Assembly (NCBI RefSeq): GCF_038637725.1
Contig: NZ_CP152052.1
Span: 3,789,001 to 3,853,000 of the forward strand
From: Psychrobacillus sp. FSL H8-0483
GTDB taxonomy: Bacteria; Bacillota; Bacilli; Bacillales_A; Planococcaceae
Reading direction: 5' to 3'
DNA length: 64,000 nucleotides
Shown here: positions 1-64,000 of the stretch, piece by piece
Layout: every line of letters starts with the position of its first letter
How positions within the stretch are numbered: position 1 is the stretch's first letter
Notes under the pieces: model-generated
The model's input: the letters and a program-made list of their open reading frames with translations, nothing else
Databases searched by the model: none
What the model was told of the DNA's origin: nothing
Program-made: the position numbers and the translations under genes

Positions 1-99
1 GCTGAAATTCAAAACGAGAACACCAATACGATTAAAACGAGATTATACGCAGCGCTTCGAAAACTGCGAATAAAAATGGAAGAGAAGGTGGAGGCATGA
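1..99 (+). CDS. sigV: ECF RNA polymerase sigma factor, C-terminal fragment (SigV-like)
   Basis: The reading frame is open from base 1 to TGA at 97-99 and encodes 32 residues ending in KMEEKVEA. The segment NTIKTRLYAALRKL fits the recognition helix of sigma region 4 (the usual form is GTVKSRLHRARKKL), so this is the end of an ECF sigma factor that starts outside the window. Its TGA overlaps the ATG of the next gene (ATGA), the usual translational coupling of sigma and anti-sigma genes. The SigV assignment comes only from the downstream RsiV-like protein. Promoter recognition regions are not visible, so the subtype is inferred. Confidence 0.7.
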   Translation, partial: AEIQNENTNTIKTRLYAALRKLRIKMEEKVEA

Positions 100-974
100 A
101 GAGGTTAAAACACGCAAAAAAACAATATGATGATATTGAAATTCCAAGTGAGTTACAAAGTGTAGTAGAAAAGTCTATTCAAGAGGCAAGAAGAAAACAG
201 AAAAAAAATGCACCATTTAAACAATGGGGAATCGGTGTGGCAGCTGCATCATCCCTATTTATTGCAAGTGTGAATGTAAGTCCTGCACTAGCACAATCAC
301 TCTCTACTGTACCGGTGCTTGATTCAATTGTTCAAGTTGTGACAATACAAGAAATAAACGTTGAGGAAGAATACTACAACGCAAACTTAAAAACACCTAA
401 TGTAACTGGACTTGAAAATAAAGAATTAGAACAAATGCTAAACGAAAAGTATATTACAGAAAACGAAGCGCTCTATGAAAGCTTCCAACAAGAAATGAAA
501 GAAATGAAAGAAGCAGGTGGAGGGCATGTAGGTGTAGCATCTACGTATGAAATTGTTACAGATACAGACAATATCCTTTCCATTAGTCGTTATAATGTAA
601 ATACAGTTGGGTCATCTTCTACTACAATGCGTACAGATACGATTGATAAGAAAAATGAAATTTTAATTACATTGCCTAGCTTGTTTAAAGATGATTCGTA
701 TATCGAAGCTATCTCTACTTATTTAAAAGATGAAATGGCAAAACAAATGGCAAATGATTCTGATAAAACATATTGGATCGATGATAAGGAAGAAATAGGT
801 TTCGAATTCGAAGCTATCCGTCCAGATCAAACTTTCTCTATTACAAAAGATCACAAGCTGACAATTTCTTTTGATAAATACGAAGTCGCTCCTGGTTATA
901 TGGGCGTCGTTACATTTGAGATTCCAACCGAAGTGATTAAGTCTCATTTAATTAGTGATTATTATATAAAATAA
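96..974 (+). CDS. rsiV: RsiV-like anti-sigma factor, lysozyme-sensor family
   Basis: The 292-residue protein has a charged cytoplasmic N-terminus (about 1-42), one membrane segment (about 44-60) and a long extracellular domain of the DUF4163/DUF3298 (RsiV) type. B. subtilis RsiV is 285 residues; it holds SigV inactive and binds lysozyme, after which signal peptidase and RasP cleave it. An ALA-Q signal-peptidase-like site (residues 64-67) follows the membrane segment, as that mechanism needs. The gene overlaps the sigma gene by 3 bp and has a GGTGGAGG ribosome site inside it. A perfect terminator follows. The lysozyme role is inferred from the family. Confidence 0.75.
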   Translation: MKRLKHAKKQYDDIEIPSELQSVVEKSIQEARRKQKKNAPFKQWGIGVAAASSLFIASVNVSPALAQSLSTVPVLDSIVQVVTIQEINVEEEYYNANLKTPNVTGLENKELEQMLNEKYITENEALYESFQQEMKEMKEAGGGHVGVASTYEIVTDTDNILSISRYNVNTVGSSSTTMRTDTIDKKNEILITLPSLFKDDSYIEAISTYLKDEMAKQMANDSDKTYWIDDKEEIGFEFEAIRPDQTFSITKDHKLTISFDKYEVAPGYMGVVTFEIPTEVIKSHLISDYYIK

Positions 975-981
975 GTTATTT

Positions 982-1017
982 CCCTTTGACGTTTGAAGTC
1001 AAAGGGCTTCTTTTTGT
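982..1017 (+). terminator. Rho-independent terminator of sigV-rsiV
   Basis: A 9-bp perfect stem (CCCTTTGAC / GTCAAAGGG) with a 7-nt loop is followed by CTTCTTTTTG. Confidence 0.85.
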
Positions 1018-1019
1018 TG

Positions 1020-1082
1020 AAATGTCGTTTTGAACGGGTTATTTGTCGCGTTCATGCTATCTTGCCTTCAGGCTTATTCTCC
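1020..1082. repeat. Degenerate tandem array, 21-bp period (three units)
   Basis: Units begin at 1020, 1041 and 1062. The first two share a (A/T)TGTCG-n-TT core in phase, and the third is decayed. The middle unit closely resembles the second unit of the array at 51713-51796. The array lies between the rsiV terminator and a repeat element. Confidence 0.5.
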
Positions 1083-1091
1083 CATAAAAAA

Positions 1092-1197
1092 GGGAGTCGC
1101 CGTCTTCCACTACAATCAATTGCCTACAAAAAACAAGTGTAGAAAAAGACTCCTTTTTCTACACCTGCTTCAATTTACGGGCTTATTGGACAGCCCC
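1092..1197 (-). repeat. Intergenic repeat element, truncated copy (family of 32304 and 60935)
   Basis: This copy has part of the core (GGGAGTCGCCGTCTTCC) joined to an arm with the hairpin GTGTAGAAAAAG / CTTTTTCTACAC and an end in GGACAGCCCC. The arrangement equals the reverse complement of the 32304-32624 element with an internal deletion. An 11-bp direct repeat, CCCATAAAAAA, lies at 1081-1091 and 1195-1205, which looks like a target-site duplication. Confidence 0.65.
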
Positions 1198-1200
1198 ATA

Positions 1201-1238
1201 AAAAAGTCATCCTACAGGGAAATGTAGGATGACTTTTT
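1201..1238. terminator. Bidirectional terminator after the PCYCGC lipoprotein gene
   Basis: A 16-bp perfect stem (1201-1216 with 1223-1238) is flanked by A and T runs. It reaches the stop codon of the minus-strand lipoprotein gene and would also stop plus-strand read-through. Confidence 0.85.
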
Positions 1239-1729
1239 TATGACGGCATTGGCGTATCTGTTGGTGCTGCATAGCCTTCTTTAAATGCTTCATCAATAGC
1301 ATTGCGAACTTCTTCAAGGGACTTGCCTTGTTGTGTCATGTTGATTGCCATAACAGCAGTTTCTAAACAAGCTGCGCAGCGTGTTCCGTGGTCATCCCAA
1401 ACAACTTCACCATTCTCTTTAATCTCTTGAACGAAGCAGTTAAAGTTACTCATATGCCCAGCACTATCTCCGCAACCACAATAACAAGGCATCCATTTCA
1501 GCACATCATGTGCTTTTGCAGATACTTGGTAGACAAGTTTCATATCCTCGGATTGATTGTCTAAAAATGTTGGCAATACATCTGCTGATGCTGTTGTCTC
1601 TTGTATGTCCCCATTTTCTATATGTTCAGTATGGTCATTTTGTCCTTCGTGATTTTCTTTTGTAGCTTCTTTTCCACATGCAGAAAGTACAAGTAAAGCA
1701 CTTACCAATATAAATATTAATTTTTTCAT
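1238..1729 (-). CDS. PCYCGC-motif lipoprotein
   Basis: The 163-residue protein has a lipoprotein signal peptide with lipobox LSAC (Cys18), a His/Glu/Asp-rich linker and a conserved domain that starts with PCYCGC at 81-86. Further cysteines follow in NCF and RCAAC, so metal or redox cofactor binding is plausible. The family (PCYCGC domain, PF13798) is found in Bacillales and its function is unknown. A TXXXXP-rich tail ends the protein. The start is an ATG after an AAAAGGA ribosome site. It lies 20 bp downstream of fumC on the same strand and may be co-transcribed with it. Confidence 0.85.
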   Translation of the reverse strand: MKKLIFILVSALLVLSACGKEATKENHEGQNDHTEHIENGDIQETTASADVLPTFLDNQSEDMKLVYQVSAKAHDVLKWMPCYCGCGDSAGHMSNFNCFVQEIKENGEVVWDDHGTRCAACLETAVMAINMTQQGKSLEEVRNAIDEAFKEGYAAPTDTPMPS

Positions 1730-1749
1730 TTATATACTTCCTTTTCGAA

Positions 1750-3126
1750 TTAGATCATTTTCTCTGGTCGTACGATTTCATCGAACTTTTCAGCAGTTAG
1801 TAAATCTAGTGAGACAGCTGCTTCCTTCAATGTTGTTCCATTTTTATGTGCATGTTTTGCAATCTTCGCTGCATTTTCATATCCAATAAATGGATTTAAT
1901 GCAGTTACGAGCATTAGCGAGTTGTTCACATGATGTTTAATTGTTTCTAGATTTGGTTCAATTCCAATAGCACAGTTATTATTAAAGCTGATAATCGCAT
2001 CACTTAGTAAACCAACAGACTGAAGGAAATTATGAATGATTACTGGTTTAAATACATTCAATTGATAATTCCCTTGGCTTGCTGCAAAACTAATCGTTGT
2101 ATCATTCCCCATCACTTGAGCTACGACCATTGTCATTGCCTCACTTTGTGTTGGGTTCACTTTACCTGGCATGATAGAACTTCCTGGTTCGTTTTCTGGA
2201 ATCGAGATTTCTCCTATACCGGAACGTGGACCACTTGCAAGTAAACGAACATCATTTGCGATCTTCATTAGATCTGCGGCAAGTGCCTTTACTGCTCCAT
2301 GAACGTACACGACGTCGTCATAGCTTGTTAAGGAATGGAACTTGTTTTTAGCTGAAGTAAATTCAATCCCTAATGCATTAGAAATCTCAGCTGCAACTAA
2401 ATCACCAAAACCTTTTGGCGCATTCAGGCCTGTTCCAACTGCCGTCCCACCAATTGCAAGTTCCTTCATGTCTTGCACACTTTGCGAAATCATCTTTGCC
2501 GATTTTTCAAGCATTCTATGCCATCCGCTAAACTCTTGTCCAAGTGAAAGAGGTGTTGCATCTTGCAAATGCGTACGACCGATTTTCACGATATCCATGA
2601 ATTGTTCCGATTTACTTCCAAGCGTTCCCTTTAGCACATCGATTGCTGGTAATAGTTGCTTTTCTACTGCAAGTACTCCTGCAATATGAAGTGCTGTTGG
2701 AAATGTATCATTTGAGCTTTGTGATTTATTTACATCATCGTTTGGATGAAGACGCTCTTCACTTCCTTTTTCATCAAGGATTTGATTGCCACGATGTGCG
2801 ATTACTTCATTTACATTCATATTGGATTGTGTACCACTACCAGTTTGCCAAACGACTAGCGGGAAGTGTGCATCTAACTTACCTGCTAAAATTTCATCCG
2901 CTGCGGCGAAGATTGCATCTTTTTTTGCTTCAGATAGATTGCCAAGAGAATGACTAACAATTGCTGCAGATTTTTTTAATAGAGCAAGTCCATGTACTAC
3001 GCCAATTGGCATTTTTTCTTTTCCGATTTTAAAGTTTTCTTTTGATCTTTGTGTCTGCGCTCCCCAAAGACTATCTTGTGGAACTTTAATTTCTCCCATA
3101 GAATCATGCTCAATACGATACGACAT
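1750..3126 (-). CDS. fumC: Class II fumarate hydratase
   Basis: The 458-residue protein is full length for the iron-independent homotetrameric fumarase that converts fumarate and L-malate in the citric acid cycle. The superfamily signature [10 protein letters not shown] is at 315-324, the catalytic-site GRTHLQDA (His186) at 183-190, and the substrate-binding [10 protein letters not shown] near 95-104. The B. subtilis orthologue is FumC (CitG). The ATG follows AAAAGGAGC by about 8 nt. No TCA-cycle neighbours accompany it. The lipoprotein gene lies just downstream. Confidence 0.97.
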
Positions 3127-3174
3127 ATTTCCTTGCTCCTTTTTATTTATTTTCTGGCTTTGCCAGCAAATTTA

Positions 3175-4110
3175 TTAATACCACTCGTTATTTTGTTCTT
3201 CTAGCATTTTCAAAAACTCATCCACTATTTTCGGATTGAATTGAGTGCCTCTTCCACCTTTTATTTCTTGGATAGCATTTTCAATCTTCATTGCACTTCG
3301 ATACACGCGATTAGTTGTCATCGCATCAAAAGCGTCTACAACAGAAACAATGGAAGCTTCTAATGAAATTTCTTCCCCCTTTAGTCCATATGGATATCCT
3401 TTTCCATCATACCGTTCATGATGCTCTTCTACAATAAAAGCGGCGTGACGAATTTTTTCAATTTCATGATTTCGCATCATTTCAGCACCTAAAGTTGTAT
3501 GCATTTTAATGATTTTCCATTCATCTTCTGAAAGTTTTCCTTCTTTATTTAATATATCAATTGGAATTGCAAGCTTGCCAATGTCATGAAAATAGGAGCC
3601 AGTACTTAAGGTAGAAACTCCTTCACCTTGTGGCTTCATTCTTTTCCATAGTCCAATCGAGTAATCTCTAATTCGTGAGCAATGATGATATGTGTAACCA
3701 TCTACTTCTTGAATTTTCTTTGCATCAAGATGAATAATTTCCCGCTCAGTAAAATCTCGCTCAAAAAAGGGAGTTGTCATTTCTAGTAATATCTCCACTT
3801 CTTCTTTTGCATAACAGGTCAATAAAGCATTATATACTTTTGCATCAATGTAATCACCTGGATATAGGACATCCTTGCCACTCGGCCAGTCAACTTGTAA
3901 TGTCCCACTGAGAATCGTATAACGTTCACAATAATCTATGTAATCATTTGGATTATAATAAATCCATGAAGTACTTTTAGGAAGCAATGTATAAAGAGAA
4001 TAAGAAATATTATTTGCACTTCCAATATAAGAAGTTATCGTTTGATCTGTCACAACTCTAGGTAAATAGTGCTTTTTCTTTATGTCCTGTACCTGTTCTT
4101 TTGTAAGCAT
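3175..4110 (-). CDS. HD-GYP domain protein (putative c-di-GMP phosphodiesterase) with N-terminal cupin-like domain
   Basis: I place the start at the ATG at 4110 (311 residues), because GGAGG lies 7 nt before it. An ATG 18 nt further upstream lacks a site. Residues about 30-115 have the GDYIDAKVYN-type pattern of a cupin-like sensor. The rest is an HD-GYP domain with HD at 175-176, the canonical HHERYDGKGYP at 220-230, and SIVSVVDAFDAMTTNRVYR. HD-GYP proteins hydrolyse cyclic di-GMP to GMP or pGpG. The signal sensed and the exact dinucleotide substrate are not known. It appears monocistronic. Confidence 0.85.
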   Translation of the reverse strand: MLTKEQVQDIKKKHYLPRVVTDQTITSYIGSANNISYSLYTLLPKSTSWIYYNPNDYIDYCERYTILSGTLQVDWPSGKDVLYPGDYIDAKVYNALLTCYAKEEVEILLEMTTPFFERDFTEREIIHLDAKKIQEVDGYTYHHCSRIRDYSIGLWKRMKPQGEGVSTLSTGSYFHDIGKLAIPIDILNKEGKLSEDEWKIIKMHTTLGAEMMRNHEIEKIRHAAFIVEEHHERYDGKGYPYGLKGEEISLEASIVSVVDAFDAMTTNRVYRSAMKIENAIQEIKGGRGTQFNPKIVDEFLKMLEEQNNEWY

Positions 4111-4193
4111 CAATTGTCCTCCATGCATTTCAAATGCATTTCACATAATATTCTTATATTATACAATCCTTAAGGTAATTACAATTAAACCTA

Positions 4194-4236
4194 AAAAGGT
4201 AGCCCAAATGAATTAATTTGGCTACCTTTTTTCATA
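4194..4236 (-). terminator. Terminator of the yuaF-floT operon
   Basis: An AAAAGGTAGCC / GGCTACCTTTT stem, extended by AAAT/ATTT with one bulge, ends in a run of A or T on either strand. It sits 8 bp past the floT stop. Confidence 0.8.
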
Positions 4237-4243
4237 TGTTTAT

Positions 4244-5761
4244 TTATGGTACGCTGATACCTTTTCTTACTTCCTCTGTTAATTGCTCAATGCTCGGACG
4301 AATATTCCCTTTCCCTGAGTAGTTTTCAAGCATTTCTTTGACATCAATTCCTGAAGATGCTTTTAGCGTTTCCTGTAAAGTAGACATCAGATTTGTTGCA
4401 TACGAGGTTACTTTGTTTGCTCCTCCACCTTCTCCTCCTCCAGTATCCACCACTGTAATTTTGTCGATATTGGAAAGTGGACTTGCAATTTGTTTTGCAT
4501 ACTCAGGAAGCATACGAACAACCATGTCTAATACTGCAGCTTGACCGTACAGTTCAAATGCTTCTGCAATTTTACGTTTTGCTTCCGCTTCCGCCAGACC
4601 TTTTAGGCGTATAATTTCAGCTTCTGATTCCCCTTGCGCTCTCTGAGCATCCGCTTTTGCCAGTCCATCTAAACGTACTTTTTCTGCATCAGCCTTTGCT
4701 TTTGCTTCAATTCGATACTTTTCTGCGTCTGCTTCGGCAATTTCACGAGACTTCGCCGCTGCTGCATTTTGTTCGATTGCATAACGATCTGCATCCGCTT
4801 TTTTCTTCACTTCGGAATCGTATTGCTTTTCACGACGTAATATCTCTTTTTCTTCCAGTTCAATTTGCTTTTGACGTTCAATAATTCGAATTTGCATTTC
4901 TTGTTCCATTACTTCTTGCTTCGAGCGTGCAGTTTCCAGTTCATATGCTTGGTCAGCACGTGCTTTGGCGATATCAGACTCCCGGCGATATTCAGCAACC
5001 TTCAACTGATTGTCCTTTTCTGCTTCTGCAATTTCAGTTGCTCGCTCAATTTCCGCTCGTTGTGCGTCTTTAGAAGCTTCTGCACGTTTAATACGTGTTT
5101 CTTTTTCTGATTCTGCTGTTGCAATGTCTGCATCACGTTTTACTTGTGCGATTCTCGGCTTTCCTAGTGAATCTAAGTATCCGTTTTTATCACGAACATC
5201 CTTAATTGTAAAGGAAACGATGATTAATCCCATTTTAGCCAAGTCTTGAGAAGCTACACGTTGTACTTCCTGAGAGAATTTATCTCGATTTTTATAAATC
5301 TCTTCTACTGTCATAGATCCTAAAATCGAACGTAGGTGACCTTCTAATACTTCTTTCGCTTCGTTCTCCCGGTCTTGCTTGGACTTTCCTAAAAATTGCT
5401 CTGCTGCAGTGGCAATTTCGGAAATAGAGCCGCCGATTTTAATAATCGCCGTTCCGTCTGCCATTACCGGGACACCTTGCTCGGTATACACTTCTGGAGT
5501 AGTAACTTCTAATTTACTAGATAAAAGGCTAAGTGGTTCTCCTTGTTGAAATACCGGAAATACAAAAGTACCTCCACCCCGAATAATTTTAATACGGTTT
5601 CCTGAGTCGTCAGTATGTACATTATTCGACCCCAAGTAACTACCAGTAACGATAAGTGCCTCATCTGGTCCCACTGTTCTGTATTTAGTTACATATACCG
5701 CTAATATAGCTATTAAAACAAATGCTACAATTCCAATAACGATCCACATTTCCATTTCCAT
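4244..5761 (-). CDS. floT: Flotillin-like protein FloT
   Basis: This 505-residue protein (B. subtilis FloT has 509) has an N-terminal membrane anchor (about 5-25), a PHB/SPFH domain (about 30-190) and a long flotillin coiled coil of repeated AEA/EKE heptads (about 200-390). Flotillins organise ordered membrane microdomains and help tune membrane fluidity and secretion. The start is ATG at 5761 with GGGGGG 7 nt upstream; an in-frame TTG two codons earlier sits too close to that site. It lies 12-18 bp behind the NfeD-type gene, as in the B. subtilis yuaF-floT operon. Confidence 0.95.
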   Translation of the reverse strand: MEMEMWIVIGIVAFVLIAILAVYVTKYRTVGPDEALIVTGSYLGSNNVHTDDSGNRIKIIRGGGTFVFPVFQQGEPLSLLSSKLEVTTPEVYTEQGVPVMADGTAIIKIGGSISEIATAAEQFLGKSKQDRENEAKEVLEGHLRSILGSMTVEEIYKNRDKFSQEVQRVASQDLAKMGLIIVSFTIKDVRDKNGYLDSLGKPRIAQVKRDADIATAESEKETRIKRAEASKDAQRAEIERATEIAEAEKDNQLKVAEYRRESDIAKARADQAYELETARSKQEVMEQEMQIRIIERQKQIELEEKEILRREKQYDSEVKKKADADRYAIEQNAAAAKSREIAEADAEKYRIEAKAKADAEKVRLDGLAKADAQRAQGESEAEIIRLKGLAEAEAKRKIAEAFELYGQAAVLDMVVRMLPEYAKQIASPLSNIDKITVVDTGGGEGGGANKVTSYATNLMSTLQETLKASSGIDVKEMLENYSGKGNIRPSIEQLTEEVRKGISVP

Positions 5762-5779
5762 GGTCAAACCCCCTATAAT

Positions 5780-6289
5780 TTATGTTAAAGGTACATATTC
5801 TTTCACTAAAAAAGTGCCATTATTGATATCAATAATCAGAACTTGCTTGTCATAGTCAATTTCTTCATTATCGTAACCAGCAGCTCTTTTTGAAATAAGT
5901 CCATTCACTGTCTCAATCACAATTTCTCCAAAACCATTTGTAGGTATTGGGACAATCACTCTTCCAACTTGGCCTTGTAGCGACTCATTTGTGTATGCTG
6001 TCGAAACTTCTGCCGAAGCCATTGGAACAAGTACAAAGAAATATAGTAAAAATGTTAATAGACTGGAAGTAATAAGTGCTACTATAATCACTATTTGTTC
6101 ATTCCAATTTGTTGACTTAAGAAGTATAAAACCGGAGGCACATATAAATAATAAGAAGGAAAGAATTGTTGTCGGATTTAATATCCCTGTATCTATTCCT
6201 TCTATTGCATCCGCAAACAACACATATAAAATTGTAATTAACCCAATGACTATTAATCCATACAAAAAGATTTGCTCGATTTTTCTCAC
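5780..6289 (-). CDS. yuaF: NfeD-family membrane protein YuaF, flotillin partner
   Basis: The 169-residue protein has three predicted membrane helices (about 8-27, 38-58, 68-92) followed by a C-terminal OB-fold-like domain with GQVGRVIVPIPTNGFGEI. This is the short NfeD form that accompanies floT; B. subtilis YuaF has 174 residues. The start is GTG at 6289 preceded by AAGGGGTAAAGG. A perfect TGAAAC-N16-CGTA promoter lies upstream, matching the SigW control known for B. subtilis yuaF-floT. It probably assists flotillin membrane organisation; its biochemical role is unknown. Confidence 0.9.
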   Translation of the reverse strand: MRKIEQIFLYGLIVIGLITILYVLFADAIEGIDTGILNPTTILSFLLFICASGFILLKSTNWNEQIVIIVALITSSLLTFLLYFFVLVPMASAEVSTAYTNESLQGQVGRVIVPIPTNGFGEIVIETVNGLISKRAAGYDNEEIDYDKQVLIIDINNGTFLVKEYVPLT

Positions 6290-6322
6290 CCCTTTACCCC
6301 TTATTTTGCATCTACCTATATA

Positions 6323-6348
6323 TACGGATAATCAGTTAGAAAGTTTCA
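6323..6348 (-). promoter_or_regulatory. ECF sigma (SigW-type) promoter of yuaF-floT
   Basis: Read on the minus strand, -35 TGAAAC (6343-6348) and -10 CGTA (6323-6326) are separated by exactly 16 bp. This is the SigW consensus, and it sits about 35 bp before the yuaF GTG. The rest of the 6290-6595 gap is A/T-rich with no other gene. Confidence 0.85.
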
Positions 6349-6595
6349 TATTTTTTGTTTTTTTAGATAATTGAAGGTTTTTCTATTAAAAACGACATTG
6401 TTGTTTCAATTTTCGATAAATATCGACATAATTCTACCTAAATTAGTTAATTTCTATCCTTATTTTAGGATTAAATGTTACAGGATTGTAAATTTCGTAA
6501 TTTTAGAGTAAAAAGTGTGTAGATTTTGTATTTTTTTTGTTATGCTATTTGAGGAAAAACGATGAAAAACATTTCTCAGAGTCCAGGAGGCTTTT

Positions 6596-7216
6596 ATGAT
6601 TAGTTCAAAAAAACCAGATCCATTTTTCTTGTCCTTATTAAAAATTGCAGAAAACGTACGTGATGGCGCTCATTATGCAGATGACTTCCGTATTAATACT
6701 GTTTCAGATTTAAAGGAAATTAGTGTTCATTTAAAAAATTATGAAACGGCGGGAGATTCATTAATTCATGAATTAATCGTTATGTTAAATAAATCTTTTA
6801 TGACACCAATCGAACGGGAAGATATACTTCAATTAGCAATTCGCATGGATGATATCTTAGATGGCATCGACAATTTTACTGCTCATTTAGAAATGTTCTC
6901 GCTAATCGAAATTGATGAATCAATGCGCACATTCTTGGGATATATCGTAAAGAGCACAGATGAAATCGTGAAGGCAATGGTACTTCTTTCACAGAAAAAA
7001 CTTCTAAAAATGCATGAACATTCCATTCTAATTAAAGAATATGAACGTAAATGTGATGAAGTTCTTCGTTCATCTATCAAGCAATTATTTTTAAACGAAA
7101 AAGACCCAATTCGAATTATTCAATTTAAAGACATATATGAACAATTAGAAGACATCGCAGATTATTGTCAAAACGTAGCCAATACGCTTGAAACAATTAT
7201 CATGCGAAATGCATAG
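6596..7216 (+). CDS. DUF47/PhoU-like Pit accessory protein
   Basis: The 206-residue, mainly helical protein belongs to the DUF47 (PhoU_div) family, whose genes nearly always precede Pit-type transporters. The repeated D/E-x-D motifs on helices (for example IRMDDILDGIDNF and YEQLEDIADYCQNV) fit the family's metal-binding PhoU fold. The ATG follows AGGAGG by 5 nt. It ends 12 bp before the transporter gene and is surely co-transcribed. The B. subtilis counterpart is YkaA. It probably modulates phosphate uptake. Confidence 0.9.
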   Translation: MISSKKPDPFFLSLLKIAENVRDGAHYADDFRINTVSDLKEISVHLKNYETAGDSLIHELIVMLNKSFMTPIEREDILQLAIRMDDILDGIDNFTAHLEMFSLIEIDESMRTFLGYIVKSTDEIVKAMVLLSQKKLLKMHEHSILIKEYERKCDEVLRSSIKQLFLNEKDPIRIIQFKDIYEQLEDIADYCQNVANTLETIIMRNA

Positions 7217-7228
7217 GAGTTCGTAATT

Positions 7229-8227
7229 ATGGATTCTATTCTAATTCTAACGATTCTAGTAGTAATTTTTGCCCTTGTATTTGACTTTATCAATGGGTTT
7301 CATGATACGGCTAATGCAATTGCTACTTCTGTATCTACAAGAGCTTTAAAACCAAGAGTTGCTGTATTAATGGCTGCAATTATGAACTTTGTAGGGGCTC
7401 TAACTTTTACTGGAGTTGCTAAAACTATTACAAAGGATATTGTTGATCCCTTTACATTACAAAATGGAACGCTTATTATTCTAGCTGCCCTTCTTTCCGC
7501 TATTATTTGGAACTTAGCCACTTGGTATTATGGAATTCCTTCCAGTTCTTCACATACACTAATCGGATCTATTGCCGGTGCTGCTGTATCTGCTGCTGGT
7601 TTTTCCGTATTAAACTGGGAAGGATTCATTAAAATAATTCAAGCGCTAATCATCTCTCCATTTTTAGCATTTGCTGTCGGATTCTTAATGATGTCTCTAT
7701 TTAAGATAGTCTTTAAAAACGGTAGCTTATACGGAACAAATAAGCGCTTTAGAATATTCCAGATTGGTACTGCGGCACTCCAATCATTTACTCACGGTAC
7801 AAACGACGCACAAAAGGCCATGGGAATTATCACAATGGCGTTAATTGCAGCACAACTGCAAGCTACTGACGACATTCAGTTATGGGTTCGTATTGCTGCT
7901 GCAACTGCAATGGGACTAGGTACTTCCATTGGCGGTTATAAAATCATTAAAACAGTTGGCGGTAAAATCATGAAGATTCGTCCTATCAACGGAGCTGCAG
8001 CGGATTTATCATCTGCCATGATTATTTTTGGTGCTACAACCATTCATTTACCAGTTTCCACTACACATGTTATTTCTTCCGCAATTATGGGGGTTGGATC
8101 AGCACAACGTGTGAAAGGTGTGAAATGGGGAGTAGCTAAAAAAATCGTGATAACATGGATTATTACTTTACCAATTTCTGCTTTAGTTGCAGGAGTCATC
8201 TTCCAAGTACTTAACTTATTCTTTTAA
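7229..8227 (+). CDS. pit: Low-affinity inorganic phosphate transporter, PiT family
   Basis: The 332-residue membrane protein carries the two inverted PiT signature repeats: GFHDTANAIATS (about 21-32) and SFTHGTNDAQKAMG (about 188-201). It has about ten membrane helices. PiT proteins co-transport metal-phosphate complexes with H+ or Na+. It follows the DUF47 gene, mirroring ykaA-pit of B. subtilis, and a strong terminator closes the two-gene operon. Length and both signatures are intact. Confidence 0.93.
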   Translation: MDSILILTILVVIFALVFDFINGFHDTANAIATSVSTRALKPRVAVLMAAIMNFVGALTFTGVAKTITKDIVDPFTLQNGTLIILAALLSAIIWNLATWYYGIPSSSSHTLIGSIAGAAVSAAGFSVLNWEGFIKIIQALIISPFLAFAVGFLMMSLFKIVFKNGSLYGTNKRFRIFQIGTAALQSFTHGTNDAQKAMGIITMALIAAQLQATDDIQLWVRIAAATAMGLGTSIGGYKIIKTVGGKIMKIRPINGAAADLSSAMIIFGATTIHLPVSTTHVISSAIMGVGSAQRVKGVKWGVAKKIVITWIITLPISALVAGVIFQVLNLFF

Positions 8228-8232
8228 ATAGC

Positions 8233-8265
8233 AAACCCCTTGTCTTTTGGACAAGGGGTTTTATT
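8233..8265. terminator. Terminator between pit and the pentapeptide-repeat gene
   Basis: A 12-bp perfect stem (AAACCCCTTGTC / GACAAGGGGTTT) with a short loop and flanking A/T runs serves two convergent genes. Confidence 0.9.
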
Positions 8266-8893
8266 ATTCTATGATTAATCCTAAAGATTTTGCAAAGCCA
8301 ATCGCTTGCTCGGTAGATACTTTACAGTCTGTGAGTTGGTCCAGAGAAACCGTGATTTGCTCATATGTGTTGGTGCTTAAATCTATTCCTTTTAAAGGGG
8401 TTTCGGTGAAGTTTGCGCCATCTAGCTCACACTTTTCCAAACTGACTTTGTCAAAAGTAGCTTCGATGAAATCAGAACGATTTAATGTTACTTGTTTAAA
8501 CGCTACTTTTTTGAGTTTAGAAAAGCTCATATTTACATAATTTGCAACAGAGTCTTCTATTTTCACCTCTGTTAGTCTACTTTGAGAAATATTTGTACCT
8601 AACAACTTTGACCCACGGATTTCTACTCGGTGAAACACAGCATCTCCAAAATCTACGTTAGACAAATCACATTTTTCAAACAAACAATCAATAAATTCAA
8701 CTTGATGAAAACGAACCCCTTCCATTGAAATATTTTGAAAATGTATTTGGTCAAACATAATTTTATCCTCTTGTTCTGCGTCTAAATGTAAAGATGTCAC
8801 GATTCCTCCAGAAACGAAATTGTCTTCTAGAAGTGCCTCACTAATATTTAGTTCCATTAAAGAGCTGGATAGTTTAGGTGCCGTTATTTTCAT
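8264..8893 (-). CDS. Pentapeptide-repeat protein (Qnr-like fold)
   Basis: The 209-residue protein is made almost entirely of A(D/N)LXX-like five-residue repeats (for example CDLSNVDFGDAVF and SDFIEATFDKVSLEKC), predicted to form a right-handed quadrilateral beta-helix. Its length and its ending (GIDLS...QAIGFAKSLGLII) resemble Gram-positive Qnr-like proteins, some of which protect gyrase from quinolones. Most such proteins have no known function, so a gyrase role is only a possibility. The ATG follows GTGGGGGG. It is convergent with pit and divergent from the MMPL gene. Confidence 0.85.
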   Translation of the reverse strand: MKITAPKLSSSLMELNISEALLEDNFVSGGIVTSLHLDAEQEDKIMFDQIHFQNISMEGVRFHQVEFIDCLFEKCDLSNVDFGDAVFHRVEIRGSKLLGTNISQSRLTEVKIEDSVANYVNMSFSKLKKVAFKQVTLNRSDFIEATFDKVSLEKCELDGANFTETPLKGIDLSTNTYEQITVSLDQLTDCKVSTEQAIGFAKSLGLIIE

Positions 8894-8998
8894 TGTGTAT
8901 TCCCCCCACTTTTATCATGATTCCATTCTAGCATTATATTAGTATGTTAACTCCTTTTTGCATTACAATATAAATAGGTTCACTTAAGGAGGAATATC

Positions 8999-11131
8999 GT
9001 GAAGTTTTTATCTAATATAGTGTTGCGTTATTATAAAGCAATACTTCTTGCTTGGCTAATATTGTTCATTGTTTTAGCCGTTTTTGCTATTCGTTTACCT
9101 AGTTTATTGGAAGGGGACGGTTTTAAAGTAGATGGCGAGCATCAACAAGTGATGGCAGAGCTAACAGACACATTTGATCTCCCAGCTGAAACATTATTCG
9201 TAGTGTTTGACCAAACAACAGATGACACAATAGAAAAGACTTTAGCAAACATTGAGCGACTAAATATTGCCGAATCCATTCAATCCCCTTTGGATGATCC
9301 TTCTCTATATAAAGATCATATAGCATACGCCATGTTGCATTTTAATGCCGATACAAAGGATATGCCAGGTGTTGTAGATACATTACGTGAAACAATTGAT
9401 AACGAAAAAGGAGTCATATTAACTGGCGGTGCTGCAATTAATAAAGACATTAATAGCGCAAGTCAAAAAGATCTAGTAAATGCTGAGACAATCGGTTTAC
9501 CCATTGCAGTTATTGTACTTTTACTTGCTTTTGGAAGTGTGGTAGCTGCTTTTGTTCCCCTACTAGTGGGAATTGTAACAGTTGTCTCTACATTTGGAAT
9601 GATGACATTGTTTAGTAGTACGATGGATTTATCCATATTCGTCATGAATATTGTTCCCATGCTTGGCCTTGCACTAAGTATCGATTTTGCCCTACTTCTG
9701 ATCAACCGTTATAAAGAAGAGCTTTTGAAGCAATCCGTACACGATGCTGTTTCAACAGCTATCCAAACTGCAGGACGTTCTATTATTTTCTCTGCAATTT
9801 GTGTATTTATCGGACTAGGTGCCATGCTTGTCATGAAAGTGGAGATTTTCCAAAACATTGCACTAGGTGGTATGCTTGTCGTATTCATGGCTGTGCTAGC
9901 GTCTATCACGTTATTGCCATCCATCCTGCTTATATTGAAAGATCGTATTAATAAATGGACTATTCTACGCGTAAAACCAGGTGGTACTACTAGATGGCGG
10001 AATTTTGCCGCATTTGTGATGAAACGACCTGTGACATTAATTGTTGTGGCACTTATTATTTTAGGAATTGGGATTATTCCTATTAAAGATATGGAACTAG
10101 CTATTCCGCAAGTAGATTCATTACCAATTACGTACGATTCTCGTCAAGCGTATGAATTAATGGACAAAGAGTTTGGGTTAGGCGAAAAATCGACTGTATA
10201 TATTATCGCGGAACGAAAAGAAGGTTGGGACAATACAGAAGGCCTAGAAGAAATAAAAAAATTAGAGGTACAGTTATTAGCAGATAAAGATGTGGACACG
10301 GTTAACAGCATTTTTACTGCCAGTAAAATTTCTTCTGTCGAACAATGGGAGCAGAGCATGCAAGTTCCTGAAGTAAAAGCTCAGCTAACACCTTTAATGG
10401 AATCGTTTGTGCAGGGAGATAAATTGCTTGTTCCAGTGACACTTAATTTAAATGGTTCTTCTACTGAAGCACAGGATTGGGCTCGGGAATGGTCGGGAAA
10501 AGATGTAGGTGTCGAGATCTTGGTTGGTGGTCAACCGAAATTTAATCAAGAAATTTTCGATGAAATCTTTAATAAAGTAGGCTTATTGTTAGCAATCATT
10601 TTGGGCTCCACTTTCGTTATTCTAATGATTGCGTTCCGTTCCATTTTAATACCTTTGAAGGCCATTCTGATGAATGTGATTGGGCTTGCTTCTACTTTTG
10701 GTATACTTGTGTACATTTTTCAATATGGACATTTTGGAATAGAGGAAACGACAATTGCGTTGATCATACCGGTCATTGTATTTAGCTTAGTATTCGGATT
10801 AAGTATGGACTATGAGGTGTTCTTAATATCACGTATTCAAGAAGAATATTCGAAGCATCTAGATAATACGGCCGCAACGATTGATGGACTTACCTCTACA
10901 AGTAAGATCATTACTTCAGCAGCGTTGATTATGATTGTGATTACAGGGGCTTTTGCGTTTACAGATGTGATGCCCGTGAAGCAAATTGGTATTGGCATCG
11001 CTATTGCAGTTGCTATTGATGCATCCATTATTCGATTGTTATTAGTTCCGAGTCTAATGAAGCTACTCGGCAAATGGAATTGGTGGTTGCCATTTAGAAA
11101 AGGACCATATAAAGCTAGTAAATGGCATTAA
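8999..11131 (+). CDS. MMPL/RND-family membrane exporter (YdfJ-like)
   Basis: The 710-residue protein has two homologous halves, each with an extracytoplasmic loop and a bundle of about five to six helices (about 160-330 and 525-700). MMPL hallmarks include GLALSIDFALLLINRYKEE in the first half and VFGLSMDYEVFLISRIQEEY in the second; the Asp residues of these motifs carry the proton relay. The start is GTG with AAGGAGG 7 nt upstream. Relatives export lipids or drugs by proton motive force. The substrate here is unknown. It stands alone with its own terminator. Confidence 0.9.
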   Translation: MKFLSNIVLRYYKAILLAWLILFIVLAVFAIRLPSLLEGDGFKVDGEHQQVMAELTDTFDLPAETLFVVFDQTTDDTIEKTLANIERLNIAESIQSPLDDPSLYKDHIAYAMLHFNADTKDMPGVVDTLRETIDNEKGVILTGGAAINKDINSASQKDLVNAETIGLPIAVIVLLLAFGSVVAAFVPLLVGIVTVVSTFGMMTLFSSTMDLSIFVMNIVPMLGLALSIDFALLLINRYKEELLKQSVHDAVSTAIQTAGRSIIFSAICVFIGLGAMLVMKVEIFQNIALGGMLVVFMAVLASITLLPSILLILKDRINKWTILRVKPGGTTRWRNFAAFVMKRPVTLIVVALIILGIGIIPIKDMELAIPQVDSLPITYDSRQAYELMDKEFGLGEKSTVYIIAERKEGWDNTEGLEEIKKLEVQLLADKDVDTVNSIFTASKISSVEQWEQSMQVPEVKAQLTPLMESFVQGDKLLVPVTLNLNGSSTEAQDWAREWSGKDVGVEILVGGQPKFNQEIFDEIFNKVGLLLAIILGSTFVILMIAFRSILIPLKAILMNVIGLASTFGILVYIFQYGHFGIEETTIALIIPVIVFSLVFGLSMDYEVFLISRIQEEYSKHLDNTAATIDGLTSTSKIITSAALIMIVITGAFAFTDVMPVKQIGIGIAIAVAIDASIIRLLLVPSLMKLLGKWNWWLPFRKGPYKASKWH

Positions 11132-11137
11132 ATAGAG

Positions 11138-11176
11138 AACAGCCAAGTAGAAATGATATTCTGCTTGGCTGTTTTG
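11138..11176 (+). terminator. Terminator of the MMPL gene
   Basis: A stem of about 15 bp with one G:T pair (AACAGCCAAGTAGAA / TTCTGCTTGGCTGTT) is followed by TTG and T-rich sequence. Confidence 0.85.
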
Positions 11177-11196
11177 TTATTCACGTCGAGGAAATC

Positions 11197-11274
11197 ATCC
11201 GATTATCATCCCTTTTTATCCGATTATTCCTATTTATTATCCGATTTTGCGAGTTTATCATCCGATATCAAAAA
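11197..11274. repeat. Tandem array, 21-bp period (four units starting ATCCGAT)
   Basis: ATCCGAT recurs at 11197, 11218, 11239 and 11260, exactly 21 bp apart. The rest of each unit is T-rich and loosely conserved. It lies just beyond the MMPL terminator. Confidence 0.75.
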
Positions 11275-11313
11275 ATATCCAATAAGTCAGCGATTCCTCG
11301 ACTTATTGGATAT
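11268..11313 (-). terminator. Terminator of mhqD
   Basis: A 14-bp perfect stem (ATATCCAATAAGTC at 11275-11288 with 11300-11313) is followed on the minus strand by TTTTTT. It lies 9 bp beyond the mhqD stop. Confidence 0.85.
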
Positions 11314-11321
11314 CCCAATTA

Positions 11322-11927
11322 TCAAAATTTCGTTTTGTACCAGTCTTTTGCTGCTTGCACTTCATCTTGCGTTAACTGATGACCGAACGCATGCCAAAAC
11401 AACTCTACCTCTGCTCCAGCGTTTTGTAGTAAATCACGCAATTCCTCAGATTCTGCAGCAGGGCACATGAAATCATTTTTCCCAGCTCCAATGAATACAG
11501 GAGACCCTGAAAGTGCAGGGATTTCCACACCACGTCTCGGAACCATTGGGTGATGTAAAATCGCACCTTTTAACACATGCTCATATTCGAATAAAAGATT
11601 TCCAGCAATATTTGCACCGTTAGAATAACCAATGGCTACTACATTATCGCGATCAAACTCATAATTCTCTGCCGCTTCATCAATGAAATTTTTCAATTCC
11701 TCTGTCCGGAACTTCAAATCTTCCATATCAAATACACCTTCAGCCAGACGTTTAAAGAAACGTGGCATTCCGTTCTCTAATACGTTTCCGCAAACACTTA
11801 AAATATTCGCTGCTCCGTCTATTTCTTTACCCAATCCTACTAAATCATGCTCATTCCCACCTGTGCCATGTAAAAGCAATAATGTTGGTCGTGTTGAATC
11901 TTGGCCTTTATAGAAAACATGCTTCAT
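11322..11927 (-). CDS. mhqD: Phospholipase/carboxylesterase-family hydrolase, MhqD-like
   Basis: The 201-residue alpha/beta hydrolase has an oxyanion motif LLLLHGTGGNEHDL (about 17-30), nucleophile elbow GYSNGAN (Ser near 105), and Asp and His in GAGKNDFM and HAFGHQLT. The sequence matches B. subtilis MhqD closely from memory (NGMPRFFKRLAEG, HHPMVPRRG). MhqD is induced by quinones and other electrophiles under MhqR. The upstream promoter carries a near-consensus MhqR palindrome, supporting the assignment. Its true substrate is not established. Confidence 0.85.
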   Translation of the reverse strand: MKHVFYKGQDSTRPTLLLLHGTGGNEHDLVGLGKEIDGAANILSVCGNVLENGMPRFFKRLAEGVFDMEDLKFRTEELKNFIDEAAENYEFDRDNVVAIGYSNGANIAGNLLFEYEHVLKGAILHHPMVPRRGVEIPALSGSPVFIGAGKNDFMCPAAESEELRDLLQNAGAEVELFWHAFGHQLTQDEVQAAKDWYKTKF

Positions 11928-11944
11928 GTTAAAACTCCCTTTTA

Positions 11945-11966
11945 ATTATCTTGAATTTGAGATAAT
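11945..11966 (-). promoter_or_regulatory. Candidate MhqR operator
   Basis: The 22-bp near-perfect palindrome ATTATCTTGAA / TTTGAGATAAT differs from perfect symmetry at only a few central bases and matches the reported MhqR box (TATCTcgAatTCgAGATA type). It overlaps the -10 element and the start point of mhqD. No mhqR gene lies in the window. Confidence 0.75.
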
Positions 11967-11993
11967 TATAACGTGAATCATTTTCTAGGTCAA
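11965..11993 (-). promoter_or_regulatory. SigA promoter of mhqD
   Basis: On the minus strand, TTGACC (11988-11993) and TATAAT (11965-11970) are 17 bp apart. The strong promoter is capped by the palindromic operator, as expected for a repressed stress gene. Confidence 0.85.
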
Positions 11994-12004
11994 TTAAAGA
12001 GGAC

Positions 12005-13027
12005 TCAACTATTTGCAAGAAGTTCTTTCAGTTTCTGAGGTTCATCCACACGAATAGCAAATTCTGTTACGCTTTTTTTCATTCCCATGAATATCGTTGC
12101 TTCTATTGGTTCATGTAGATGGATAATCGCTTGTGGTACTACATCTTCAAAATCTCGGTACATAAATTGTAGTGTATCTTTACTTGGAAGTGCCGCCCCC
12201 CACTCTACTTCTTTCAACATGTTGAGTGGAACAACCATTCGAGCTGTAAGACCCTGGGTAATGTAGAGTTTTCCATTCTTTATTTCTAATGGGTGCAGTC
12301 TAGTAATTTGAATACCTGCTAGAAAGAAAAAGACCGAGTATATATTAAATATAAGTAGAATAATTGATAGGACGATTGATTTTTCATGCAGCCACCAATG
12401 AAGACCAATTGTTTCAATTACAATTGCGTGGATTAGCATTATGTTGAACGCTACAGCACTAGTCTTTACATGCATGGTTACTACACCAGCGTGGCTCGGT
12501 GCTTTCTTTTTCCAAGTAAAAAATGCATAATACATCATTAGAAATTCGGACATGACAATTCGAATAAAAATATTTTTCGTTACTACTTTTTCTACGGTAG
12601 GTAGCAGACTGTATATAGCGCCCTCATTCATTTCTGTCATTTGTTTTCGAATTAGCGGGACTTTCCAAATGACTAAAAATAACAACCCAAGTTCTGCTAG
12701 TACCAGTAAAACCTCCACTGCAATTCCTGCATAAAGGATTCCTGCAAAAGGTGCAAACAATTCGGACGGAATTAAGAACCGAGCAATTACTAACCAAGCG
12801 ACCATTAGTCCGATCGTTTGTTTAATAGAGATTTTAAATGCAGCATAAAAGAGGAGTGGTGCTATAATTGCTAAGTCTATTAGGGAGCCAATCGCAGCAC
12901 TACTTGTTACTTGAAGAGATAAAAAGTCTGGAACGCTTGATTGATACAAAAGAAAATTAGTTACAAGTACTAGAAGAAGAAAAGCAATAGCTAAATTGGC
13001 TACACGCGTTTTACGGTATACCATCAT
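12005..13027 (-). CDS. Multi-pass membrane protein of unknown function
   Basis: I do not recognise the family. The 340-residue protein has about seven hydrophobic segments (about 10-30, 45-65, 72-90, 95-122, 155-172, 190-210, 218-242), then a soluble tail of about 90 residues with alternating beta pattern (LEIKNGKLYITQGL...), which could be a PH-like domain. The start is one of two adjacent ATG codons behind GGGAG. It is encoded on the same strand as, and upstream of, mhqD, but mhqD has its own promoter between them. Confidence 0.7.
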   Translation of the reverse strand: MMVYRKTRVANLAIAFLLLVLVTNFLLYQSSVPDFLSLQVTSSAAIGSLIDLAIIAPLLFYAAFKISIKQTIGLMVAWLVIARFLIPSELFAPFAGILYAGIAVEVLLVLAELGLLFLVIWKVPLIRKQMTEMNEGAIYSLLPTVEKVVTKNIFIRIVMSEFLMMYYAFFTWKKKAPSHAGVVTMHVKTSAVAFNIMLIHAIVIETIGLHWWLHEKSIVLSIILLIFNIYSVFFFLAGIQITRLHPLEIKNGKLYITQGLTARMVVPLNMLKEVEWGAALPSKDTLQFMYRDFEDVVPQAIIHLHEPIEATIFMGMKKSVTEFAIRVDEPQKLKELLANS

Positions 13028-13183
13028 AAATTCTCCCTTCTTAATTCATACTTCTATTATAACTTTTCGTATTTTTAAGACACCAGTATAACATTCAGAA
13101 AAATGTGATAAAAATGTGACGAATAAATAAAGGGCTGTTCACAAAAATCAATGTACACCGACTTTTATAAGCAACCCCATTTT

Positions 13184-14356
13184 TTATATTATATTCTTCG
13201 TACCCTTCCACATTATCGATCCAATCATCGTAATAACCAGGACAATTAATCCTAAAATAAACGGATAAATAATATGCACATCATATAATAGTCCAGCAAG
13301 TAATGGACCTAATACATTTCCAATACTCATATACGCATTATTCATTCCCATGGCAAATCCTTGTTCCTTCCCTGCTAACTTCGATATTAGCGTCGTAAGC
13401 ACAGGGCGTAAAATAGAAGTGGATAGGAAGATAATCATTGTAATAGCAAAGAAAAATGTATAGCTAGAAGCTAAAATGGAAAGTAAAAATCCAAAAGCTG
13501 TGATACCTAAAAATATTCTTAATACATTTGCTTCGCCGAATCGACGAACAGCCCAATCAACAGCAAATAGCTGCACAATTACACTGACAATTCCAGTAGC
13601 TGTAACCATCAAAGCGATGTCTTGTGGAGACGCTCCAAATTGATTATCTACAAACAGTCCAAGAACCGATTCATATGCCATTAAACCAAAACTCATCACT
13701 AATGTAATCACTAGCGGGATAAAATATGGCTTTTTAAATGATTGAACGATCTCTTTTACCATTGGCTCTGGTTTAGTTTCAGTAACTAGACTGTCTTCCG
13801 GTTTACTTTCCTTTAGTAAGAAAGTCGAAAAGATTACAGCCGCAACTCCTACAATGGCCGAAATAAGGAGCGGCATTTTCAATCCGTACTCTGCTAAAAA
13901 TCCACCTATTCCAGGACCAATAACAATACCAAGTGACATCGAAGCAGAAATATAACTATTTCCTTTTGCACGTTGGTCCATTGTCGTAATATCTGCTACA
14001 TAAGCAAAGATAGCGGGAATTAATAATGCTGCTCCAACACCACCTATTACACGTGATATATATAAAATACTGACCGTATCGGAGAGATAAAAAACAAACA
14101 TAGATAAGGCGAGCCCACTTAGACCTGCAATAATCATGATTCTTCTTCCGTATTTATCTGCCCACTTCCCTCCAATTGGTGACATTACTAGCTGGGCTCC
14201 AGCAAATATCGCTATCATAAGCCCGGCAGCAGTCCCGCCTTGCCCAATTGATTTTAGATAAGCAGGCAGAATTGGAATGATAATCCCAAAACTCGCCACT
14301 GCAATAAACATATTGATCATCAGTATAAACAATTTCTTTCTTTGATCACTTGTCAT
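13184..14356 (-). CDS. MFS multidrug efflux transporter (DHA1, Bmr/NorA-like)
   Basis: The 390-residue protein has 12 predicted membrane helices. MFS motif A is present as GGKWADKYGRR (about 61-71 from this start) and the antiporter-type motif C as SMSLGIVIGPGIGGFLAEYG. These mark the proton-driven drug:H+ antiporter family 1. The start is ATG at 14356 with TAGGAG 7 nt upstream; an upstream extension in the same frame lacks a site. Substrates cannot be predicted. No regulator is adjacent. Confidence 0.88.
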   Translation of the reverse strand: MTSDQRKKLFILMINMFIAVASFGIIIPILPAYLKSIGQGGTAAGLMIAIFAGAQLVMSPIGGKWADKYGRRIMIIAGLSGLALSMFVFYLSDTVSILYISRVIGGVGAALLIPAIFAYVADITTMDQRAKGNSYISASMSLGIVIGPGIGGFLAEYGLKMPLLISAIVGVAAVIFSTFLLKESKPEDSLVTETKPEPMVKEIVQSFKKPYFIPLVITLVMSFGLMAYESVLGLFVDNQFGASPQDIALMVTATGIVSVIVQLFAVDWAVRRFGEANVLRIFLGITAFGFLLSILASSYTFFFAITMIIFLSTSILRPVLTTLISKLAGKEQGFAMGMNNAYMSIGNVLGPLLAGLLYDVHIIYPFILGLIVLVITMIGSIMWKGTKNII

Positions 14357-14505
14357 ATAACTACTCCTATTCAAAAAACTAACATGCTTGGAACAGAGTA
14401 ACATGGTTTTACGCTCTTAACAACAATCTAACGCCTATTACTCCAAAAAAATCTAACTAGTTCTTACGTTACACAAATAATAGAAGTATTCATAGATTAA
14501 ATGTA

Positions 14506-14623
14506 GGCTCTGTTAAATTAGGCTGTTGTTTTTAGAAGAATATATTTTGTGACGAAGATCCGCAAGACTCCTGCGGAAAGCAAGTAGGTTTTCGTCCATA
14601 ACAACATGATCGTTTAACAGCGC
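14506..14623 (+). repeat. MITE-like element, 118 bp, with terminal inverted repeats
   Basis: The ends GGCTCTGTTAAA and TTTAACAGCGC form imperfect terminal inverted repeats. Inside is GACTCCTGCGGAAAGC, shared with other elements of this window. It is an internally deleted relative of the element at 31202-31440 (reverse complement). It has no coding capacity. Confidence 0.7.
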
Positions 14624-14628
14624 ATAAA

Positions 14629-14678
14629 TGAAAAGAACCGAAGTAACAAGAATGAGTTATCCCGTTATTTCGGTTCCT
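14629..14678 (-). terminator. Terminator of the DUF3221 gene
   Basis: GAACCGAAATAAC pairs with GTTACTTCGGTTC (one G:T pair) and is followed by TTTTC on the minus strand, just past the stop at 14685. Confidence 0.75.
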
Positions 14679-14684
14679 TTACTA

Positions 14685-15062
14685 TTATTCATTTAGTTTT
14701 TCAAGCGTTTTTGCTGACCCTTGCATTGGATAAGACTCTGCAAGTGATTCATACCCTACTTTCACTTCATCATAAAGCTCTAACTTATTCCGTTGATCCA
14801 TCGTCAATGAAAACCAAGTTGCATCTTTTCCAGTGTCAATTGCTTCTTGGACTGAAAGGTCTTTTGCTTCCTCTACCGTCAAATCACTCACGACTAAAAT
14901 ACTTCCGTTATCTTCCATATCTACAATAAGACCTGTAATGTAGCCAGTCGGCTGAGCTTGGGTTGGATTGTCTTCGAAAAACTGCATAATAAAATAAAAC
15001 GTGGATCCAATAGCAATGAAGAGAACTGCTAAAATTATTCCTACAGTGTATTTCCCTCTCAT
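14685..15062 (-). CDS. DUF3221 (YobA-like) membrane-anchored protein
   Basis: The 125-residue protein has an N-terminal membrane segment (about 6-28) and an exported domain. The domain has GYITGLIVDMEDNGSILVV and an ending YDEVKVGYESLAESYPMQG, the hallmark of DUF3221, whose members are short lipoproteins or anchored proteins of Bacillales of unknown function. There is no lipobox cysteine. The ATG follows AAGGAGG. It lies 12 bp behind the next gene upstream and forms an operon with it. Confidence 0.8.
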   Translation of the reverse strand: MRGKYTVGIILAVLFIAIGSTFYFIMQFFEDNPTQAQPTGYITGLIVDMEDNGSILVVSDLTVEEAKDLSVQEAIDTGKDATWFSLTMDQRNKLELYDEVKVGYESLAESYPMQGSAKTLEKLNE

Positions 15063-15074
15063 ACTGGAACCTCC

Positions 15075-15548
15075 TTATCTTATACCAACTCGGCGGAAAC
15101 CTTCTGCTAATAGATATGCCTTTGCTTCATCATATGAACCAAAGCTTTCTTCTAGGTTGTAGCCATGATAGATATTCCATAACGTATCCTCTTGTAATAA
15201 TGTTAACTTCGAATCTTCTTTGTTTTTCCACTCTTCTTCAATCTCTTCATCTACAAGTTCTTCTTCCTCTGTAGCTAAATAAGCAATGGAGTCTTTAATC
15301 AATTTTCTTAATTCATCAGCAGAAGCTTCACGGATATTCAAAAGCCCTTTGTCATCGGCTTCTTCATATTGTGGAAGATCTCCAACATATACAAACCCGT
15401 TCCCATTTGGATGAAGATGATAAATCACCGTTGTTTTTTCATATAAACTCTTTTCATAATGGTAATTCACTCGTTTCAGGGATACTTCTTTACGAGTTAA
15501 CTCTGGAAATTCTTGAATAATTGCTTCTTTTTCTTCAAATGTTAGCAT
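15075..15548 (-). CDS. Conserved hypothetical acidic protein
   Basis: The 157-residue soluble protein has no signal peptide. I do not recognise it. The middle carries TVIYHLHPNGNGFVYVGDL, followed by a very acidic stretch (about 110-125, EEEELVDEEIEEE), then a C-terminal helix pair ending in AYLLAEGFRRVGIR. The ATG has AGAGGAA upstream. It is the first gene of a pair with the DUF3221 gene. Confidence 0.65.
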   Translation of the reverse strand: MLTFEEKEAIIQEFPELTRKEVSLKRVNYHYEKSLYEKTTVIYHLHPNGNGFVYVGDLPQYEEADDKGLLNIREASADELRKLIKDSIAYLATEEEELVDEEIEEEWKNKEDSKLTLLQEDTLWNIYHGYNLEESFGSYDEAKAYLLAEGFRRVGIR

Positions 15549-15600
15549 GTGATTCCTCTTTCTTTACGTTGTTTTTCATTTGTCTAGTATACCATACTCT

Positions 15601-15693
15601 CTACCCTCTTCGAGTCCACCATTCAGAAACAATGATGAAGCAAATAACTACTGCAATCGCAACTGCAAAAAACCATTCTGGTAAGCCACTCAA
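15601..15693 (-). CDS. 30-residue single-pass membrane microprotein, coupled to dipeptidase
   Basis: This small frame starts at TTG 15693, with GGAGG 7 nt upstream (GGAGGAACAAAATTG), and ends with TAG at 15601. The peptide begins MSGLPEWFFAVAIAV and ends SEWWTRRG: one hydrophobic helix (about 7-23) capped by tryptophans and arginines. Its TTG overlaps the dipeptidase TGA stop (TTGA), which suggests translational coupling. The ribosome site, overlap and clean membrane topology argue for a real gene. No function is known. Confidence 0.6.
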   Translation of the reverse strand: MSGLPEWFFAVAIAVVICFIIVSEWWTRRG

Positions 15694-16640
15694 TTTTGTT
15701 CCTCCTTGCTAATTCGCTTTACAAATCGTCCAAAATTTTGCGCTGTAAATCCTTCTACTTCTTTCGTAGAATAGGTCTTTATTAGCTGCTTCACTAAATT
15801 TTGCGTTTTAGAAGCATCCTCAAGTCCTGTGATAAACTCTCCGATTCCATCAAAGTCTGAACCCAATCCTATCAGATGTTTCCCCCCAAGAGAAGTGATA
15901 TGATCAATATGCTCCACTAAGTCTTGAATTTCTACAGGCTTTTTAAAATGGTTAATAAACTGTGGATAGTACACGACATGAATAGGGGAATCTTTTTCGA
16001 TTAATGCTTTTATTTGTTTATCCGTTAAATTTCTTGATGAATCACATATTGCACGTGCATTCGAATGGCTTGCCATCAACCACTTTGCTTTTGGCAGCAC
16101 ATCCCAAAAAGACTTTTCACTCAAATGAGAGACATCAATAATAATGTTTTGTTCGTTCAAAAACTCTACTACTTCTTCTCCAAAAGAGGTTAAGCCAGTA
16201 CCAGAAATCTCCGAAGCACCATCTGCCACCTCATTTGCTCCATTCCATGTTAGCCCCACTAATTTTACGCCATGAGCTAATAAAAACTTAAGCCTTAGCA
16301 TATCTCCGTCAATCATATCTAAACCTTCTAAAGATAATACAGCTCCAATTTGTCCCTCTTTTAATGTTTCAAGCTGTTCCCACTCGTAAATCGCAACAAC
16401 ATTTTCATGCTTCCCTATAATCTCTGTATGAAAAAACTCGATCTGACGCATAGCCTCTAGAAATAGCTTTTCTTTCGGAAAGCCCTCCGAAACAAACACT
16501 GCAAACAATTGAAGAGCCACTTCTCCTGCCTCTAAAGCAATTTTATTTGCTTGTAACAAAGAAGAATTCGTAAAAGATAATGGAGACTCTGCTCTAGCTA
16601 ATTTGTACAGTACATCACAATGCAAATCATATACTTTCAA
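15690..16640 (-). CDS. Membrane-dipeptidase family (renal dipeptidase-type) metallopeptidase
   Basis: The 316-residue protein belongs to peptidase family M19. Metal-site motifs are visible: DLHCDVLYKL at the N-terminus, VGLTWNG, IIDVSHLSE with SHSNAR soon after, and IGLGSDFDGI near 245. These enzymes hydrolyse dipeptides with a binuclear zinc site. The best start is TTG at 16640, eight bases after GGAGG; an in-frame TTG 39 bp upstream has no site. It overlaps the following microprotein gene by 3 bp. Confidence 0.88.
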   Translation of the reverse strand: MKVYDLHCDVLYKLARAESPLSFTNSSLLQANKIALEAGEVALQLFAVFVSEGFPKEKLFLEAMRQIEFFHTEIIGKHENVVAIYEWEQLETLKEGQIGAVLSLEGLDMIDGDMLRLKFLLAHGVKLVGLTWNGANEVADGASEISGTGLTSFGEEVVEFLNEQNIIIDVSHLSEKSFWDVLPKAKWLMASHSNARAICDSSRNLTDKQIKALIEKDSPIHVVYYPQFINHFKKPVEIQDLVEHIDHITSLGGKHLIGLGSDFDGIGEFITGLEDASKTQNLVKQLIKTYSTKEVEGFTAQNFGRFVKRISKEEQN

Positions 16641-16704
16641 ATTTTTGTCCTCCTCAAATAAAACCGGTACTCTTATCAAAGAGTGTCCGGTTCAATCTTA
16701 AACA

Positions 16705-17205
16705 TTATTCAGGTGCTTCTCCAGAAAAAGCCAACCATTCTTCTCTCGACGGTCCATACATTCCTGGAACATTTAATCCTGCTTGACGCATAAGTACAGT
16801 TATCTGTCCTCTATGGTGTGTTTGATGGGATGTTAGAATGTGTAGAATATTTGCAACCGTCCACGTTTGACCATACATATCTTTTTCTTCTAGAAGTGTT
16901 TCGTCCGTCCATTGTTCCTTTATTGCTTGAACCATCGCATTACTAGACTCTTTATAAGCTTCTGCCATTTCTTGAGCAGTTGCTGGTTGAGGTGCGTCAT
17001 GAGGAGTTGCAGAGAATTGTAATCCTGTTTTTCCAATCATTTCATCGATAGTAACAACTAGATGCCACGCAAGTTTCCCTAATGTTCTACCTTCTTCATA
17101 TACTTTTTGTTTTAATGATTCATCTGTTAATGTATTAAAAATTTTAAATGTAGAGTCACTTTCGTGTTTCCAGTTCGTTAAAAAGTCTTCCAGTTTTCTT
17201 ATCAT
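16705..17205 (-). CDS. DinB/YfiT-family putative metal-dependent enzyme
   Basis: The 166-residue protein has the four-helix DinB fold with the three-histidine metal site: His in KLAWHLV (about 48) and a later HQTHHRGQ pair (about 133-137). Family members include thiol-dependent transferases (bacillithiol S-transferases in Bacilli) and many of unknown role. The ATG has GGAGG 8 nt upstream. It lies 64 bp upstream of the dipeptidase on the same strand. A thiol-transferase role is inference. Confidence 0.85.
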   Translation of the reverse strand: MIRKLEDFLTNWKHESDSTFKIFNTLTDESLKQKVYEEGRTLGKLAWHLVVTIDEMIGKTGLQFSATPHDAPQPATAQEMAEAYKESSNAMVQAIKEQWTDETLLEEKDMYGQTWTVANILHILTSHQTHHRGQITVLMRQAGLNVPGMYGPSREEWLAFSGEAPE

Positions 17206-17337
17206 GTTAATTCCTCCATTTAGATTATAAGTTATATTTCGTTATTTCATATGTGAAATCCTGCTTTCCAACAATTTTCTTCTGAATAGATATTAATCCA
17301 CAAATATGGTAGACTACAGGATAGACAATAAGAGGAC

Positions 17338-17721
17338 GTGAGCGAATTGATTAAAATTGAATTACCAAAACCAACTGTAACCATTACCCAACGTGAACAA
17401 GTACGCAACGAAGGTGACCTTGAAATCCCATCAATTTATGGATTTATTGACTTCCACCAAATCCCACGTGATAAAGGCGGCATCTTTATGTTTTTCAACA
17501 AAAATGATGAGCTATTGTTCGTAGGAAAAGCACGTAAAATTAGACAACGTATTAAAAAGCATTTTGAAGACAATGTTTCACCGATGATTAAACATCGTGA
17601 TGAAGTTTACAAAATCAGCGTAAGTATCGTGGAAGAAGCAATGGATCGTGAAATTTATGAAACATATGCAATTAATACTTTAAAAGCAAAATATAACATC
17701 GATAAAGCATTTTTTAAATAA
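17338..17721 (+). CDS. GIY-YIG nuclease-family protein
   Basis: The protein of up to 127 residues has a compact GIY-YIG-like domain from about residue 47: GGIFMFFNKNDELLFVGKA, then RKIRQRIKKHF, and a Glu in REIYETYAINTLKAKYN. The two motif tyrosines are replaced (GIF and FVG), so catalysis is uncertain; RecA-associated or UvrC-like relatives use tyrosines there. The start is uncertain: GTG at 17338 abuts AAGAGGA, while TTG at 17347 has better spacing. It stands alone with a terminator. Confidence 0.8.
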   Translation: MSELIKIELPKPTVTITQREQVRNEGDLEIPSIYGFIDFHQIPRDKGGIFMFFNKNDELLFVGKARKIRQRIKKHFEDNVSPMIKHRDEVYKISVSIVEEAMDREIYETYAINTLKAKYNIDKAFFK

Positions 17722-17725
17722 GAAC

Positions 17726-17766
17726 TAATCCCTGTCGCTTACTTAGTGACATGGGATTTTTTTATT
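17726..17766 (+). terminator. Terminator of the GIY-YIG gene
   Basis: AATCCC-TGTC pairs with GACA-TGGGATT across one bulge and is followed by seven T. Confidence 0.7.
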
Positions 17767-17845
17767 TCACTACTTCCAAAATGCTTGGATTGTGCTTTGG
17801 CTTAATGAGATTTATTGGAATCTAAACAAAATAGTCATTTGATTC

Positions 17846-18235
17846 TTACAAAAATCGATTTCGGACTTCTGGTGATGGAATCATACAGCTATCTTTTTTC
17901 CCAAACCACTTGTATCTATTATTAGCAAAAATTTTATATAAGGCATTTCGGAATGTCTTTGGGACAATCTTGAAGATATAAAAAACCTTCCACATTCCTT
18001 TTAAATGCTTACAAATGTACAATGCTGCATCAGAGGAATGATATACTGTATTGTTTTCAATGACCAAAACGCCATCAAAATTTGCGGGTATTTGATGCTT
18101 CTTTTGAAGCTCTTCCCCTATTTCACTTTGCAAAGCTGCGAAATGAAAATACCCAAGTGGATCTCTTGCAATAATAAACTGGACACTTGCATCGCAAAAA
18201 TTACATTCTCCGTCAAACAAAACAATTGCAGCCAT
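17846..18235 (-). CDS. DCC-family thiol-disulfide oxidoreductase-like protein (DUF393)
   Basis: The 129-residue protein starts with the defining motif FDGECNFCDASVQFI (CxxC at about 11-14) and continues with DGVLVIENNTVYHSSDAAL, typical of the DCC family (B. subtilis YuxK-like). A thioredoxin-like fold and redox role are assumed for the family, but substrates are unknown. The ATG has GGGGG 6 nt upstream. It is a single gene, convergent with the GIY-YIG gene. Confidence 0.88.
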   Translation of the reverse strand: MAAIVLFDGECNFCDASVQFIIARDPLGYFHFAALQSEIGEELQKKHQIPANFDGVLVIENNTVYHSSDAALYICKHLKGMWKVFYIFKIVPKTFRNALYKIFANNRYKWFGKKDSCMIPSPEVRNRFL

Positions 18236-18301
18236 ATGAATCCCCCTTTCTTCCAGTTTACTACAGAACGAATCATTTGTTGATTCTTATCTTATATGAA
18301 A

Positions 18302-18491
18302 GGCGCTGTTACATTTTACTGTTGTGTTTTAGCACACACACGTGTTGATTAACCAAAAGTACCCAGTAAATTGCTTATTAAAATTGTGATAACACACCTT
18401 ATCGAGAATTCTTGATGCGGAGGCTTGTCGGTTCGCCCGTGAAAAGCAAGCGAATTCCACCAAATAACAGCAATGTGGGTTAATAGTGCCA
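18302..18491. repeat. MITE-like element, 190 bp, terminal inverted repeats GGC(G/A)CT(G/A)TTA
   Basis: It begins GGCGCTGTTACA and ends TTAATAGTGCC, imperfect inverted repeats like those of the 14506-14623 element. The interior is largely different, apart from a GCGGAGG...GAAAAGCAAG segment. It has no open frame of note. Confidence 0.55.
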
Positions 18492-18496
18492 CATCA

Positions 18497-18540
18497 AAAA
18501 AGACGTCCTAAAAGTCAAAAATAACTTAAAGGACATCCAA
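18497..18540 (-). terminator. Terminator of the DksA-like gene
   Basis: On the minus strand GATGTCCTTTAAGT pairs with ACTTTTAGGACGTC (few mismatches), followed by TTTTTT. Confidence 0.65.
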
Positions 18541-18541
18541 A

Positions 18542-19027
18542 TTACTGTTTATCTGAAGGTGTATCAGAAGAACCAACTTCTTCTAAAATTTCGAAGCTGT
18601 TTGAATAATCGCGAAGCCTAGAATCTTCATTTTCCACTGGTTGATCCGTCGTTGAATTTAAAATAGATTCTTCCACTGGGCGAATCGACTCGTCTACCTC
18701 TTGGTGTGCATGTTCTACACAAGTTAATGTACTCGGCACAGCTTCTAATCTAGCTATAGGAATTTCTGCCCCACATTCCGTACATTTGCCGTATGTCCCA
18801 TTATCCATTGCTGTTAAAGCATCTTTAATATCTTCTATCTCATCTTCAGAATGTTTTCGTAATGCTAGTCGTGTATGTTTATCCGCTAAATCGGTTGCAT
18901 TATCTGCAGGATGATTATCGTAGTTGGATAACTCGGTTGTTTCAAACTCTTCATCATTCTCTATACTATGTTCCAATTCATCTAAACGCTTTTGTAACGT
19001 ATCTTTTAATTTGTCGTATTTCGTCAT
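18542..19027 (-). CDS. TraR/DksA-type zinc-finger protein (YteA/YocK-like)
   Basis: The 161-residue protein has an N-terminal coiled coil (about 1-75, with HPADNATDLADKHTRLAL) followed by a DksA/TraR zinc finger: KCTECGAEIPIARLEAVP with Cys82 and Cys85, then Cys103. The fourth ligand is His106 (CVEH) rather than Cys. The length is like B. subtilis YocK. DksA proteins act in the RNA polymerase secondary channel, while the Firmicute YteA branch is linked to sporulation and its function is unproven. The ATG has AGGAGGA upstream. Confidence 0.85.
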   Translation of the reverse strand: MTKYDKLKDTLQKRLDELEHSIENDEEFETTELSNYDNHPADNATDLADKHTRLALRKHSEDEIEDIKDALTAMDNGTYGKCTECGAEIPIARLEAVPSTLTCVEHAHQEVDESIRPVEESILNSTTDQPVENEDSRLRDYSNSFEILEEVGSSDTPSDKQ

Positions 19028-19238
19028 AAGAATTCCTCCTTCATAAATATAAGGATTCCCACATTTCAGCGAAATAAAACAAAATGTACATCTTGATTTA
19101 GAAACAATAACTCGATATTTTTAATGAGTTCCTGAATCCTATATGTAAATCAAACTTTATATTGTTCACAAGTAAATGAGGAGATACTGACATAGCATCC
19201 AGTTTGTTTCTCAAACAATCCGTAATTACTTTAACGCT

Positions 19239-19700
19239 TCATTGATCATTCGTGCGCTTTTTTCCTGCTTCTGTATGAGCAAATTTTCTAACCATCTTTT
19301 TGATGTTTTCCACTTTTCTAAATCGAAGGGCAGACCAGTCCTCATCAATTGCTACATTTCGAACTGGTTCAAATCCTTCATTTGCAAGTAATTTTGCAAC
19401 TGTATCTCTGCTACAGTCTGATCCTTTGTAAGCTTTTGAGGACTTTTTGGGATAGCATAACCACAAAATGCCATCTTCTTCTAAAACATTCACAACTGAT
19501 TTTGAAAGTGTTGAAACTTCTTCATTGGAAGTTCCGAATACTTGAACAAACCCATACTTTTCCTCTACAACTTCTTTGTCAACTCTTCCCTCAAAAGTAG
19601 TAGTAGTCTCCTCATATGACGATGGAGCATTCAAAACAAGTACAGCTTTTCCCGTTTCTTTCCATTGAAGTTTTTTTAATATCGGATGAATTTCAGACAT
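19239..19700 (-). CDS. Conserved hypothetical protein, DUF3052-like
   Basis: The 153-residue soluble protein carries GILWLCYPKKSSKAYKGSD followed by CSRDTVAKLL and VAIDEDWSALRFRKVE. This pattern (LWxxYPKKxS, xxRD, VAIDxxWSALRFR) is recurrent in small DUF3052-type proteins of unknown function. The lysine- and arginine-rich tail is not conserved in my recollection. The start is ATG after GTAGGGGAAAC. It seems monocistronic. Confidence 0.65.
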   Translation of the reverse strand: MSEIHPILKKLQWKETGKAVLVLNAPSSYEETTTTFEGRVDKEVVEEKYGFVQVFGTSNEEVSTLSKSVVNVLEEDGILWLCYPKKSSKAYKGSDCSRDTVAKLLANEGFEPVRNVAIDEDWSALRFRKVENIKKMVRKFAHTEAGKKRTNDQ

Positions 19701-19822
19701 TTGTTTCCCCTACTTTCATTTTTCATTCATAGTACCTTATTTTTTGGTTAACTTACAATATAACTATCATTACATTATTTTCGTAAATTCAAGTATGATA
19801 AAATAAAAAGGAGTGGTTATTC

Positions 19823-20449
19823 ATGGGTATTCATAAATTTTTTATGAGCATGAACGATTTAGAAAGAATTATACGTGCCCCAGGACGTTTTAAGTTTGAG
19901 GACCATAATGTAGCTGCGCATTCATGGAAGGTTTCACAATATGCGATGTTTTTTGCAACGATCGAAGAGAATAATGGTGCGACTGTTAACTGGAAGTCTC
20001 TTTACGAAAAGACGATTAACCATGACTTTGCCGAAATTTTTATCGGTGACATAAAAACACCCGTTAAACATGCATCCCCAGAACTGAAACTAATGCTTAC
20101 ACATGTAGAAGAAAAAATGATGGAAAAATTTATTTTAGATGAAATTCCAAAAGAGTTCCAGCCTGTATTTTTTGACCGTATGAAAGAGGGTAAAGACGAG
20201 ACAATTGAGGGGCGCTTACTAGAACTTGCTGATAAGCTAGATCAAGTATATGAAGCTTTTGCAGAGCTGCAACGTGGCAATACGGATGCTGAATTTGTGA
20301 AAATGTATGAGAATGCATTAAGAAAAATTCTTCACATCCCTCTTGAAAAAAGTATATCTTATTTCAAAGATGTCATGCTTCAAGACATTATGGCAGAAGA
20401 CTCTGTGATAGATGTAAAATCCATCACTTTACAAATTTTAGTGGAGTAA
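19823..20449 (+). CDS. HD-domain phosphohydrolase, YfbR-like (putative 5'-deoxynucleotidase)
   Basis: The 208-residue protein has HD-domain metal ligands in the order His33 (VAAHSWKV), His-Asp in NHDFAEIF (about 67-68) and a distal Asp in ELADKLDQVYE (about 137). The layout and start (RIIRAPGRF) match the YfbR family, which dephosphorylates deoxynucleoside monophosphates. The ATG has AAAAGGAG upstream. The GntR gene follows 86 bp later on the same strand with its own candidate promoter. Substrate assignment is inferred from the family. Confidence 0.8.
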   Translation: MGIHKFFMSMNDLERIIRAPGRFKFEDHNVAAHSWKVSQYAMFFATIEENNGATVNWKSLYEKTINHDFAEIFIGDIKTPVKHASPELKLMLTHVEEKMMEKFILDEIPKEFQPVFFDRMKEGKDETIEGRLLELADKLDQVYEAFAELQRGNTDAEFVKMYENALRKILHIPLEKSISYFKDVMLQDIMAEDSVIDVKSITLQILVE

Positions 20450-20535
20450 GTTTTTATTTATAAAATTGCAATATATTATATAACTTAGTGTATAATATTG
20501 TTAAACTATTAAGATAATTGAGGGGGGGTTGTTTC

Positions 20536-21180
20536 ATGCCTATACCAGTTAATCACACAAAACCTGTCCGTACTACCGCAAAGCTCCATGCGTTCAATCA
20601 AATACAACAGTGGATTATAGATGGTACACTTCAACCGGATGAGAAAATTAATGATATTGAACTTGCACAAGCATTAGGGGTCAGTAGAACTCCTATTCGT
20701 GAATCACTACAACTTTTAGAATCCCAAGGTTTTGTTACGATGCAACCAGGGAGAGCTACACAAGTAACAACAGTAGAAAAAGAGGATATTCATAATTTAT
20801 TACCACCATTAGCAGTATTACAGGCGCTTGCGGCAGAGCTTGCTACTCCAAATATGGATGAGGCTACTTTACAATTATTAGAAGAAAAAAACAAGGAGTT
20901 TGCTGATGCAATTTATGCTAAACAATATATAATTGCTCTGAATTTTGACGAGGAATTCCATAAGATAATCGTTGACCGTGCAAACAACTCATACATAATT
21001 TCTATGGTTGAAATGCTTCAAGCACATGTACGTAGATTATTTTATTACGAAAGTAATATCTTAAGAGAACACTCAATCGTCCAGCACGCGGAGATTATTC
21101 GTTTATTTAGAGAAAAAGACACACAAAAATTAACAGAAGTAATGCGTTCTAACTGGATTTATTCAATTGAAGGCTATTAA
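20536..21180 (+). CDS. GntR-family (FCD subfamily) transcriptional regulator
   Basis: The 214-residue protein has an N-terminal winged helix (about 12-75) with the GntR motif KINDIELAQALGVSRTPIRESL, and a C-terminal all-helical FCD ligand-binding domain with metal-type ligands (DEEFHK and HVRR...QHAEI). The start is ATG at 20536 preceded by a run of seven G; the upstream TTG overlaps this site. It is convergent with brnQ across one terminator. A shared 12-mer (TGCAATATATTA) upstream of both genes hints at co-regulation. Confidence 0.88.
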   Translation: MPIPVNHTKPVRTTAKLHAFNQIQQWIIDGTLQPDEKINDIELAQALGVSRTPIRESLQLLESQGFVTMQPGRATQVTTVEKEDIHNLLPPLAVLQALAAELATPNMDEATLQLLEEKNKEFADAIYAKQYIIALNFDEEFHKIIVDRANNSYIISMVEMLQAHVRRLFYYESNILREHSIVQHAEIIRLFREKDTQKLTEVMRSNWIYSIEGY

Positions 21181-21218
21181 AAAACTTGCCCTTTGACGTT
21201 GAGTCAAAGGGCAAGTTT
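21181..21218. terminator. Bidirectional terminator between the GntR gene and brnQ
   Basis: A perfect 16-bp stem (AAACTTGCCCTTTGAC / GTCAAAGGGCAAGTTT) with a 5-nt loop separates two convergent genes. Confidence 0.9.
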
Positions 21219-21242
21219 CTGTTTGTAATGTCAAGTTTAGCA

Positions 21243-22583
21243 TTATGCTTTTTGAATTCTTGCAAACAAGCCAGTAATAAGGGTTAAAATGATGAAGGGA
21301 ATTAACCACCCTAAACCAACTCCATAAAACGGTAAGAATCCATCATAAAAAGATACTATAGGTTTTAACCAGCTGAAATACTCTATTCCAAGTGAATCGC
21401 AAAGAGATTTAAATCCATCTACAACGCTTATTAAAAAGGTTACGAATACCACAGTAACATATACTATTCTCGCGTGATTAAACAGTGGAGACAAGAATGT
21501 TAAAAAGATTATAACGATTGCTAAAGGATACAACAACATTAATACTGGGATGGAATACGTAATAATATTAGATAAACCGAAGTTTGCAATCACACAAGTC
21601 AATACACTGAAAAAAATAACAAATGCTTTATAGCTAATCTTCGGCATTAACGTATGAAAATACTCCCCGCAAGCAGTCAATAAACCAATACTAGTTGTTA
21701 AACAAGCTAGCAAAATAATAACGGACAAAAGTACCGCTCCGTAGGATCCAAAATAATGCTCAGAAGCACTACTTAAAACAGGACCTCCATTGTCAAACAG
21801 ACCAAAGAGATTTACACTTGTTGCTCCTAGATAACCAATACCAGCATAGATTACACCAAGGAAAAATACGGCAATCGCACCTGATTTAGCTGTTGCTACA
21901 AGAATACCTTTCGTTGACGTCACACCCATCGAACGTATTGCATTAATAACAATAATCCCAAAAACTAAGGAAGCTAAAGCGTCCATTGTATTGTAACCAT
22001 CTGTGAACCCTGTCATAAACGCATTGTCTACATAGTTTCCTTGAGGTTGTCCAAATTCTCCCATTGGTTTTATCACTACAAAAAATAATAAGAAGAATAG
22101 ACCGATTAAAATACCAGGAGACAAATACTTCCCTACATTATCTACAATTTTAGATGGATTCAATGATAACCATAACGTAACTCCAAAGAAAATAATGGTG
22201 AATACCAATAATCCAATCTGTGCATAATCTGGATTCATAAATGGTAAAATACCTATTTCAAATGAAACCGCACCTGTTCTTGGCATTGCAAAAAATGGCC
22301 CGATTGTTAAGTACAGCAATGATGTAAAGATAACTGCAAATTTAGGATGAACTCTACTCGATAGCTCCTGCAAGTTTTTGCTTCCGGAAAACCCCATTGC
22401 AAGTGTCCCTAAAAAAGGTAATCCTATTCCCGTAATTAAAAACCCAATTACTGCTATCCATACATTTGTTCCTGCATTTTGTCCTAAGCTTGCAGGAAAA
22501 ATTAAATTACCCGCTCCAAAAAACAATGCAAATAGCATTACTCCAATCACTAAATGATTGGAAAATGATAATTTATTGTTCAT
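21243..22583 (-). CDS. brnQ: Branched-chain amino acid:cation symporter BrnQ (LIVCS family)
   Basis: The 446-residue protein has about 12 membrane helices and the LIVCS signature near the N-terminus (FALFFGAGNLIFPASLGQ). It takes up leucine, isoleucine and valine with Na+ or H+. The start is ATG at 22583, eight bases after GGAGG; an in-frame upstream start lacks a site. No T-box is visible upstream. A perfect TTGTATACAA palindrome at 22681-22690 could be the operator of the neighbouring FCD-GntR regulator. Confidence 0.92.
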   Translation of the reverse strand: MNNKLSFSNHLVIGVMLFALFFGAGNLIFPASLGQNAGTNVWIAVIGFLITGIGLPFLGTLAMGFSGSKNLQELSSRVHPKFAVIFTSLLYLTIGPFFAMPRTGAVSFEIGILPFMNPDYAQIGLLVFTIIFFGVTLWLSLNPSKIVDNVGKYLSPGILIGLFFLLFFVVIKPMGEFGQPQGNYVDNAFMTGFTDGYNTMDALASLVFGIIVINAIRSMGVTSTKGILVATAKSGAIAVFFLGVIYAGIGYLGATSVNLFGLFDNGGPVLSSASEHYFGSYGAVLLSVIILLACLTTSIGLLTACGEYFHTLMPKISYKAFVIFFSVLTCVIANFGLSNIITYSIPVLMLLYPLAIVIIFLTFLSPLFNHARIVYVTVVFVTFLISVVDGFKSLCDSLGIEYFSWLKPIVSFYDGFLPFYGVGLGWLIPFIILTLITGLFARIQKA

Positions 22584-22680
22584 TTTATTGCCTCCTGTGA
22601 TATAAGAAATAATCATTTCTTGTATTTTGTTCTAGTTGTTTTAAATACATGCGCTATACAATGATTTTCTATCATCACTT

Positions 22681-22690
22681 TTGTATACAA
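22681..22690. promoter_or_regulatory. Candidate GntR/FCD operator upstream of brnQ
   Basis: TTGTATACAA is a perfect 10-bp palindrome of the type bound by FCD-class GntR proteins. It lies about 98 bp upstream of the brnQ start. The surrounding 22584-22780 region is A/T-rich and otherwise empty. Confidence 0.4.
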
Positions 22691-22783
22691 TATATCAAAA
22701 CTGATAATACTACGGAATTTAGTAGAATGCAATATATTAAACTAAATTAATTGAACATTTTTTTAATTAAAATAATAAAACAT

Positions 22784-22832
22784 AAAAAATCAGCCAACTA
22801 CTGGAATTACATCCAAGTAACTAGCTGATTTC
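22784..22832 (-). terminator. Terminator of the mrp operon
   Basis: On the minus strand AAATCAGC(T)AGTTACT pairs with AGTAGTTGGCTGATTT, followed by TTTTATG. It is 30 bp past the mrpG stop. Confidence 0.8.
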
Positions 22833-22862
22833 AATACCTATTTCTCATCTGAAAAAAGGTTT

Positions 22863-23195
22863 TTATAGGGAATCATCAGATGAATTTTCAGTAAGCTTTA
22901 CATTGGAGCGATAAGCCGCTCGTATAAGAAGATGTCCCGCAACTGGTGCAGTTAAGAATACGAATAATATACCAAGTATTAATCGAATGCTTATAAATCC
23001 TTCATGAACCCAAAAGTATACAAATGCTCCTGAAAGGGATAATAGCACTGCCACCGTAGAGCTTTTTGTAGCAGCATGTGAGCGAGTATACACATCAGGA
23101 AGTCGAATAATCCCAAAAGCACTAATGACACTCATTATACTTCCTAACAATACAGTAAGAGCTGCCACTATCTCAATTATCTGACTTACGCTCAA
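22863..23195 (-). CDS. mrpG: Mrp Na+/H+ antiporter subunit G
   Basis: The 110-residue, three-helix protein contains the MrpG/MnhG hallmark GIIRLPDVYTRSHAATKSST. The start is taken at TTG 23195, six bases after GGGGGG; the longer frame to 23231 would run deep into mrpF. It overlaps the end of mrpF by about 23 bp. It is the last gene of the seven-gene operon and the last subunit needed for a working Mrp complex in the cell membrane. Confidence 0.92.
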   Translation of the reverse strand: MSVSQIIEIVAALTVLLGSIMSVISAFGIIRLPDVYTRSHAATKSSTVAVLLSLSGAFVYFWVHEGFISIRLILGILFVFLTAPVAGHLLIRAAYRSNVKLTENSSDDSL

Positions 23196-23457
23196 CGATA
23201 ACCCCCCTTTCAATATACTTTGATATAGCAATTGTACTGATGAAAGCGAGAATTCCTAAAATAAGAATTGCTTCCAAAAAGGCTTTTGTTTTTAATACAA
23301 TCGATACAAGAGCAATTATCGAGATTAAGTTTACGCCTATCACATCCAAGGCGACTGCTCGGTCTGGCATAGAAGGTCCTTTAATAATTCGATAAAGGGC
23401 AATTGCTATAGATAAAGAAAACAATGCGAGGGAGATCAAAAGTATTTTTTCTACCAT
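23173..23457 (-). CDS. mrpF: Mrp Na+/H+ antiporter subunit F
   Basis: The 94-residue protein has three membrane helices and the MrpF pattern RIIKGPSMPDRAVALDVIGVN (about 23-43). The ATG overlaps the mrpE stop (TAATG), indicating translational coupling. Length equals the family norm. In the MrpA-G complex the small subunit F packs beside the antiporter-like subunits. Confidence 0.93.
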   Translation of the reverse strand: MVEKILLISLALFSLSIAIALYRIIKGPSMPDRAVALDVIGVNLISIIALVSIVLKTKAFLEAILILGILAFISTIAISKYIERGVIVERKSDN

Positions 23458-23939
23458 TAACGAGTCACCTCCATAATCGCTTTTTCAAACTTTGTAAGAG
23501 ATCGTAAGACATCTGCTTTTGACTTTTCTATATCCATTGCATGAATATAAAACATATTACCTTCAGGATTTACTTCCATTACTACTGATCCTGGTGTCAA
23601 TGTAAGTAACATCGCAAGAGTCGTTATTTCCCAATCACCCCGTAGTTCTGTTTTATATGTAAAAATACCGGGCTTTATATTTAACTTTGGACTTAAAATC
23701 TGTCTGCTGATAAGCACACTCGAAGTAGCTAATTCCGAAATAAATATGAAAACTAACTTAATAATGGAAAATAATCTTCTCAAGTAAAATTGACTACCGA
23801 AAAAACGGTGCATTAAGAAGACAATTACTATCCCAACAATGAATCCACTGAAAAAGGTGGTAAGCTTCAGCTCGTCTTCATCCTTTAAAAGCATCCAAAG
23901 GAATGCAATAAACAAATTAAGTAAAAACTGTGCTGACAT
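23457..23939 (-). CDS. mrpE: Mrp Na+/H+ antiporter subunit E
   Basis: The 160-residue protein has N-terminal membrane helices and a conserved cytoplasmic segment with LTLTPGSVVMEVNPEGNMFYIHAMD, the MrpE/MnhE signature. The ATG has GAGGTG 7 nt upstream. It begins 6 bp past mrpD and ends overlapping mrpF. MrpE is required for full antiport in B. subtilis. Confidence 0.93.
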   Translation of the reverse strand: MSAQFLLNLFIAFLWMLLKDEDELKLTTFFSGFIVGIVIVFLMHRFFGSQFYLRRLFSIIKLVFIFISELATSSVLISRQILSPKLNIKPGIFTYKTELRGDWEITTLAMLLTLTPGSVVMEVNPEGNMFYIHAMDIEKSKADVLRSLTKFEKAIMEVTR

Positions 23940-23945
23940 GGATTT

Positions 23946-25445
23946 TCACCTCTCCCATTGCTTATTTCCACCTAAAACTGCATCAATATAAACAGTTGGA
24001 TTGGATAGTGTGTGTGCAGCATTACTTACATAACCTGATATAAATTCTGCACCAAGTCCAAGAAAAATTGTCCCTACTCCAAGTAGCACAATTGGTATAA
24101 TCATTCCTGCCTTCAATGGAACTTCATCTTCTGGACTAATGATCGTTTCCCCAAAAATAGAGTTTAAGAAAATACGAAGGAGCGAATACAACACCACAAT
24201 ACTGGAGATAAACGCAAGGGCTAATAAAACATAGGAGCCCGACTCTATTGCACCTTGTCCTACTAATATTTTTCCAACGAACCCACTAAGCGGTGGAATA
24301 CCCGCAAGAGAGCAAGTCACAATGAAAAACATCCAACCAAATAAGGGGTAATTTCGTATTAGCCCACTCATTTCCGTAATTTTTGTTTTTCCTGTTAATA
24401 TGATCATTGTTCCAGCTAGTAAAAACAGCATAGCCTTCGCAATCATGTCGTGAATCACATAGTAAATCGATCCCTCTATCGATACTGGTGTAGCAACCGC
24501 TAAACCAATTAAAATAAACCCGACTGCAATGACTACATTATAGGAAGCAATTATTCGAACATCTTTATATGCTATCGCTCCAATACATCCGACAATGAGC
24601 GTAATTCCGGCCATTATTCCGATTAACGTGTGGGTAATAGCTGGTTCATGATAGAAAATTAATGTAAATGTACGGAAAAGTGCATAGATACCTACCTTCG
24701 TTAACAACGCTCCGAACAATGCAGCAATAGCTGTTGGAGGAACACTATAAGATCCAGGAAGCCAGTAGAACAGTAACAACCCTGCTTTTAAACTAAAGAC
24801 AATTAAAAATAAAATACTGATTGTAGTAAGCAACGGACCTTGTCCCGCTTCTGCAACCCTCTCCGATAAGTGGGCCATATTCAACGTACCAACAGTACCA
24901 TACAGATAAGAAAGTGCAACTAAGAAAAACCATGACGAAAGTACATTAATAACTACATATTTAATAGATTCTCTTAACTGCGCTTTCTTTCCACCAAATG
25001 TTATTAAGACATAAGAAGCTAGTAACATCACTTCAAAGCATACGAATAAGTTAAATAAATCTCCCGTTAAAAATGAACCATTTACTCCAGCTACTAAAAA
25101 TAAAACAAATGGATAAAAGAACATCTTTTCGTGGTCTTCTCCAATAGTAGAAAAAGCGTAGATCAAACAAATTGCCGTAACTATACTAGCAGTTAACACG
25201 AATAGCATAGCAAAGGAATCTGCTACAAAGAGTATGCCAAAAGGAGGCTCCCAGCCACCAAAATCCAATCGTAGAATTCCTTCTTGTTGAATTGCATTTA
25301 AAATATATACACTGATTCCTGCAATTCCAATCATCGTCAATAAACTTATAACACGTTGCACACGCACATATGGTCGAAGAAATACGAGGAAAACTCCCAC
25401 CATAATGGGAATTATTAAAGGTAAAACAATTATATTATTCATCAT
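23946..25445 (-). CDS. mrpD: Mrp Na+/H+ antiporter subunit D
   Basis: The 499-residue protein has about 14 membrane helices and is homologous to the antiporter-like NuoL/M/N subunits of complex I, with LFVCFEVMLLASYVLITFGG and a lysine-bearing helix (FSLKAGLLLFYWLPGSY). Together with MrpA it forms the proton path of the antiporter. The start is one of two adjacent ATG codons, after AGAGGAACAA. It overlaps mrpC by 11 bp. Confidence 0.95.
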   Translation of the reverse strand: MMNNIIVLPLIIPIMVGVFLVFLRPYVRVQRVISLLTMIGIAGISVYILNAIQQEGILRLDFGGWEPPFGILFVADSFAMLFVLTASIVTAICLIYAFSTIGEDHEKMFFYPFVLFLVAGVNGSFLTGDLFNLFVCFEVMLLASYVLITFGGKKAQLRESIKYVVINVLSSWFFLVALSYLYGTVGTLNMAHLSERVAEAGQGPLLTTISILFLIVFSLKAGLLLFYWLPGSYSVPPTAIAALFGALLTKVGIYALFRTFTLIFYHEPAITHTLIGIMAGITLIVGCIGAIAYKDVRIIASYNVVIAVGFILIGLAVATPVSIEGSIYYVIHDMIAKAMLFLLAGTMIILTGKTKITEMSGLIRNYPLFGWMFFIVTCSLAGIPPLSGFVGKILVGQGAIESGSYVLLALAFISSIVVLYSLLRIFLNSIFGETIISPEDEVPLKAGMIIPIVLLGVGTIFLGLGAEFISGYVSNAAHTLSNPTVYIDAVLGGNKQWER

Positions 25446-25773
25446 TTGTTCCTCTCAATGCATCAAGATCATCCGTACCAATATCTTGATACGCTCGATA
25501 CGCAAGCACAAGGATAAACGCTGTTACTGCAAAACTAATAACGATAGCAGTTAAGATTAACGCTTGTGGCAGTGCATCTGTATAAGGAGCATCTGCTTCC
25601 TTTAACAATGGTACATTTCCTCTTTTCAAATCACCCATTGTTAATATAAGTAGGTGGACCGCATGAGAAAGTACAGCCGTCCCTAGTATTACTCGTATAA
25701 TATTTCGAGAGAGGATTAAATAGGTAGCAACGGCAACTAATATTCCTATTAATATTACAATTAACGTTTCCAT
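25435..25773 (-). CDS. mrpC: Mrp Na+/H+ antiporter subunit C
   Basis: The 112-residue protein has three membrane helices and is homologous to NuoK. Family residues include the TDALPQALILTAIVISFAV segment with its conserved acidic and proline residues. The gene is 3 bp from mrpB and overlaps mrpD. Length is the family norm. Confidence 0.94.
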   Translation of the reverse strand: METLIVILIGILVAVATYLILSRNIIRVILGTAVLSHAVHLLILTMGDLKRGNVPLLKEADAPYTDALPQALILTAIVISFAVTAFILVLAYRAYQDIGTDDLDALRGTNDE

Positions 25774-25776
25774 AGG

Positions 25777-26199
25777 CTATACATCCTCACTTATACTTAA
25801 AATTATTGTTACCACTACTCCAACGACAGCCAAAGCTACCCCTGCTTCAAAGATAGTTACTGTTGTTAGCTCTGTTTCACCGAATATAGGTAGTTCAAAA
25901 TAAGCAAATGTTTGAGACATGAATGGGACACCGAAAAATAGTGAACCAAAGCCTGTAGATGTAGCTAATAGCACACCAAAAGCTGCAACTAGCTTGAAAT
26001 CTAATGGTAGACTTTTTTGAACCGTTTCAATATCATTTGATAAATATAAAAGTACAATGGCTGATGCTAACACTAATCCGCCGATAAATCCCCCACCAGG
26101 CGTATTATGACCGGACAGGAATAAATACACACCAAAGGTCAAAATGATAAACACGACAATTCTAGTAACTGTACGTAGGATGACATCATTAATTTTCAA
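25777..26199 (-). CDS. mrpB: Mrp Na+/H+ antiporter subunit B
   Basis: The 140-residue protein has four membrane helices and the MrpB hallmark FLSGHNTPGGGFIGGL (about 30-45). The start is set at TTG 26199, nine bases after GGAGG; the ATG at 26208 lies directly on that site. It overlaps the mrpA stop, so translation is probably coupled. In many relatives this domain also occurs at the MrpA C-terminus. Confidence 0.92.
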   Translation of the reverse strand: MKINDVILRTVTRIVVFIILTFGVYLFLSGHNTPGGGFIGGLVLASAIVLLYLSNDIETVQKSLPLDFKLVAAFGVLLATSTGFGSLFFGVPFMSQTFAYFELPIFGETELTTVTIFEAGVALAVVGVVVTIILSISEDV

Positions 26200-28597
26200 T
26201 ATCTGCATCCTCCTTTTTGGCCCTTAACTTTATCATAGTATATACACCCAATCCCGCTATAAAAAGAACGACCACTTCAAGCATCGTATCAAATCCACGG
26301 AAATCTCCTAAGATCGCATTGACGATATTCGCACCGCCAGCTAATTTATACGCATCTTCAAAATACACGGAAATAGAATCGAATTGATCGTAGTTTAATA
26401 CCGATAGTGCAACTAACACAACAACCAATCCAACCCCTACTGAAACAACTGCATTGGTCATTTTTGTTTTAGTAGAGACTTTCTCTTTCTTCCAATCAGG
26501 CAGATGTGAAAAGGCTAAAAGAAATAAAGCGGTAGTCACCGATTCTACAACTAATTGTGTCAGTGCCAAATCAGGTGCTCGGAAGATAACGAAGAAGACT
26601 GCGATAGAATATCCTAAAACTCCATTTAACAATGTTGCGGTCATGCGTGATTTGGCAAAGAGCATGGCTACCCCTGCAATCGCCATAACACCAACTAAAA
26701 TGACTTCATATACTCGAATGGATGCATTCGTAGATGGGTCAAAAGAAAATGCCCCCGAGTAAAAAAAGAAGCCCCCAACAGTTAAAATAAAGAAAGCATA
26801 AATATATACTAAGTAGTCTCTTAAGAGACCTGTCATATAGCCGTTTGTTACAATTGTAGATTGCTTTTCAGCAAAAGATAATAAATTATTATAATAGGCA
26901 TTAAACGTGTATTTGGAAGATAGTAAACCATAAATCGGCTTCCACTTCTTGAGCAAATTAAACAAAATAAATCCAATTAAAATAACTCCAACTGTCATAA
27001 GCAACTCTATATTAAGGCCATGCCACGCAGAGATGGAAGGTGTGAGGTTTGCTGGATTTCCAAAGGTAGGATAAATACTTGCCATTGCCGGTTGAAGTAT
27101 ATACGCTCCCAAAAGGTTTGGGAAGAAGAAAATACCTACCACAAACGCAGCTAAAATCATGGGAGCAATCAACATACCAATCGGTGCTTCATGAATAGGT
27201 TTGTCCAATTTTTCAGGCTGGGCAGGTCCCAGAAATGTTTTGAAGATAATAATCATACAGTAAACGAACGTAAACACACTCGCTACCCATGCAACGACAG
27301 GAAAAATGATACCGATTGATTGCACTGAAAATACATCTGCCTTCATTATTTGAACAGTGGCTGTAAAAAACATTTCCTTACTTAAAAAACCATTAAACGG
27401 TGGCAATCCTGCCATTGATAAACTTCCAATAACCGCTACAGTAAACGTAAATGGCATGAAAGCCATTAAACCGCCTAATCTTCTAATATCACGTGTACCT
27501 AGCTCATGATCGACAATCCCTACGACCATAAATAAAGCACCTTTAAATGTGGAATGATTAATTAAATGGAACAATGCTGCAAAAGTAGCTTGCGTATACA
27601 AAATAGAATTGTTTGAGTATCCAAACTGCAACGCAATCGAACCTAACCCAAGTAAACTCATAATAAGACCCAACTGACTGACAGTAGAGTAAGCTAATAA
27701 TGCCTTCAGGTCTGTTTGCCGAACTGCATTAAAAGATCCCCAGAATAATGTAATCATTCCTACTCCACTTACTGTCCAGAACCAGATTTGATCTCCACCA
27801 AAAACAGGTGTAAAGCGAGCAACCAAATATATACCAGCTTTCACCATCGTTGCAGAATGCAAGTATGCACTTACTGGAGTCGGTGCTTCCATTGCATCTG
27901 GCAGCCAAATATGGAAAGGAAACTGTGCAGATTTTGTAAATGCCCCTAGTAATACTAAAATCATTGCTGGGATAAATAAGGAATGCTCTGTAAAATTCCC
28001 GATAGTAGCTACAATTTCCCGAATACTAAAGGAACCAGTTATCATATGGAGCATAATAAAACCAACAAGCATGGCAATTCCACCACTTACCGTAATTAGC
28101 ATAGCTTTTTGAGCACCTTGTCTAGAACCTTTACGGTGATGCCAGAAGGCAATTAATAAGAAAGAAGAAACGCTTGTTAATTCCCAAAAAACATATAAGA
28201 CCATTAGATTATCCGAAAAAACGACACCTAACATCGCACCCATAAATAATAATAAATAGCAGTAAAAGTGTTGTAGAGATTCTTTAGTGGAAAGGTAAAA
28301 AATGGAATATAAAATTACTAAACTACCTACACCAGTAATGAGTAATCCTAATATCATACTTAAACCGTCTAAATAAGTAGTGAAGTTAATATCTAATGCG
28401 GGAATCCATTTATATGTATGGACAAATGTTTTACCACTTGCTATCGAGGGAATTAGCCTAGCAAGTATGATAAACAACGTAATGGGTACTAGCATAACAA
28501 ACCAACCAATATGGAAGAATTTGAATCGCCTATAGATGAGTGGTACGAGTGCAGCTATTATAAATGGGATAATAATAGCGAAAGTAACTGAAAACAA
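26189..28597 (-). CDS. mrpA: Mrp Na+/H+ antiporter subunit A
   Basis: The 802-residue protein is the largest Mrp subunit (NuoL-like N-terminal region plus a C-terminal extension with MrpB-like helices). Motifs include FWELTSVSSFLLIAFW, HIWLPDAMEAPTPVSAYLHSATMVKAG (shortened here in quotation elsewhere) with the conserved Glu and Lys, and GLPPFNGFLSKE. Mrp exports Na+ against H+ and supports alkali and salt tolerance. The start is placed at TTG 28597, seven bases after GGAGG; the longer frame would begin before the site. It leads a tight seven-gene operon. Confidence 0.94.
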   Translation of the reverse strand: MFSVTFAIIIPFIIAALVPLIYRRFKFFHIGWFVMLVPITLFIILARLIPSIASGKTFVHTYKWIPALDINFTTYLDGLSMILGLLITGVGSLVILYSIFYLSTKESLQHFYCYLLLFMGAMLGVVFSDNLMVLYVFWELTSVSSFLLIAFWHHRKGSRQGAQKAMLITVSGGIAMLVGFIMLHMITGSFSIREIVATIGNFTEHSLFIPAMILVLLGAFTKSAQFPFHIWLPDAMEAPTPVSAYLHSATMVKAGIYLVARFTPVFGGDQIWFWTVSGVGMITLFWGSFNAVRQTDLKALLAYSTVSQLGLIMSLLGLGSIALQFGYSNNSILYTQATFAALFHLINHSTFKGALFMVVGIVDHELGTRDIRRLGGLMAFMPFTFTVAVIGSLSMAGLPPFNGFLSKEMFFTATVQIMKADVFSVQSIGIIFPVVAWVASVFTFVYCMIIIFKTFLGPAQPEKLDKPIHEAPIGMLIAPMILAAFVVGIFFFPNLLGAYILQPAMASIYPTFGNPANLTPSISAWHGLNIELLMTVGVILIGFILFNLLKKWKPIYGLLSSKYTFNAYYNNLLSFAEKQSTIVTNGYMTGLLRDYLVYIYAFFILTVGGFFFYSGAFSFDPSTNASIRVYEVILVGVMAIAGVAMLFAKSRMTATLLNGVLGYSIAVFFVIFRAPDLALTQLVVESVTTALFLLAFSHLPDWKKEKVSTKTKMTNAVVSVGVGLVVVLVALSVLNYDQFDSISVYFEDAYKLAGGANIVNAILGDFRGFDTMLEVVVLFIAGLGVYTMIKLRAKKEDADIEN

Positions 28598-28941
28598 ATT
28601 GTAACCTCCTATTTCCAAAACGTATTCTATGAAATTTCAGTTTTGAAAGAATTATTTCATTTGAACGGGACACTTGACTATCCCAATAACTAGTAGCATA
28701 ATAGGATTCCATATGGGGTCCTGATGTAGTTCAGAAGATTTAGGGGTCTTTTACATTGTTTAATTACAAGGAAGTGCTTTTATGCTTCTCATTTGTAATG
28801 TATAAATGCACGTATATTCGTAGTAAATTATACACTAAATAACGATATACTGCACTTTTAGTGATTTATAACTAACTATTCGCAATGATTTCAACACGTT
28901 TATAGAATAGATGAAACTAATAAAAAGAGGTGTAGACAACC
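28598..28941. other. Divergent intergenic region between mrpA and the USP gene
   Basis: This gap of about 340 bp must hold both promoters. It is A/T-rich, with a weak GGGACA...TATCCC dyad (28667-28684). I see no clear riboswitch, terminator or small frame. Confidence 0.4.
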
Positions 28942-29625
28942 GTGAAACACGCTAAAGGTAGAATGGATGAAAGTATACTTGTCTGCGTATACTATGGACC
29001 TAATGGAGAGCGACTGATAAAAAGAGGACATAAAATGGCAAGTATGTTGGATTGTCCACTTTACATTTTAACAGTTGATCCACTTCCATTTGATGCATTC
29101 AATGCCGAAAAATCTGGTTATATTGAACAATGGAAAACATTATCGGAGGAATTGGAAGTAGAAGAGTTTATCATTCGTGATAACGAAAAACGTCCTTCTC
29201 CAAAGGTAATTAAGGAAGTTGCGCACCAATTAAATATTACGCAAATCATTATTGGACAAACCGCCCAAAGTAGATGGGAAGAAATTACAAAAGGTTCTTT
29301 TATGAATGTTTTATTAAAAGAAATCCCATTTGTGGACTTCCATGTTGTTTCTGTTGAAAGATCCGTCAAGGCTGAAGAAGATGGCATTTTTGAAAAAGGG
29401 GTCCGCGCTTACCTAGTACCAGATGAAGACTCTTATAAAGTTTCTTTTACTTGTGCCAAAAATATGTGCCAAGAAGGCATTTTCTTTAAAGAAATTGGAA
29501 CAGATTTCGACAATGGAATCTTTAAATTTATGCATAACAACAAAATGCAACAAGTCCATATCCAAGATAATTTAGTAACGGATCCCTCACAAGTTCCAGA
29601 TGACTGTAGCTTAAAAATTCGATAA
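28942..29625 (+). CDS. Stand-alone KdpD-type universal stress protein
   Basis: The first 140 or so residues follow the USP domain found inside KdpD potassium sensor kinases: SILVCVYYGPNGERLIKRGHK at the start and IIIGQTAQSRWEEITKGSFMN at the end of the nucleotide-binding loop, then VDFHVVSV. No histidine kinase domain follows; instead there are about 85 residues of unknown type. In Staphylococcus the KdpD USP domain binds cyclic di-AMP. The start is GTG or ATG after AAGAGGTG. The gene diverges from the mrp operon, so a link to cation homeostasis is plausible but unproven. Confidence 0.75.
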   Translation: MKHAKGRMDESILVCVYYGPNGERLIKRGHKMASMLDCPLYILTVDPLPFDAFNAEKSGYIEQWKTLSEELEVEEFIIRDNEKRPSPKVIKEVAHQLNITQIIIGQTAQSRWEEITKGSFMNVLLKEIPFVDFHVVSVERSVKAEEDGIFEKGVRAYLVPDEDSYKVSFTCAKNMCQEGIFFKEIGTDFDNGIFKFMHNNKMQQVHIQDNLVTDPSQVPDDCSLKIR

Positions 29626-29633
29626 CATACTTA

Positions 29634-29668
29634 AAAGGAAACTCTTAGAGTAGAGTCTCCTTTTTTTA
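29634..29668 (+). terminator. Terminator of the USP gene
   Basis: AAGGAAACTCT pairs with AGAGTCTCCTT (one mismatch), followed by seven T. Confidence 0.8.
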
Positions 29669-29689
29669 TTTAAAAGGTAACTAAAGAAA

Positions 29690-29917
29690 TATATATTTTC
29701 TACGGAATAAAGTTTAATTGATTTCCGTTATAGGTGGACGCTTTCCGCGGGGTGAGCGATAAGCCATCACCACAGCTCATGCGTCGTTTGTGATGTCTTA
29801 TCTGTCTCACAGAAGAACAAAGGCTAAGAGCGCCACATCGTGTGGCAACGCCTTCGTGACCAACATCCTGTTGGCCTCCTCTGGAGTCGCCACCTGCCGC
29901 TTCCATCACACCCTATT
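29690..29917. repeat. Intergenic hairpin-rich repeat element
   Basis: It contains GCTTTCCGCGGGGTGAGCG, two adjacent perfect hairpins (GCCACA-TCG-TGTGGC and CCAACA-TCC-TGTTGG) and CTCTGGAGTCGCCACC. Related modules occur at 31202-31440, 37836-38025 and 38586-38750, and a deleted inverted relative lies at 55985-56075. The 69-codon frame inside it is not a gene. Confidence 0.7.
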
Positions 29918-29962
29918 TATTAATAATACTTTCTTCTCTTTCCATGCAAGTTACTCGCTTCA

Positions 29963-31174
29963 TTAACCTTGAACCGTATTTCTTCTATCCTTCGGCAAAG
30001 CAATTGCCACTAGCCCTAAAATCGGTAATGTGGAAACGATAATCATTGTTGTGTAAACACCTAAGTGATCCATGAAAATTCCGATCAACACTGCGCCTAT
30101 TGCCCCCATACCAAATGCTAGTCCAACTGTTAGTCCAGCCATTGTCCCAATTTTACTTGGGACCAGTTCCTGTGCGTAAACTACTGTCACCGAAAAGCTT
30201 AGCATAATGAAAAATCCAATGAAAATTAGCAGTAATATGACTGCCCAAACTGGAACATACGGTAAGACTAAACATAAAGGTATTGGTACAGCTGTAGAAA
30301 GTAAAATGACATTTCTTCTGCCTAGTCGATCTGCCATCGGGCCTCCAAAAAGTGTTCCCACTGCTCCTAATGCAAGAAAGATAAATATAAATAATTGCCC
30401 TTTTCTTATCGTAAAATCATAATTCTCAATCAAATGAAAAACATAAAAATTAGTCATGTTCGTTACATAAAAGGATCTAACAAAAATAATGATCATTAAC
30501 AGGATCAATGCAATGCCTATTTGTTTTTTCGATAAAGACGGTAACGAAGATAGAAGTGCTTTTTTCTTTTTCGATACACTTTCTTCTAACTGTTTCTTAT
30601 ACCAAGCAGAAATTTTTGATAACATAAAAATTCCTACTGCTGCGACCAATAAGAAGAGTGCAGCTCCTTTTTGACCAAGGGGTGCAAGAATAAATGCACC
30701 AATAAGGGGTGCAAGTGCTTGCCCAGAATTCCCTCCCACCTGATAAATTGATTGTGAAAGCCCTCTTTTTGATCCAGCTGCCATAAAAGAAACACGTGAT
30801 CCTTCTGGATGAAAAACTGCTGAACCGAGCCCTAAAAAAATCACAGACACAAGAATCATCCAATATTCTGGTGCAAATGCTAAGCCTGCCATTCCAATAA
30901 AAGAACTACTCATCCCTAGAGGAAGTGCATAGGGCATCGGCTTTTTATCACTAATAAACCCTATAACCGGCTGTAAAAGTGAGGCAACCATATTTAATGT
31001 AAACGAAATTAACCCTAGTTGTGTAAAATTTAAACCAATTTCATCTGCCAATATCGGAAACATTGCCGGAATCACTGCTTGTAAGGAATCATTAAACAAA
31101 TGGCAAATTCCAATTGCGAACATTATTGGATATACCGGATTCCCCAACTTATGTGAGGTATTGACTGTAGACAT
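29963..31174 (-). CDS. MFS transporter, Fsr (fosmidomycin resistance)-like
   Basis: The 403-residue protein has 12 membrane helices and strong Fsr-type motifs: HLFNDSLQAVIPAMFPIL near the start, LLQPVIGFISDKKPMPYALP, GSAVFHPEGSRVSFMAAG, and QSIYQVGGNSGQALAPL. These are the segments shared with E. coli Fsr, which exports fosmidomycin. The native substrate is unknown. The ATG has a weak GTGAAG site. It is a single gene flanked on both sides by repeat elements. Confidence 0.87.
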   Translation of the reverse strand: MSTVNTSHKLGNPVYPIMFAIGICHLFNDSLQAVIPAMFPILADEIGLNFTQLGLISFTLNMVASLLQPVIGFISDKKPMPYALPLGMSSSFIGMAGLAFAPEYWMILVSVIFLGLGSAVFHPEGSRVSFMAAGSKRGLSQSIYQVGGNSGQALAPLIGAFILAPLGQKGAALFLLVAAVGIFMLSKISAWYKKQLEESVSKKKKALLSSLPSLSKKQIGIALILLMIIIFVRSFYVTNMTNFYVFHLIENYDFTIRKGQLFIFIFLALGAVGTLFGGPMADRLGRRNVILLSTAVPIPLCLVLPYVPVWAVILLLIFIGFFIMLSFSVTVVYAQELVPSKIGTMAGLTVGLAFGMGAIGAVLIGIFMDHLGVYTTMIIVSTLPILGLVAIALPKDRRNTVQG

Positions 31175-31201
31175 ATCTTCACATTCTTTCTTTTTATTTG
31201 G

Positions 31202-31440
31202 TGTAAAACGATCATGTTGTCACCTGCCGAAAATCCGCTCGCTTTCCGCGAACGAACTGCCATGCCTCCTCTGAGCAACAGGATGTTGGTCACGAATCCG
31301 TTGCCACACGGATATGGCGATTTTAGGATTTGTTCCTATTAACTCGTTGCGGTCTCTTGGCAGCCCGTTTTTCCGCAGGAGTCTCGCGGATTCACGTCAC
31401 ACAAAATATTCTTCAAAAAAACAACAGCCTAATTTAAATG
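31202..31440 (-). repeat. Intergenic repeat element, larger relative of the 118-bp MITE
   Basis: Read on the minus strand it starts AAATTAGGCTGTTGTTTTT and ends ACAACATGATCGTTTTA, matching both ends of 14506-14623. Between them are GAGACTCCTGCGGAAA and the twin hairpins (GCCATA/TGTGGC type and CAACA-TCC-TGTTG) also seen at 29690-29917. It thus links the two repeat groups. Confidence 0.7.
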
Positions 31441-31563
31441 AGTCATTTATTTAAATATTAAAATAAATATTATAATCTTAGTATAACGCAAAGTTCGACA
31501 TATTTTTTAAAAAGAAAATCACCAATAAAAAAGAATAGTTACAGTCTTCTAGGAGACAATAGG

Positions 31564-32301
31564 ATGAAGATGTTTTATAAAAGGAGTATTGATCGTAATA
31601 TGGGTTTCGAAGTGAATTTTTGGGAAATGATTTTAAGAACAACTATTTCATTTGCCGTATTACTATTTTTGGCTCGTCTGTTGGGCAAAAAACAGCTAAG
31701 TCAACTTACATTCTTCCATTACATTACGGGCATAACAATCGGATCCATAGCTTCTGAAATTGCCTCCCAAAAGGAAACTCCTTTTATCGACGGCCTCATC
31801 TCACTTATTTGGTGGACCATTCTAACAATTCTTATGAGCTGGATTTCTTTGAAATCTTCTAGAGCACGAGTCTTCTTAGACGATGAACCGACAATTCTTA
31901 TTAAAGATGGCAAACTATCTATAAAATCTTTAAAATCAACTCGCATGCATATGGATGATTTACTGATGATGCTGAGAGAACAATCTATTTTCTCCATTCA
32001 AGATGTCTATTATGCAGTCCTTGAAACAAATGGCGAGTTAAGCGTCTTTAAAAAGACTAATCAACAAGAAGCCACAAAGCAGGACGTAAAAGCCGATGTT
32101 TCTCTGCCAGTTTATATGCCTTCTGAAATCATTTCTGACGGGAAAATTGTTCAGAAGAACTTACTAGAACTTGATTTAGATGAAGAATGGGTAATGAAAA
32201 AGTTACGGAAACAGGGGATTGATTCCGTTGAAGATGTATTTTACGCTCAGCTGCAAACAAATGGCTCCCTGTATATTAACTTAAGAAAAGAAATCGAATA
32301 A
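31564..32301 (+). CDS. DUF421 membrane protein (YetF-like)
   Basis: The 245-residue protein has three membrane helices in the first 110 residues (with FLARLLGKKQLSQLTFFHYITGI, the DUF421 signature) followed by two cytoplasmic half-domains. The half-domains carry the duplicated motif SIQDVYYAVLETNGELSVF and SVEDVFYAQLQTNGSLYIN, as in YetF/YdfS/YrbG proteins. Some relatives accompany spore lipid or envelope genes; biochemical function is unknown. The ATG has AGGAG 8 nt upstream. It is monocistronic, ending at a repeat element. Confidence 0.88.
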   Translation: MKMFYKRSIDRNMGFEVNFWEMILRTTISFAVLLFLARLLGKKQLSQLTFFHYITGITIGSIASEIASQKETPFIDGLISLIWWTILTILMSWISLKSSRARVFLDDEPTILIKDGKLSIKSLKSTRMHMDDLLMMLREQSIFSIQDVYYAVLETNGELSVFKKTNQQEATKQDVKADVSLPVYMPSEIISDGKIVQKNLLELDLDEEWVMKKLRKQGIDSVEDVFYAQLQTNGSLYINLRKEIE

Positions 32302-32303
32302 AA

Positions 32304-32624
32304 GGGGCTGTCCAATAAGCCCATAAATTGAAGCAGGTGTAGAAAAACGAGTCTTTTTCTACACCTGTTTTTTGTATACTTTTTATAAAACTACTATTTT
32401 TTGTAGGCAATTGATTGTAGTGGAAGACGGCGACTCCAGCGGGAATAGCAGTTGTTTTCTGCACCGAAAGCGAAGCGGCAGGTGCATGAGCTGAAGGCCC
32501 CGCAGGAGCGAAAGCGACGAGGAGACTGAAGCCATGCCCGCGGAAAGCGTCCGTCTGGAAAGGTAATCAATACATTGGAAAAGGGACCATCTCTCAGTCA
32601 CTATATGACTTTAAGATCAGCCCC
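32304..32624 (+). repeat. MITE-like element, 321 bp, core in orientation 1
   Basis: Ends GGGGCTG and CAGCCCC form terminal inverted repeats. The left arm (32304-32390) contains a GTGTAGAAAAA/TTTTTCTACAC hairpin, the core is 32391-32594, and the right arm is 32595-32624. Compared with the copy at 60935-61214, both arms match as reverse complements while the core matches directly, so the core is inverted relative to the arms. The 72-codon frame inside is not a gene. It may also act as terminator for DUF421. Confidence 0.8.
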
Positions 32625-32659
32625 TTTTTTTATTTCATTTATCTATCTAAATGAACCCA

Positions 32660-34315
32660 TCAGCTCCCTACTGTTTGCTCTATAGATTGATTTATCTGCT
32701 CTATGTCTACCTCTTTCACTTGATCATTACTCACCTTATATTTTTCTTTTAATGACAGAATTCTTTCTACACTTGTATTTATTCTTTCCTCTGTTATTTC
32801 ACCAGACTTTACCGCTTGGAGAATTGATTCGATAGCTCGCTTCACATTTGTGTACTCATGTGCTATTAACACAATATCATTCCCAGCCTTTACCGCTTCA
32901 ACCGTTGCTTGACCAATTTCATAGTTTTCTATTATTGCATTCATCGTCATATCATCTGTCATGACAACTCCATCGAACTGTAGCTGTTCTCTCAAGATGC
33001 CTGAAATAATTTCATGAGACAGAGAAGATGGAAAGTTAGGATCAATCTTCGGCAATAGAATATGAGCAATCATAACGACATCTGCACTATCTGCAATTGC
33101 ATTTTTAAACGGAATTAATTCCAATGCATTTAAATCTTCTATACTTTTTTGAATAACTGGAAGTTCTAGATGGGAATCTACTCCGGTATCACCATGCCCA
33201 GGAAAATGTTTCACAACTGAAATAACATTTTGACTCTGTATTCCTTGCATCGTCTGAATACCAAGTTTACTTACAATTCCTGCATTGTTTCCGAAAGACC
33301 GATCTCCAATAACCGGATTGTTTGAATTGCTATTCACATCAAGTACAGGTGCAAAATTAATATTAAGACCAAAGGCATTTAATTCTTGTCCCAATAGATT
33401 TCCTATTCTATAGGATAAAGCCTCGTTGTTTTGTTCTCCTATTTCTCGATTTGTTGGTAGACTAGTTAATTTGGGTAATCTGGAAACTCTGCCCCCTTCT
33501 TGATCTACACCTAATAGCAACGGAATTTTATTGTCACTACTTTCTGCTTTTATCGAGTTTATTAATGTAACGGCTTGGTTCACATCTTGTAAATTATCTT
33601 TAAAAAAGATTAGCCCCCCTACTTTATCACTTGACACTAGTTTCTTAGTTTCCTTTGATAAGCTAGTTCCTGTGATTCCTGCAAAAATCATTTGGCCAAT
33701 CTTTTCTTCCAAGCTCATCTCAGTAATAATCTGATTTTCTTCTTTTCTAGCTACCTCAAGTTTGGTGTAAATGGATACATGATCGACCGCTGGGTTTGGT
33801 TCATTCTCTGTTGGTTTTGGTAAGATCCACTTTAGTTGATAAATAGGTGTAACCTCATACAAGAGGATTGTTTGATTGACCTCCTCGTCTTGATAAACAC
33901 GCATTTCATCAGGTTCTCCACCAATTTCTTTAATATCCTCCAACCGAATCTGCTGGATAGGCATGGAATTGGAACGAATATCAAAAACCGCTCCGGAACG
34001 ATGACCAATTGACGCGTTTTTAGAAAAATAAGTATCGTAAAAGTTCTTGGAATTCTCGCTTTTTCTATCGGGGTTGCCCCATAATTCGTGAATTTGTTCC
34101 ATATCTGTTTCTCCCACAATAAACGGGATATCCAATACTTTCCCTTTTTTTGCATCCTCAAAAATGAGTTGCACTAGAGATTCCACTTCTGCAGGCTGTT
34201 TTACTTCTATGGATGTTTCCACTCTTTCTCCCACTTCATTTTGCATCTCTAAATACACTTCCACTATTCCTAGAACTAAAAAGATAAAGAGAAATACCCC
34301 TACTTTTTTTATCAT
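32660..34315 (-). CDS. DUF4309-NagZ fusion: family GH3 beta-N-acetylhexosaminidase
   Basis: The 551-residue protein has an N-terminal membrane anchor or signal (about 5-22), a DUF4309 (YjgB-like) domain (about 45-165), and a GH3 NagZ domain (about 200-530). The GH3 part shows GVDQEGGRV (269-277), the His/Asp loop KHFPGHGDTGVDSH (369-382), and the nucleophile Asp in VMTDDM (454). NagZ releases GlcNAc from cell-wall fragments and in Bacillus acts outside the membrane. The start ATG has GGAGG 7 nt upstream. The added DUF4309 domain is unusual. Confidence 0.88.
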   Translation of the reverse strand: MIKKVGVFLFIFLVLGIVEVYLEMQNEVGERVETSIEVKQPAEVESLVQLIFEDAKKGKVLDIPFIVGETDMEQIHELWGNPDRKSENSKNFYDTYFSKNASIGHRSGAVFDIRSNSMPIQQIRLEDIKEIGGEPDEMRVYQDEEVNQTILLYEVTPIYQLKWILPKPTENEPNPAVDHVSIYTKLEVARKEENQIITEMSLEEKIGQMIFAGITGTSLSKETKKLVSSDKVGGLIFFKDNLQDVNQAVTLINSIKAESSDNKIPLLLGVDQEGGRVSRLPKLTSLPTNREIGEQNNEALSYRIGNLLGQELNAFGLNINFAPVLDVNSNSNNPVIGDRSFGNNAGIVSKLGIQTMQGIQSQNVISVVKHFPGHGDTGVDSHLELPVIQKSIEDLNALELIPFKNAIADSADVVMIAHILLPKIDPNFPSSLSHEIISGILREQLQFDGVVMTDDMTMNAIIENYEIGQATVEAVKAGNDIVLIAHEYTNVKRAIESILQAVKSGEITEERINTSVERILSLKEKYKVSNDQVKEVDIEQINQSIEQTVGS

Positions 34316-34407
34316 ATAAGAGCCTCCGGACTATTGATAATACTTATTTTCTATTTCCATAAGTATGACCGTTATTCCTTTATTTTAAATTAAGGTATAC
34401 AAATTAT

Positions 34408-34432
34408 ACTTGATATATTTTTTATATTAAGT
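34408..34432. promoter_or_regulatory. Candidate HxlR operator and promoter of the DsbA operon
   Basis: ACTTGATATA-TTTTT-TATATTAAGT is an inverted repeat with one mismatch in ten. TTGATA (34410-34415) with TATTCT 17 bp later could form the promoter around it. It lies 33 bp before the HxlR gene and could be autoregulatory. Confidence 0.5.
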
Positions 34433-34464
34433 TATTCTATAATTAGAAACGGGGGATAAATACG

Positions 34465-34785
34465 ATGAAGATTTGTCCATATTTAGAATCATCATTTCAA
34501 ATACTTGGAAGACGTTGGAACGGGTTAATCGTTCATTACCTATCGAACTGCCCAGATTATACAGCAAATTTTTCGGCCATGAAAAAGGATTTAACCGATA
34601 TTACACCTCGTGCTTTATCCCTAAAGTTGACTGAACTTGCCGAGCACGGTCTAGTGGAGAAAAAAATGACAGTAGAAGCTTCTGTCAACATCTCCTATCA
34701 CTTAACCGGTGCAGGACAGGAACTTGCAGAAGCACTTAAGCCTGTACACGCTTGGGCAAAACAACATATTACTTTAGAAAATTAA
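34465..34785 (+). CDS. HxlR-family (DUF24) transcriptional regulator
   Basis: The 106-residue winged-helix protein has Cys4 in MKICPYLES and the HxlR core FQILGRRWNGLIVHYL, followed by FSAMKKDLTDITPRALSLKL and a wing. The N-terminal Cys position is that of redox-sensing DUF24 repressors such as YodB, CatR and HypR. A second Cys is at 29. The ATG has AACGGGGG upstream. It is 19 bp before a DsbA-family gene, so it probably controls that operon in response to thiol stress. Confidence 0.88.
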   Translation: MKICPYLESSFQILGRRWNGLIVHYLSNCPDYTANFSAMKKDLTDITPRALSLKLTELAEHGLVEKKMTVEASVNISYHLTGAGQELAEALKPVHAWAKQHITLEN

Positions 34786-34804
34786 AGAAAAGAGGATAAA
34801 GGAT

Positions 34805-35734
34805 ATGACAAACAAAAATGCAATGATGTGTGATTTAGAAACTGGAATTTGTGGACCAGCTGGAGAAGAAAACACTGCAATGGGATTCATCGATTTATCC
34901 ACACCTATCAAAAAAATCGACTTATACTATGTAACGGATCCAATTTGTTCGCATTGCTGGGCTTTAGAGCCGACATTACGTAAGTTCGTCGAAGAATACG
35001 GTAACTATTTTAATATGCATACATTAATGGGTGGTCTACTTGAAAAATGGGATGGTTTTGCGGATGTTTCTAACGGAATTTCTGGTCCTGGAGATGTTGC
35101 AGGACACTGGAGAGAAGTAGGGGATCATACTCGTATGCCAATCGACGGATCGTTTTGGTTAGAAGATCCAGTTTCTTCTTCATACATTCCATCACGTGTA
35201 TTTAAAGTAATCCAACAACAAAAAGCTGAGTTAGCGCCCGTTTTTTTACGTAAATCAAGAGAAGCGGTATTTCCTTTCAATAAGAACATCAGTAGTGACC
35301 AAATATTAATAGATATCGTAAACAGTATTGGATTAAATGGAGAAGAAATTGTAAAAGAATCACATCTTCCAGCAGCTCAAAACAGCTTGCAAGAAGACTT
35401 CATGATGGCAAGCCGCTTGGGTGTTCGTGGATTTCCAACAATTATTTTCTTAAACGAAGAACAAAAAAGCGAAAAAGTGGTCGGATCTCGCCCGTATGAC
35501 TACTATGTGCAAGCACTGAAACAAATGCTTCCAAAAGAAAACATTCAACCAAAAGCAATACCAACATTACAATATATGTTGCAAAAAGAGGAGTTATTAT
35601 TCTCTCGTGAGATTGAAGAATTATACGGTTTGGAACAAAAGGATGTTGCTTCATTCGTTGAAAAAGAATTAGCTGCAGACAGTTATGTTGTAGAAGAAGT
35701 TCTTGGAGAGAAATATATTAAAATGAATAAATAA
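34805..35734 (+). CDS. DsbA-family protein, SpxH/YjbH-like (FrnE-type)
   Basis: The 309-residue protein has a thioredoxin-like fold with TDPICSHCWALEP (CxxC at about 48-51), the cis-Pro loop RGFPTIIF, and an inserted helical domain between. This is the FrnE/YjbH subgroup. Bacillus YjbH (SpxH) delivers Spx to ClpXP. However, the main spxH is usually in another context, so this may be a paralogue with isomerase or adaptor activity. About 60 extra residues at the C-terminus look like a winged-helix. It forms a two-gene operon with the HxlR gene. Confidence 0.8.
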   Translation: MTNKNAMMCDLETGICGPAGEENTAMGFIDLSTPIKKIDLYYVTDPICSHCWALEPTLRKFVEEYGNYFNMHTLMGGLLEKWDGFADVSNGISGPGDVAGHWREVGDHTRMPIDGSFWLEDPVSSSYIPSRVFKVIQQQKAELAPVFLRKSREAVFPFNKNISSDQILIDIVNSIGLNGEEIVKESHLPAAQNSLQEDFMMASRLGVRGFPTIIFLNEEQKSEKVVGSRPYDYYVQALKQMLPKENIQPKAIPTLQYMLQKEELLFSREIEELYGLEQKDVASFVEKELAADSYVVEEVLGEKYIKMNK

Positions 35735-35737
35735 TAC

Positions 35738-35776
35738 AAAAACGCTCTCAGGTACTGGATGCTTGAGGGCGTTTTT
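35738..35776. terminator. Terminator between the DsbA-family and cupin genes
   Basis: AAAACGCTCTCAGG pairs with CTTGAGGGCGTTTT through two G:T pairs. A and T runs on both sides suit convergent genes. Confidence 0.85.
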
Positions 35777-35781
35777 CACCT

Positions 35782-36282
35782 TTATTCCGGCAACTTCTCA
35801 TAAGCCAATTTCCGGATAATTTGTTCATGCTGTGAATGCTTTTCTAGTAGCTCTTTTTGTGTGAAGAGTTCGAAGTCTTCAAAATCAAAGCCAGGAGCAA
35901 CCATACAGCCAACAAGAGAAAATGACCCATTTTCGATAACGGATGAGCCGAAAATAGAGTTTTTTGGTACAAGCACTTGTGGGATTTCCCCATTTTCTAT
36001 ATCTAGACCTAGCTTATGTTCAAAATAATTTCCTTCTTCGTCAATAACATGCACTGATAGAGGGCTTCCTCCGTGAAAATACCATAGTTCGTCGGATTTT
36101 AAGCGGTGAAAGTGGGATACATCCCCTTCTCCTAGTAGAAAATAAATACTCGTGTACAGCTTTCGAGTCGTGCCAAAAGCATCCATTGATTGCTTAGAAG
36201 CATATGTACCTTTAAAATATCCACCTTCTGGGTGAGGCTCTAACCCAAGATGTCGTATGTAATAATTTGCATCCTTCTGCAT
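35782..36282 (-). CDS. DUF985 cupin-fold protein
   Basis: The 166-residue protein starts with the family signature HLGLEPHPEGGYFKGTY (about 10-26) and has the metal-like cupin motifs SHFHRLKSDELWYFHGG (about 56-72) and the VPKNSIFGSSV turn. DUF985 proteins (PF06172) have a jelly-roll fold with unknown substrates. The ATG overlaps the phosphatase stop (TAATG), so the two genes form a coupled operon. Confidence 0.9.
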   Translation of the reverse strand: MQKDANYYIRHLGLEPHPEGGYFKGTYASKQSMDAFGTTRKLYTSIYFLLGEGDVSHFHRLKSDELWYFHGGSPLSVHVIDEEGNYFEHKLGLDIENGEIPQVLVPKNSIFGSSVIENGSFSLVGCMVAPGFDFEDFELFTQKELLEKHSQHEQIIRKLAYEKLPE

Positions 36283-36869
36283 TATACTTCCCTCACTTCT
36301 AAATGCTTCATACAGTTAAATAAGTGACATAAATTTTCATTATCTTGCATTTCAATAACTGTAATAGAAGTATTTCCTATATCACTAGAAAATTCACCTT
36401 TTGGTACGAGTACATTTATTAGTCTACTAATGAAACCTCCGTGACTAACTACTAGCACGCGTTTACCAGGATGCGCTTGCTTCACATCTTCTAAAAAGGA
36501 CATGCCACGAGAAATAATAACATCCTCTGGTTCAAATCCCATATCTTGCTTTCTCCAATCAGTCCCCCATTTTGCTACCCGTTCTACTTCCGTTGTTCCT
36601 TCAATAATACCTCCACCGATTTCCCCTAAACGCTTATCTACAAAAAAATCGATCTCCGGTTGTTTTTCCGCAATGATCTCTGCAGTTTTTTTCGCACGAA
36701 TTAAAGGACTCGTATAAATGACATCCCATTCTTCATACTGAATTCTATCGGCAACATGCTCCGCCATTTCAATTCCTTCATCATCCAACGGCACATCCGT
36801 TGTCCCCTGTGCTCTTCCTTCTTTATTCCAAGCTGTCACACCATGTCTTACAAAACCAATAGTTGTCAT
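36282..36869 (-). CDS. Histidine phosphatase (phosphoglycerate mutase-like) family protein
   Basis: The 195-residue protein has the catalytic RHG of the superfamily in GFVRHGVTAWNKEGRAQG (His8), the acid region IYTSPLIRAKKTAEII, and the second histidine in VLVVSHGGFISR. It is the size of cofactor-dependent phosphatases such as PhoE rather than glycolytic mutase. The start is ATG at 36869 after AAGGGGG; an in-frame ATG 39 bp upstream lacks a site. Its substrate is unknown. It is coupled to the cupin gene. Confidence 0.88.
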   Translation of the reverse strand: MTTIGFVRHGVTAWNKEGRAQGTTDVPLDDEGIEMAEHVADRIQYEEWDVIYTSPLIRAKKTAEIIAEKQPEIDFFVDKRLGEIGGGIIEGTTEVERVAKWGTDWRKQDMGFEPEDVIISRGMSFLEDVKQAHPGKRVLVVSHGGFISRLINVLVPKGEFSSDIGNTSITVIEMQDNENLCHLFNCMKHLEVREV

Positions 36870-37015
36870 GTTATTTTCCCCCTTACATTTTCTTATTATG
36901 TATAACATTTTCTGTATAGGTTGGATAATTATCTTCCATCGACATGAGAAAAAATCCCTCCATATTCATCCATTATAATGAAATAAAACAAAATGAACAA
37001 TTTCTTAATTCCCTA

Positions 37016-37046
37016 TTGACCTTAACGTTGCGTAAAGGTTTAGACT
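37016..37046 (+). promoter_or_regulatory. MerR-type promoter with 19-bp spacer and operator dyad
   Basis: TTGACC (37016-37021) and TAGACT (37041-37046) are separated by 19 bp, the over-long spacer diagnostic of MerR-family targets. A dyad ACCTTAACG-TTG-CGTAAAGGT (37019-37039) fills the spacer. Autoregulation by the downstream Mta-like regulator is expected. Confidence 0.85.
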
Positions 37047-37068
37047 GTAGTTACTAGGAGGTGATTTT

Positions 37069-37827
37069 ATGGAATATACCGTGCAAAAACTTGGTCAACT
37101 GGCGGGAATAAGTACGCGAACACTTCGCTATTATGATGAAATTGGGTTGCTGAAACCAGCACGAATCAATTCATCTGGCTATCGTATTTATGGTTCTGTT
37201 GAAGTAGACCGGCTACAGCAAATTCTATTCTATCGGGAACTCGGCGTTAATTTGGATAGTATTAAAGAAATCATGACTTCGGAGACATTCAACGGAGCAA
37301 CTGCATTAAAGGAACATCGGGAAAAATTGCTCGAGAAAAGAGCACAATTGGATTTATTGATTGAAAATGTGGATAAGTCCATTCAACTAACAGAAAGGAG
37401 CATTACAATGTCAGATAAAGAGAAGTTTGAAGGGTTTAAACAAAAACTTGTGGATAACAATGAGGATAAGTACGGAAAAGAAATTCGAGAAAAATATGGA
37501 GAGGATGCTGTAAATAAATCGAATGCAAAAGTTAGAGGAATGTCCGAAGCGCAGTACGAGGAAGTGACAAACTTAGAGCAACAAGTACTAGACAACTTGA
37601 AAGCAGCTATGAAAACGGGAGATCCTTCTGGAGATATTGCTCAGAAAACAGCGGGCCTACACCGCCAATGGCTAAGTTTTCACTGGGATCAGTACTCCAA
37701 AGAAGCCCATGCTGGACTGGCCGAAATGTATGTAGCAGATGAACGTTTTACTGCTTATTACGACAAAATTCAACCAGGTGCTGCAGAATTTTTAAGAGAT
37801 GCTATTCTTATTTATACAAAAAACTAG
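37069..37827 (+). CDS. MerR-family regulator with TipAS domain (Mta/TipAL-like)
   Basis: The 252-residue protein has an N-terminal MerR DNA-binding domain (about 1-70: KLGQLAGISTRTLRYYDEIGLL, SGYRIY), a dimerising coiled coil (about 75-110), and a C-terminal TipAS antibiotic-binding domain with HRQWLSFHWDQYSKEAHAGLAEMYVADERF (quoted here in part only as HAGLAEMYV). B. subtilis Mta, of similar length, activates drug exporters and its own gene. The ATG has AGGAGG 8 nt upstream. The 19-bp-spaced promoter supports autoregulation. Confidence 0.9.
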   Translation: MEYTVQKLGQLAGISTRTLRYYDEIGLLKPARINSSGYRIYGSVEVDRLQQILFYRELGVNLDSIKEIMTSETFNGATALKEHREKLLEKRAQLDLLIENVDKSIQLTERSITMSDKEKFEGFKQKLVDNNEDKYGKEIREKYGEDAVNKSNAKVRGMSEAQYEEVTNLEQQVLDNLKAAMKTGDPSGDIAQKTAGLHRQWLSFHWDQYSKEAHAGLAEMYVADERFTAYYDKIQPGAAEFLRDAILIYTKN

Positions 37828-37835
37828 AAGGTTCA

Positions 37836-38025
37836 AATTCGGCAAGGACCGCCACTTCGCTTTCCGTGGGCTTGGCTTCAGCCTCGGGCCAACACGATGT
37901 TGGTCATGAAGGCGTTGCCGCAGGACGCGGCGTTCTTAGCCTTCCTTCCTAAAGCGTTCCTGCGGGGTCTTCTGCTCAAGCTGTTCCCACTGGAGTCTTC
38001 GTGGTGGTCCTTGCCAATTCCTTAT
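37836..38025. repeat. Intergenic hairpin-rich repeat element flanked by 15-bp direct repeats
   Basis: It has GCTTTCCGTGGGCTTGGCTT, hairpins CCAACA-CGA-TGTTGG and GCCGC-AGGAC-GCGGC, and CCTGCGGGGTCTTCTGCTC followed by CACTGGAGTC. The stems pair as in the 29690 element but with different bases. AAACTAGAAGGTTCA occurs at 37821-37835 and again at 38123-38137. Confidence 0.7.
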
Positions 38026-38125
38026 AGATATCCAATATCTTTACTTTTAATTATATAAAGCAACCTCTTTAGGAATATTTATTATTCATAACCGTTTAAT
38101 TAAAACTTTTGTCGTCAAGCTGAAA

Positions 38126-38157
38126 CTAGAAGGTTCATACCTTCTAATTTTTTAACG
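38126..38157 (+). terminator. Hairpin with T run downstream of the Mta-like gene
   Basis: AGAAGGT-TCAT-ACCTTCT is followed by AATTTTTTAA on the plus strand. It overlaps the end of the convergent Nudix gene. Confidence 0.55.
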
Positions 38158-38551
38158 TTTGTTCGAGTATGTGGGTATCTTCTGGATAAGCCAAAGGAAG
38201 CTCTTCAATTTCTTCTAACGACTTCCAAGATATTTCATGAATAAATTCATCTGGGTCTTGAATAGTTATTTCCCCACTTACTATTTCTACTAAAAAGTAT
38301 TCCACATTATAAGAAATTCCATGTTCACTAATAGTGCCACTTTTACCATGTACTTTTTCAATAGTACGAACTGTAAAGCCAGTTTCTTCCCAAAATTCTC
38401 TTACACAACATTCTTCGAATGTTTCTCCTTCTTCTAATGTACCTGATGGAACGGTCCATTTCTCTTCTTCTCCTGGAGCTGCTTGAAGGACCATTAATAT
38501 TTCCTTATTTTCATTTATACAAATACCTGCTGCGCCTTGCCATTTGAACAT
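38144..38551 (-). CDS. Nudix hydrolase
   Basis: The 135-residue protein has an intact Nudix box GTLEEGETFEECCVREFWEE-TGF at about 35-57 with all catalytic glutamates. Nudix enzymes hydrolyse nucleoside diphosphates linked to another group; the substrate here is unknown (a MutT-like role is possible). The start is taken at ATG 38551, seven bases after GTGGGG; an in-frame ATG six codons earlier lies before that site. It is convergent with the Mta-like gene. Confidence 0.88.
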   Translation of the reverse strand: MFKWQGAAGICINENKEILMVLQAAPGEEEKWTVPSGTLEEGETFEECCVREFWEETGFTVRTIEKVHGKSGTISEHGISYNVEYFLVEIVSGEITIQDPDEFIHEISWKSLEEIEELPLAYPEDTHILEQTLKN

Positions 38552-38585
38552 TTTTATTCCCCACTTCATTTAATCAAATTCGCCT

Positions 38586-38750
38586 TGGCGTATTTACGTC
38601 CAGATTTTGAATCGTGCTTGGGCCTGCGTGATGCAGGTCAGTTAGCCGTTGTTGCATGGATGCGACGTATTTAGGCTAACATCCTTTACACCATTTCAAA
38701 ATCTGTGACATCCGCCGGAGGCTTTAACTTTATTCATCCTGCGTCCAAAC
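38586..38750. repeat. Diverged intergenic hairpin repeat
   Basis: It has hairpins CCTGC-GTGAT-GCAGG and GTTGCA-TGGA-TGCGAC (one G:T), then TTTAGGCTAACATCC. The spacing and order follow the 29690, 31202 and 37836 elements although most bases differ. Confidence 0.55.
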
Positions 38751-38765
38751 GTAGGATGAATAAAG

Positions 38766-39095
38766 TTAAATTAAATCTACATCATTAATTTCGGGTACGT
38801 ATCTTGATTTTTTTAGATCCACGAGACCATTGGAACGAAAACAAACGCCTTCAGCTTCTAGCATTGCTCTTTGAGAATAGGCAGTTTCTTCATCCGGAAT
38901 AGCTATTTCTCCTTTGATATTGATCACTCGATGCCACGGTAATTTGTGTTTTGCACTCATTGTGTGAAGTATACGTACGACCTGTCTTGCCCCACGTGGA
39001 CTTCCGGCTTCTTTTGCAATTTGCCCATATGTCATGACTTTTCCTTGCGGTATCGCTTTTATAATTTGAATAACTCTTTCCGTAAAAGGGTTCAT
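38766..39095 (-). CDS. Alkyltransferase-like (ATL) protein
   Basis: The 109-residue protein is homologous to the C-terminal domain of O6-alkylguanine-DNA alkyltransferases, but the catalytic PCHRV is PWHRV (Trp54), the mark of ATL proteins. It keeps YGQIAKEAGSPRGARQVVR. ATL proteins bind O6-alkylguanine without transferring the alkyl group and direct nucleotide excision repair to it. The start may be ATG 39095 or the GTG one codon upstream. Two true methyltransferases and AlkA lie 6-7 kb away. Confidence 0.93.
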   Translation of the reverse strand: MNPFTERVIQIIKAIPQGKVMTYGQIAKEAGSPRGARQVVRILHTMSAKHKLPWHRVINIKGEIAIPDEETAYSQRAMLEAEGVCFRSNGLVDLKKSRYVPEINDVDLI

Positions 39096-39147
39096 CACGC
39101 TTCATCCTTTCATTACTTCGATTATAACTGATTAAGTATATTTTATT

Positions 39148-39199
39148 CAGTACCTTGCATAAGATAATAGTGTATGATATATTGCTATCAAAGGTACTG
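39148..39199. promoter_or_regulatory. Promoter between inverted-repeat arms (candidate PadR operator)
   Basis: CAGTACCTT (39148-39156) and AAGGTACTG (39191-39199) are perfect inverted arms. They bracket TTGCAT (39155-39160) and TATATT (39178-39183), which have a 17-bp spacer. This architecture would let the downstream PadR repressor clamp its own promoter. Confidence 0.6.
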
Positions 39200-39233
39200 T
39201 TTATTGAATAGTAGTGAAAGGAGTGAAAGGGAA

Positions 39234-39557
39234 ATGAATATCCAATTTAAAAAAGGTGTGTTGAATCTTTGCGTGTTGGTTTTATTGGATAAGCAAGATC
39301 GATATGGCTATGAGCTTGTACAAAAAATATCAAACCAAATCTCGATTTCGGAAGGGTCTGTCTATCCATTATTACGTCGCTTAACGAAGGAAGGATACTT
39401 TACGACCTATTTACAGGAGTCAACGGAAGGTCCACCTCGGAAATATTACAAGCTGACGGAACTAGGCAGAACTTATTTACATGAACAGTTAAATGAATGG
39501 AAAAGCTTCACCAATGGCGTGAATAATCTAATCGAAGAGGGTGTAAAACATGACTGA
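39234..39557 (+). CDS. PadR-family transcriptional regulator
   Basis: The 107-residue winged-helix protein has the PadR pattern [25 protein letters not shown] followed by [17 protein letters not shown] (quoted in pieces) and a C-terminal dimerisation helix. The start is ATG 39234 with AAAGGAG and AAAGGG upstream; the longer frame has no site. It overlaps the next gene by 8 bp (ATGACTGA), a common PadR-DUF1700 arrangement in Firmicutes. It probably represses its own operon. Confidence 0.88.
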
Positions 39558-40590
39558 ACAACAATTTATAAGTGAATTAGAAACTGCGTTAACCCGAATG
39601 ACAGCTGACGAGAGAAACGATATCCTTCAAGATATACGAGAATATTTTTCTATTGGTCGTGAAGATGGTAAATCGGATGGTGACATAGCTGCTTCTCTTG
39701 GTTCTCCAAAGGAAATTGCGCAAGAACTACTAGAAAATTATGTTCCGGAGAAAATCCAAACAAATAATAAAGTAATTAATATTCCTAACCCTAACTTTTC
39801 TAACGTGTTAATGAATATCGATTACGGTTCTCTGAACGTTTTCCCTTCTGAGACAGATGACACAATTATTGAGTTAATAGGAGAAAATGAAAAATTAGAG
39901 CTAACTGCTGAAGTCATGAATGATACATTATCCATCCAATTAAAAACGAATAAATTCAAGTTATTTAGCTTCTTATTCTTGTTTAAAGAAATGAAAGTAA
40001 ATGTAGCACTTCCTAAAAAACTGTATACAACAATTATTATGAAAACAGATAATGGACGCATTCGTGCAGAAAAAATACTTGGTAAGAACATCAAAGTAAC
40101 ATCTGATAACGGGAGCATTGGCTTAAAAGAATTTGCCACTACTATTTTAGAGGTAGAGACCGATAACGGGCGTATTGAAATTGATAAAGTTCAAGTTGAT
40201 AAACTTTCCGCTGAAACGGATAATGGACGAATCAATCTTCGACATATAGATGCTGAGCAAATTCGTACCGAAACAGATAACGGACAAATCATGATGGAAT
40301 ACGTGAACGGGGATATCATTGGGAAAACCGATAACGGTAGAATTTCACTTCTAACAGCCAGTCTGGATCGCACTATTCGATTAGATACGGATAACGGAAG
40401 TATTCTGGTGGAAACAGAAAATGAACCGACAGATGTATCCATTCATGCCAAGGTTGATCACGGTAGGATTAGTGTATTTGGTGAAAAAAATTCCCGTACA
40501 GTATTTGGAAGTGGTTCAAACACTGTACACCTCTCTTCCGATAACGGAAAAATAACGGTAGCGAAGAAAAGTGCTCCTGAGGTTCTTTAA
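39550..40590 (+). CDS. DUF1700/DUF4097 putative adhesin-like beta-repeat protein
   Basis: The 346-residue protein has an N-terminal DUF1700 helical domain (about 1-65, [15 protein letters not shown]) and a long beta-helix-like DUF4097 domain. In the latter TDNGRI or a variant (TDNGQI, SDNGSI, SDNGKI) recurs about nine times at roughly 20-residue intervals. There is no clear signal peptide or membrane helix. B. subtilis YvlB and LiaG are related and respond to envelope stress. The gene is translationally coupled to the PadR regulator. Confidence 0.85.
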
Positions 40591-40593
40591 TCG

Positions 40594-40716
40594 TTGGAGC
40601 AGTACTTTCTCAAACTTGTAAAACCGAGACACGATTCTTCCTTGTATGAAACAGTTGAAAACTGGGATCGTACAGGAGAACCAAAGCTTCTGCAGCAGAA
40701 GATGAACTTGAAATGA
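40594..40716 (+). pseudogene. Possible remnant of a C-terminal gene end
   Basis: A 40-codon stretch with coding character (KPRHDSSLYETVENWDRTG) starts at TTG without a ribosome site and runs to TGA at 40714-40716. In the next frame the sequence continues as EDELEMILRIA, suggesting a frameshift. The pattern resembles the last residues of the MttB-type corrinoid methyltransferase family, but this is a weak guess. Confidence 0.25.
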
Positions 40717-40726
40717 TACTAAGGAT

Positions 40727-40757
40727 AGCTACGTATAAATCATACGTGGCTTTTTTG
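40727..40757 (+). terminator. Terminator downstream of the PadR operon
   Basis: AGCTACGTAT pairs with ATACGTGGCT (one G:T), followed by TTTTTT. Confidence 0.75.
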
Positions 40758-40837
40758 TTTTCTCCTCTTCCATTTATGTTGCGTAGGATTTTCTTTCATA
40801 AAAAACAGCTGTTATTCAAGGACATACATATCCCCCT

Positions 40838-40872
40838 TTCTTTGTAATTTAATATTCGTAAATTACAAAGAA
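40838..40872. repeat. Perfect 14-bp inverted repeat downstream of dnaN
   Basis: TTCTTTGTAATTTA and TAAATTACAAAGAA flank a 7-nt loop, and CCC/GGG extend the stem past a bulge. There is no T run on either strand, so it is not a classic terminator. Confidence 0.6.
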
Positions 40873-40899
40873 GGGTGAAATCATGCTTTTAATCCCTAA

Positions 40900-42036
40900 C
40901 TAGTACGTTCGAACCGGTACAATTAATTGTAAAACTTCATCATCTTTTACAGAATTCAAAATGAACGGACGCATGGCTCCAGTAAATTGTATGGTAACAT
41001 CTTGTCCATCAAACGCCTTTAGGGCATCCATCATATATTTCGCACTAAAGGAAATCTTTAGCTGCTCTCCCTCGATAGAGGTTGTTTGAATTTCTTCTTC
41101 TACTTCCCCAATTTCAGGAGAGCTCGATGATATTTCTACAATATTTTCTTCTAATGAAGAGAAGCGAACGATATTATTACGTTCTTCACGTGCTAATAAA
41201 GATGCTCGATCTATTGCTTGAAATAATGCTTTTCCGTTCATCGTGACAAATGTTTTATATTCAGTAGGAATTAGGCGAGATGTATCTGGATAATTTCCTT
41301 CCAATAATCGAGAATAGAACAATACATCTTCTGTTTTAAATAACACCTGTTGGTCCGTCATCACAATTTGAACAGGTTCTGATGAGTCCCCAATAATTTT
41401 ACTTAACTCGTTTAAACTCTTTCCAGGAATAACTACACTATACTCTTTTTCCGGTAATTGTTTTAAAGTCACTTTGCGACGAGCAAGACGGTGACTATCT
41501 GTGGCTACACAAACAAGCTCCCCATTTTTTGCTTGCCAGTGAACACCAGTTAGTACAGGACGATTTTCAGAAGGTGAAACGGCGAATACGGTTTCACGAA
41601 TAATAGATTTTAATAATTCCGCTGGAATTTCAAAATGGCGGTCATCCTGAATGTCTGGAAGCAAAGGATATTCAGAAGGCTCTAATCCTATTAAATGAAA
41701 CTCTGATTTACCAGAACGAATATGTGTATGATATTTTTCCGTCACTTCAATTTCCACATCACTGGTAGGAAGCTTCCGAACTATTTCATTAAACATACGA
41801 GCTTGTAAAACAATCGCCCCTTCTTCCATAACACGAATCACTTGGTCGCCATCTTCTACTGCTTTGATAAACGTTTGAATAGTTATATCTGAATCACTAC
41901 CTGTTATGCGTAATCCAGCTTCCGTCACTTCTAGTTTTATCCCAGTCAAAATAGGTATAGTTGCTTTGGAACTTACGGCTTTCATTACATCGTTTAATGC
42001 ATCTAATAGTCGATGACGCATAATTTCAAATTTCAT
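40900..42036 (-). CDS. dnaN: DNA polymerase III beta subunit (sliding clamp), probable second copy
   Basis: The 378-residue protein is full length and has three clamp domains. Characteristic segments are SSKATIPILTGIKLEV, CVATDSHRLARRK, VIPGKSLNELSKII, EGNYPDTSRLIP and the C-terminal LIVPVRTY. The clamp encircles DNA and tethers polymerases and repair proteins. There is no dnaA, recF or gyrB beside it, so it is not at the usual origin locus. Some Bacilli (for example the B. cereus group) carry a second dnaN, and I infer that this is such a paralogue. Confidence 0.9.
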   Translation of the reverse strand: MKFEIMRHRLLDALNDVMKAVSSKATIPILTGIKLEVTEAGLRITGSDSDITIQTFIKAVEDGDQVIRVMEEGAIVLQARMFNEIVRKLPTSDVEIEVTEKYHTHIRSGKSEFHLIGLEPSEYPLLPDIQDDRHFEIPAELLKSIIRETVFAVSPSENRPVLTGVHWQAKNGELVCVATDSHRLARRKVTLKQLPEKEYSVVIPGKSLNELSKIIGDSSEPVQIVMTDQQVLFKTEDVLFYSRLLEGNYPDTSRLIPTEYKTFVTMNGKALFQAIDRASLLAREERNNIVRFSSLEENIVEISSSSPEIGEVEEEIQTTSIEGEQLKISFSAKYMMDALKAFDGQDVTIQFTGAMRPFILNSVKDDEVLQLIVPVRTY

Positions 42037-42050
42037 CAGTTTCCCTCACT

Positions 42051-42896
42051 TTAATCAAATTTTAAATGAACTGAATCTACCACTTTTTTATAGCCAATTT
42101 CCTGATAGATTTTATTGGATGTTGGATTGAGCATATCTGTGTAAAGTACACAAAATTGAAATTCTTTTAAGAGCTCTTTACTTCCAGCTGCTACCATTGT
42201 GCGCGCGTATCCTTTTTTCCGTTCCTCTTTTGGAGTGAATACAAGTGAAACGGTAACTCCATGCGCTGAAGGCCTTGCTTTCTTCATCATAGATACGATT
42301 TTGCCTTCGTTCTCCCATAAGAAGGCTTCCTTTGCATCTAGCATTATTTTCACTCTCTTCTTTATTTCCAATGGATCTGTTTTAGGAAGCCCAGTATCTT
42401 TTTCAAATAGGCTATACCATTCTTCAATAAGTAGTGCGTCTTCCACAGTTGCGTATCGCCATGTACCAGGGCTCATTTCTAGCGACTCGTCCACTTGGTC
42501 TAGTCGGTATAATCCTTGGTCCATCGAAATAGAGAAGCTTTGACCTGTTTTCTCCTTCCATTTTTCAGCAAATTGATACGCCCATTCTTTTACACTAATA
42601 ATAGATTCTATAAGTAGAGATTGATTGATAAACTCGTCGATGCCCAAATGAATACATGCATCTTTTTGATTTTCATTTACAAAAATGATATTGAGAGGAT
42701 GTGGTGGCGTCATTTGAAAAAGTGCAAGTAACTCACCATTTTCTTCGATTGTCGCCATAAATGGATTTTCATATTTCCCCTCTTTTATCCCTTGAAGTAC
42801 TCCTAAGAACAAACTGAACTTGTCCTCATGTTGAACTAAAAAAGGCATTGCTTTTTTCTCAAATTCATCTGCATTTTCATATCGTTGAAATATCAT
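42051..42896 (-). CDS. GNAT-family N-acetyltransferase (two-domain)
   Basis: The 281-residue protein ends in a GNAT domain with the acetyl-CoA loop SLVFTPKEERKKGYARTM (about 215-232) and NPTSNKIYQEIGYKKV. The N-terminal half is a decayed GNAT-like or lid domain. The start is ATG 42896 with GAGGG 8 nt upstream; a longer frame lacks a site. It lies 14 bp upstream of dnaN on the same strand and is probably co-transcribed. The acceptor substrate is unknown. Confidence 0.85.
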   Translation of the reverse strand: MIFQRYENADEFEKKAMPFLVQHEDKFSLFLGVLQGIKEGKYENPFMATIEENGELLALFQMTPPHPLNIIFVNENQKDACIHLGIDEFINQSLLIESIISVKEWAYQFAEKWKEKTGQSFSISMDQGLYRLDQVDESLEMSPGTWRYATVEDALLIEEWYSLFEKDTGLPKTDPLEIKKRVKIMLDAKEAFLWENEGKIVSMMKKARPSAHGVTVSLVFTPKEERKKGYARTMVAAGSKELLKEFQFCVLYTDMLNPTSNKIYQEIGYKKVVDSVHLKFD

Positions 42897-42964
42897 GTGA
42901 ACATCCCTCTCTGTATCTTTGTATGTTAATATAACGTAAAACATAGTTGGAGGGGAATAGTTTT

Positions 42965-43717
42965 ATGAAAATTGTTTCTATTCGTGATTTTCACATAGGA
43001 GAAGGTGTACCGAAAATTATAGTTCCGCTTATGGGGAAAAATAAGGATCAACTACTTACGGAAATTAAAACAATTCAACAGGTAAGTCCTGATATTGTCG
43101 AGTGGCGCGCAGATGTGCTAGTAGATATTGAAAATATAGAGGCAGTTAAAGAAACACTTTCCGCTATTCGAAAAGCACTTTTTCCTACGCCTCTTTTATT
43201 CACATTTAGAAGTCATCGTGAAGGTGGAAATAAAGAAATCAAAGATGCTTATTATAAGCAGCTTTTAGAGGAAGTCATACTTACAAAGGAAATTGACTTA
43301 ATTGACGTGGAGTTATTTTCACCGCATGTAAGCGAAATTGTAGAGATTGCAAAAGCCAAAGATGTATTTGTCATCATGTCTAATCATGATTTTGAAAAAA
43401 CACCCATGAAAGAAGAAATTATCCGGAGACTGCAAAGAATGCAGGAGCTTGGTGCACATATACCGAAAATCGCTGTGATGCCTAAAAATCCCATGGATGT
43501 ACTCACATTACTTGATGCTACTTACACTATGTATTCCCTGCATGCAGACCGACCGATTATTACAATGTCGATGGCATCCACTGGTGTTATCAGTCGGCTA
43601 GCTGGAGAGACTTTTGGTTCTGCCGCAACATTTGGCGCGGGAATCGAAGCTTCTGCTCCTGGACAAATACCAGCTGCAGAGCTCAGAAGAATATTAGAAA
43701 CATTACAGACAAACTAA
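42965..43717 (+). CDS. aroD: Type I 3-dehydroquinate dehydratase
   Basis: The 250-residue enzyme converts 3-dehydroquinate to 3-dehydroshikimate in the shikimate pathway through a Schiff base. The catalytic His is His141 (IMSNHDF) and the Schiff-base Lys is Lys168 (IPKIAVMP). The substrate-binding EWRAD motif is near 46-50 and TFRSHREGG near 80-88. The start is ATG 42965, nine bases after GGAGGGG. It stands alone, divergent from the acetyltransferase. Confidence 0.95.
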   Translation: MKIVSIRDFHIGEGVPKIIVPLMGKNKDQLLTEIKTIQQVSPDIVEWRADVLVDIENIEAVKETLSAIRKALFPTPLLFTFRSHREGGNKEIKDAYYKQLLEEVILTKEIDLIDVELFSPHVSEIVEIAKAKDVFVIMSNHDFEKTPMKEEIIRRLQRMQELGAHIPKIAVMPKNPMDVLTLLDATYTMYSLHADRPIITMSMASTGVISRLAGETFGSAATFGAGIEASAPGQIPAAELRRILETLQTN

Positions 43718-43759
43718 TAACGAGATTGTCCAACTCTCTTAATTAGGTATCGTTAATCT

Positions 43760-43836
43760 ACCAATTCTCAAGGATATTCATCCAAAAGTATTCAGTATTC
43801 TTCCAAAACTATTCGGCATGCTTCCAAAGTAACTAT
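43760..43836. repeat. Tandem array, 21-bp period (four units of TCCAAA type)
   Basis: TCCAAA occurs at 43781, 43802 and 43823, with a decayed ACCAAT at 43760, all exactly 21 bp apart. Units two and three share TCCAAAA-TATTC-G-AT-CT. It lies downstream of aroD and has the same period as arrays of different sequence elsewhere in the window. Confidence 0.7.
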
Positions 43837-43863
43837 AAATACCTTCTTCCGGTATTTATAGTT
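43831..43863. terminator. Hairpin between aroD and the GNAT gene
   Basis: A perfect 13-bp stem (AACTATAAATACC / GGTATTTATAGTT) with a 7-nt loop overlaps the GNAT stop. It lacks a clear T run, so efficiency is uncertain. Confidence 0.55.
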
Positions 43864-44302
43864 GCCGAGCTAGTCGAATCATATCAACACAGATGATTCC
43901 ATTCTCCACAATCTCTTCCTCATAATGAATCGTGAAAAAGTCTTTATCCACACCGGTAATACGAAAACCGCATTTTTGATAGAGAGCCAACTGTCCGATA
44001 CTTGAATTGCCTGTTCCTACTTCGATCAGTTTATAGCCTTGTTGTTTTGCCTTCTCTATTGCATCCAGTACAAGCGCTTTGCCAATTCCCTTCCCTTGGT
44101 ACTGTTCTGCTACTGCAATATTCACAAGTTCTACTGTTTTAGGTCTAGTCGGGAGCAATACATATACTCCGATTGTTTCACTATTTTTTTCGGCTATGTA
44201 GCATTCTCCTCTTTGTATATATTGCTCGATAAGCTTGCGGGAAGGATCCGCGAGTAATAATAGATCCATCGGATATGCTTCCTTTATTCTTTTCGTTTTC
44301 AT
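43856..44302 (-). CDS. GNAT-family N-acetyltransferase
   Basis: The 148-residue protein is a single GNAT domain with motif A VNIAVAEQYQGKGIGKALV (about 63-81) and motif B NSSIGQLALYQKCGFRI. The acceptor is unknown. It abuts the stop of adaB on the same strand (ATG directly next to the TAA), so it appears to be the third gene of the adaA-adaB operon. That placement suggests a role during alkylation stress but gives no mechanism. Confidence 0.85.
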   Translation of the reverse strand: MKTKRIKEAYPMDLLLLADPSRKLIEQYIQRGECYIAEKNSETIGVYVLLPTRPKTVELVNIAVAEQYQGKGIGKALVLDAIEKAKQQGYKLIEVGTGNSSIGQLALYQKCGFRITGVDKDFFTIHYEEEIVENGIICVDMIRLARQL

Positions 44303-44809
44303 TTACAAATCTCCATTTTCTAATGTTAATAGCCTTTCTTTCATTTCTAATCCGCCACGGTAGCCTGTTAATGCGCCATTTTTCGCGACTACTCGGTGAC
44401 AGGGAATGGTTATTAATACTGGGTTTGCCCCAATTGCTGCTCCTACCGCTCTAACGGCAGCGGGATTTTGAATTATATTTGCAATTTCCGAGTATGATTT
44501 CTTCTCTCCATAAGGAATTTTGGACAGTGTATCCCAAATGGCTAATTGGAATGCTGTTCCTTTCAACTCCACTGGCACTGTGAATTCTCGAAGTGTTCCG
44601 TTTAGATATTCTTTTATTTCATTTTTGTATGGAGATAAAGCTTTTTCCTCTTCCACTAACTCATATTTTGGAAAATGCTTTGCTAACCAAGCTTCCATTT
44701 CTTCATATGGTTTACCTTGCGAACCAACATAACATAGCCCATTTTCCGTTGTTGCCATATATAATTGCCATTCATGATGAATGAAAAGCGTCCAGTATAT
44801 TTTATTCAT
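44303..44809 (-). CDS. adaB: Methylated-DNA-[protein]-cysteine S-methyltransferase (AdaB/Ogt)
   Basis: The 168-residue protein has the suicide acceptor motif IPCHRVV with Cys137, the helix-turn-helix/arginine-finger region KKSYSEIANIIQNPAAVRAVGAAIGANP (only parts quoted), and TGYRGGLEMKERLL. It moves methyl groups from O6-methylguanine to its own cysteine. The start overlaps the end of adaA by 8 bp (ATGAATAA), as in the B. subtilis adaA-adaB operon. Confidence 0.93.
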   Translation of the reverse strand: MNKIYWTLFIHHEWQLYMATTENGLCYVGSQGKPYEEMEAWLAKHFPKYELVEEEKALSPYKNEIKEYLNGTLREFTVPVELKGTAFQLAIWDTLSKIPYGEKKSYSEIANIIQNPAAVRAVGAAIGANPVLITIPCHRVVAKNGALTGYRGGLEMKERLLTLENGDL

Positions 44810-45368
44810 TTGTTGGATTCTCCTTTTTTCTATATTGGTTTGGGGTATTCCCTGTTATCTTTTTAAATAGTGTAATGAAATATGGGATATTGTGCATTCC
44901 AATTGTAGAACCTATTTCCACAAGTGGTTTGTTTGTAGTTGTGAGCAATTCTTTTGCTTTCGCTATTCTAATTTGTTGCAAATATTCTACAGGTGAAATT
45001 CCCAACACTCTTTTAAACGTTTTCTGCAAATGGTACGGGCTTCCATGACATATATCCGCCAGATGTTCTAGCGTTAATTGCTCATCATAATGCCTATCCA
45101 TGTACTCCGTAATTTGTGTGACCCACTCCTCGTCTGGCAAGCATAATCCACTTGGTTTACAACGTTTGCACGAACGAAAGCCATCTTCTATTGCCCCTTT
45201 TGCTTCTTGATAAATTCGGACATTTTCTTTCTTTGGTGGTCGTGATTTACAAGAAGGTCGACAAAATATGCCCGTCGATTTGACAGCATAATAAAACACA
45301 TCGTCGTAAGCTGAGTTATTATCAATAATTGCTTGCCACTGCTCATCTGATATTTTCTCGTTGTTCAT
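44802..45368 (-). CDS. adaA: AdaA: methylphosphotriester-sensing transcriptional activator
   Basis: The 188-residue protein has an N-terminal zinc/methyl-acceptor Ada domain with cysteines 36, 40, 67 and 70 (FCRPSC and CKRC), and a C-terminal AraC helix-turn-helix domain (about 90-185; HYDEQLTLEHLADICHGSPYHL in part). Transfer of a methyl group from a DNA phosphotriester to Cys36 turns it into an activator of the adaptive response. The ATG follows GGAGG. It heads adaA-adaB-GNAT and diverges from alkA. Confidence 0.95.
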   Translation of the reverse strand: MNNEKISDEQWQAIIDNNSAYDDVFYYAVKSTGIFCRPSCKSRPPKKENVRIYQEAKGAIEDGFRSCKRCKPSGLCLPDEEWVTQITEYMDRHYDEQLTLEHLADICHGSPYHLQKTFKRVLGISPVEYLQQIRIAKAKELLTTTNKPLVEIGSTIGMHNIPYFITLFKKITGNTPNQYRKKENPTNE

Positions 45369-45409
45369 GGAATCACCTCCACCTTATTATACTTTTATTT
45401 CTACAATCA

Positions 45410-45436
45410 TTGCTTATTTTGTGAGCATAATAGCAA
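45410..45436. promoter_or_regulatory. Candidate Ada operator between adaA and alkA
   Basis: TTGCTTATT and AATAGCAA form an imperfect inverted repeat in the 120-bp divergent region. It lies just upstream of the likely alkA -10 (TATAAT, 45458-45463), whose -35 is poor, as expected for an activator-dependent promoter. The GCAA half-sites resemble the known Ada box. Confidence 0.5.
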
Positions 45437-45488
45437 GATAACGAAATTCTCTATATATATAATGGATAAATAAAGGGGTGATCGCAAC

Positions 45489-46403
45489 ATGTTATGGGAA
45501 GAACAAGGAAAACAAATTATGATAAAAACACCATCCAATTTTAGTTTTAAACACAACCTTGAATATTTGTCTCGGTCTACAAATGAATGCTTATTCCATA
45601 TCTACGAAAATAAAGTAAGAAAAGCGATACCGGTGGGTGAATTTACGACACTTGTTGAAATTAGCGAAAGAGATAACCTTGTATTAATTGTAGAGTTTTT
45701 AGGCAATACAAGACCTGCATATAAATCTGCTCGTGAACAAGTGGTTACTTACGTGATGGATTGGTTTGATCTAAAAACTGACCTAAAGCCATTTTATGAA
45801 CTAGCTAAAAAGGATTCGGTGCTTCAACAAGCTGTAAAAAATTTTAACGGGCTACGGATTATGGGGATTCCGGATTTATTCGAAGCGATAGCTTGGGGTG
45901 TACTGGGCCAACAAATCAATCTCACATATGCTTACACCTTAAAGAGACGTTTGGTCGAAACATTTGGGCGATCCATTGAATTGGAAGGACATCAATATTG
46001 GTTATTCCCAACTCCTAATGACATTGCGAAACTCACTGTAGAAGATCTTGCAGATTTAAAGATGACCGTGAAAAAATGTGAGTACTTAATAGATGTTGCG
46101 AAATTAATACAACTGGGTTTCCTTACAAAAGAAATGCTCCTAGAAACAAATGATGTAAAAGAAGCAGAGAAAATGCTCACGAAGATTCGTGGTATTGGTC
46201 CTTGGACGGCTAACTATGTGCTAATGCGTTGCTTAAGATATCCTTCCGCATTTCCGATAGATGATGTCGGCCTACATAATGCGATTAAGCATGTGACCGG
46301 ATCTGAGCAAAAGCCTTTGAAAGAAGAAATATTGCAACTCGCTCAACCATGGAATGGCTGGGAAGCGTACGCGACTTTCTATTTGTGGAGGTTTTTGTAT
46401 TAA
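45489..46403 (+). CDS. alkA: DNA-3-methyladenine glycosylase II
   Basis: The 304-residue protein has an N-terminal AlkA_N-like domain and a helix-hairpin-helix GPD glycosylase domain: AWGVLGQQINLTYAY (about 135-150), TKIRGIGPWTANYVLMRCL hairpin (about 231-249), and the catalytic Asp in FPIDDVGLHNAI. It excises 3-methyladenine and other alkylated bases. The ATG has AAAGGGGTG upstream. It diverges from adaA, so both arms of the adaptive response share one control region. Confidence 0.93.
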   Translation: MLWEEQGKQIMIKTPSNFSFKHNLEYLSRSTNECLFHIYENKVRKAIPVGEFTTLVEISERDNLVLIVEFLGNTRPAYKSAREQVVTYVMDWFDLKTDLKPFYELAKKDSVLQQAVKNFNGLRIMGIPDLFEAIAWGVLGQQINLTYAYTLKRRLVETFGRSIELEGHQYWLFPTPNDIAKLTVEDLADLKMTVKKCEYLIDVAKLIQLGFLTKEMLLETNDVKEAEKMLTKIRGIGPWTANYVLMRCLRYPSAFPIDDVGLHNAIKHVTGSEQKPLKEEILQLAQPWNGWEAYATFYLWRFLY

Positions 46404-46435
46404 AGATCTCGCTCAGGATCATTTGACCAAAAACT

Positions 46436-46481
46436 AAAAAATTCCCGTCCTCCTCACTTCGAGTTGGACGGGATTTTTTTA
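46436..46481. terminator. Terminator between alkA and the stalk-domain gene
   Basis: TCCCGTCC pairs with GGACGGGA across a loop of about 15 nt and is followed by TTTTTTT. It serves convergent genes. Confidence 0.8.
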
Positions 46482-47375
46482 TGGTTGAATCAATAAGTCT
46501 AAAAAGTCTTCAGATACATATGTTTTATTGTTCTTTAATACCGGTTTTTCTACGAATTGTCGCAAGCTCTTATTGTAACTATACGTTTTTTCACCACGTG
46601 TAATAGAAAAAGAGCTATTCCCTATCGTTACTAATGCTCCATTATGTTTTGAATTAGATTGTACTTTATAGCCAAGTTCTTCTGCTACTTTACGCAGTGG
46701 AATCATTTTCACTCCATTTTGCATAAAATGATCATTTTCAATTATCGTTTGAACTTCTTTCATTTCGTTTGAAAGATAGTTGAGCGCTACAATTTTACTC
46801 GGTGTTGTTTGGGGTGGAATACTCCTTGTTGTAATTGTATAAAATACAACGAGTTCCTTGCCACTTAAGTCTTCTTGTCCAATTTTTTCGCCTTTTTCAT
46901 TTACTAAAGCAGTTTCTTTTGCAATATTTAGCTTCAATTCATTATCTAAACTAACAAAGTTTTTATCGAACTTTCCTACTTTTACAAAACCTAGTTGTTG
47001 TTGATCGTGAACAATTACTAATTCCGGGGTAATTTGTGCTGGATAAATGAGAATCATCGGTTTAAGTTTATCGAAATACGCATCAATTTCTTGCCCTTTT
47101 TGGAACGTTTCTTTTTTCACAGTTTTTGCCGTACCACTATTAAACAAAAGTGTATCGTTTGTTAAGGTAAATAGGGTGATGACTGGTTCCTTTTCCTTCG
47201 TTTCCACTGTTAAAATAACTTTGTCGTCATTTGTTTTCACATCAGTGATGACTCCTGAAAATTGGACATAATTCGTACTATCCATTTTTTCATCCCCACT
47301 TTGTGCGCTTACTGATGAGTAATCACCCATCAATGCTACTAATAATACCATTACTAATATACTTATTTTCTTCAT
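46479..47375 (-). CDS. Secreted protein with copper amine oxidase-like (stalk) domain
   Basis: The 298-residue protein has a signal peptide (about 1-25, SVSAQS cleavage region), a central beta-rich region (about 35-195), and a C-terminal domain with KMIPLRKVAEELGYKV and KTYVSEDFLDLL. The latter is the Cu_amine_oxidN1-type stalk repeat common in secreted Bacillales proteins. The start is ATG 47375, seven bases after GGGAG; a longer frame begins before the site. Function is unknown; a cell-wall-associated role is likely. Confidence 0.8.
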   Translation of the reverse strand: MKKISILVMVLLVALMGDYSSVSAQSGDEKMDSTNYVQFSGVITDVKTNDDKVILTVETKEKEPVITLFTLTNDTLLFNSGTAKTVKKETFQKGQEIDAYFDKLKPMILIYPAQITPELVIVHDQQQLGFVKVGKFDKNFVSLDNELKLNIAKETALVNEKGEKIGQEDLSGKELVVFYTITTRSIPPQTTPSKIVALNYLSNEMKEVQTIIENDHFMQNGVKMIPLRKVAEELGYKVQSNSKHNGALVTIGNSSFSITRGEKTYSYNKSLRQFVEKPVLKNNKTYVSEDFLDLLIQP

Positions 47376-47445
47376 CGTCTCGCTCCCTCTTTTTGGCATA
47401 TCTTTAATTTAGACGTTCCTCTAAAAAAAACGTTACATAAAAATT

Positions 47446-47471
47446 TGAAACATTCCCCCAATTAAAACGTA
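47446..47471 (+). promoter_or_regulatory. ECF sigma (SigW-type) promoter of the YhaQP-like exporter
   Basis: TGAAAC (47446-47451) and CGTA (47468-47471) are exactly 16 bp apart, as at yuaF. It lies 42 bp before the ATP-binding subunit gene and suggests control by envelope stress. Confidence 0.8.
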
Positions 47472-47512
47472 TACATGAGGGTGAGCAAAAAATCATAGAA
47501 TGGAGCCTACAT

Positions 47513-48412
47513 ATGACGTTATCTATCAATCAAGTAACTAAAAGATATCAAGACTTTGTGGCCGTCGATAATCTATCTTTCACCATTGAAAAAGGTGAAA
47601 TCTTTGGATTGATCGGACAAAACGGTGCCGGCAAAACAACTACGTTTCGTATGATTTTAGATCTTCAGGAAACGACTGAGGGTACAATTATGTGGAATGG
47701 GAAACATATTAATTCCATTAACCGAGATGTTCTCGGATATTTACCAGAGGAACGAGGCATATTTCCTTCCATGACAGTGGAAGATCAATTGTATTTCTTC
47801 GGTGAACTAAGAGGGAAACTACGTAAGGATTTACGAAAAGAAGTAAATTACTGGATTGAACGTTTTGAATTAGAAGATAAGCGAAAAGCAAAAGCAGAAA
47901 CATTGTCAAAAGGAAATCAACAAAAAGTACAGCTTATCGCGAGCTTTATCCACCAACCGGAGTTTCTCATATTAGATGAGCCATTTAGTGGACTGGATCC
48001 TGTCAATAAGGATTTATTAAAAACTGCGATTTTAGAGTTAAAGGAAAAAGGTACGACCATTTTATTTTCAAGTCATCAAATGGATAATGTTGAGGAGCTT
48101 TGTGACCATCTTTGTTTATTGAAGCGAGGAGTCTCTTTATTTTCCGGTAGTTTATTAGATTTGAAAAAACAATATGGGAAAACGAAATTGACCATTCGAA
48201 CAGATGTCCCAATGGAAGTTCTTGAAAAATTAGATGGTGTGCAGAATATACACATTGGGAAAGATCAATATACCCTTACTTTAACGAATGAATCAAACGC
48301 ACAGTCTATTTTTGACTTTGTTTCTAACGGGAAATATATCGAGAAGTTCAGCTTAGATTATTTGACATTAGATGAAATATTCAAAGATAAGGTCGGTGGT
48401 ACACATGTCTAA
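47513..48412 (+). CDS. ABC transporter ATP-binding protein (NatA/YhaQ-like)
   Basis: The 299-residue ATPase has Walker A GQNGAGKTT (about 35-43), the signature LSKGNQQKVQLIASF, Walker B FLILDEPFSGLDP and the H-loop SSHQMD. The C-terminal about 80 residues form the accessory domain of NatA-like proteins. The size matches B. subtilis YhaQ (298). NatAB/YhaQP systems are linked to Na+ or drug extrusion. The ATG has GGAG 7 nt upstream. It overlaps the permease gene by 8 bp. Confidence 0.9.
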   Translation: MTLSINQVTKRYQDFVAVDNLSFTIEKGEIFGLIGQNGAGKTTTFRMILDLQETTEGTIMWNGKHINSINRDVLGYLPEERGIFPSMTVEDQLYFFGELRGKLRKDLRKEVNYWIERFELEDKRKAKAETLSKGNQQKVQLIASFIHQPEFLILDEPFSGLDPVNKDLLKTAILELKEKGTTILFSSHQMDNVEELCDHLCLLKRGVSLFSGSLLDLKKQYGKTKLTIRTDVPMEVLEKLDGVQNIHIGKDQYTLTLTNESNAQSIFDFVSNGKYIEKFSLDYLTLDEIFKDKVGGTHV

Positions 48413-49643
48413 ATTCTGGCTTCTAGTCAAACAGCTATATATTCAAAAAGTAAAAGCAAAATCATTTATCCTTTCCATCTTCCTGTATATCGCTGTAATT
48501 AGCGGAGTTATGTTTTGGTCAGATATAAAAGCAGCATTTTTTGAAGATGAAGCACTTCAAATTGCCTTGATTAACGAAACAGATGCTGATATTGAAGCAT
48601 TGTTTGAATCGAACAATGACCTAGAGTTTACATTTCCATCTGCAGAAATAGCAGAAGTAGAGCAACAAGTAGTGGAAGGTGATTACGCCGCAGCTATTTT
48701 CATCAAAGACCAAGACAACTCTCTAGCTGCAGAAATCGCTACCTTCGAACCACTGACATTTAACAATCAACAGAGCTTGTCTTCTACACTTCAATATGCG
48801 GGTAAATTGTATGAAGTACAGCAACTGAATCTTACTGCAGAGCAAGCTGATAAAATTCTTCAATCCGAAACAGTTATTTCAATGAAAAACCTAAACGAGC
48901 AATCTACAACTGGAAAAAGTGAAAATGAAAAAGCAGCTGGAATGGGCGCTTCTTTCTTAGTTGGATTTTTAATTTACTCATTTGTCATGACATTTTTATC
49001 CATGATTACAACAGATGTAGCGTCTGAAAAAGGGTCGCGAGTATTAGAAGTATTACTTGCAAGTGTAAAACCAGCTACGCATTTCATGGCCAAATTAACT
49101 GGGACCTTCTTGCTTGCCATTACACAAATTGGGGCGTTACTTCTGATTCAAGGATTATTATTTTTGTTCATTGACGGCGGTTCCAAATGGGATATTGTGA
49201 TAGAAATTAGTCAAGAGCTATCCTTTGTATACATTGGTTATGCTGTTTCGTTTTTACTGATAACCATTCTCCTTTATTTAATTTTAGGTGCACTACTAGG
49301 TTCTCTTGTTTCCAAAGTAGAGGAATCTAGCCAAGCAATGATGCCCGCTATGTTAGTAGGGATTCTAGGGTTCTACGTGTTAATTGCAGGAATGTCTAGT
49401 CCTGATACGATGCTTATCAAAGTATTCTCATACATTCCCTTTACATCTGGAATGGTAATGCCCCTTCGTATCGGAGCAACCGATATCTCGTCGTTTGAAC
49501 CAATGTTATCCATGCTCATTTTAGTTGGTACCGTAATAGTATTGTTCTTGATCAGTCTATCCTTCTACAAACGCAGCGTTCTAACGTATAGTTCGGGAGG
49601 CATTATACAAAAAATCAAAACTGTTTTAAAGGTAACAACTTAA
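48405..49643 (+). CDS. ABC-2-type transporter permease (NatB/YhaP-like)
   Basis: The 412-residue protein has an N-terminal membrane helix (about 20-37), a large extracellular domain (about 40-175) and about five C-terminal helices (about 180-395), the layout of NatB/YhaP. TDVASEKGSRVLEVLLASVKP is the conserved cytoplasmic coupling segment. The start is ATG 48405 with GGTGG before it, overlapping the ATPase stop (ATGTCTAA). Together they form one exporter, with Na+ or a toxic compound as likely substrate. Confidence 0.88.
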   Translation: MSKFWLLVKQLYIQKVKAKSFILSIFLYIAVISGVMFWSDIKAAFFEDEALQIALINETDADIEALFESNNDLEFTFPSAEIAEVEQQVVEGDYAAAIFIKDQDNSLAAEIATFEPLTFNNQQSLSSTLQYAGKLYEVQQLNLTAEQADKILQSETVISMKNLNEQSTTGKSENEKAAGMGASFLVGFLIYSFVMTFLSMITTDVASEKGSRVLEVLLASVKPATHFMAKLTGTFLLAITQIGALLLIQGLLFLFIDGGSKWDIVIEISQELSFVYIGYAVSFLLITILLYLILGALLGSLVSKVEESSQAMMPAMLVGILGFYVLIAGMSSPDTMLIKVFSYIPFTSGMVMPLRIGATDISSFEPMLSMLILVGTVIVLFLISLSFYKRSVLTYSSGGIIQKIKTVLKVTT

Positions 49644-49649
49644 TAAAAG

Positions 49650-49742
49650 ACTACAGGCATCCATGAAATTAGTGAAGTTGCTAAATCACTTAGCCAAGGT
49701 GCAATGATGATTCAAGAAGAAATTAATAAATTTAAAATCTAA
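49650..49742 (+). pseudogene. Remnant of a methyl-accepting chemotaxis protein C-terminus
   Basis: A 30-codon stretch, open to TAA, reads TTGIHEISEVAKSLSQG then AMMIQEEINKFKI. Heptad pattern and the terminal NKFKI match the last residues of chemoreceptors (compare [10 protein letters not shown] of the intact one at 61236-62948). There is no start or upstream receptor sequence, so it is a fossil left by deletion. A terminator follows directly. Confidence 0.65.
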
Positions 49743-49754
49743 CATGACTACGTC

Positions 49755-49797
49755 AAACAATCGTGCAGGGATACCCTTTCACGATTGTTTTTTTTGA
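49755..49797 (+). terminator. Terminator after the chemoreceptor remnant
   Basis: AAACAATCGTG pairs with CACGATTGTTT and is followed by TTTTTG. It now ends the exporter operon. Confidence 0.85.
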
Positions 49798-49852
49798 TTC
49801 AACCTGGAACTTCTTGCATAAAATAAATCCATGAAAGAAAGGATGCGAATAA

Positions 49853-51697
49853 ATGTGTGGAATTACTGGATGGATTCATTTTAATAAGGATTTAAGAAAC
49901 GAAACGTCAACTGTTGAAAAAATGACGGAAACATTAAAGAAACGTGGGCCAGATGACAACAATATATGGAGCAGTGCACATACATTACTTGGTCACCGAC
50001 GATTAACAGTCGTCGATCCCATTGGCGGGAAGCAACCTATGGTAAAAATTTTTCAGTCGATCCAATATACCCTTTCGTATAATGGGGAATTGTACAACAC
50101 CGAAGACCTTCGGAAGGAATTATTAAAACGGGGTCATACTTTTTCAGGACATTCGGACACAGAAGTTTTATTGACCTCTTATATTGAATGGAAAGAAAAA
50201 TGTGTAGATTATTTCAATGGGATTTTTGCTTTTGCCATTTGGGATGAACAAGAACAAAAGGTTTTTATTGCGCGCGATCGTTTGGGTGTCAAACCACTCT
50301 TTTACACAGAAAGAAATGGGGGGTTTCTTTTTGGCTCTGAATTAAAAGCACTTCTTGCTCACCCAGATGTTCCAACGAACATTACCAGAGAAGGATTATC
50401 GGAAATAATCGGCTTAGGCCCATCACGCACCCCTGGACTGGGTGTTTATGAAGGAATCCAGGAATTACGACCAGCTCATGCTCTCACTTTTTCTCGTAAT
50501 GGTCTTCGCATCTGGCGTTATTGGAATGTAGAAAGTAAGGAGCATACAGACTCCTTAGATGAAACTGCTGAAAAAGTACGTTACCTCGTAACAGATGCTG
50601 TGGAGCGTCAACTCGTATCAGACGTACCCCTTTGCACATTCCTTTCAGGAGGTCTAGACTCTAGCCTCATCACAGCTATCGCAGCAAGTGCATATGCCAA
50701 AGATGCTAAAGGACCTCTCCATACTTATTCCATTGATTATGAAAACAATCAACAGCACTTTCAGGGGAACGCTTTTCAGCCAAGTGACGACCGCCCTTGG
50801 ATTCAAAAAGCATCTAGTAATTTAAATACCACTCACCACTATTCCATCATTAGTCAAAACCAACTAGTCGACTACTTAACTGAAGCTGTACACGTTCGGG
50901 ATCTTCCAGGAATGGCGGACATTGATTCCTCCTTACTTTGGTTCTGTAAAGAAATAAAACAGGATTTCACCGTTGGATTATCTGGCGAATGTGCAGATGA
51001 AATTTTTGGTGGTTACCCCTGGTTTCATCAAGTAGGTCATTTCGAAAACGGATTCCCTTGGATACGTTCCAAAAATGAACGAAATTCTCTACTTAATGAT
51101 AGCTGGCAAAAGAAGCTGCACATAGATGACTACGTTCAACATGCATATGCAACTACTATTGCAGAGACTCCTCAATTATTCGGTGAATCTGCACTGGACG
51201 CTAAACGGCGTGAACTTTTTTATATGAATATGACTTGGTTTATGACAACTTTATTGGATCGGAAAGATCGCATGAGTATGGGTGCCAGCTTAGAGGTACG
51301 AGTACCATTTGCAGATCATCGCTTAGTAGAATACGCATGGAATATTCCGTGGGATTATAAAATGGTTGGCAATCAAGAAAAAGGAATCTTACGAAAAGCT
51401 CTTACTGGGATTCTTCCAGTAGACGTACTATATCGTAAAAAAAGCCCTTATCCTAAAACGCATAATCCTGTTTACTCAGAGAAAGTCCAAAGTATGCTTA
51501 AGGAACAATTGCTAGATAAAAATTCCATTCTTCATGAACTATTTGATGCGAAGCGCCTTTCTAATTTAATTGAAACGAATGGAGATGCTTTTAAAGTTCC
51601 ATGGTTTGGTCAATTGATGTCAGGACCACAACTATTAGCATATTTGGCGCAGATGCATATTTGGTTTAAGGATTACCAAGTACAGCTTGTGGATTAA
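49853..51697 (+). CDS. asnO: Glutamine-hydrolysing asparagine synthetase (AsnO-like)
   Basis: The 614-residue protein has an N-terminal Ntn glutaminase domain with catalytic Cys2 (MCGITGW), RGPDDNN and GHRRLTVVDP, and a C-terminal synthetase domain with the ATP P-loop SGGLDSSLITA (about 264-274). Length and sequence resemble B. subtilis AsnO (614 residues), which is needed for sporulation, more than AsnB. It converts aspartate to asparagine using glutamine and ATP. The ATG has AAAGGATG upstream. It stands alone. Confidence 0.9.
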   Translation: MCGITGWIHFNKDLRNETSTVEKMTETLKKRGPDDNNIWSSAHTLLGHRRLTVVDPIGGKQPMVKIFQSIQYTLSYNGELYNTEDLRKELLKRGHTFSGHSDTEVLLTSYIEWKEKCVDYFNGIFAFAIWDEQEQKVFIARDRLGVKPLFYTERNGGFLFGSELKALLAHPDVPTNITREGLSEIIGLGPSRTPGLGVYEGIQELRPAHALTFSRNGLRIWRYWNVESKEHTDSLDETAEKVRYLVTDAVERQLVSDVPLCTFLSGGLDSSLITAIAASAYAKDAKGPLHTYSIDYENNQQHFQGNAFQPSDDRPWIQKASSNLNTTHHYSIISQNQLVDYLTEAVHVRDLPGMADIDSSLLWFCKEIKQDFTVGLSGECADEIFGGYPWFHQVGHFENGFPWIRSKNERNSLLNDSWQKKLHIDDYVQHAYATTIAETPQLFGESALDAKRRELFYMNMTWFMTTLLDRKDRMSMGASLEVRVPFADHRLVEYAWNIPWDYKMVGNQEKGILRKALTGILPVDVLYRKKSPYPKTHNPVYSEKVQSMLKEQLLDKNSILHELFDAKRLSNLIETNGDAFKVPWFGQLMSGPQLLAYLAQMHIWFKDYQVQLVD

Positions 51698-51712
51698 TTG
51701 ATATAGATTTTG

Positions 51713-51796
51713 GTTTGTCGCTTTGGTAGGTTTATTTATCGTGTTCATGGTCTAGTTTGTCGTTTTCGCGAGTAAGTTTGTTACTTTCAGGATTAT
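51713..51796. repeat. Tandem array, 21-bp period (four units GTTTGTCG type)
   Basis: Units start at 51713, 51734, 51755 and 51776 with GTTTGTCG, ATTTATCG, GTTTGTCG and GTTTGTTA, each exactly 21 bp apart, most with TTT or TTC in phase. It lies directly after asnO and resembles the array at 1020-1082. Confidence 0.75.
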
Positions 51797-51800
51797 TCCA

Positions 51801-51843
51801 CAAAAAAAGAAGAGCCGCCTCAAGGCTGCTCTTCTTTTTATTT
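51801..51843. terminator. Bidirectional terminator between asnO and dapL
   Basis: AAAAAGAAGAGC pairs with GCTCTTCTTTTT and flanks a smaller internal GCCT/AGGC hairpin. A and T runs suit both convergent genes. Confidence 0.9.
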
Positions 51844-52965
51844 ATTTGAAAGCATACGAAAATAGGATTCTACGAATGGGACAAGATAATCAATGACTGC
51901 TTCATCCGGATTTAGCTTGGCATGGTGTAAGCCATAAGGAGAATCTACTCCTGCCCAAAATAATACTCCTGGAATTTCTTGCAGGAAGAAACCGAAATCT
52001 TCTCCTGTCATCGCTGCGTCACATAAAATAGCTATAGTCGATGCATCTTCCTCTGCAAATGCTAAAAACTCATTTGCCAATGTTGCATCATTTTTCACTT
52101 GATAATAGCCAAAACCAAAATCAAGTTGAACTTCACAATCGAATGCGATTTCAGTAGCCCGACATAATGACTCAATCTTTTGCTTAATAATCGTCATTGT
52201 CTCTGCATCCATCGTTCTCAATGTACCTTCTAACCGTGCTTTCCCTGAAATAATATTTTGAACCGTACCTGAAGTCATTTTCCCAATAGTTACAACCGCT
52301 GGCTCCATTGGATTCAACATTCTACTTACAATCGTTTGTAATTGCAATAGAAGTGTTGCAGCAGCAATCGACATATCTCTCGATTGATGTGGGTATGCTG
52401 CATGGCCTTCTTTTCCAATCAAATCAATATAAAGCTCAGATGTATTGGCAAATAACAAACCTGGTCGAGTTGCAACAGTTCCTACGGGATACTCAGGTGC
52501 AATATGGAATGCGAATATTTGATCAGGCATAAGTTTGGGATGCTCTTTTTTCAACCATTCTTTCATTGGAAAAGCTCCGCCTGGTCCTTCTTCCGCTGGC
52601 TGAAAAAGAAATACGACATGATCATTTATTGGATTCATCGTGAAAGTTCTTAAGAGACCTAACGCCACTGTCATATGCACATCATGTCCACAAGCATGCA
52701 TCTTTTCTGCATGCTCCGATGTAAAAGGAAGATCTGTTGCTTCCTTTATTGGTAATCCATCTATATCTGTACGCCAACCAATTGTCTTTGTTGCTTGAAT
52801 ACCTTCTACTTTCACAACAATTCCTGTCCTCCACGTCAATATGGTTAGTCTTTCCTGTGGTAGGGCATTAATTTGTTCTAATAGATAAGCATGTGTTTTT
52901 ACTTCTTGAAAACCAAGTTCAGGTATACGATGGAGATCACGGCGAATATCGAGTAAAGATTTCAT
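51838..52965 (-). CDS. dapL: N-acetyl-LL-diaminopimelate deacetylase
   Basis: The 375-residue M20-family metal-dependent amidohydrolase has HACGHDVHMTVALG (about 93-106), the PAEEGPGGAFPM motif with the catalytic Glu (about 127-138), and MTGEDFGFF near the C-terminus. B. subtilis DapL (YkuR, 374 residues) removes the acetyl group in the acetyl branch of lysine/diaminopimelate synthesis. The start is ATG 52965 after AGAGGTGG; the longer frame would overlap dapH. It follows dapH by 10 bp. Confidence 0.92.
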   Translation of the reverse strand: MKSLLDIRRDLHRIPELGFQEVKTHAYLLEQINALPQERLTILTWRTGIVVKVEGIQATKTIGWRTDIDGLPIKEATDLPFTSEHAEKMHACGHDVHMTVALGLLRTFTMNPINDHVVFLFQPAEEGPGGAFPMKEWLKKEHPKLMPDQIFAFHIAPEYPVGTVATRPGLLFANTSELYIDLIGKEGHAAYPHQSRDMSIAAATLLLQLQTIVSRMLNPMEPAVVTIGKMTSGTVQNIISGKARLEGTLRTMDAETMTIIKQKIESLCRATEIAFDCEVQLDFGFGYYQVKNDATLANEFLAFAEEDASTIAILCDAAMTGEDFGFFLQEIPGVLFWAGVDSPYGLHHAKLNPDEAVIDYLVPFVESYFRMLSNK

Positions 52966-52975
52966 CTGCCACCTC

Positions 52976-53689
52976 TTATAGTTGACGTAGTTCTTGCATG
53001 ATTTCTGTTTTAGATCTTGTTTTATCATCAATTTCTTTGATTACTTTAGCAGGTGTTCCAGCAACTACTGTGTACGGAGGAACATCCTTGGTCACAACTG
53101 CTCCAGCTGCAACAACGGATCCTTTACCAACTCGACAACCCTCTAGCACTACTGCATTTGCACCAATTAAAACGTCATCTTCTACGATTACTGGAGTTGC
53201 AGATGGTGGCTCAATCACACCAGCAAGCACTGCTCCTGCACCGATATGACAGTTTTTCCCGACAGTCGCACGACCACCCAGAATTGCTCCCATATCGATC
53301 ATCGTACCTTCACCAATAACTGCACCGATATTGATAACTGCACCAAGCATAATTATAGCGTTATCCCCAATACTCACTTGATCACGAATAATTGAACCAG
53401 GTTCGATACGAGCATTGATACCCTTCAAATCTAAAAGTGGAATAGCAGAATTTCTGCTTTCATTCTCCACAACTACGTCTTCAATTTTATTTTTATGTTC
53501 ATTTAGTAATGGTTCTATTTCAGACCACTCTCCGAATAATACAAGAGAACTTCCTTCACCAAATACCTTAGTATGTTCACCAAAGGAAAGCTGATCAATG
53601 CCATTTCCTTTTATGTATACCTTCACTTGTGTTGATTTTTTTGCATGTTGAATATACGAAATAATTTCATACGCATCAAGTTGTTTCAT
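52976..53689 (-). CDS. dapH: Tetrahydrodipicolinate N-acetyltransferase
   Basis: The 237-residue enzyme is a left-handed beta-helix acetyltransferase with many hexapeptide repeats ([36 protein letters not shown]) and an N-terminal DapH_N domain starting [13 protein letters not shown]. It transfers acetyl from acetyl-CoA to tetrahydrodipicolinate in diaminopimelate synthesis for lysine and peptidoglycan. B. subtilis DapH has 236 residues. The start is ATG 53689, eight bases after GGAGG. It leads dapH-dapL. Confidence 0.95.
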
Positions 53690-53885
53690 TCTCCATACCT
53701 CCTCAAAATATGTCCTTATTGTATACGAATTATTATAAAAAATCACGAATTATAATGCATTTCATTAATTTGTATTTAAAAATTATATATTTTCACACTA
53801 TTAGCAAATAAATCCTATGTCTTTAAACAACATTGTTACTGGTGCCAGGCACCCGTAATATTTTTGTAACAATCAGAAAGATATG

Positions 53886-53894
53886 TGGTATAAT
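53886..53894 (+). promoter_or_regulatory. Extended -10 promoter of the vmlR leader
   Basis: TGGTATAAT (TGn plus TATAAT) lies 270 bp before the vmlR start. A weak TTGTAA is 19 bp upstream of the -10. A GGTGCC-A-GGCACC palindrome (53840-53852) precedes it. Confidence 0.65.
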
Positions 53895-53922
53895 TCAGAT
53901 AACATATTTGAAGGGACGATGG

Positions 53923-54018
53923 GTGGACAATGGACTTATAATCTTATTTCTCAGTAGAAGTTTTTCTGCGATCCATTTTCGCAGTAACAAATTAAAAACT
54001 TTACGAAATCGGAAATAG
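53923..54018 (+). CDS. Possible 31-residue leader peptide of vmlR
   Basis: A small frame starts at GTG 53923, seven bases after AAGGG, and reads MDNGLIILFLSRSF at the start and KLKTLRNRK at the end. It runs through the first leader hairpin (53958-54001), as expected if ribosome position decides which RNA structure forms. An alternative 12-codon frame begins at ATG 53919 (MGGQWTYNLISQ), but its spacing to AAGGG is poor. Evidence is position and spacing only. Confidence 0.4.
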   Translation: MDNGLIILFLSRSFSAIHFRSNKLKTLRNRK

Positions 54019-54143
54019 GATTAGTCTGCCCATTTTTCAATTTAATACGGATAATTCTCTACAATGCTCTGAATTTGTAGTGGTTTTTTCGTATTCATTT
54101 AATGGTCAGCGATTCTTCCGATTCAATTCGGAGGGATTTTTTT
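53958..54143 (+). promoter_or_regulatory. Candidate ribosome-mediated attenuator upstream of vmlR
   Basis: Three structures follow in series: AAGTTTTTCTGCG / CGCAG...AAAAACTT (53958-54001), CTACA / TGTAG plus TTTTTT (54059-54089), and TTCCGA / TCGGAG plus seven T (54112-54143). The last ends 24 bp before the vmlR start. Antibiotic-resistance ABC-F genes of Bacillales are known to be induced by antitermination when a leader ribosome stalls. The order of elements fits that mode. Confidence 0.6.
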
Positions 54144-54167
54144 ATTCCTCCAAAGGGAGAGGATTGT

Positions 54168-55823
54168 ATGACATTACACGGTAAGTTAGTAGATATATGT
54201 ATCACATTTGGAGATAAAGTTATTTTAGGAAATATAAAAGCAGACATAGTCACAGGTACAGTAATAGGCATTGTAGGAGGAAATGGTGAAGGAAAGTCCT
54301 CACTTCTTTCTATCCTAGCAAATGAGACACTGCCCTCTAGTGGGAAAATAGAATGGTTCGGTAATACACCTTCCATCGGTTACTTTAAACAAGAAGATGA
54401 ACAATTTAGTAAATCCGATTATATGGAGGATGAATGGACGTACTTTAGCAAATGGTCCGTCCCCCATGGGCGCGAGTTCATCAACTTAAGTGGTGGAGAA
54501 AAAATGAAGAGAAGATTGTCTCGAGTGTTTGCAGAGAAGTCTCAGCTTCTTTTATTAGATGAACCAACTAATCACCTAGATCAAGAAAGTTTATCTTTCC
54601 TTAAAAAACAAATTAACTCCTATCCTGGAACGATTATTTTAGTATCTCATGATCGTTATTTCTTGGATGAAGTAACTGATTGGATATGGGAAGTTGAAAA
54701 TAAAAAATTAGCTGTATATGCAGGGAATTATTCTGAATTTCGACAAAAAAAAGAAGAAGCAAAGCTTACGCAACAAAGACTTTATGATGCACAACAATCT
54801 AAAATGCTTCAAGTGGAGAAGCAAATAACAGAGCTTCGAAACTGGTCGTCTAAAGCACATGCCGATTCGACAAAACATGAGTTCAATAAAGAATATTATC
54901 GAGTTAAGGCGAAGAAAATGGATGTTCAAATTCGTTCTAAAAAGAAACGACTAGAACTCGAGCTCTCCAAAAATACAATAGATAAACCCGAACAAGAAAG
55001 AGAAGTCAATTTTTCTATTGAGGGAAATAAGAAAAAAGGAAAACGCGTAATAGAAGCCCAAAATATGTGTAAAAGCTTCGAAGATCAGCTACTATTCCAA
55101 AATGCATCCTTCACAGTTCAGTCTCAAGAACGTATTGGACTTCTAGGTCCTAATGGAAGTGGCAAATCGACATTTTTCCGTATGTTGCTCGGAGAAGAAA
55201 GCGTACAAGGAGAGCTTTGGAAATCGGAAGCGATGAATATTGGTTATTTACGACAAACCGTATTTGACTTACCAGAGGAAAAAACACCTTTTGAATTTTT
55301 TGGACCAACTGATTTTGACAAAAGGGGTCAACTTCAGACACTTATGATGAATTTAGGGTTTTCTAAAGATCACTGGTCTCGTCCTATTCAAACAATGAGT
55401 ATGGGAGAACGTGTAAAGTTAAAACTAATGGAGTTTATGTTAAGTCAAAAGGACGTTTTACTTTTAGATGAACCAACAAACCATTTAGATCTACCTTCTC
55501 GTGAGCAATTGGAGAAAACCCTCTCCACATATCCTGGCACTATATTATTAGTGACGCATGATCGATACTTTTTAGAAAAGCTTACAAATAAAATGCTCAT
55601 TTTTGAAAATAAAACCATTCGAAAAGTTGAAATGAACTACAAAGAATGGATGAATAAATACAAAGAATCATCCCTCGAAAAAGAATTATTGAAATTAGAA
55701 ACTGAGCTACAAGCCGTGTTAGGTGAACTTAGCTACTTGAAAAAAAATGATCTTAAATACAGTGAGTTGGACAAAAAATTTATTTCACTGACAAAGCAGA
55801 TTAACAGTTTCAAGGAAAAGTAA
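54168..55823 (+). CDS. vmlR: Antibiotic-resistance ABC-F ribosome protection protein (VmlR-like)
   Basis: The 551-residue protein has two ABC domains and no membrane segments. Walker A motifs are GGNGEGKSS (about 37-45) and GPNGSGKST (about 325-333), with signatures NLSGGEKMKRR and MSMGERVKLK, and LLLDEPTNHLD twice. The linker has LRNWSSKAHADSTK and FNKEYYRVKAKKMD, close to B. subtilis VmlR (547 residues), which displaces lincosamides, pleuromutilins and virginiamycin M from the ribosome. The start is ATG 54168 after AAAGGGAGAGG. Drug range is inferred. Confidence 0.88.
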   Translation: MTLHGKLVDICITFGDKVILGNIKADIVTGTVIGIVGGNGEGKSSLLSILANETLPSSGKIEWFGNTPSIGYFKQEDEQFSKSDYMEDEWTYFSKWSVPHGREFINLSGGEKMKRRLSRVFAEKSQLLLLDEPTNHLDQESLSFLKKQINSYPGTIILVSHDRYFLDEVTDWIWEVENKKLAVYAGNYSEFRQKKEEAKLTQQRLYDAQQSKMLQVEKQITELRNWSSKAHADSTKHEFNKEYYRVKAKKMDVQIRSKKKRLELELSKNTIDKPEQEREVNFSIEGNKKKGKRVIEAQNMCKSFEDQLLFQNASFTVQSQERIGLLGPNGSGKSTFFRMLLGEESVQGELWKSEAMNIGYLRQTVFDLPEEKTPFEFFGPTDFDKRGQLQTLMMNLGFSKDHWSRPIQTMSMGERVKLKLMEFMLSQKDVLLLDEPTNHLDLPSREQLEKTLSTYPGTILLVTHDRYFLEKLTNKMLIFENKTIRKVEMNYKEWMNKYKESSLEKELLKLETELQAVLGELSYLKKNDLKYSELDKKFISLTKQINSFKEK

Positions 55824-55827
55824 AATT

Positions 55828-55866
55828 GAAAGCTATCCTAAGGCAAAAGGATAGCTTTCTTTTTTG
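55828..55866 (+). terminator. Terminator of vmlR
   Basis: GAAAGCTATCCT pairs perfectly with AGGATAGCTTTC and is followed by TTTTTTG. Confidence 0.9.
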
Positions 55867-55984
55867 TTGATTTTAGTCTCGATTTGTCAATTTCCCGGGA
55901 AATAGCGGATATATTGAAATTTTAAACTTTAAATTGAGTTAATTTCATAAATAGTACTTTGTCATTAAAATACGAACATTTATC

Positions 55985-56075
55985 ACTTCGTTGATTGAAG
56001 CGGCAGGCGGTGATGGCTTATCGCTCACCCCACGGAAATCAAATATACTTTATTCCGTGTAAAATATATATTCCT
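55985..56075 (-). repeat. Deleted relative of the 29690-29917 repeat, inverted
   Basis: GGTGATGGCTTATCGCTCACCCC, then CGGAAATCAA, ACTTTATTCCGT and AAAATATATATT recur in the same order as in the reverse complement of 29696-29780, with an internal deletion (only parts of up to 20 bases are exact). The rest of 55867-56172 is A/T-rich with no gene. Confidence 0.6.
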
Positions 56076-56172
56076 TTAGTATCGTTCGTGTTTTTTCATG
56101 TAAATTAGAATTATGAAATTGATTCACTTAGAGTTTTTTTAGGTAAGTACATCTACTATCCAGATAAATAAT

Positions 56173-56802
56173 TTAAATAAATTGAACGATATCCTTTAGT
56201 GGTAAACGTGATGAACCGTATGCTGGCGCAGCCGCTTTTCCAATGGCAATAAGTACTATCGGAAAAATGTGCTCAGGTAGTTCGAATCTTTCTGCAAATT
56301 TCACCTTATCGAATCCACCCATCGTTACGGTGTCGAATCCTTTTTCTTTTGCAACTAACATCAATTGCATTGAAATTAGACCTGCATCAAAAGTAGCGAT
56401 ATTTTTTCTTGTTTCCATAGAAGCAAAAGGATAAGTGCGATTTGTATTGTTAATCATTAGATCCTTTGTGGCTTCATCCATATAGCCTTCTTCTACATTT
56501 TGAGTATATATTTGTTCAACATTTTTATACATCTCCGCATTTCCTAATACTGCAATAACTGCCGAAGATGTTTCAACTTGTTCTTGATTATTCGCTATCG
56601 TACGAAGTTCTTTTTTTGTTTTGTCATCTTGAATGACAATGAATTTCCATGCTTGAAGGTTACTAGAGGAAGGTGCAGTTGTCGCCTCTTGAATAATTTC
56701 CTCCAAATCTTTCTGTGAAATTTTATAATTAGGATCGTACACTCTCACTGATTTTCTAGCATGCATAACAGTATATAGTTCTGAATCTTTTTCTGTCGAC
56801 AT
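56173..56802 (-). CDS. Nitroreductase-family NAD(P)H:flavin oxidoreductase (MhqN/YodC-like)
   Basis: The 209-residue FMN protein has the nitroreductase N-terminal motif HARKSVRVYDPNYKI, the TAPSSSNLQAWKFIVI FMN-binding segment (about 42-57) and the C-terminal GFDTVTMGGFD. The relatives MhqN, YodC and HypO in B. subtilis detoxify quinones or nitro compounds. The ATG has AGGAGGG 6 nt upstream. The promoter contains two palindromic operators, and a redox-type HxlR regulator gene lies divergently beside it. Confidence 0.88.
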   Translation of the reverse strand: MSTEKDSELYTVMHARKSVRVYDPNYKISQKDLEEIIQEATTAPSSSNLQAWKFIVIQDDKTKKELRTIANNQEQVETSSAVIAVLGNAEMYKNVEQIYTQNVEEGYMDEATKDLMINNTNRTYPFASMETRKNIATFDAGLISMQLMLVAKEKGFDTVTMGGFDKVKFAERFELPEHIFPIVLIAIGKAAAPAYGSSRLPLKDIVQFI

Positions 56803-56818
56803 ATTATCCCTCCTGAAA

Positions 56819-56833
56819 CTTACTATTAGTAAG
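56819..56833. promoter_or_regulatory. DUF24-type operator, copy 1 (nitroreductase-proximal)
   Basis: CTTACTATTAGTAAG is a perfect-arm palindrome downstream of the nitroreductase start point. It is like operators of YodB/CatR-type redox repressors (TTAC...GTAA). Confidence 0.75.
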
Positions 56834-56849
56834 TTTATTTACCCAAAGA

Positions 56850-56878
56850 ATCTTACCATTAGTAAGTTTATTCGTCAA
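56850..56878 (-). promoter_or_regulatory. Nitroreductase promoter with embedded operator copy 2
   Basis: On the minus strand TTGACG (56873-56878) and TAAGAT (56850-56855) are 17 bp apart. CTTACCATTAGTAAG (56852-56866) covers the -10 and spacer. The two operator centres are 33 bp apart, about three helical turns. An extended -10 TGCTACAAT (56894-56902) serves the divergent regulator. Confidence 0.75.
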
Positions 56879-56937
56879 TAAAAAAAGCCTGTATGCTACA
56901 ATAAAAGAAAACTAAAGAATTAATGGAGGTTTTTTTA

Positions 56938-57270
56938 TTGGATAGACCGAGTGATTCACATATATGCAGTAACTATCATCAAGCAATTGAATTTATAGGT
57001 AAACGTTGGATGGGGATGATCATTTACACACTATTATCGGGCTCCAAACGCTATAATGAAATTCTAACAAATATACCCGGTATTTCTGACAGATTACTTA
57101 CGGAAAGACTAAACGATTTAGTCAACGCCAAATTAGTCAATAAAAAACTACTAGATTCCTCGACAAAAAAAGTAGAATATGAGCTAACTGCAAATGGAAT
57201 AGCCTTCAAGGACGTGATTTTGTCTTTACAGAAATGGATCGATATTTGTGAATTTGAAAAACAATCTTAA
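56938..57270 (+). CDS. HxlR-family (DUF24) redox-type regulator
   Basis: The 110-residue winged-helix protein has Cys10 in SHICSNYHQ followed by the family core IEFIGKRWMGMIIYTLL and GISDRLLTERLNDL. The N-terminal cysteine next to the first helix is the redox switch of YodB, CatR and HypR. A second Cys near the C-terminus (DICEF) could form a disulfide. The start is TTG 56938, eight bases after GGAGG. It probably represses or activates the divergent nitroreductase gene. Confidence 0.9.
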   Translation: MDRPSDSHICSNYHQAIEFIGKRWMGMIIYTLLSGSKRYNEILTNIPGISDRLLTERLNDLVNAKLVNKKLLDSSTKKVEYELTANGIAFKDVILSLQKWIDICEFEKQS

Positions 57271-57321
57271 GGATATCTACTCCCTTCATTTTTCTCCAAT
57301 TTGTTTAACTAATTGATTGTT

Positions 57322-57417
57322 CGATATGAGCCTTCTCTAAGTAGAGGAAGGCTCATATCGGCATGATGACAAATTAGATCATGAAAATGGCTACCTTCCT
57401 TAGGTAGCCATTTTCAT
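57322..57417. terminator. Two strong tandem hairpins
   Basis: CGATATGAGCCTTC pairs perfectly with GAAGGCTCATATCG (57322-57360), and 20 bp later ATGAAAATGGCTACC pairs perfectly with GGTAGCCATTTTCAT (57381-57417). The second ends in a T-rich arm. They fill the gap after the HxlR gene. Confidence 0.7.
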
Positions 57418-57496
57418 ATTCAGTTTCATTTTTATTTACATTTCTTAGCATGGAATATATAATAAAATAAATCCAATAAGAAAAGTAGGTTTTAAA

Positions 57497-57919
57497 ATGA
57501 AAACAATTCCAAAACCTCTAGTCATGACAAATCAATGGACGATTGTATTGTCGGTTATCATTGCTCTTATTACACAATCAGCGTGGATACTATTCATTCC
57601 ACTTATCGCAAACCTTTCCAGCTTATTAATTGGGTTTCACCCAATTTTAGTTATAGTAAAACAATTCTTATCTAAACCCGCAAATGAATATATCCAAGAA
57701 GATTACGCTCAGTTAAGATTTAACCAATGGCTAGCAATCAGCTTCTTATTCGTTGCAAGCATAAGTTTTTTATTGAATTGGTCAGTACTATTTAATATCG
57801 CAACAGTTATGGTCGGTCTAGCTGCACTTGTTGCAATCCTTGGGTTTTGCATTGGATGTTTTGTGCGATTCCAATACCAACAGTGGAATTATCGAAGAAA
57901 AAATTCAGCCACACACTAA
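57497..57919 (+). CDS. DUF4395 membrane protein
   Basis: The 140-residue protein has four membrane helices (about 14-34, 38-52, 78-95, 100-122) and the DUF4395 pattern: a start KPLVMTNQW, DYAQLRFNQW (about 70-79) and GFCIGCFVRFQ near the end. The GCxxGC-like cysteines could be redox-active. Function is unknown. The ribosome site is weak (AAGTAGG). It is monocistronic with its own terminator. Confidence 0.8.
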   Translation: MKTIPKPLVMTNQWTIVLSVIIALITQSAWILFIPLIANLSSLLIGFHPILVIVKQFLSKPANEYIQEDYAQLRFNQWLAISFLFVASISFLLNWSVLFNIATVMVGLAALVAILGFCIGCFVRFQYQQWNYRRKNSATH

Positions 57920-57920
57920 G

Positions 57921-57960
57921 AAAAACAGCCTTTCCAGAAAAATGGAGAGGCTGTTTTTTC
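57921..57960. terminator. Terminator between the DUF4395 gene and lipoprotein gene
   Basis: AAAAACAGCCTTTCCA pairs with TGGAGAGGCTGTTTTT (one G:T) and ends in a T run. The genes are convergent. Confidence 0.9.
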
Positions 57961-57967
57961 TATTATT

Positions 57968-58375
57968 TTATTTCTTTTCGAATTCACTTTTTAATATATC
58001 CGTGCCTTCTTCATTTAGTTTTCCAAGCGAGTTAGTATCACGATCTATAAAGGTCGAAGTTCCATTTCCTTCAAACCAAATATAGTATTCCACTAACCGC
58101 TCCGGCATATTCTCATCAACTTCCATAAACAAAATCGTTTTTATATCTTCGATTCTCGACATCTCTGCTTTTACATTTTGTTCCCATTCTATTTGCTCAA
58201 ACACTTGCGATAATACTTCTATTGAATCCTGATTGGCAATTATCATTTCATCTTCAAAATCTCCACCTTCAGTTACTTCAAAGACATCCACTCTAGTCAA
58301 CTGAGCCTCATTTTCGTTATTACTACAACCCATTAAAAATAAAAGTATAGAAATAAATGTAAGTAGTTTCTTCAT
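57968..58375 (-). CDS. Small lipoprotein of unknown function
   Basis: The 135-residue protein has a lipoprotein signal peptide with lipobox LMGC (Cys17) and a mature domain of about 115 residues (RVDVFEVTEGGDFEDEMIIAN...). I do not recognise the family. The pattern of alternating strands and the ISIWFEGN-like segment (YYIWFEGNGT) resembles small Bacillus lipoproteins that follow YhfM-type families. The ATG has AGAGAGG upstream. It follows the Nudix gene by 18 bp. Confidence 0.75.
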   Translation of the reverse strand: MKKLLTFISILLFLMGCSNNENEAQLTRVDVFEVTEGGDFEDEMIIANQDSIEVLSQVFEQIEWEQNVKAEMSRIEDIKTILFMEVDENMPERLVEYYIWFEGNGTSTFIDRDTNSLGKLNEEGTDILKSEFEKK

Positions 58376-58393
58376 AGAAAACCTCTCTTTCCA

Positions 58394-58858
58394 CTATTCT
58401 AATCTTCCAAGTAAATTGTATGGGGTTGTTTCCCATGTTTCATAAGGAATGAAATTCTCAGATCTCATTGCATCTAACGTTCGAGACTTCATATTTGGAC
58501 GTGTGATGAACTGGTCTATATTGTCCACTGTTAACTTAATAAACTGCGCTTCTTTAATTTCTTCCGGTTGGACCTTCAAAGTTCCACTAATATATTCCGC
58601 TTTAAAAACCACTGATAAAATATGTTTTGTTGCATTATAATACACGCCAGTAATGCCTAAAGGTCGTACGTTAATACCTGTCTCTTCTAGCACTTCTCTG
58701 CACACTGCCTGATCTAAAGGTTCACCCATCTCCACTTGACCTCCAGGGGGTTCCCAAGTATCCGATCTCCAATGCGTTTGAACTAATAAAGCTTCCCCTT
58801 TTTCATTCGTGACATAAGCAGAAACTGCAATAATATGCTTTGGATATTCATTTATCAA
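58394..58858 (-). CDS. Nudix hydrolase
   Basis: The 154-residue protein has an intact Nudix box, GGQVEMGEPLDQAVCREVLEE-TGI (about 35-58), preceded by EPP. The substrate is unknown. The start is TTG 58858, five bases after GGAGAGG. It is the middle gene of a three-gene operon with the membrane protein upstream and the lipoprotein downstream. Confidence 0.9.
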   Translation of the reverse strand: MINEYPKHIIAVSAYVTNEKGEALLVQTHWRSDTWEPPGGQVEMGEPLDQAVCREVLEETGINVRPLGITGVYYNATKHILSVVFKAEYISGTLKVQPEEIKEAQFIKLTVDNIDQFITRPNMKSRTLDAMRSENFIPYETWETTPYNLLGRLE

Positions 58859-58859
58859 G

Positions 58860-59309
58860 TTAACCTCTCCTTTTATTAATATAGTAAATCCCCATCATAG
58901 CAATGATTACAAATATTAAAATCCACACAATAATAATTGTAGAACTAACTGTCCATCTATCGTTTTTATTGCCAGCATATTCTCCACTTCTGTTTGCTTT
59001 TATATACGCTCCATTTCCATCTTCTACCGATATAGCTTCATCTGTACTTACCCCAACGATTGAATAATACTTAGTACCTTTCGGAAAGACATTTGAAAAG
59101 TTGCCTGAGTATGTCCCCTCCCTATCGGAATACTTCGTCACATGACCAATTTCTTCATCTACCTCATTTACCGTTTCATTCGTTATGACATACACATATC
59201 CATCCCAAACAACAAAGGAATATGCCCAAGATGCTAGCGTTTTCGCTGGGAATAAAATCGAAACACTTAAAATAGAAACAATTCCAAAAGAAAATAAGTA
59301 CTTTTTCAA
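58860..59309 (-). CDS. Exported membrane-anchored protein of unknown function
   Basis: The 149-residue protein has a signal peptide (about 1-26), an extracellular beta-rich domain (about 27-118; SFVVWDGYVYVITNETV, YYSIVGVSTDEAISVEDGNG) and a C-terminal membrane helix (about 123-143) ending KRRG. I do not recognise the family. The start is TTG 59309 with GAGGTGG 7 nt upstream. One base separates its stop from the Nudix start, so they are co-transcribed. Confidence 0.7.
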   Translation of the reverse strand: MKKYLFSFGIVSILSVSILFPAKTLASWAYSFVVWDGYVYVITNETVNEVDEEIGHVTKYSDREGTYSGNFSNVFPKGTKYYSIVGVSTDEAISVEDGNGAYIKANRSGEYAGNKNDRWTVSSTIIIVWILIFVIIAMMGIYYINKRRG

Positions 59310-59407
59310 AACGAAACCACCTCTTTATAAAATATTGGACGTTTTACACTTTTTTTAGTTCCATCTTTTACTTATATTGGTTTAATATAACTAAATTCGT
59401 CATCCCA

Positions 59408-59440
59408 ATAAAAAAAGCCTCGAACCGAAGTCCAAGGCTG
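59408..59440 (-). terminator. Terminator of the YebC2 gene
   Basis: On the minus strand AGCCTTGG...CGAGGCT forms a stem followed by TTTTTTT, nine bases past the stop. Confidence 0.75.
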
Positions 59441-59448
59441 TATCTCTA

Positions 59449-60168
59449 TTATTCTCCTAAGTCTACGTTGTGGTAAACTTGTTGAACATCTTCTAAATCT
59501 TCAATTGCATCGATCATTTTTTCGAATTGTGCTTGAGCATCTGCATCCAATGAGATGTCATTTTGAGCAAGCATTGTTAGCTCAGCTACTGTAAATTCTG
59601 TAACTCCAGCAGCTCTTAACGCTTCTTGCACTGCATGGAATTGATCTGGTTCTGCATAAACGATAACAGAATCCTCTTCTTCTATGATGTCACGAGCATC
59701 CACGTCTGCTTCCATCAAAAGCTCTAACACTTCGTCAGCTGTTTTTCCTTCTAAACCAATAACAGCAGTCGCGTCGAACATATAAGCAACTGAACCGCTG
59801 ACACCCATGTTACCACCGTTTTTACCAAATGCAGCCCGTACATCGGATGCAGTACGGTTTACGTTATTTGTTAACGCGTCCACGATTACCATTGAACCGC
59901 TTGGACCAAAGCCTTCATAACGAAGCTCGTCATAGCTTTCTTCTGATCCACCTTTTGCTTTTTCAATCGCTTTATCAATAATATGCTTAGGCACACTGTA
60001 CGTTTTCGCACGTTCTAATACTACTTTTAATGCTTGGTTGGAGGTAGGATCTGGTTCACCTTGTCTTGCAGCTACATATATTTCACGTCCAAATTTTGCA
60101 TAAATACGGCTAGTATTTGCGTCTTTGGAAGCTTTCTTTTCCTTGATATTATTCCACTTACGACCCAT
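59449..60168 (-). CDS. yeeI: YebC/PmpR-family translation factor YebC2 (YeeI)
   Basis: The 239-residue protein begins [20 protein letters not shown] and has the three YebC domains, with [24 protein letters not shown] and [13 protein letters not shown] in the middle. Length and sequence match B. subtilis YeeI, the YebC2 branch. YebC proteins were first described as transcription regulators; recent work assigns YebC2 a role in relieving ribosome stalling at proline stretches. The ATG has GAGAGTGGG upstream. It is a single gene with a terminator. Confidence 0.93.
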
Positions 60169-60275
60169 AAAGTCCCACTCTCTTTCGATTAAGTTTCTTC
60201 TTTGAATTTTACTGTAACATTATACATTAAATTCGTATTAAGTAGCAAAATTAATACATTAACTTCCAATATTTA

Positions 60276-60704
60276 TTAGTTATTAGGATATAAATTTTGT
60301 AGAAACGAAATAGATTGTGTAATCATTTCTTTTAAAACATCTACTTCAATATCATCTACTTTATTAATGTAGACACATGATTTCCCTGAAGTATACTTCC
60401 CAAATCGCTTTAGACTTTCTTCACGCGACGTATCACCTGTTGCAAAATACAAACTAACTTTCGCTTTTCTTGGAGAGAAACCAACTAGCGGCGCATCTCC
60501 TTCGTGACCTGACGCATACTTATAATGATACGACCCAAAACCTATAATGCTTGGTCCCCACATTTTAGCCTCATAACCAGACGTCTCCTCAAAAATCTCT
60601 AGAAGCTTATAAGCATCCTCTCGTTTTTTCGGACTTTCCAATTTCTCAATAAATTCTACAACATCATGATCGGTTTCCTTCGTCTTTTGCTCATATTTAG
60701 CCAT
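60276..60704 (-). CDS. DUF1801 domain protein
   Basis: The 142-residue protein has the DUF1801 (YdhG-like) pattern: VVEFIEKLESPKKREDAYKLLEIF at the start, AKMWGPSIIGFGSYHYKY (about 46-63), and GFSPRKAKVSLYF (about 75-87). The fold is a small alpha/beta domain with unknown function. The ATG has AGGGGG upstream. It lies 107 bp upstream of yeeI on the same strand. Confidence 0.88.
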   Translation of the reverse strand: MAKYEQKTKETDHDVVEFIEKLESPKKREDAYKLLEIFEETSGYEAKMWGPSIIGFGSYHYKYASGHEGDAPLVGFSPRKAKVSLYFATGDTSREESLKRFGKYTSGKSCVYINKVDDIEVDVLKEMITQSISFLQNLYPNN

Positions 60705-60934
60705 TCTTTGTACCCCCTTCAGAAATTTGTTTATTTACACAGCTTCTTTTAAACTACTTCTAGCTATTGAATGTAATTCCTCTATTTCACTTGGAATAAA
60801 TCATGGTATGGACAGATTGCTCTTTATTTGCTAAAGAATACCCCGAACAAATTTCCATATTATCCTTTCCACTTACCATCAATTATATTTCTAGAATACC
60901 ATATACACTTGTCACAATTCTCATTAAAGGAAAA

Positions 60935-61214
60935 GGGGCTGTCCCTAAAGTCATAGTGACTTAACCTACTATTTTTTGTAGGCAATTGATTGTAGTGAAA
61001 GACGGCGACTCCAGCGGGAATAGCATGAGCTGAAGGCCCCGCAGGAGCGAAAGCGACGAGGAGACTGAAGCCATGCCCGCGGAAAGCGTCCGTCTGGAAC
61101 AGAAATCAAAACATTGGAAAAGGGACCATCTCTGAAAAGTATACAAAAAACAGGTGTAGAAAAAGACTCGTTTTTCTACACCTGCTTCAATTTATGGGCT
61201 TATTGGATAGCCCC
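60935..61214 (+). repeat. MITE-like element, 280 bp, core in orientation 2
   Basis: Ends GGGGCTGTCC and GGATAGCCCC form terminal inverted repeats. The core (60966-61133) matches the core at 32391-32594 directly. The left arm (60935-60965) is the reverse complement of that element's right arm, and the right arm (61134-61214) the reverse complement of its left arm. So core and arms are inverted relative to each other. The 61-codon frame inside is not a gene. Confidence 0.8.
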
Positions 61215-61235
61215 TGATCAACATTTTTATAAAAT

Positions 61236-62948
61236 TTAAATTCTAAATTTACCAACCAACTCGTTCAATTCTTCGGCCATTTGCGCTAAAGATTTAGAAG
61301 AGCTACTGATCTCTTCCATAGAAGCTAATTGCTGTTCTGTTGATGCGGCAACTTCTTCTGAGCTAGAAGCATTTTCCTGAGCAAATGCAGCAAGCTCTTC
61401 TGCAACATCAGATACAGATTGTATATTCCCTGCAATGTCTTTAACTGTTGACGTAATTCCCTCAATCTGAGGAGTAATACTTCTCGTTTTTTCCAGTATT
61501 TTCACAAATTTATTTGCTGTTTCTGTAGTAATTTCCATACCCTCTTTAGCATTCTTCATTACTTCACCCATATACTGTACTGACTGGCCTGAATCGTATT
61601 GAATACTGGTAATAATTTCTGCAATTAATTTTGTTGAAGACAAGGATTGTTCTGCAAGCTTTCTTACTTCGTCTGCAACAACTGCAAAACCTTTTCCATG
61701 CTCACCTGCTCGTGCAGCTTCAATTGCTGCATTTAGCGCCAGTAAATTTGTTTGGGCTGCAATATCATTAATTACATCTAAAATTTGCCCTACTTCATTA
61801 GAACGATGGGACAGAGAAGAAATAACTTCATGTGACTTCTGAACAGACGCTTGAATATTGCTCATTTGAAATAGGTTTTCTTCGACGATCTTATTTCCTT
61901 CTTCTGCTTCTCTTGAGGTTTCTCTAGCTAGCTCAGAAACTTGACTCGAACCATCTGCAATTACGTTAATACCTTTTAAAACGTCTTGTAATTCACTTGA
62001 ATTTTTCTCTAATTTAGTTGTAGAATATTCTGCTCCCGTCGCAATTTCTTCAATAGCAGAAGCAACGTGATTCGTAGCAGCTGAAGTTTGCTCAGCACTA
62101 GCAGTAAGCTCCTCAGATGCTGCCGCTACTTGTTGTGACGTCTCTGCAACCGTTTGAATAATTTCTCTAACCCCACTAATCATTTTGTTAAAAGATGTTG
62201 TTAATGCTCCAAGCTCGTCTTTCGATTGATAACTTCCTTGAACGGTAAAATCTCCCTCCTCAGCTTTTGAAAGAAGTTCTTTTATTTCATTAGTCGGTTT
62301 CACAATCATTTTCATAATAACGAGACCCATGAAAATCGAAATAGCTATACCAATGATTAAAATAGCAATTAATATTATTGTTGCCGTGTTAATATCTTTC
62401 TCGTTTTGTTGATTAGTTTCTTTCGCATATTCGAGGTTATATTGTTGAAGAGTCACTAATATCTCATCGATTTGCTCTCTTTTTTGGCTCACTTCATTTT
62501 TATAAATCTCATATGCTTTTGCATTTTCATTTTTCATAGAATATGCAATCATTTGATCCCTTAATGCTGCTAAATCAGCTACACTACGATCGTATTCCTC
62601 TAAAGCTTCTCTTTCACGATCAAATAAATCAAGCGCTCTGTACTGATCCATTTGACTAATAATAATCTCAATAGAAGCATTTATATCTTCTTTCAGTTGT
62701 GTATTTTCAGTTTCATCATCAGTTAAAGTTAAACTCAATAGGGCGTTATCAATTCTTCCGTTTTCATATTGTACATCACCAAGCCATTTAGTTGGTTTCA
62801 ACAATTCGTTAAATACCATCTCTGATTTTCCGGCCATTTCTTTCACATATTTAAATCCTGTTATTCCAATACATAATGAGGCTAACGCACCAATTGCTAT
62901 TAACACCAACAATTTTTGAGTAACCTTTAAATTTCGTAAAAATCCCAT
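61236..62948 (-). CDS. Methyl-accepting chemotaxis protein
   Basis: The 570-residue receptor has an N-terminal membrane helix (about 11-31), an extracellular four-helix-bundle sensor (about 32-185), a second helix (about 187-210), a HAMP domain (about 211-265) and a long cytoplasmic coiled coil. The signalling tip contains [43 protein letters not shown] (quoted only to name the tip; see the 398-440 region). It relays stimuli to CheA/CheW. The start is ATG 62948 with GGAG upstream; the ligand is unknown. No che genes are nearby. Confidence 0.94.
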
Positions 62949-63287
62949 TCTACATTTCTCCGTTCCCATTATTTAATTTTCTAATATAACTTTAAAGAAA
63001 GATACAAATGGAACAAACACTATGTACTATTTGTTTTTGTAACTGCTTTAAATACTGTTACCCCTTCAAAATTAAATCACATCTTTCAGATAATATAAAC
63101 AATTTTTAATTGTAATAAATACCATATAAAAGTGAAAATATTCTATATCCATTAATATTAGGATAATATAAAGACGAAAATACTCTGTAAATTACAAAAA
63201 AATACATGAAATTTTCATGTATTTTTTCTATCTTTACTTATATTTATAAGCATATAATAATAATTAATAAACTATATGCTATCCATT
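62949..63287. other. Intergenic region upstream of the chemoreceptor
   Basis: The gap is very A/T-rich. It holds the symmetric terminator at 63195-63229 and presumably the chemoreceptor promoter. I see no gene. Confidence 0.5.
63195..63229. terminator. Symmetric terminator of the GNAT gene
   Basis: AAAAAATACATGAAA pairs with TTTCATGTATTTTTT around a single base, with T runs on either strand. Confidence 0.8.
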
Positions 63288-63731
63288 TTAATCTTTCCTT
63301 ATTGTTTTCTCCAAAATAATCTTATGCTTCCCTTTTTCACTCGTAAAAGTTTCGATTACATCAAAACCAACTTTAATATTTAATAGGAGCATCTCTCTTC
63401 TTATGTTTCGAGAAATAGTTCGAACTTTCTTATAACCTAAAGTCTTTACTAGTTCGTGCTGCCGTCGCATCAGCTCGGATGCTATTCCCTTTCCACGATA
63501 ATCGGAATGGACGCCGCCTAGCCAGCTATAAAATGTGTGATCCTTGAATTCATATCCAATCTTAAAACCTACTACTTGCCCATTCTCTCTTGCAACTAAG
63601 GTAATTAAATTCTTTTTCTCCACTAACTTCTCTAAACCTAGCTCTGCTCCCTCAAAAACATGCTTATGCAGTTCCATTACTCCAGCTAGAACATCAGGTT
63701 CTGGTATTTCTTGATAATATAAAAATTCCAA
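63288..63731 (-). CDS. GNAT-family N-acetyltransferase
   Basis: The 147-residue protein has the acetyl-CoA motif LGGVHSDYRGKGIASELMRRQ (about 72-91) and RREMLLLNIKVGFDVI near the end. The start is TTG 63731, six bases after AGGGGGG; the longer frame would cross the ribosome site. It starts 23 bp after the SRPBCC gene and is its operon partner. The acceptor substrate is unknown. Confidence 0.85.
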   Translation of the reverse strand: MEFLYYQEIPEPDVLAGVMELHKHVFEGAELGLEKLVEKKNLITLVARENGQVVGFKIGYEFKDHTFYSWLGGVHSDYRGKGIASELMRRQHELVKTLGYKKVRTISRNIRREMLLLNIKVGFDVIETFTSEKGKHKIILEKTIRKD

Positions 63732-63754
63732 GTTCTTCCCCCCTATAGTTAATG

Positions 63755-64000
63755 TCATCTGTCCATTTCTGCTATCTTTTTTAACTCGTTTGCTCTAGAA
63801 ATAATAAAGCCTCTCATGTATCTTTCTAAAAATAGTTTATCTGCTAATCTTCCAATAATAGCAAAAGGAGCTTTATACTCAAACGTATCCTTCATTACCG
63901 TTCCGCTGTTACATTCGACAAATTCATGAGTATGCGTAAAGGAATGAAAGGCACCTTTAATCATTACATCTGTAAACTTTAAGGGTATAACCATTTCGGT
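63755..64000 (-). CDS. SRPBCC-family protein, C-terminal part
   Basis: The frame is open through the window edge, so only the last 81 residues are seen. They contain FTDVMIKGAFHSFTHTHEF, a VMKDTFEYKAPF strand and FLERYMRGFIISR, the typical end of START/polyketide-cyclase-like SRPBCC proteins, which form a helix-grip lipid or ligand pocket. The N-terminus lies outside the window. It is followed by the GNAT gene. Confidence 0.75.
   Translation of the reverse strand, partial: TEMVIPLKFTDVMIKGAFHSFTHTHEFVECNSGTVMKDTFEYKAPFAIIGRLADKLFLERYMRGFIISRANELKKIAEMDR

Follow-up and report, generated by a model that had tools for sequence, protein, structure and literature searches.

The vmlR Locus and Its Promoter

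The window analyzed here is a 64,000-nucleotide (64-kb) stretch of the Psychrobacillus sp. FSL H8-0483 chromosome (NZ_CP152052.1). On its forward strand, at 54168–55823, lies a gene encoding an ABC-F protein of 551 amino acids. Specifically, the protein scores 459.5 bits against model NF000355 (cut-off 380), and the Vga, Msr, Sal, Lsa, and CplR models, which appear among the best 25 of the 158 families listed, score below their own cut-offs. The nearest solved chain is 6ha8_V (ExpZ), which we take to be VmlR of Bacillus subtilis, and the second nearest is 8buu_9. Identity to the Bacillus spizizenii homolog is 49%. The protein is a VmlR-type ARE ABC-F, with a putative role in resistance to pleuromutilins, lincosamides, and streptogramin A.

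The start codon of the gene is the ATG at 54168. A leader of about 267 nt precedes it, close to the 270 nt proposed in an earlier note on this DNA; its presumed start, near 53901, is placed from the position of the −10 element. A divergent acetyltransferase frame, presumably dapH-like, occupies the other flank of the leader on the reverse strand (52976–53746). The forward-strand promoter (53866–53894) consists of a −35-like GTAACA (53866–53871) and, 17 nt further on, TATAAT (53889–53894) within the extended −10 element TGG-TATAAT. The earlier note had also named an extended −10 promoter, and comparison bears this out: by eye, a TG-N-TA...T box occurs at the equivalent position in 17 of 17 Psychrobacillus leaders, and an extended −10-like box lies upstream in 76 of 92 leaders from named relatives. 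Promoter patterns as such are at chance level in the region, with two sites versus a shuffle mean of 4.8.

Terminator-like sites exceed expectation between 53500 and 54400 (two versus a shuffle mean of 0.3). One is the terminator of the leader, described below, and the other is a palindrome at 53841–53853, upstream of the promoter. A palindrome built around GTGCCAGGCAC (53830–53871) adjoins the vmlR promoter and overlaps the −35-like box. The 11-mer GTGCCAGGCAC has 28 genomic copies (control, 0), 18 of them at 710–932 kb, and it forms the center of a palindrome of about 40–50 bp in the eight loci inspected. Elsewhere in the window, four copies of the Bacillaceae-1 RNA (RF01690) lie within 9 kb, at 29808–29874, 31275–31342, 37889–37955, and 38623–38690, one on the forward strand and three on the reverse.

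A Cataloged RNA Family Upstream of vmlR

The attenuator part of the leader (53898–54143, forward strand) matches Rfam family RF02452 (ncr1575) over the full length of the model at 92.8 bits (cut-off 60). For the 64-kb window the E-value is 3.4e-13, placing the leader as a whole beyond chance. A second candidate identity, RF02450 (ncr1175), was dismissed at 23.7 bits versus a cut-off of 60. In B. spizizenii, an RF02452 match of 197.7 bits lies directly upstream of VmlR, and the protein there matches 6ha8. At E ≤ 0.001, the family is present in 36 of 61 relatives and in 150 of 200 genomes of the taxonomic family; among 14 control genomes it occurs in B. subtilis only. An order-level genome search, left out of these counts, returned same-family genomes only among the matches listed. 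Within the genus, the leader stands upstream of vmlR in 17 of 19 genomes.

One record falls outside this distribution by name. A sequence labeled as a Stenotrophomonas rhizophila plasmid (CP031730.1) carries an RF02452 leader (124.5 bits), and the gene after it bears the annotation ABC transporter ATP-binding protein. It is possibly Bacillales sequence under a wrong name.

Rfam types RF02452 as an sRNA gene. The notion that the leader works chiefly in trans, as a small RNA in its own right, accords with that label and with the abundant short transcript that attenuation would leave. We regard it as extremely unlikely: most of the loci grouped have a same-direction frame after the RF02452 match, 150 of 161 downstream frames encode ABC-F proteins, and the B. 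subtilis leader has been shown to function in cis (PMC9226507). Our analysis connects an Rfam entry whose only type label is sRNA with a drug-responsive attenuator of known mechanism.

Hairpins of the Leader and Their Alternatives

The reference for this device is the vmlR leader of B. subtilis, as presented by Takada et al. 2022 (PMC9226507). There, SL-1 is an anti-antiterminator that holds a three-codon upstream open reading frame (uORF), Met-Ile-Asn, in a bulge; SL-2 is a pause hairpin with the NusG motif TTNTTT; SL-3 is the terminator; and SL-4 forms on the Shine-Dalgarno sequence (SD). Drug-stalled initiation on the uORF opens SL-1, an antiterminator carrying SL-2 at its apex forms, and the terminator is avoided. 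The same report (PMC9226507) demonstrates induction, the requirement for uORF initiation, terminator function, and NusG-dependent pausing. The uORF was established by a toeprint and a start-codon mutation, its SD, AGAAGGG, by the toeprint, and the inducers are lincosamides, pleuromutilins, and streptogramin A.

The minimum-energy fold of the window leader contains SL-1 to SL-4 in the published order, all on the forward strand. SL-1 (53919–54033) is formed by helices 53919–53928/54024–54033 and 53939–53950/54012–54023, with the uORF start in a bulge. SL-2, at about 54045–54095, includes T6 at 54084–54089, resembling TTNTTT; it is the mid-leader hairpin plus T6 of the earlier note. By analogy, it corresponds to the published pause hairpin rather than to a terminator. 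A TTNTTT follows SL-1 in 14 of 17 genus leaders and in 78 of 92 named leaders, which in such T-rich sequence is weak evidence for the predicted pause site. The intrinsic terminator SL-3 (54112–54143) comprises a hairpin at 54112–54137 and T7 at 54137–54143. It thus lies, as had been proposed, just before the ribosome site, GGGAGAGG at 54155–54162. Both SL-2 and SL-3 are supported by the fold and by pair counts. SL-4 (54144–54164) covers this vmlR SD, with 89.7% of cells paired across 17 leaders.

Two further pairings compete with these hairpins. The antiterminator (54010–54120) joins 54010–54014 and 54018–54022 with 54111–54120, places SL-2 at its apex, and is exclusive with both SL-1 and SL-3. 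A helix of 54130–54137 with 54144–54151 (99.3% of cells paired, 17 leaders) is a competitor of SL-4 once the terminator opens.

Both states are preserved within the genus. Among the 17 Psychrobacillus leaders used for pair counts (set A1), pairing holds in 96.5% of cells for the repressed structure (slid controls, 40–57%) and in 98.3% for the induced one (slid controls, 35–54%). Two of five shuffle measures are unexceptional in both tests: pairs in which both members have changed (value reached in 77 of 500 shuffles for the repressed structure and 455 of 500 for the induced) and further pair types (260 of 500 and 165 of 500, respectively). SL-1 exhibits no covariation within the genus because it hardly varies there. 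In a wider set, two-sided SL-1 changes occur at position 4 in 8 and at position 5 in 15 of 30 distinct core/partner combinations, and the pair is broken at position 9 in 10 and at position 8 in 5 of the 30; here the partner was the best match downstream, a choice that favors pairing. The 92 named leaders were selected for canonical SL-1 arms, so only the non-canonical leaders inform on covariation.

A Three-Codon uORF as the Presumed Drug Sensor

The uORF in the window reads ATG GAC TTA TAA (Met-Asp-Leu; 53930–53941, forward strand) and is the presumed drug sensor. Upstream of it, GAAGGG (53910–53915) is the sequence counterpart of the B. subtilis uORF SD; the toeprint result is that of B. subtilis. 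The 14-nt spacing between GAAGGG and the ATG is unusually long, and it is identical in the B. spizizenii leader.

Conservation of the uORF can be judged from the named leaders, which were retrieved with a pattern specifying the SL-1 arms alone, with 65–95 free bases between them and no uORF condition. The pattern produced 96 loci. Four of these (L034, L052, L081, and L095, in records named Chloroflexi, Roseovarius, "bacterium," and Betaproteobacteria) were left out, as no leader follows the core. An ATG, two codons, and a stop are present in 91 of the 92 remaining leaders, and the last has an ATG and one codon. TAA serves as the stop in 89 leaders, TGA in 3. By contrast with this fixed length, codons 2 and 3 are variable: I, K, and D are commonest at codon 2 and N at codon 3. 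A broader collection of 169 leaders was reduced to 149 by leaving out 20 that were identical over a 102-nt key. Met-Asp-Leu occurs once among the 149; 140 uORFs have three codons, one has two, and eight fall outside the regular expression. Inspected by eye, the eight comprise four with three codons (L016, L143, L167, and L175), two with two (L012 and L169), and two that are not leaders (L164 and L168).

The comparison shows what selection has preserved, namely a bulged, unpaired start codon, two more codons of varied identity, and a stop within a helix. This pattern suits a sensor of stalled initiation, not of a particular peptide. Conservation of the TAA may partly reflect pairing, because the TAA sits within SL-1 while the ATG is in the bulge.

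A longer frame also crosses this region. The earlier note had pointed to a possible 31-codon leader peptide, and the frame is indeed open in the window, from GTG 53923 to TAG 54018. It could be imagined that this frame (53923–54018) is the sensor, with drug stalling a ribosome as it elongates the longer peptide. However, the frame is not conserved: in the 17 Psychrobacillus leaders it measures 31, 30, 21, and 21 codons, and 11 codons in the other thirteen. A third frame, starting at ATG 53919, was also considered as sensor. It has 12 codons here, 4 codons (MGGQ, MGGL, or MGGR) in 11 of 17 genus leaders, and 11–24 in the rest. Both frames were rejected because their lengths are not conserved. 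The four-codon version of the ATG 53919 frame ends on the uORF start.

A Ribosome on the uORF Is Predicted to Flip the Switch

Folding calculations connect uORF occupancy to the choice between structures. In a nascent transcript from which the 5′ arm of the terminator has just emerged, antiterminator probability is 0.00 without a ribosome and 0.96 with a footprint, modeled as 31 nt, on the uORF ATG. When the SL-1 3′ arm is shuffled, the observed value is reached in 0 of 200 cases and a value of 0.5 in 33 of 200. The predicted response is widespread: under the footprint, antiterminator probability rises by more than 0.3 in all 17 genus leaders and in 86 of the 91 named ones. Of 169 leaders, 134 could be parsed and 35 could not; the rise is seen in 127 of the 134. 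Folding of the alternatives was one of the checks that had been suggested for this leader, and by calculation the folds are mutually exclusive and are switched by the uORF footprint.

Moving the footprint in 3-nt steps delimits the effective positions. P-sites at 53924–53939 give 0.82–0.96; the value is 0.15 at 53921 and 0.82 at 53924. A second interval, 53957–53960, yields 0.75–0.91, a few other positions near the 5′ end give 0.01–0.31, and every P-site from 53966 to 54059 leaves the antiterminator at 0.00–0.03. A footprint at the start of the GTG frame (P-site 53924, 0.82) or within the second interval thus also frees the antiterminator, whereas stalls over most of that frame, from 53966 on, do not. 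A distance of 7 nt separates GTG 53923 from the uORF ATG, so folding alone does not distinguish a ribosome held at the start of the GTG frame from one held on the uORF. Comparison does distinguish them: nearly all named leaders retain the tripeptide uORF, whose B. subtilis counterpart was demonstrated by toeprint and start-codon mutation (PMC9226507). We consider the 31-codon sensor very unlikely. A long leader peptide is a natural misreading of this sequence, and our analysis corrects it.

At equilibrium, with the terminator complete and the footprint in place, the terminator holds 0.72 and the antiterminator 0.27 in the window; the genus median for the terminator is 0.93. Because the terminator still prevails at equilibrium, the antiterminator can succeed only if it forms earlier, which agrees with the published model.

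Taken from this model, the proposed sequence of events is as follows. Without drug, ribosomes would translate and leave the Met-Asp-Leu uORF, SL-1 would form, and RNA polymerase would stop at SL-3. Lincosamides, pleuromutilins, or streptogramin A would hold an initiating ribosome on the uORF. The footprint of the held ribosome would open the base of SL-1, and the freed 3′ arm could then pair, around SL-2, with the terminator 5′ arm, so that transcription would go on past the terminator. The released 3′ half of the terminator would pair with the sequence that hides the SD, and the protein would be made.

We conclude, with a probability of about 0.9, that the leader is a vmlR-type ribosome-mediated attenuator of the Psychrobacillus chromosome; we infer its action in this strain and its inducing drugs. 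Ribosome-mediated attenuation had been the reading of the earlier note, and it gains support both from homology to the leader dissected in B. subtilis (PMC9226507) and from the folding tests. Since the same switch has been worked out for B. subtilis vmlR, the leader adds one more instance of an established device, here with a slightly rewired antiterminator.

Relatives of the Device

The bmrCD and vga(A) leaders control drug-resistance genes by ribosome-mediated attenuation. The msrD leader likewise regulates a drug-resistance gene in this manner. Takada et al. consider the msrD mechanism, a macrolide-specific elongation arrest, analogous and probably not homologous (PMC9226507). A parallel in layout comes from the Clostridioides difficile cplR leader (PMC10201436): a three-codon uORF (MRI there) and a terminator subject an ARE ABC-F gene to translational and transcriptional attenuation. 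Unlike in the window, the C. difficile terminator hairpin itself sequesters the SD.

Compared to the B. subtilis vmlR leader (Takada et al. 2022, PMC9226507), the window has in common SL-1 with a three-codon uORF in its bulge, the order SL-2, SL-3, SL-4, an antiterminator with SL-2 at its apex, and a VmlR-type ABC-F gene downstream. The differences are that the uORF encodes Met-Asp-Leu rather than Met-Ile-Asn, that SL-1 has a larger top with an extra hairpin in the window, and that the antiterminator has slid to a pairing of CGGAA-AUA-GGAUU with the terminator 5′ arm that covers nearly all of that arm.

A Predicted Slid Antiterminator in Psychrobacillus

The last of these differences appears to distinguish the genus. 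In the nine non-Psychrobacillus leaders listed, the antiterminator pairs GGATTAGTC with GACTAATCC or GGCTAATCC, involving mostly the outer part of the terminator 5′ arm. By eye, that outer box is present in none of the 17 Psychrobacillus leaders. Rather, the partner of AAUCCUUCCG in this genus is CGGAA-AUA-GGAUU. Coverage of the terminator 5′ arm reaches 0.8 or more in all 13 distinct Psychrobacillus leaders versus 1 of 93 others (L029, a same-family genome), and CGGAA is present in the arm in 13 of 13 versus 2 of 93. These counts leave out eight loci set aside beforehand as well as the unparsed leaders, and identical arm/terminator pairs enter once. The Psychrobacillus antiterminator is thus predicted to have slid to a register that takes in almost the entire terminator 5′ arm. 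We found no published report of such a slid antiterminator; the supplementary alignments of PMC9226507 lay outside the search.

Rewiring of this kind could also mark decay, that is, a relic in which the terminator is constitutive or leaky and no drug response remains. The loss of the outer pairing of Bacillus fits that explanation, as do the two G-U pairs that the window antiterminator contains between CGGAA-AUA-GGAUU and AAUCCUUCCG. Nevertheless, we judge decay unlikely to a high degree. Psychrobacillus has retained the leader before vmlR in all but two of the genomes surveyed, and with it the uORF, SL-1, the terminator, and the helix that frees the SD. The antiterminator core, CGGAA/UUCCG, shows no variation among the 17 genus leaders.

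The Leader before Other Resistance Genes

The RF02452 leader is not confined to vmlR. To assign downstream genes, the longest frame starting 100–900 nt into each leader was taken, and frames were grouped at 40% identity; one species may be in both collections. The 161 frames longer than 150 amino acids comprise 124 VmlR-type ABC-F proteins, 26 presumably Lsa-like ABC-F proteins (our label, from recall and the annotation of a relative), 5 lnu(G) products, 2 S41-peptidase-like proteins, and 4 frames that stand alone, with group identities resting on scans of one or two members per group. The four lone frames include one GNAT protein and one frame adjoining a below-cut-off match that is no leader. 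A GNAT acetyltransferase (L172, 2292–2493) and the S41-peptidase-like frames (L175, 2285–2492; L176, 2252–2458) are each preceded by a leader scoring above the cut-off, in place of an ABC-F gene.

The leader also stands before lnu(G), a transferable nucleotidyltransferase gene. An RF02452 leader with the uORF Met-Lys-Asn lies directly before lnu(G) on two Bacillales contigs (L063, 5644–5866; L059, 6392–6615; 126.5–139.6 bits) and on an Enterococcus faecalis plasmid (L155, 1481–1703; 139.2 bits). Its folding behavior is intact: the antiterminator rises from 0.00 to 0.65 with the footprint, and the B. spizizenii vmlR leader behaves alike in the same script. If the lnu(G) leaders work as folded, this transferable gene for lincosamide resistance comes with a lincosamide sensor of its own. 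A plasmid search with the window leader as query found nothing; the same search with the lnu(G) leader found matches. At least 80% of a 381-base query is present in 33 of 353 matching plasmid records, and at least 80% of a 271-base leader query in 41 of 235. In one Enterobacterales plasmid, lnu(G) is preceded by no more than the final 49 nt or so of the leader query, and the same holds for further records among those listed that share this match range.

Our literature search found, beyond two general reviews, no paper on lnu genes with a leader or attenuation, nor on vmlR with Psychrobacillus or lnu; the consulted part of PMC8615141 contains none of the words attenuat-, leader, promoter, or induc-. 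On balance, we lean toward the view that the vmlR leader is a portable cassette, sensing lincosamides, pleuromutilins, and streptogramin A, that may have been recruited by unrelated resistance genes (lnu(G), the Lsa-like ABC-F genes, and perhaps the single GNAT and the S41-peptidase loci), and whose antiterminator would have slid in one vmlR lineage, Psychrobacillus.

Finally, a candidate cfr leader on the Staphylococcus arlettae plasmid pSS-03 (L154, 1317–1534) was rejected, as it sits downstream of cfr (107–1153). It is a full-length RF02452 match of 110.7 bits. No gene of the same orientation follows it immediately and its uORF start is not recognizable, so it looks like an orphan leader.
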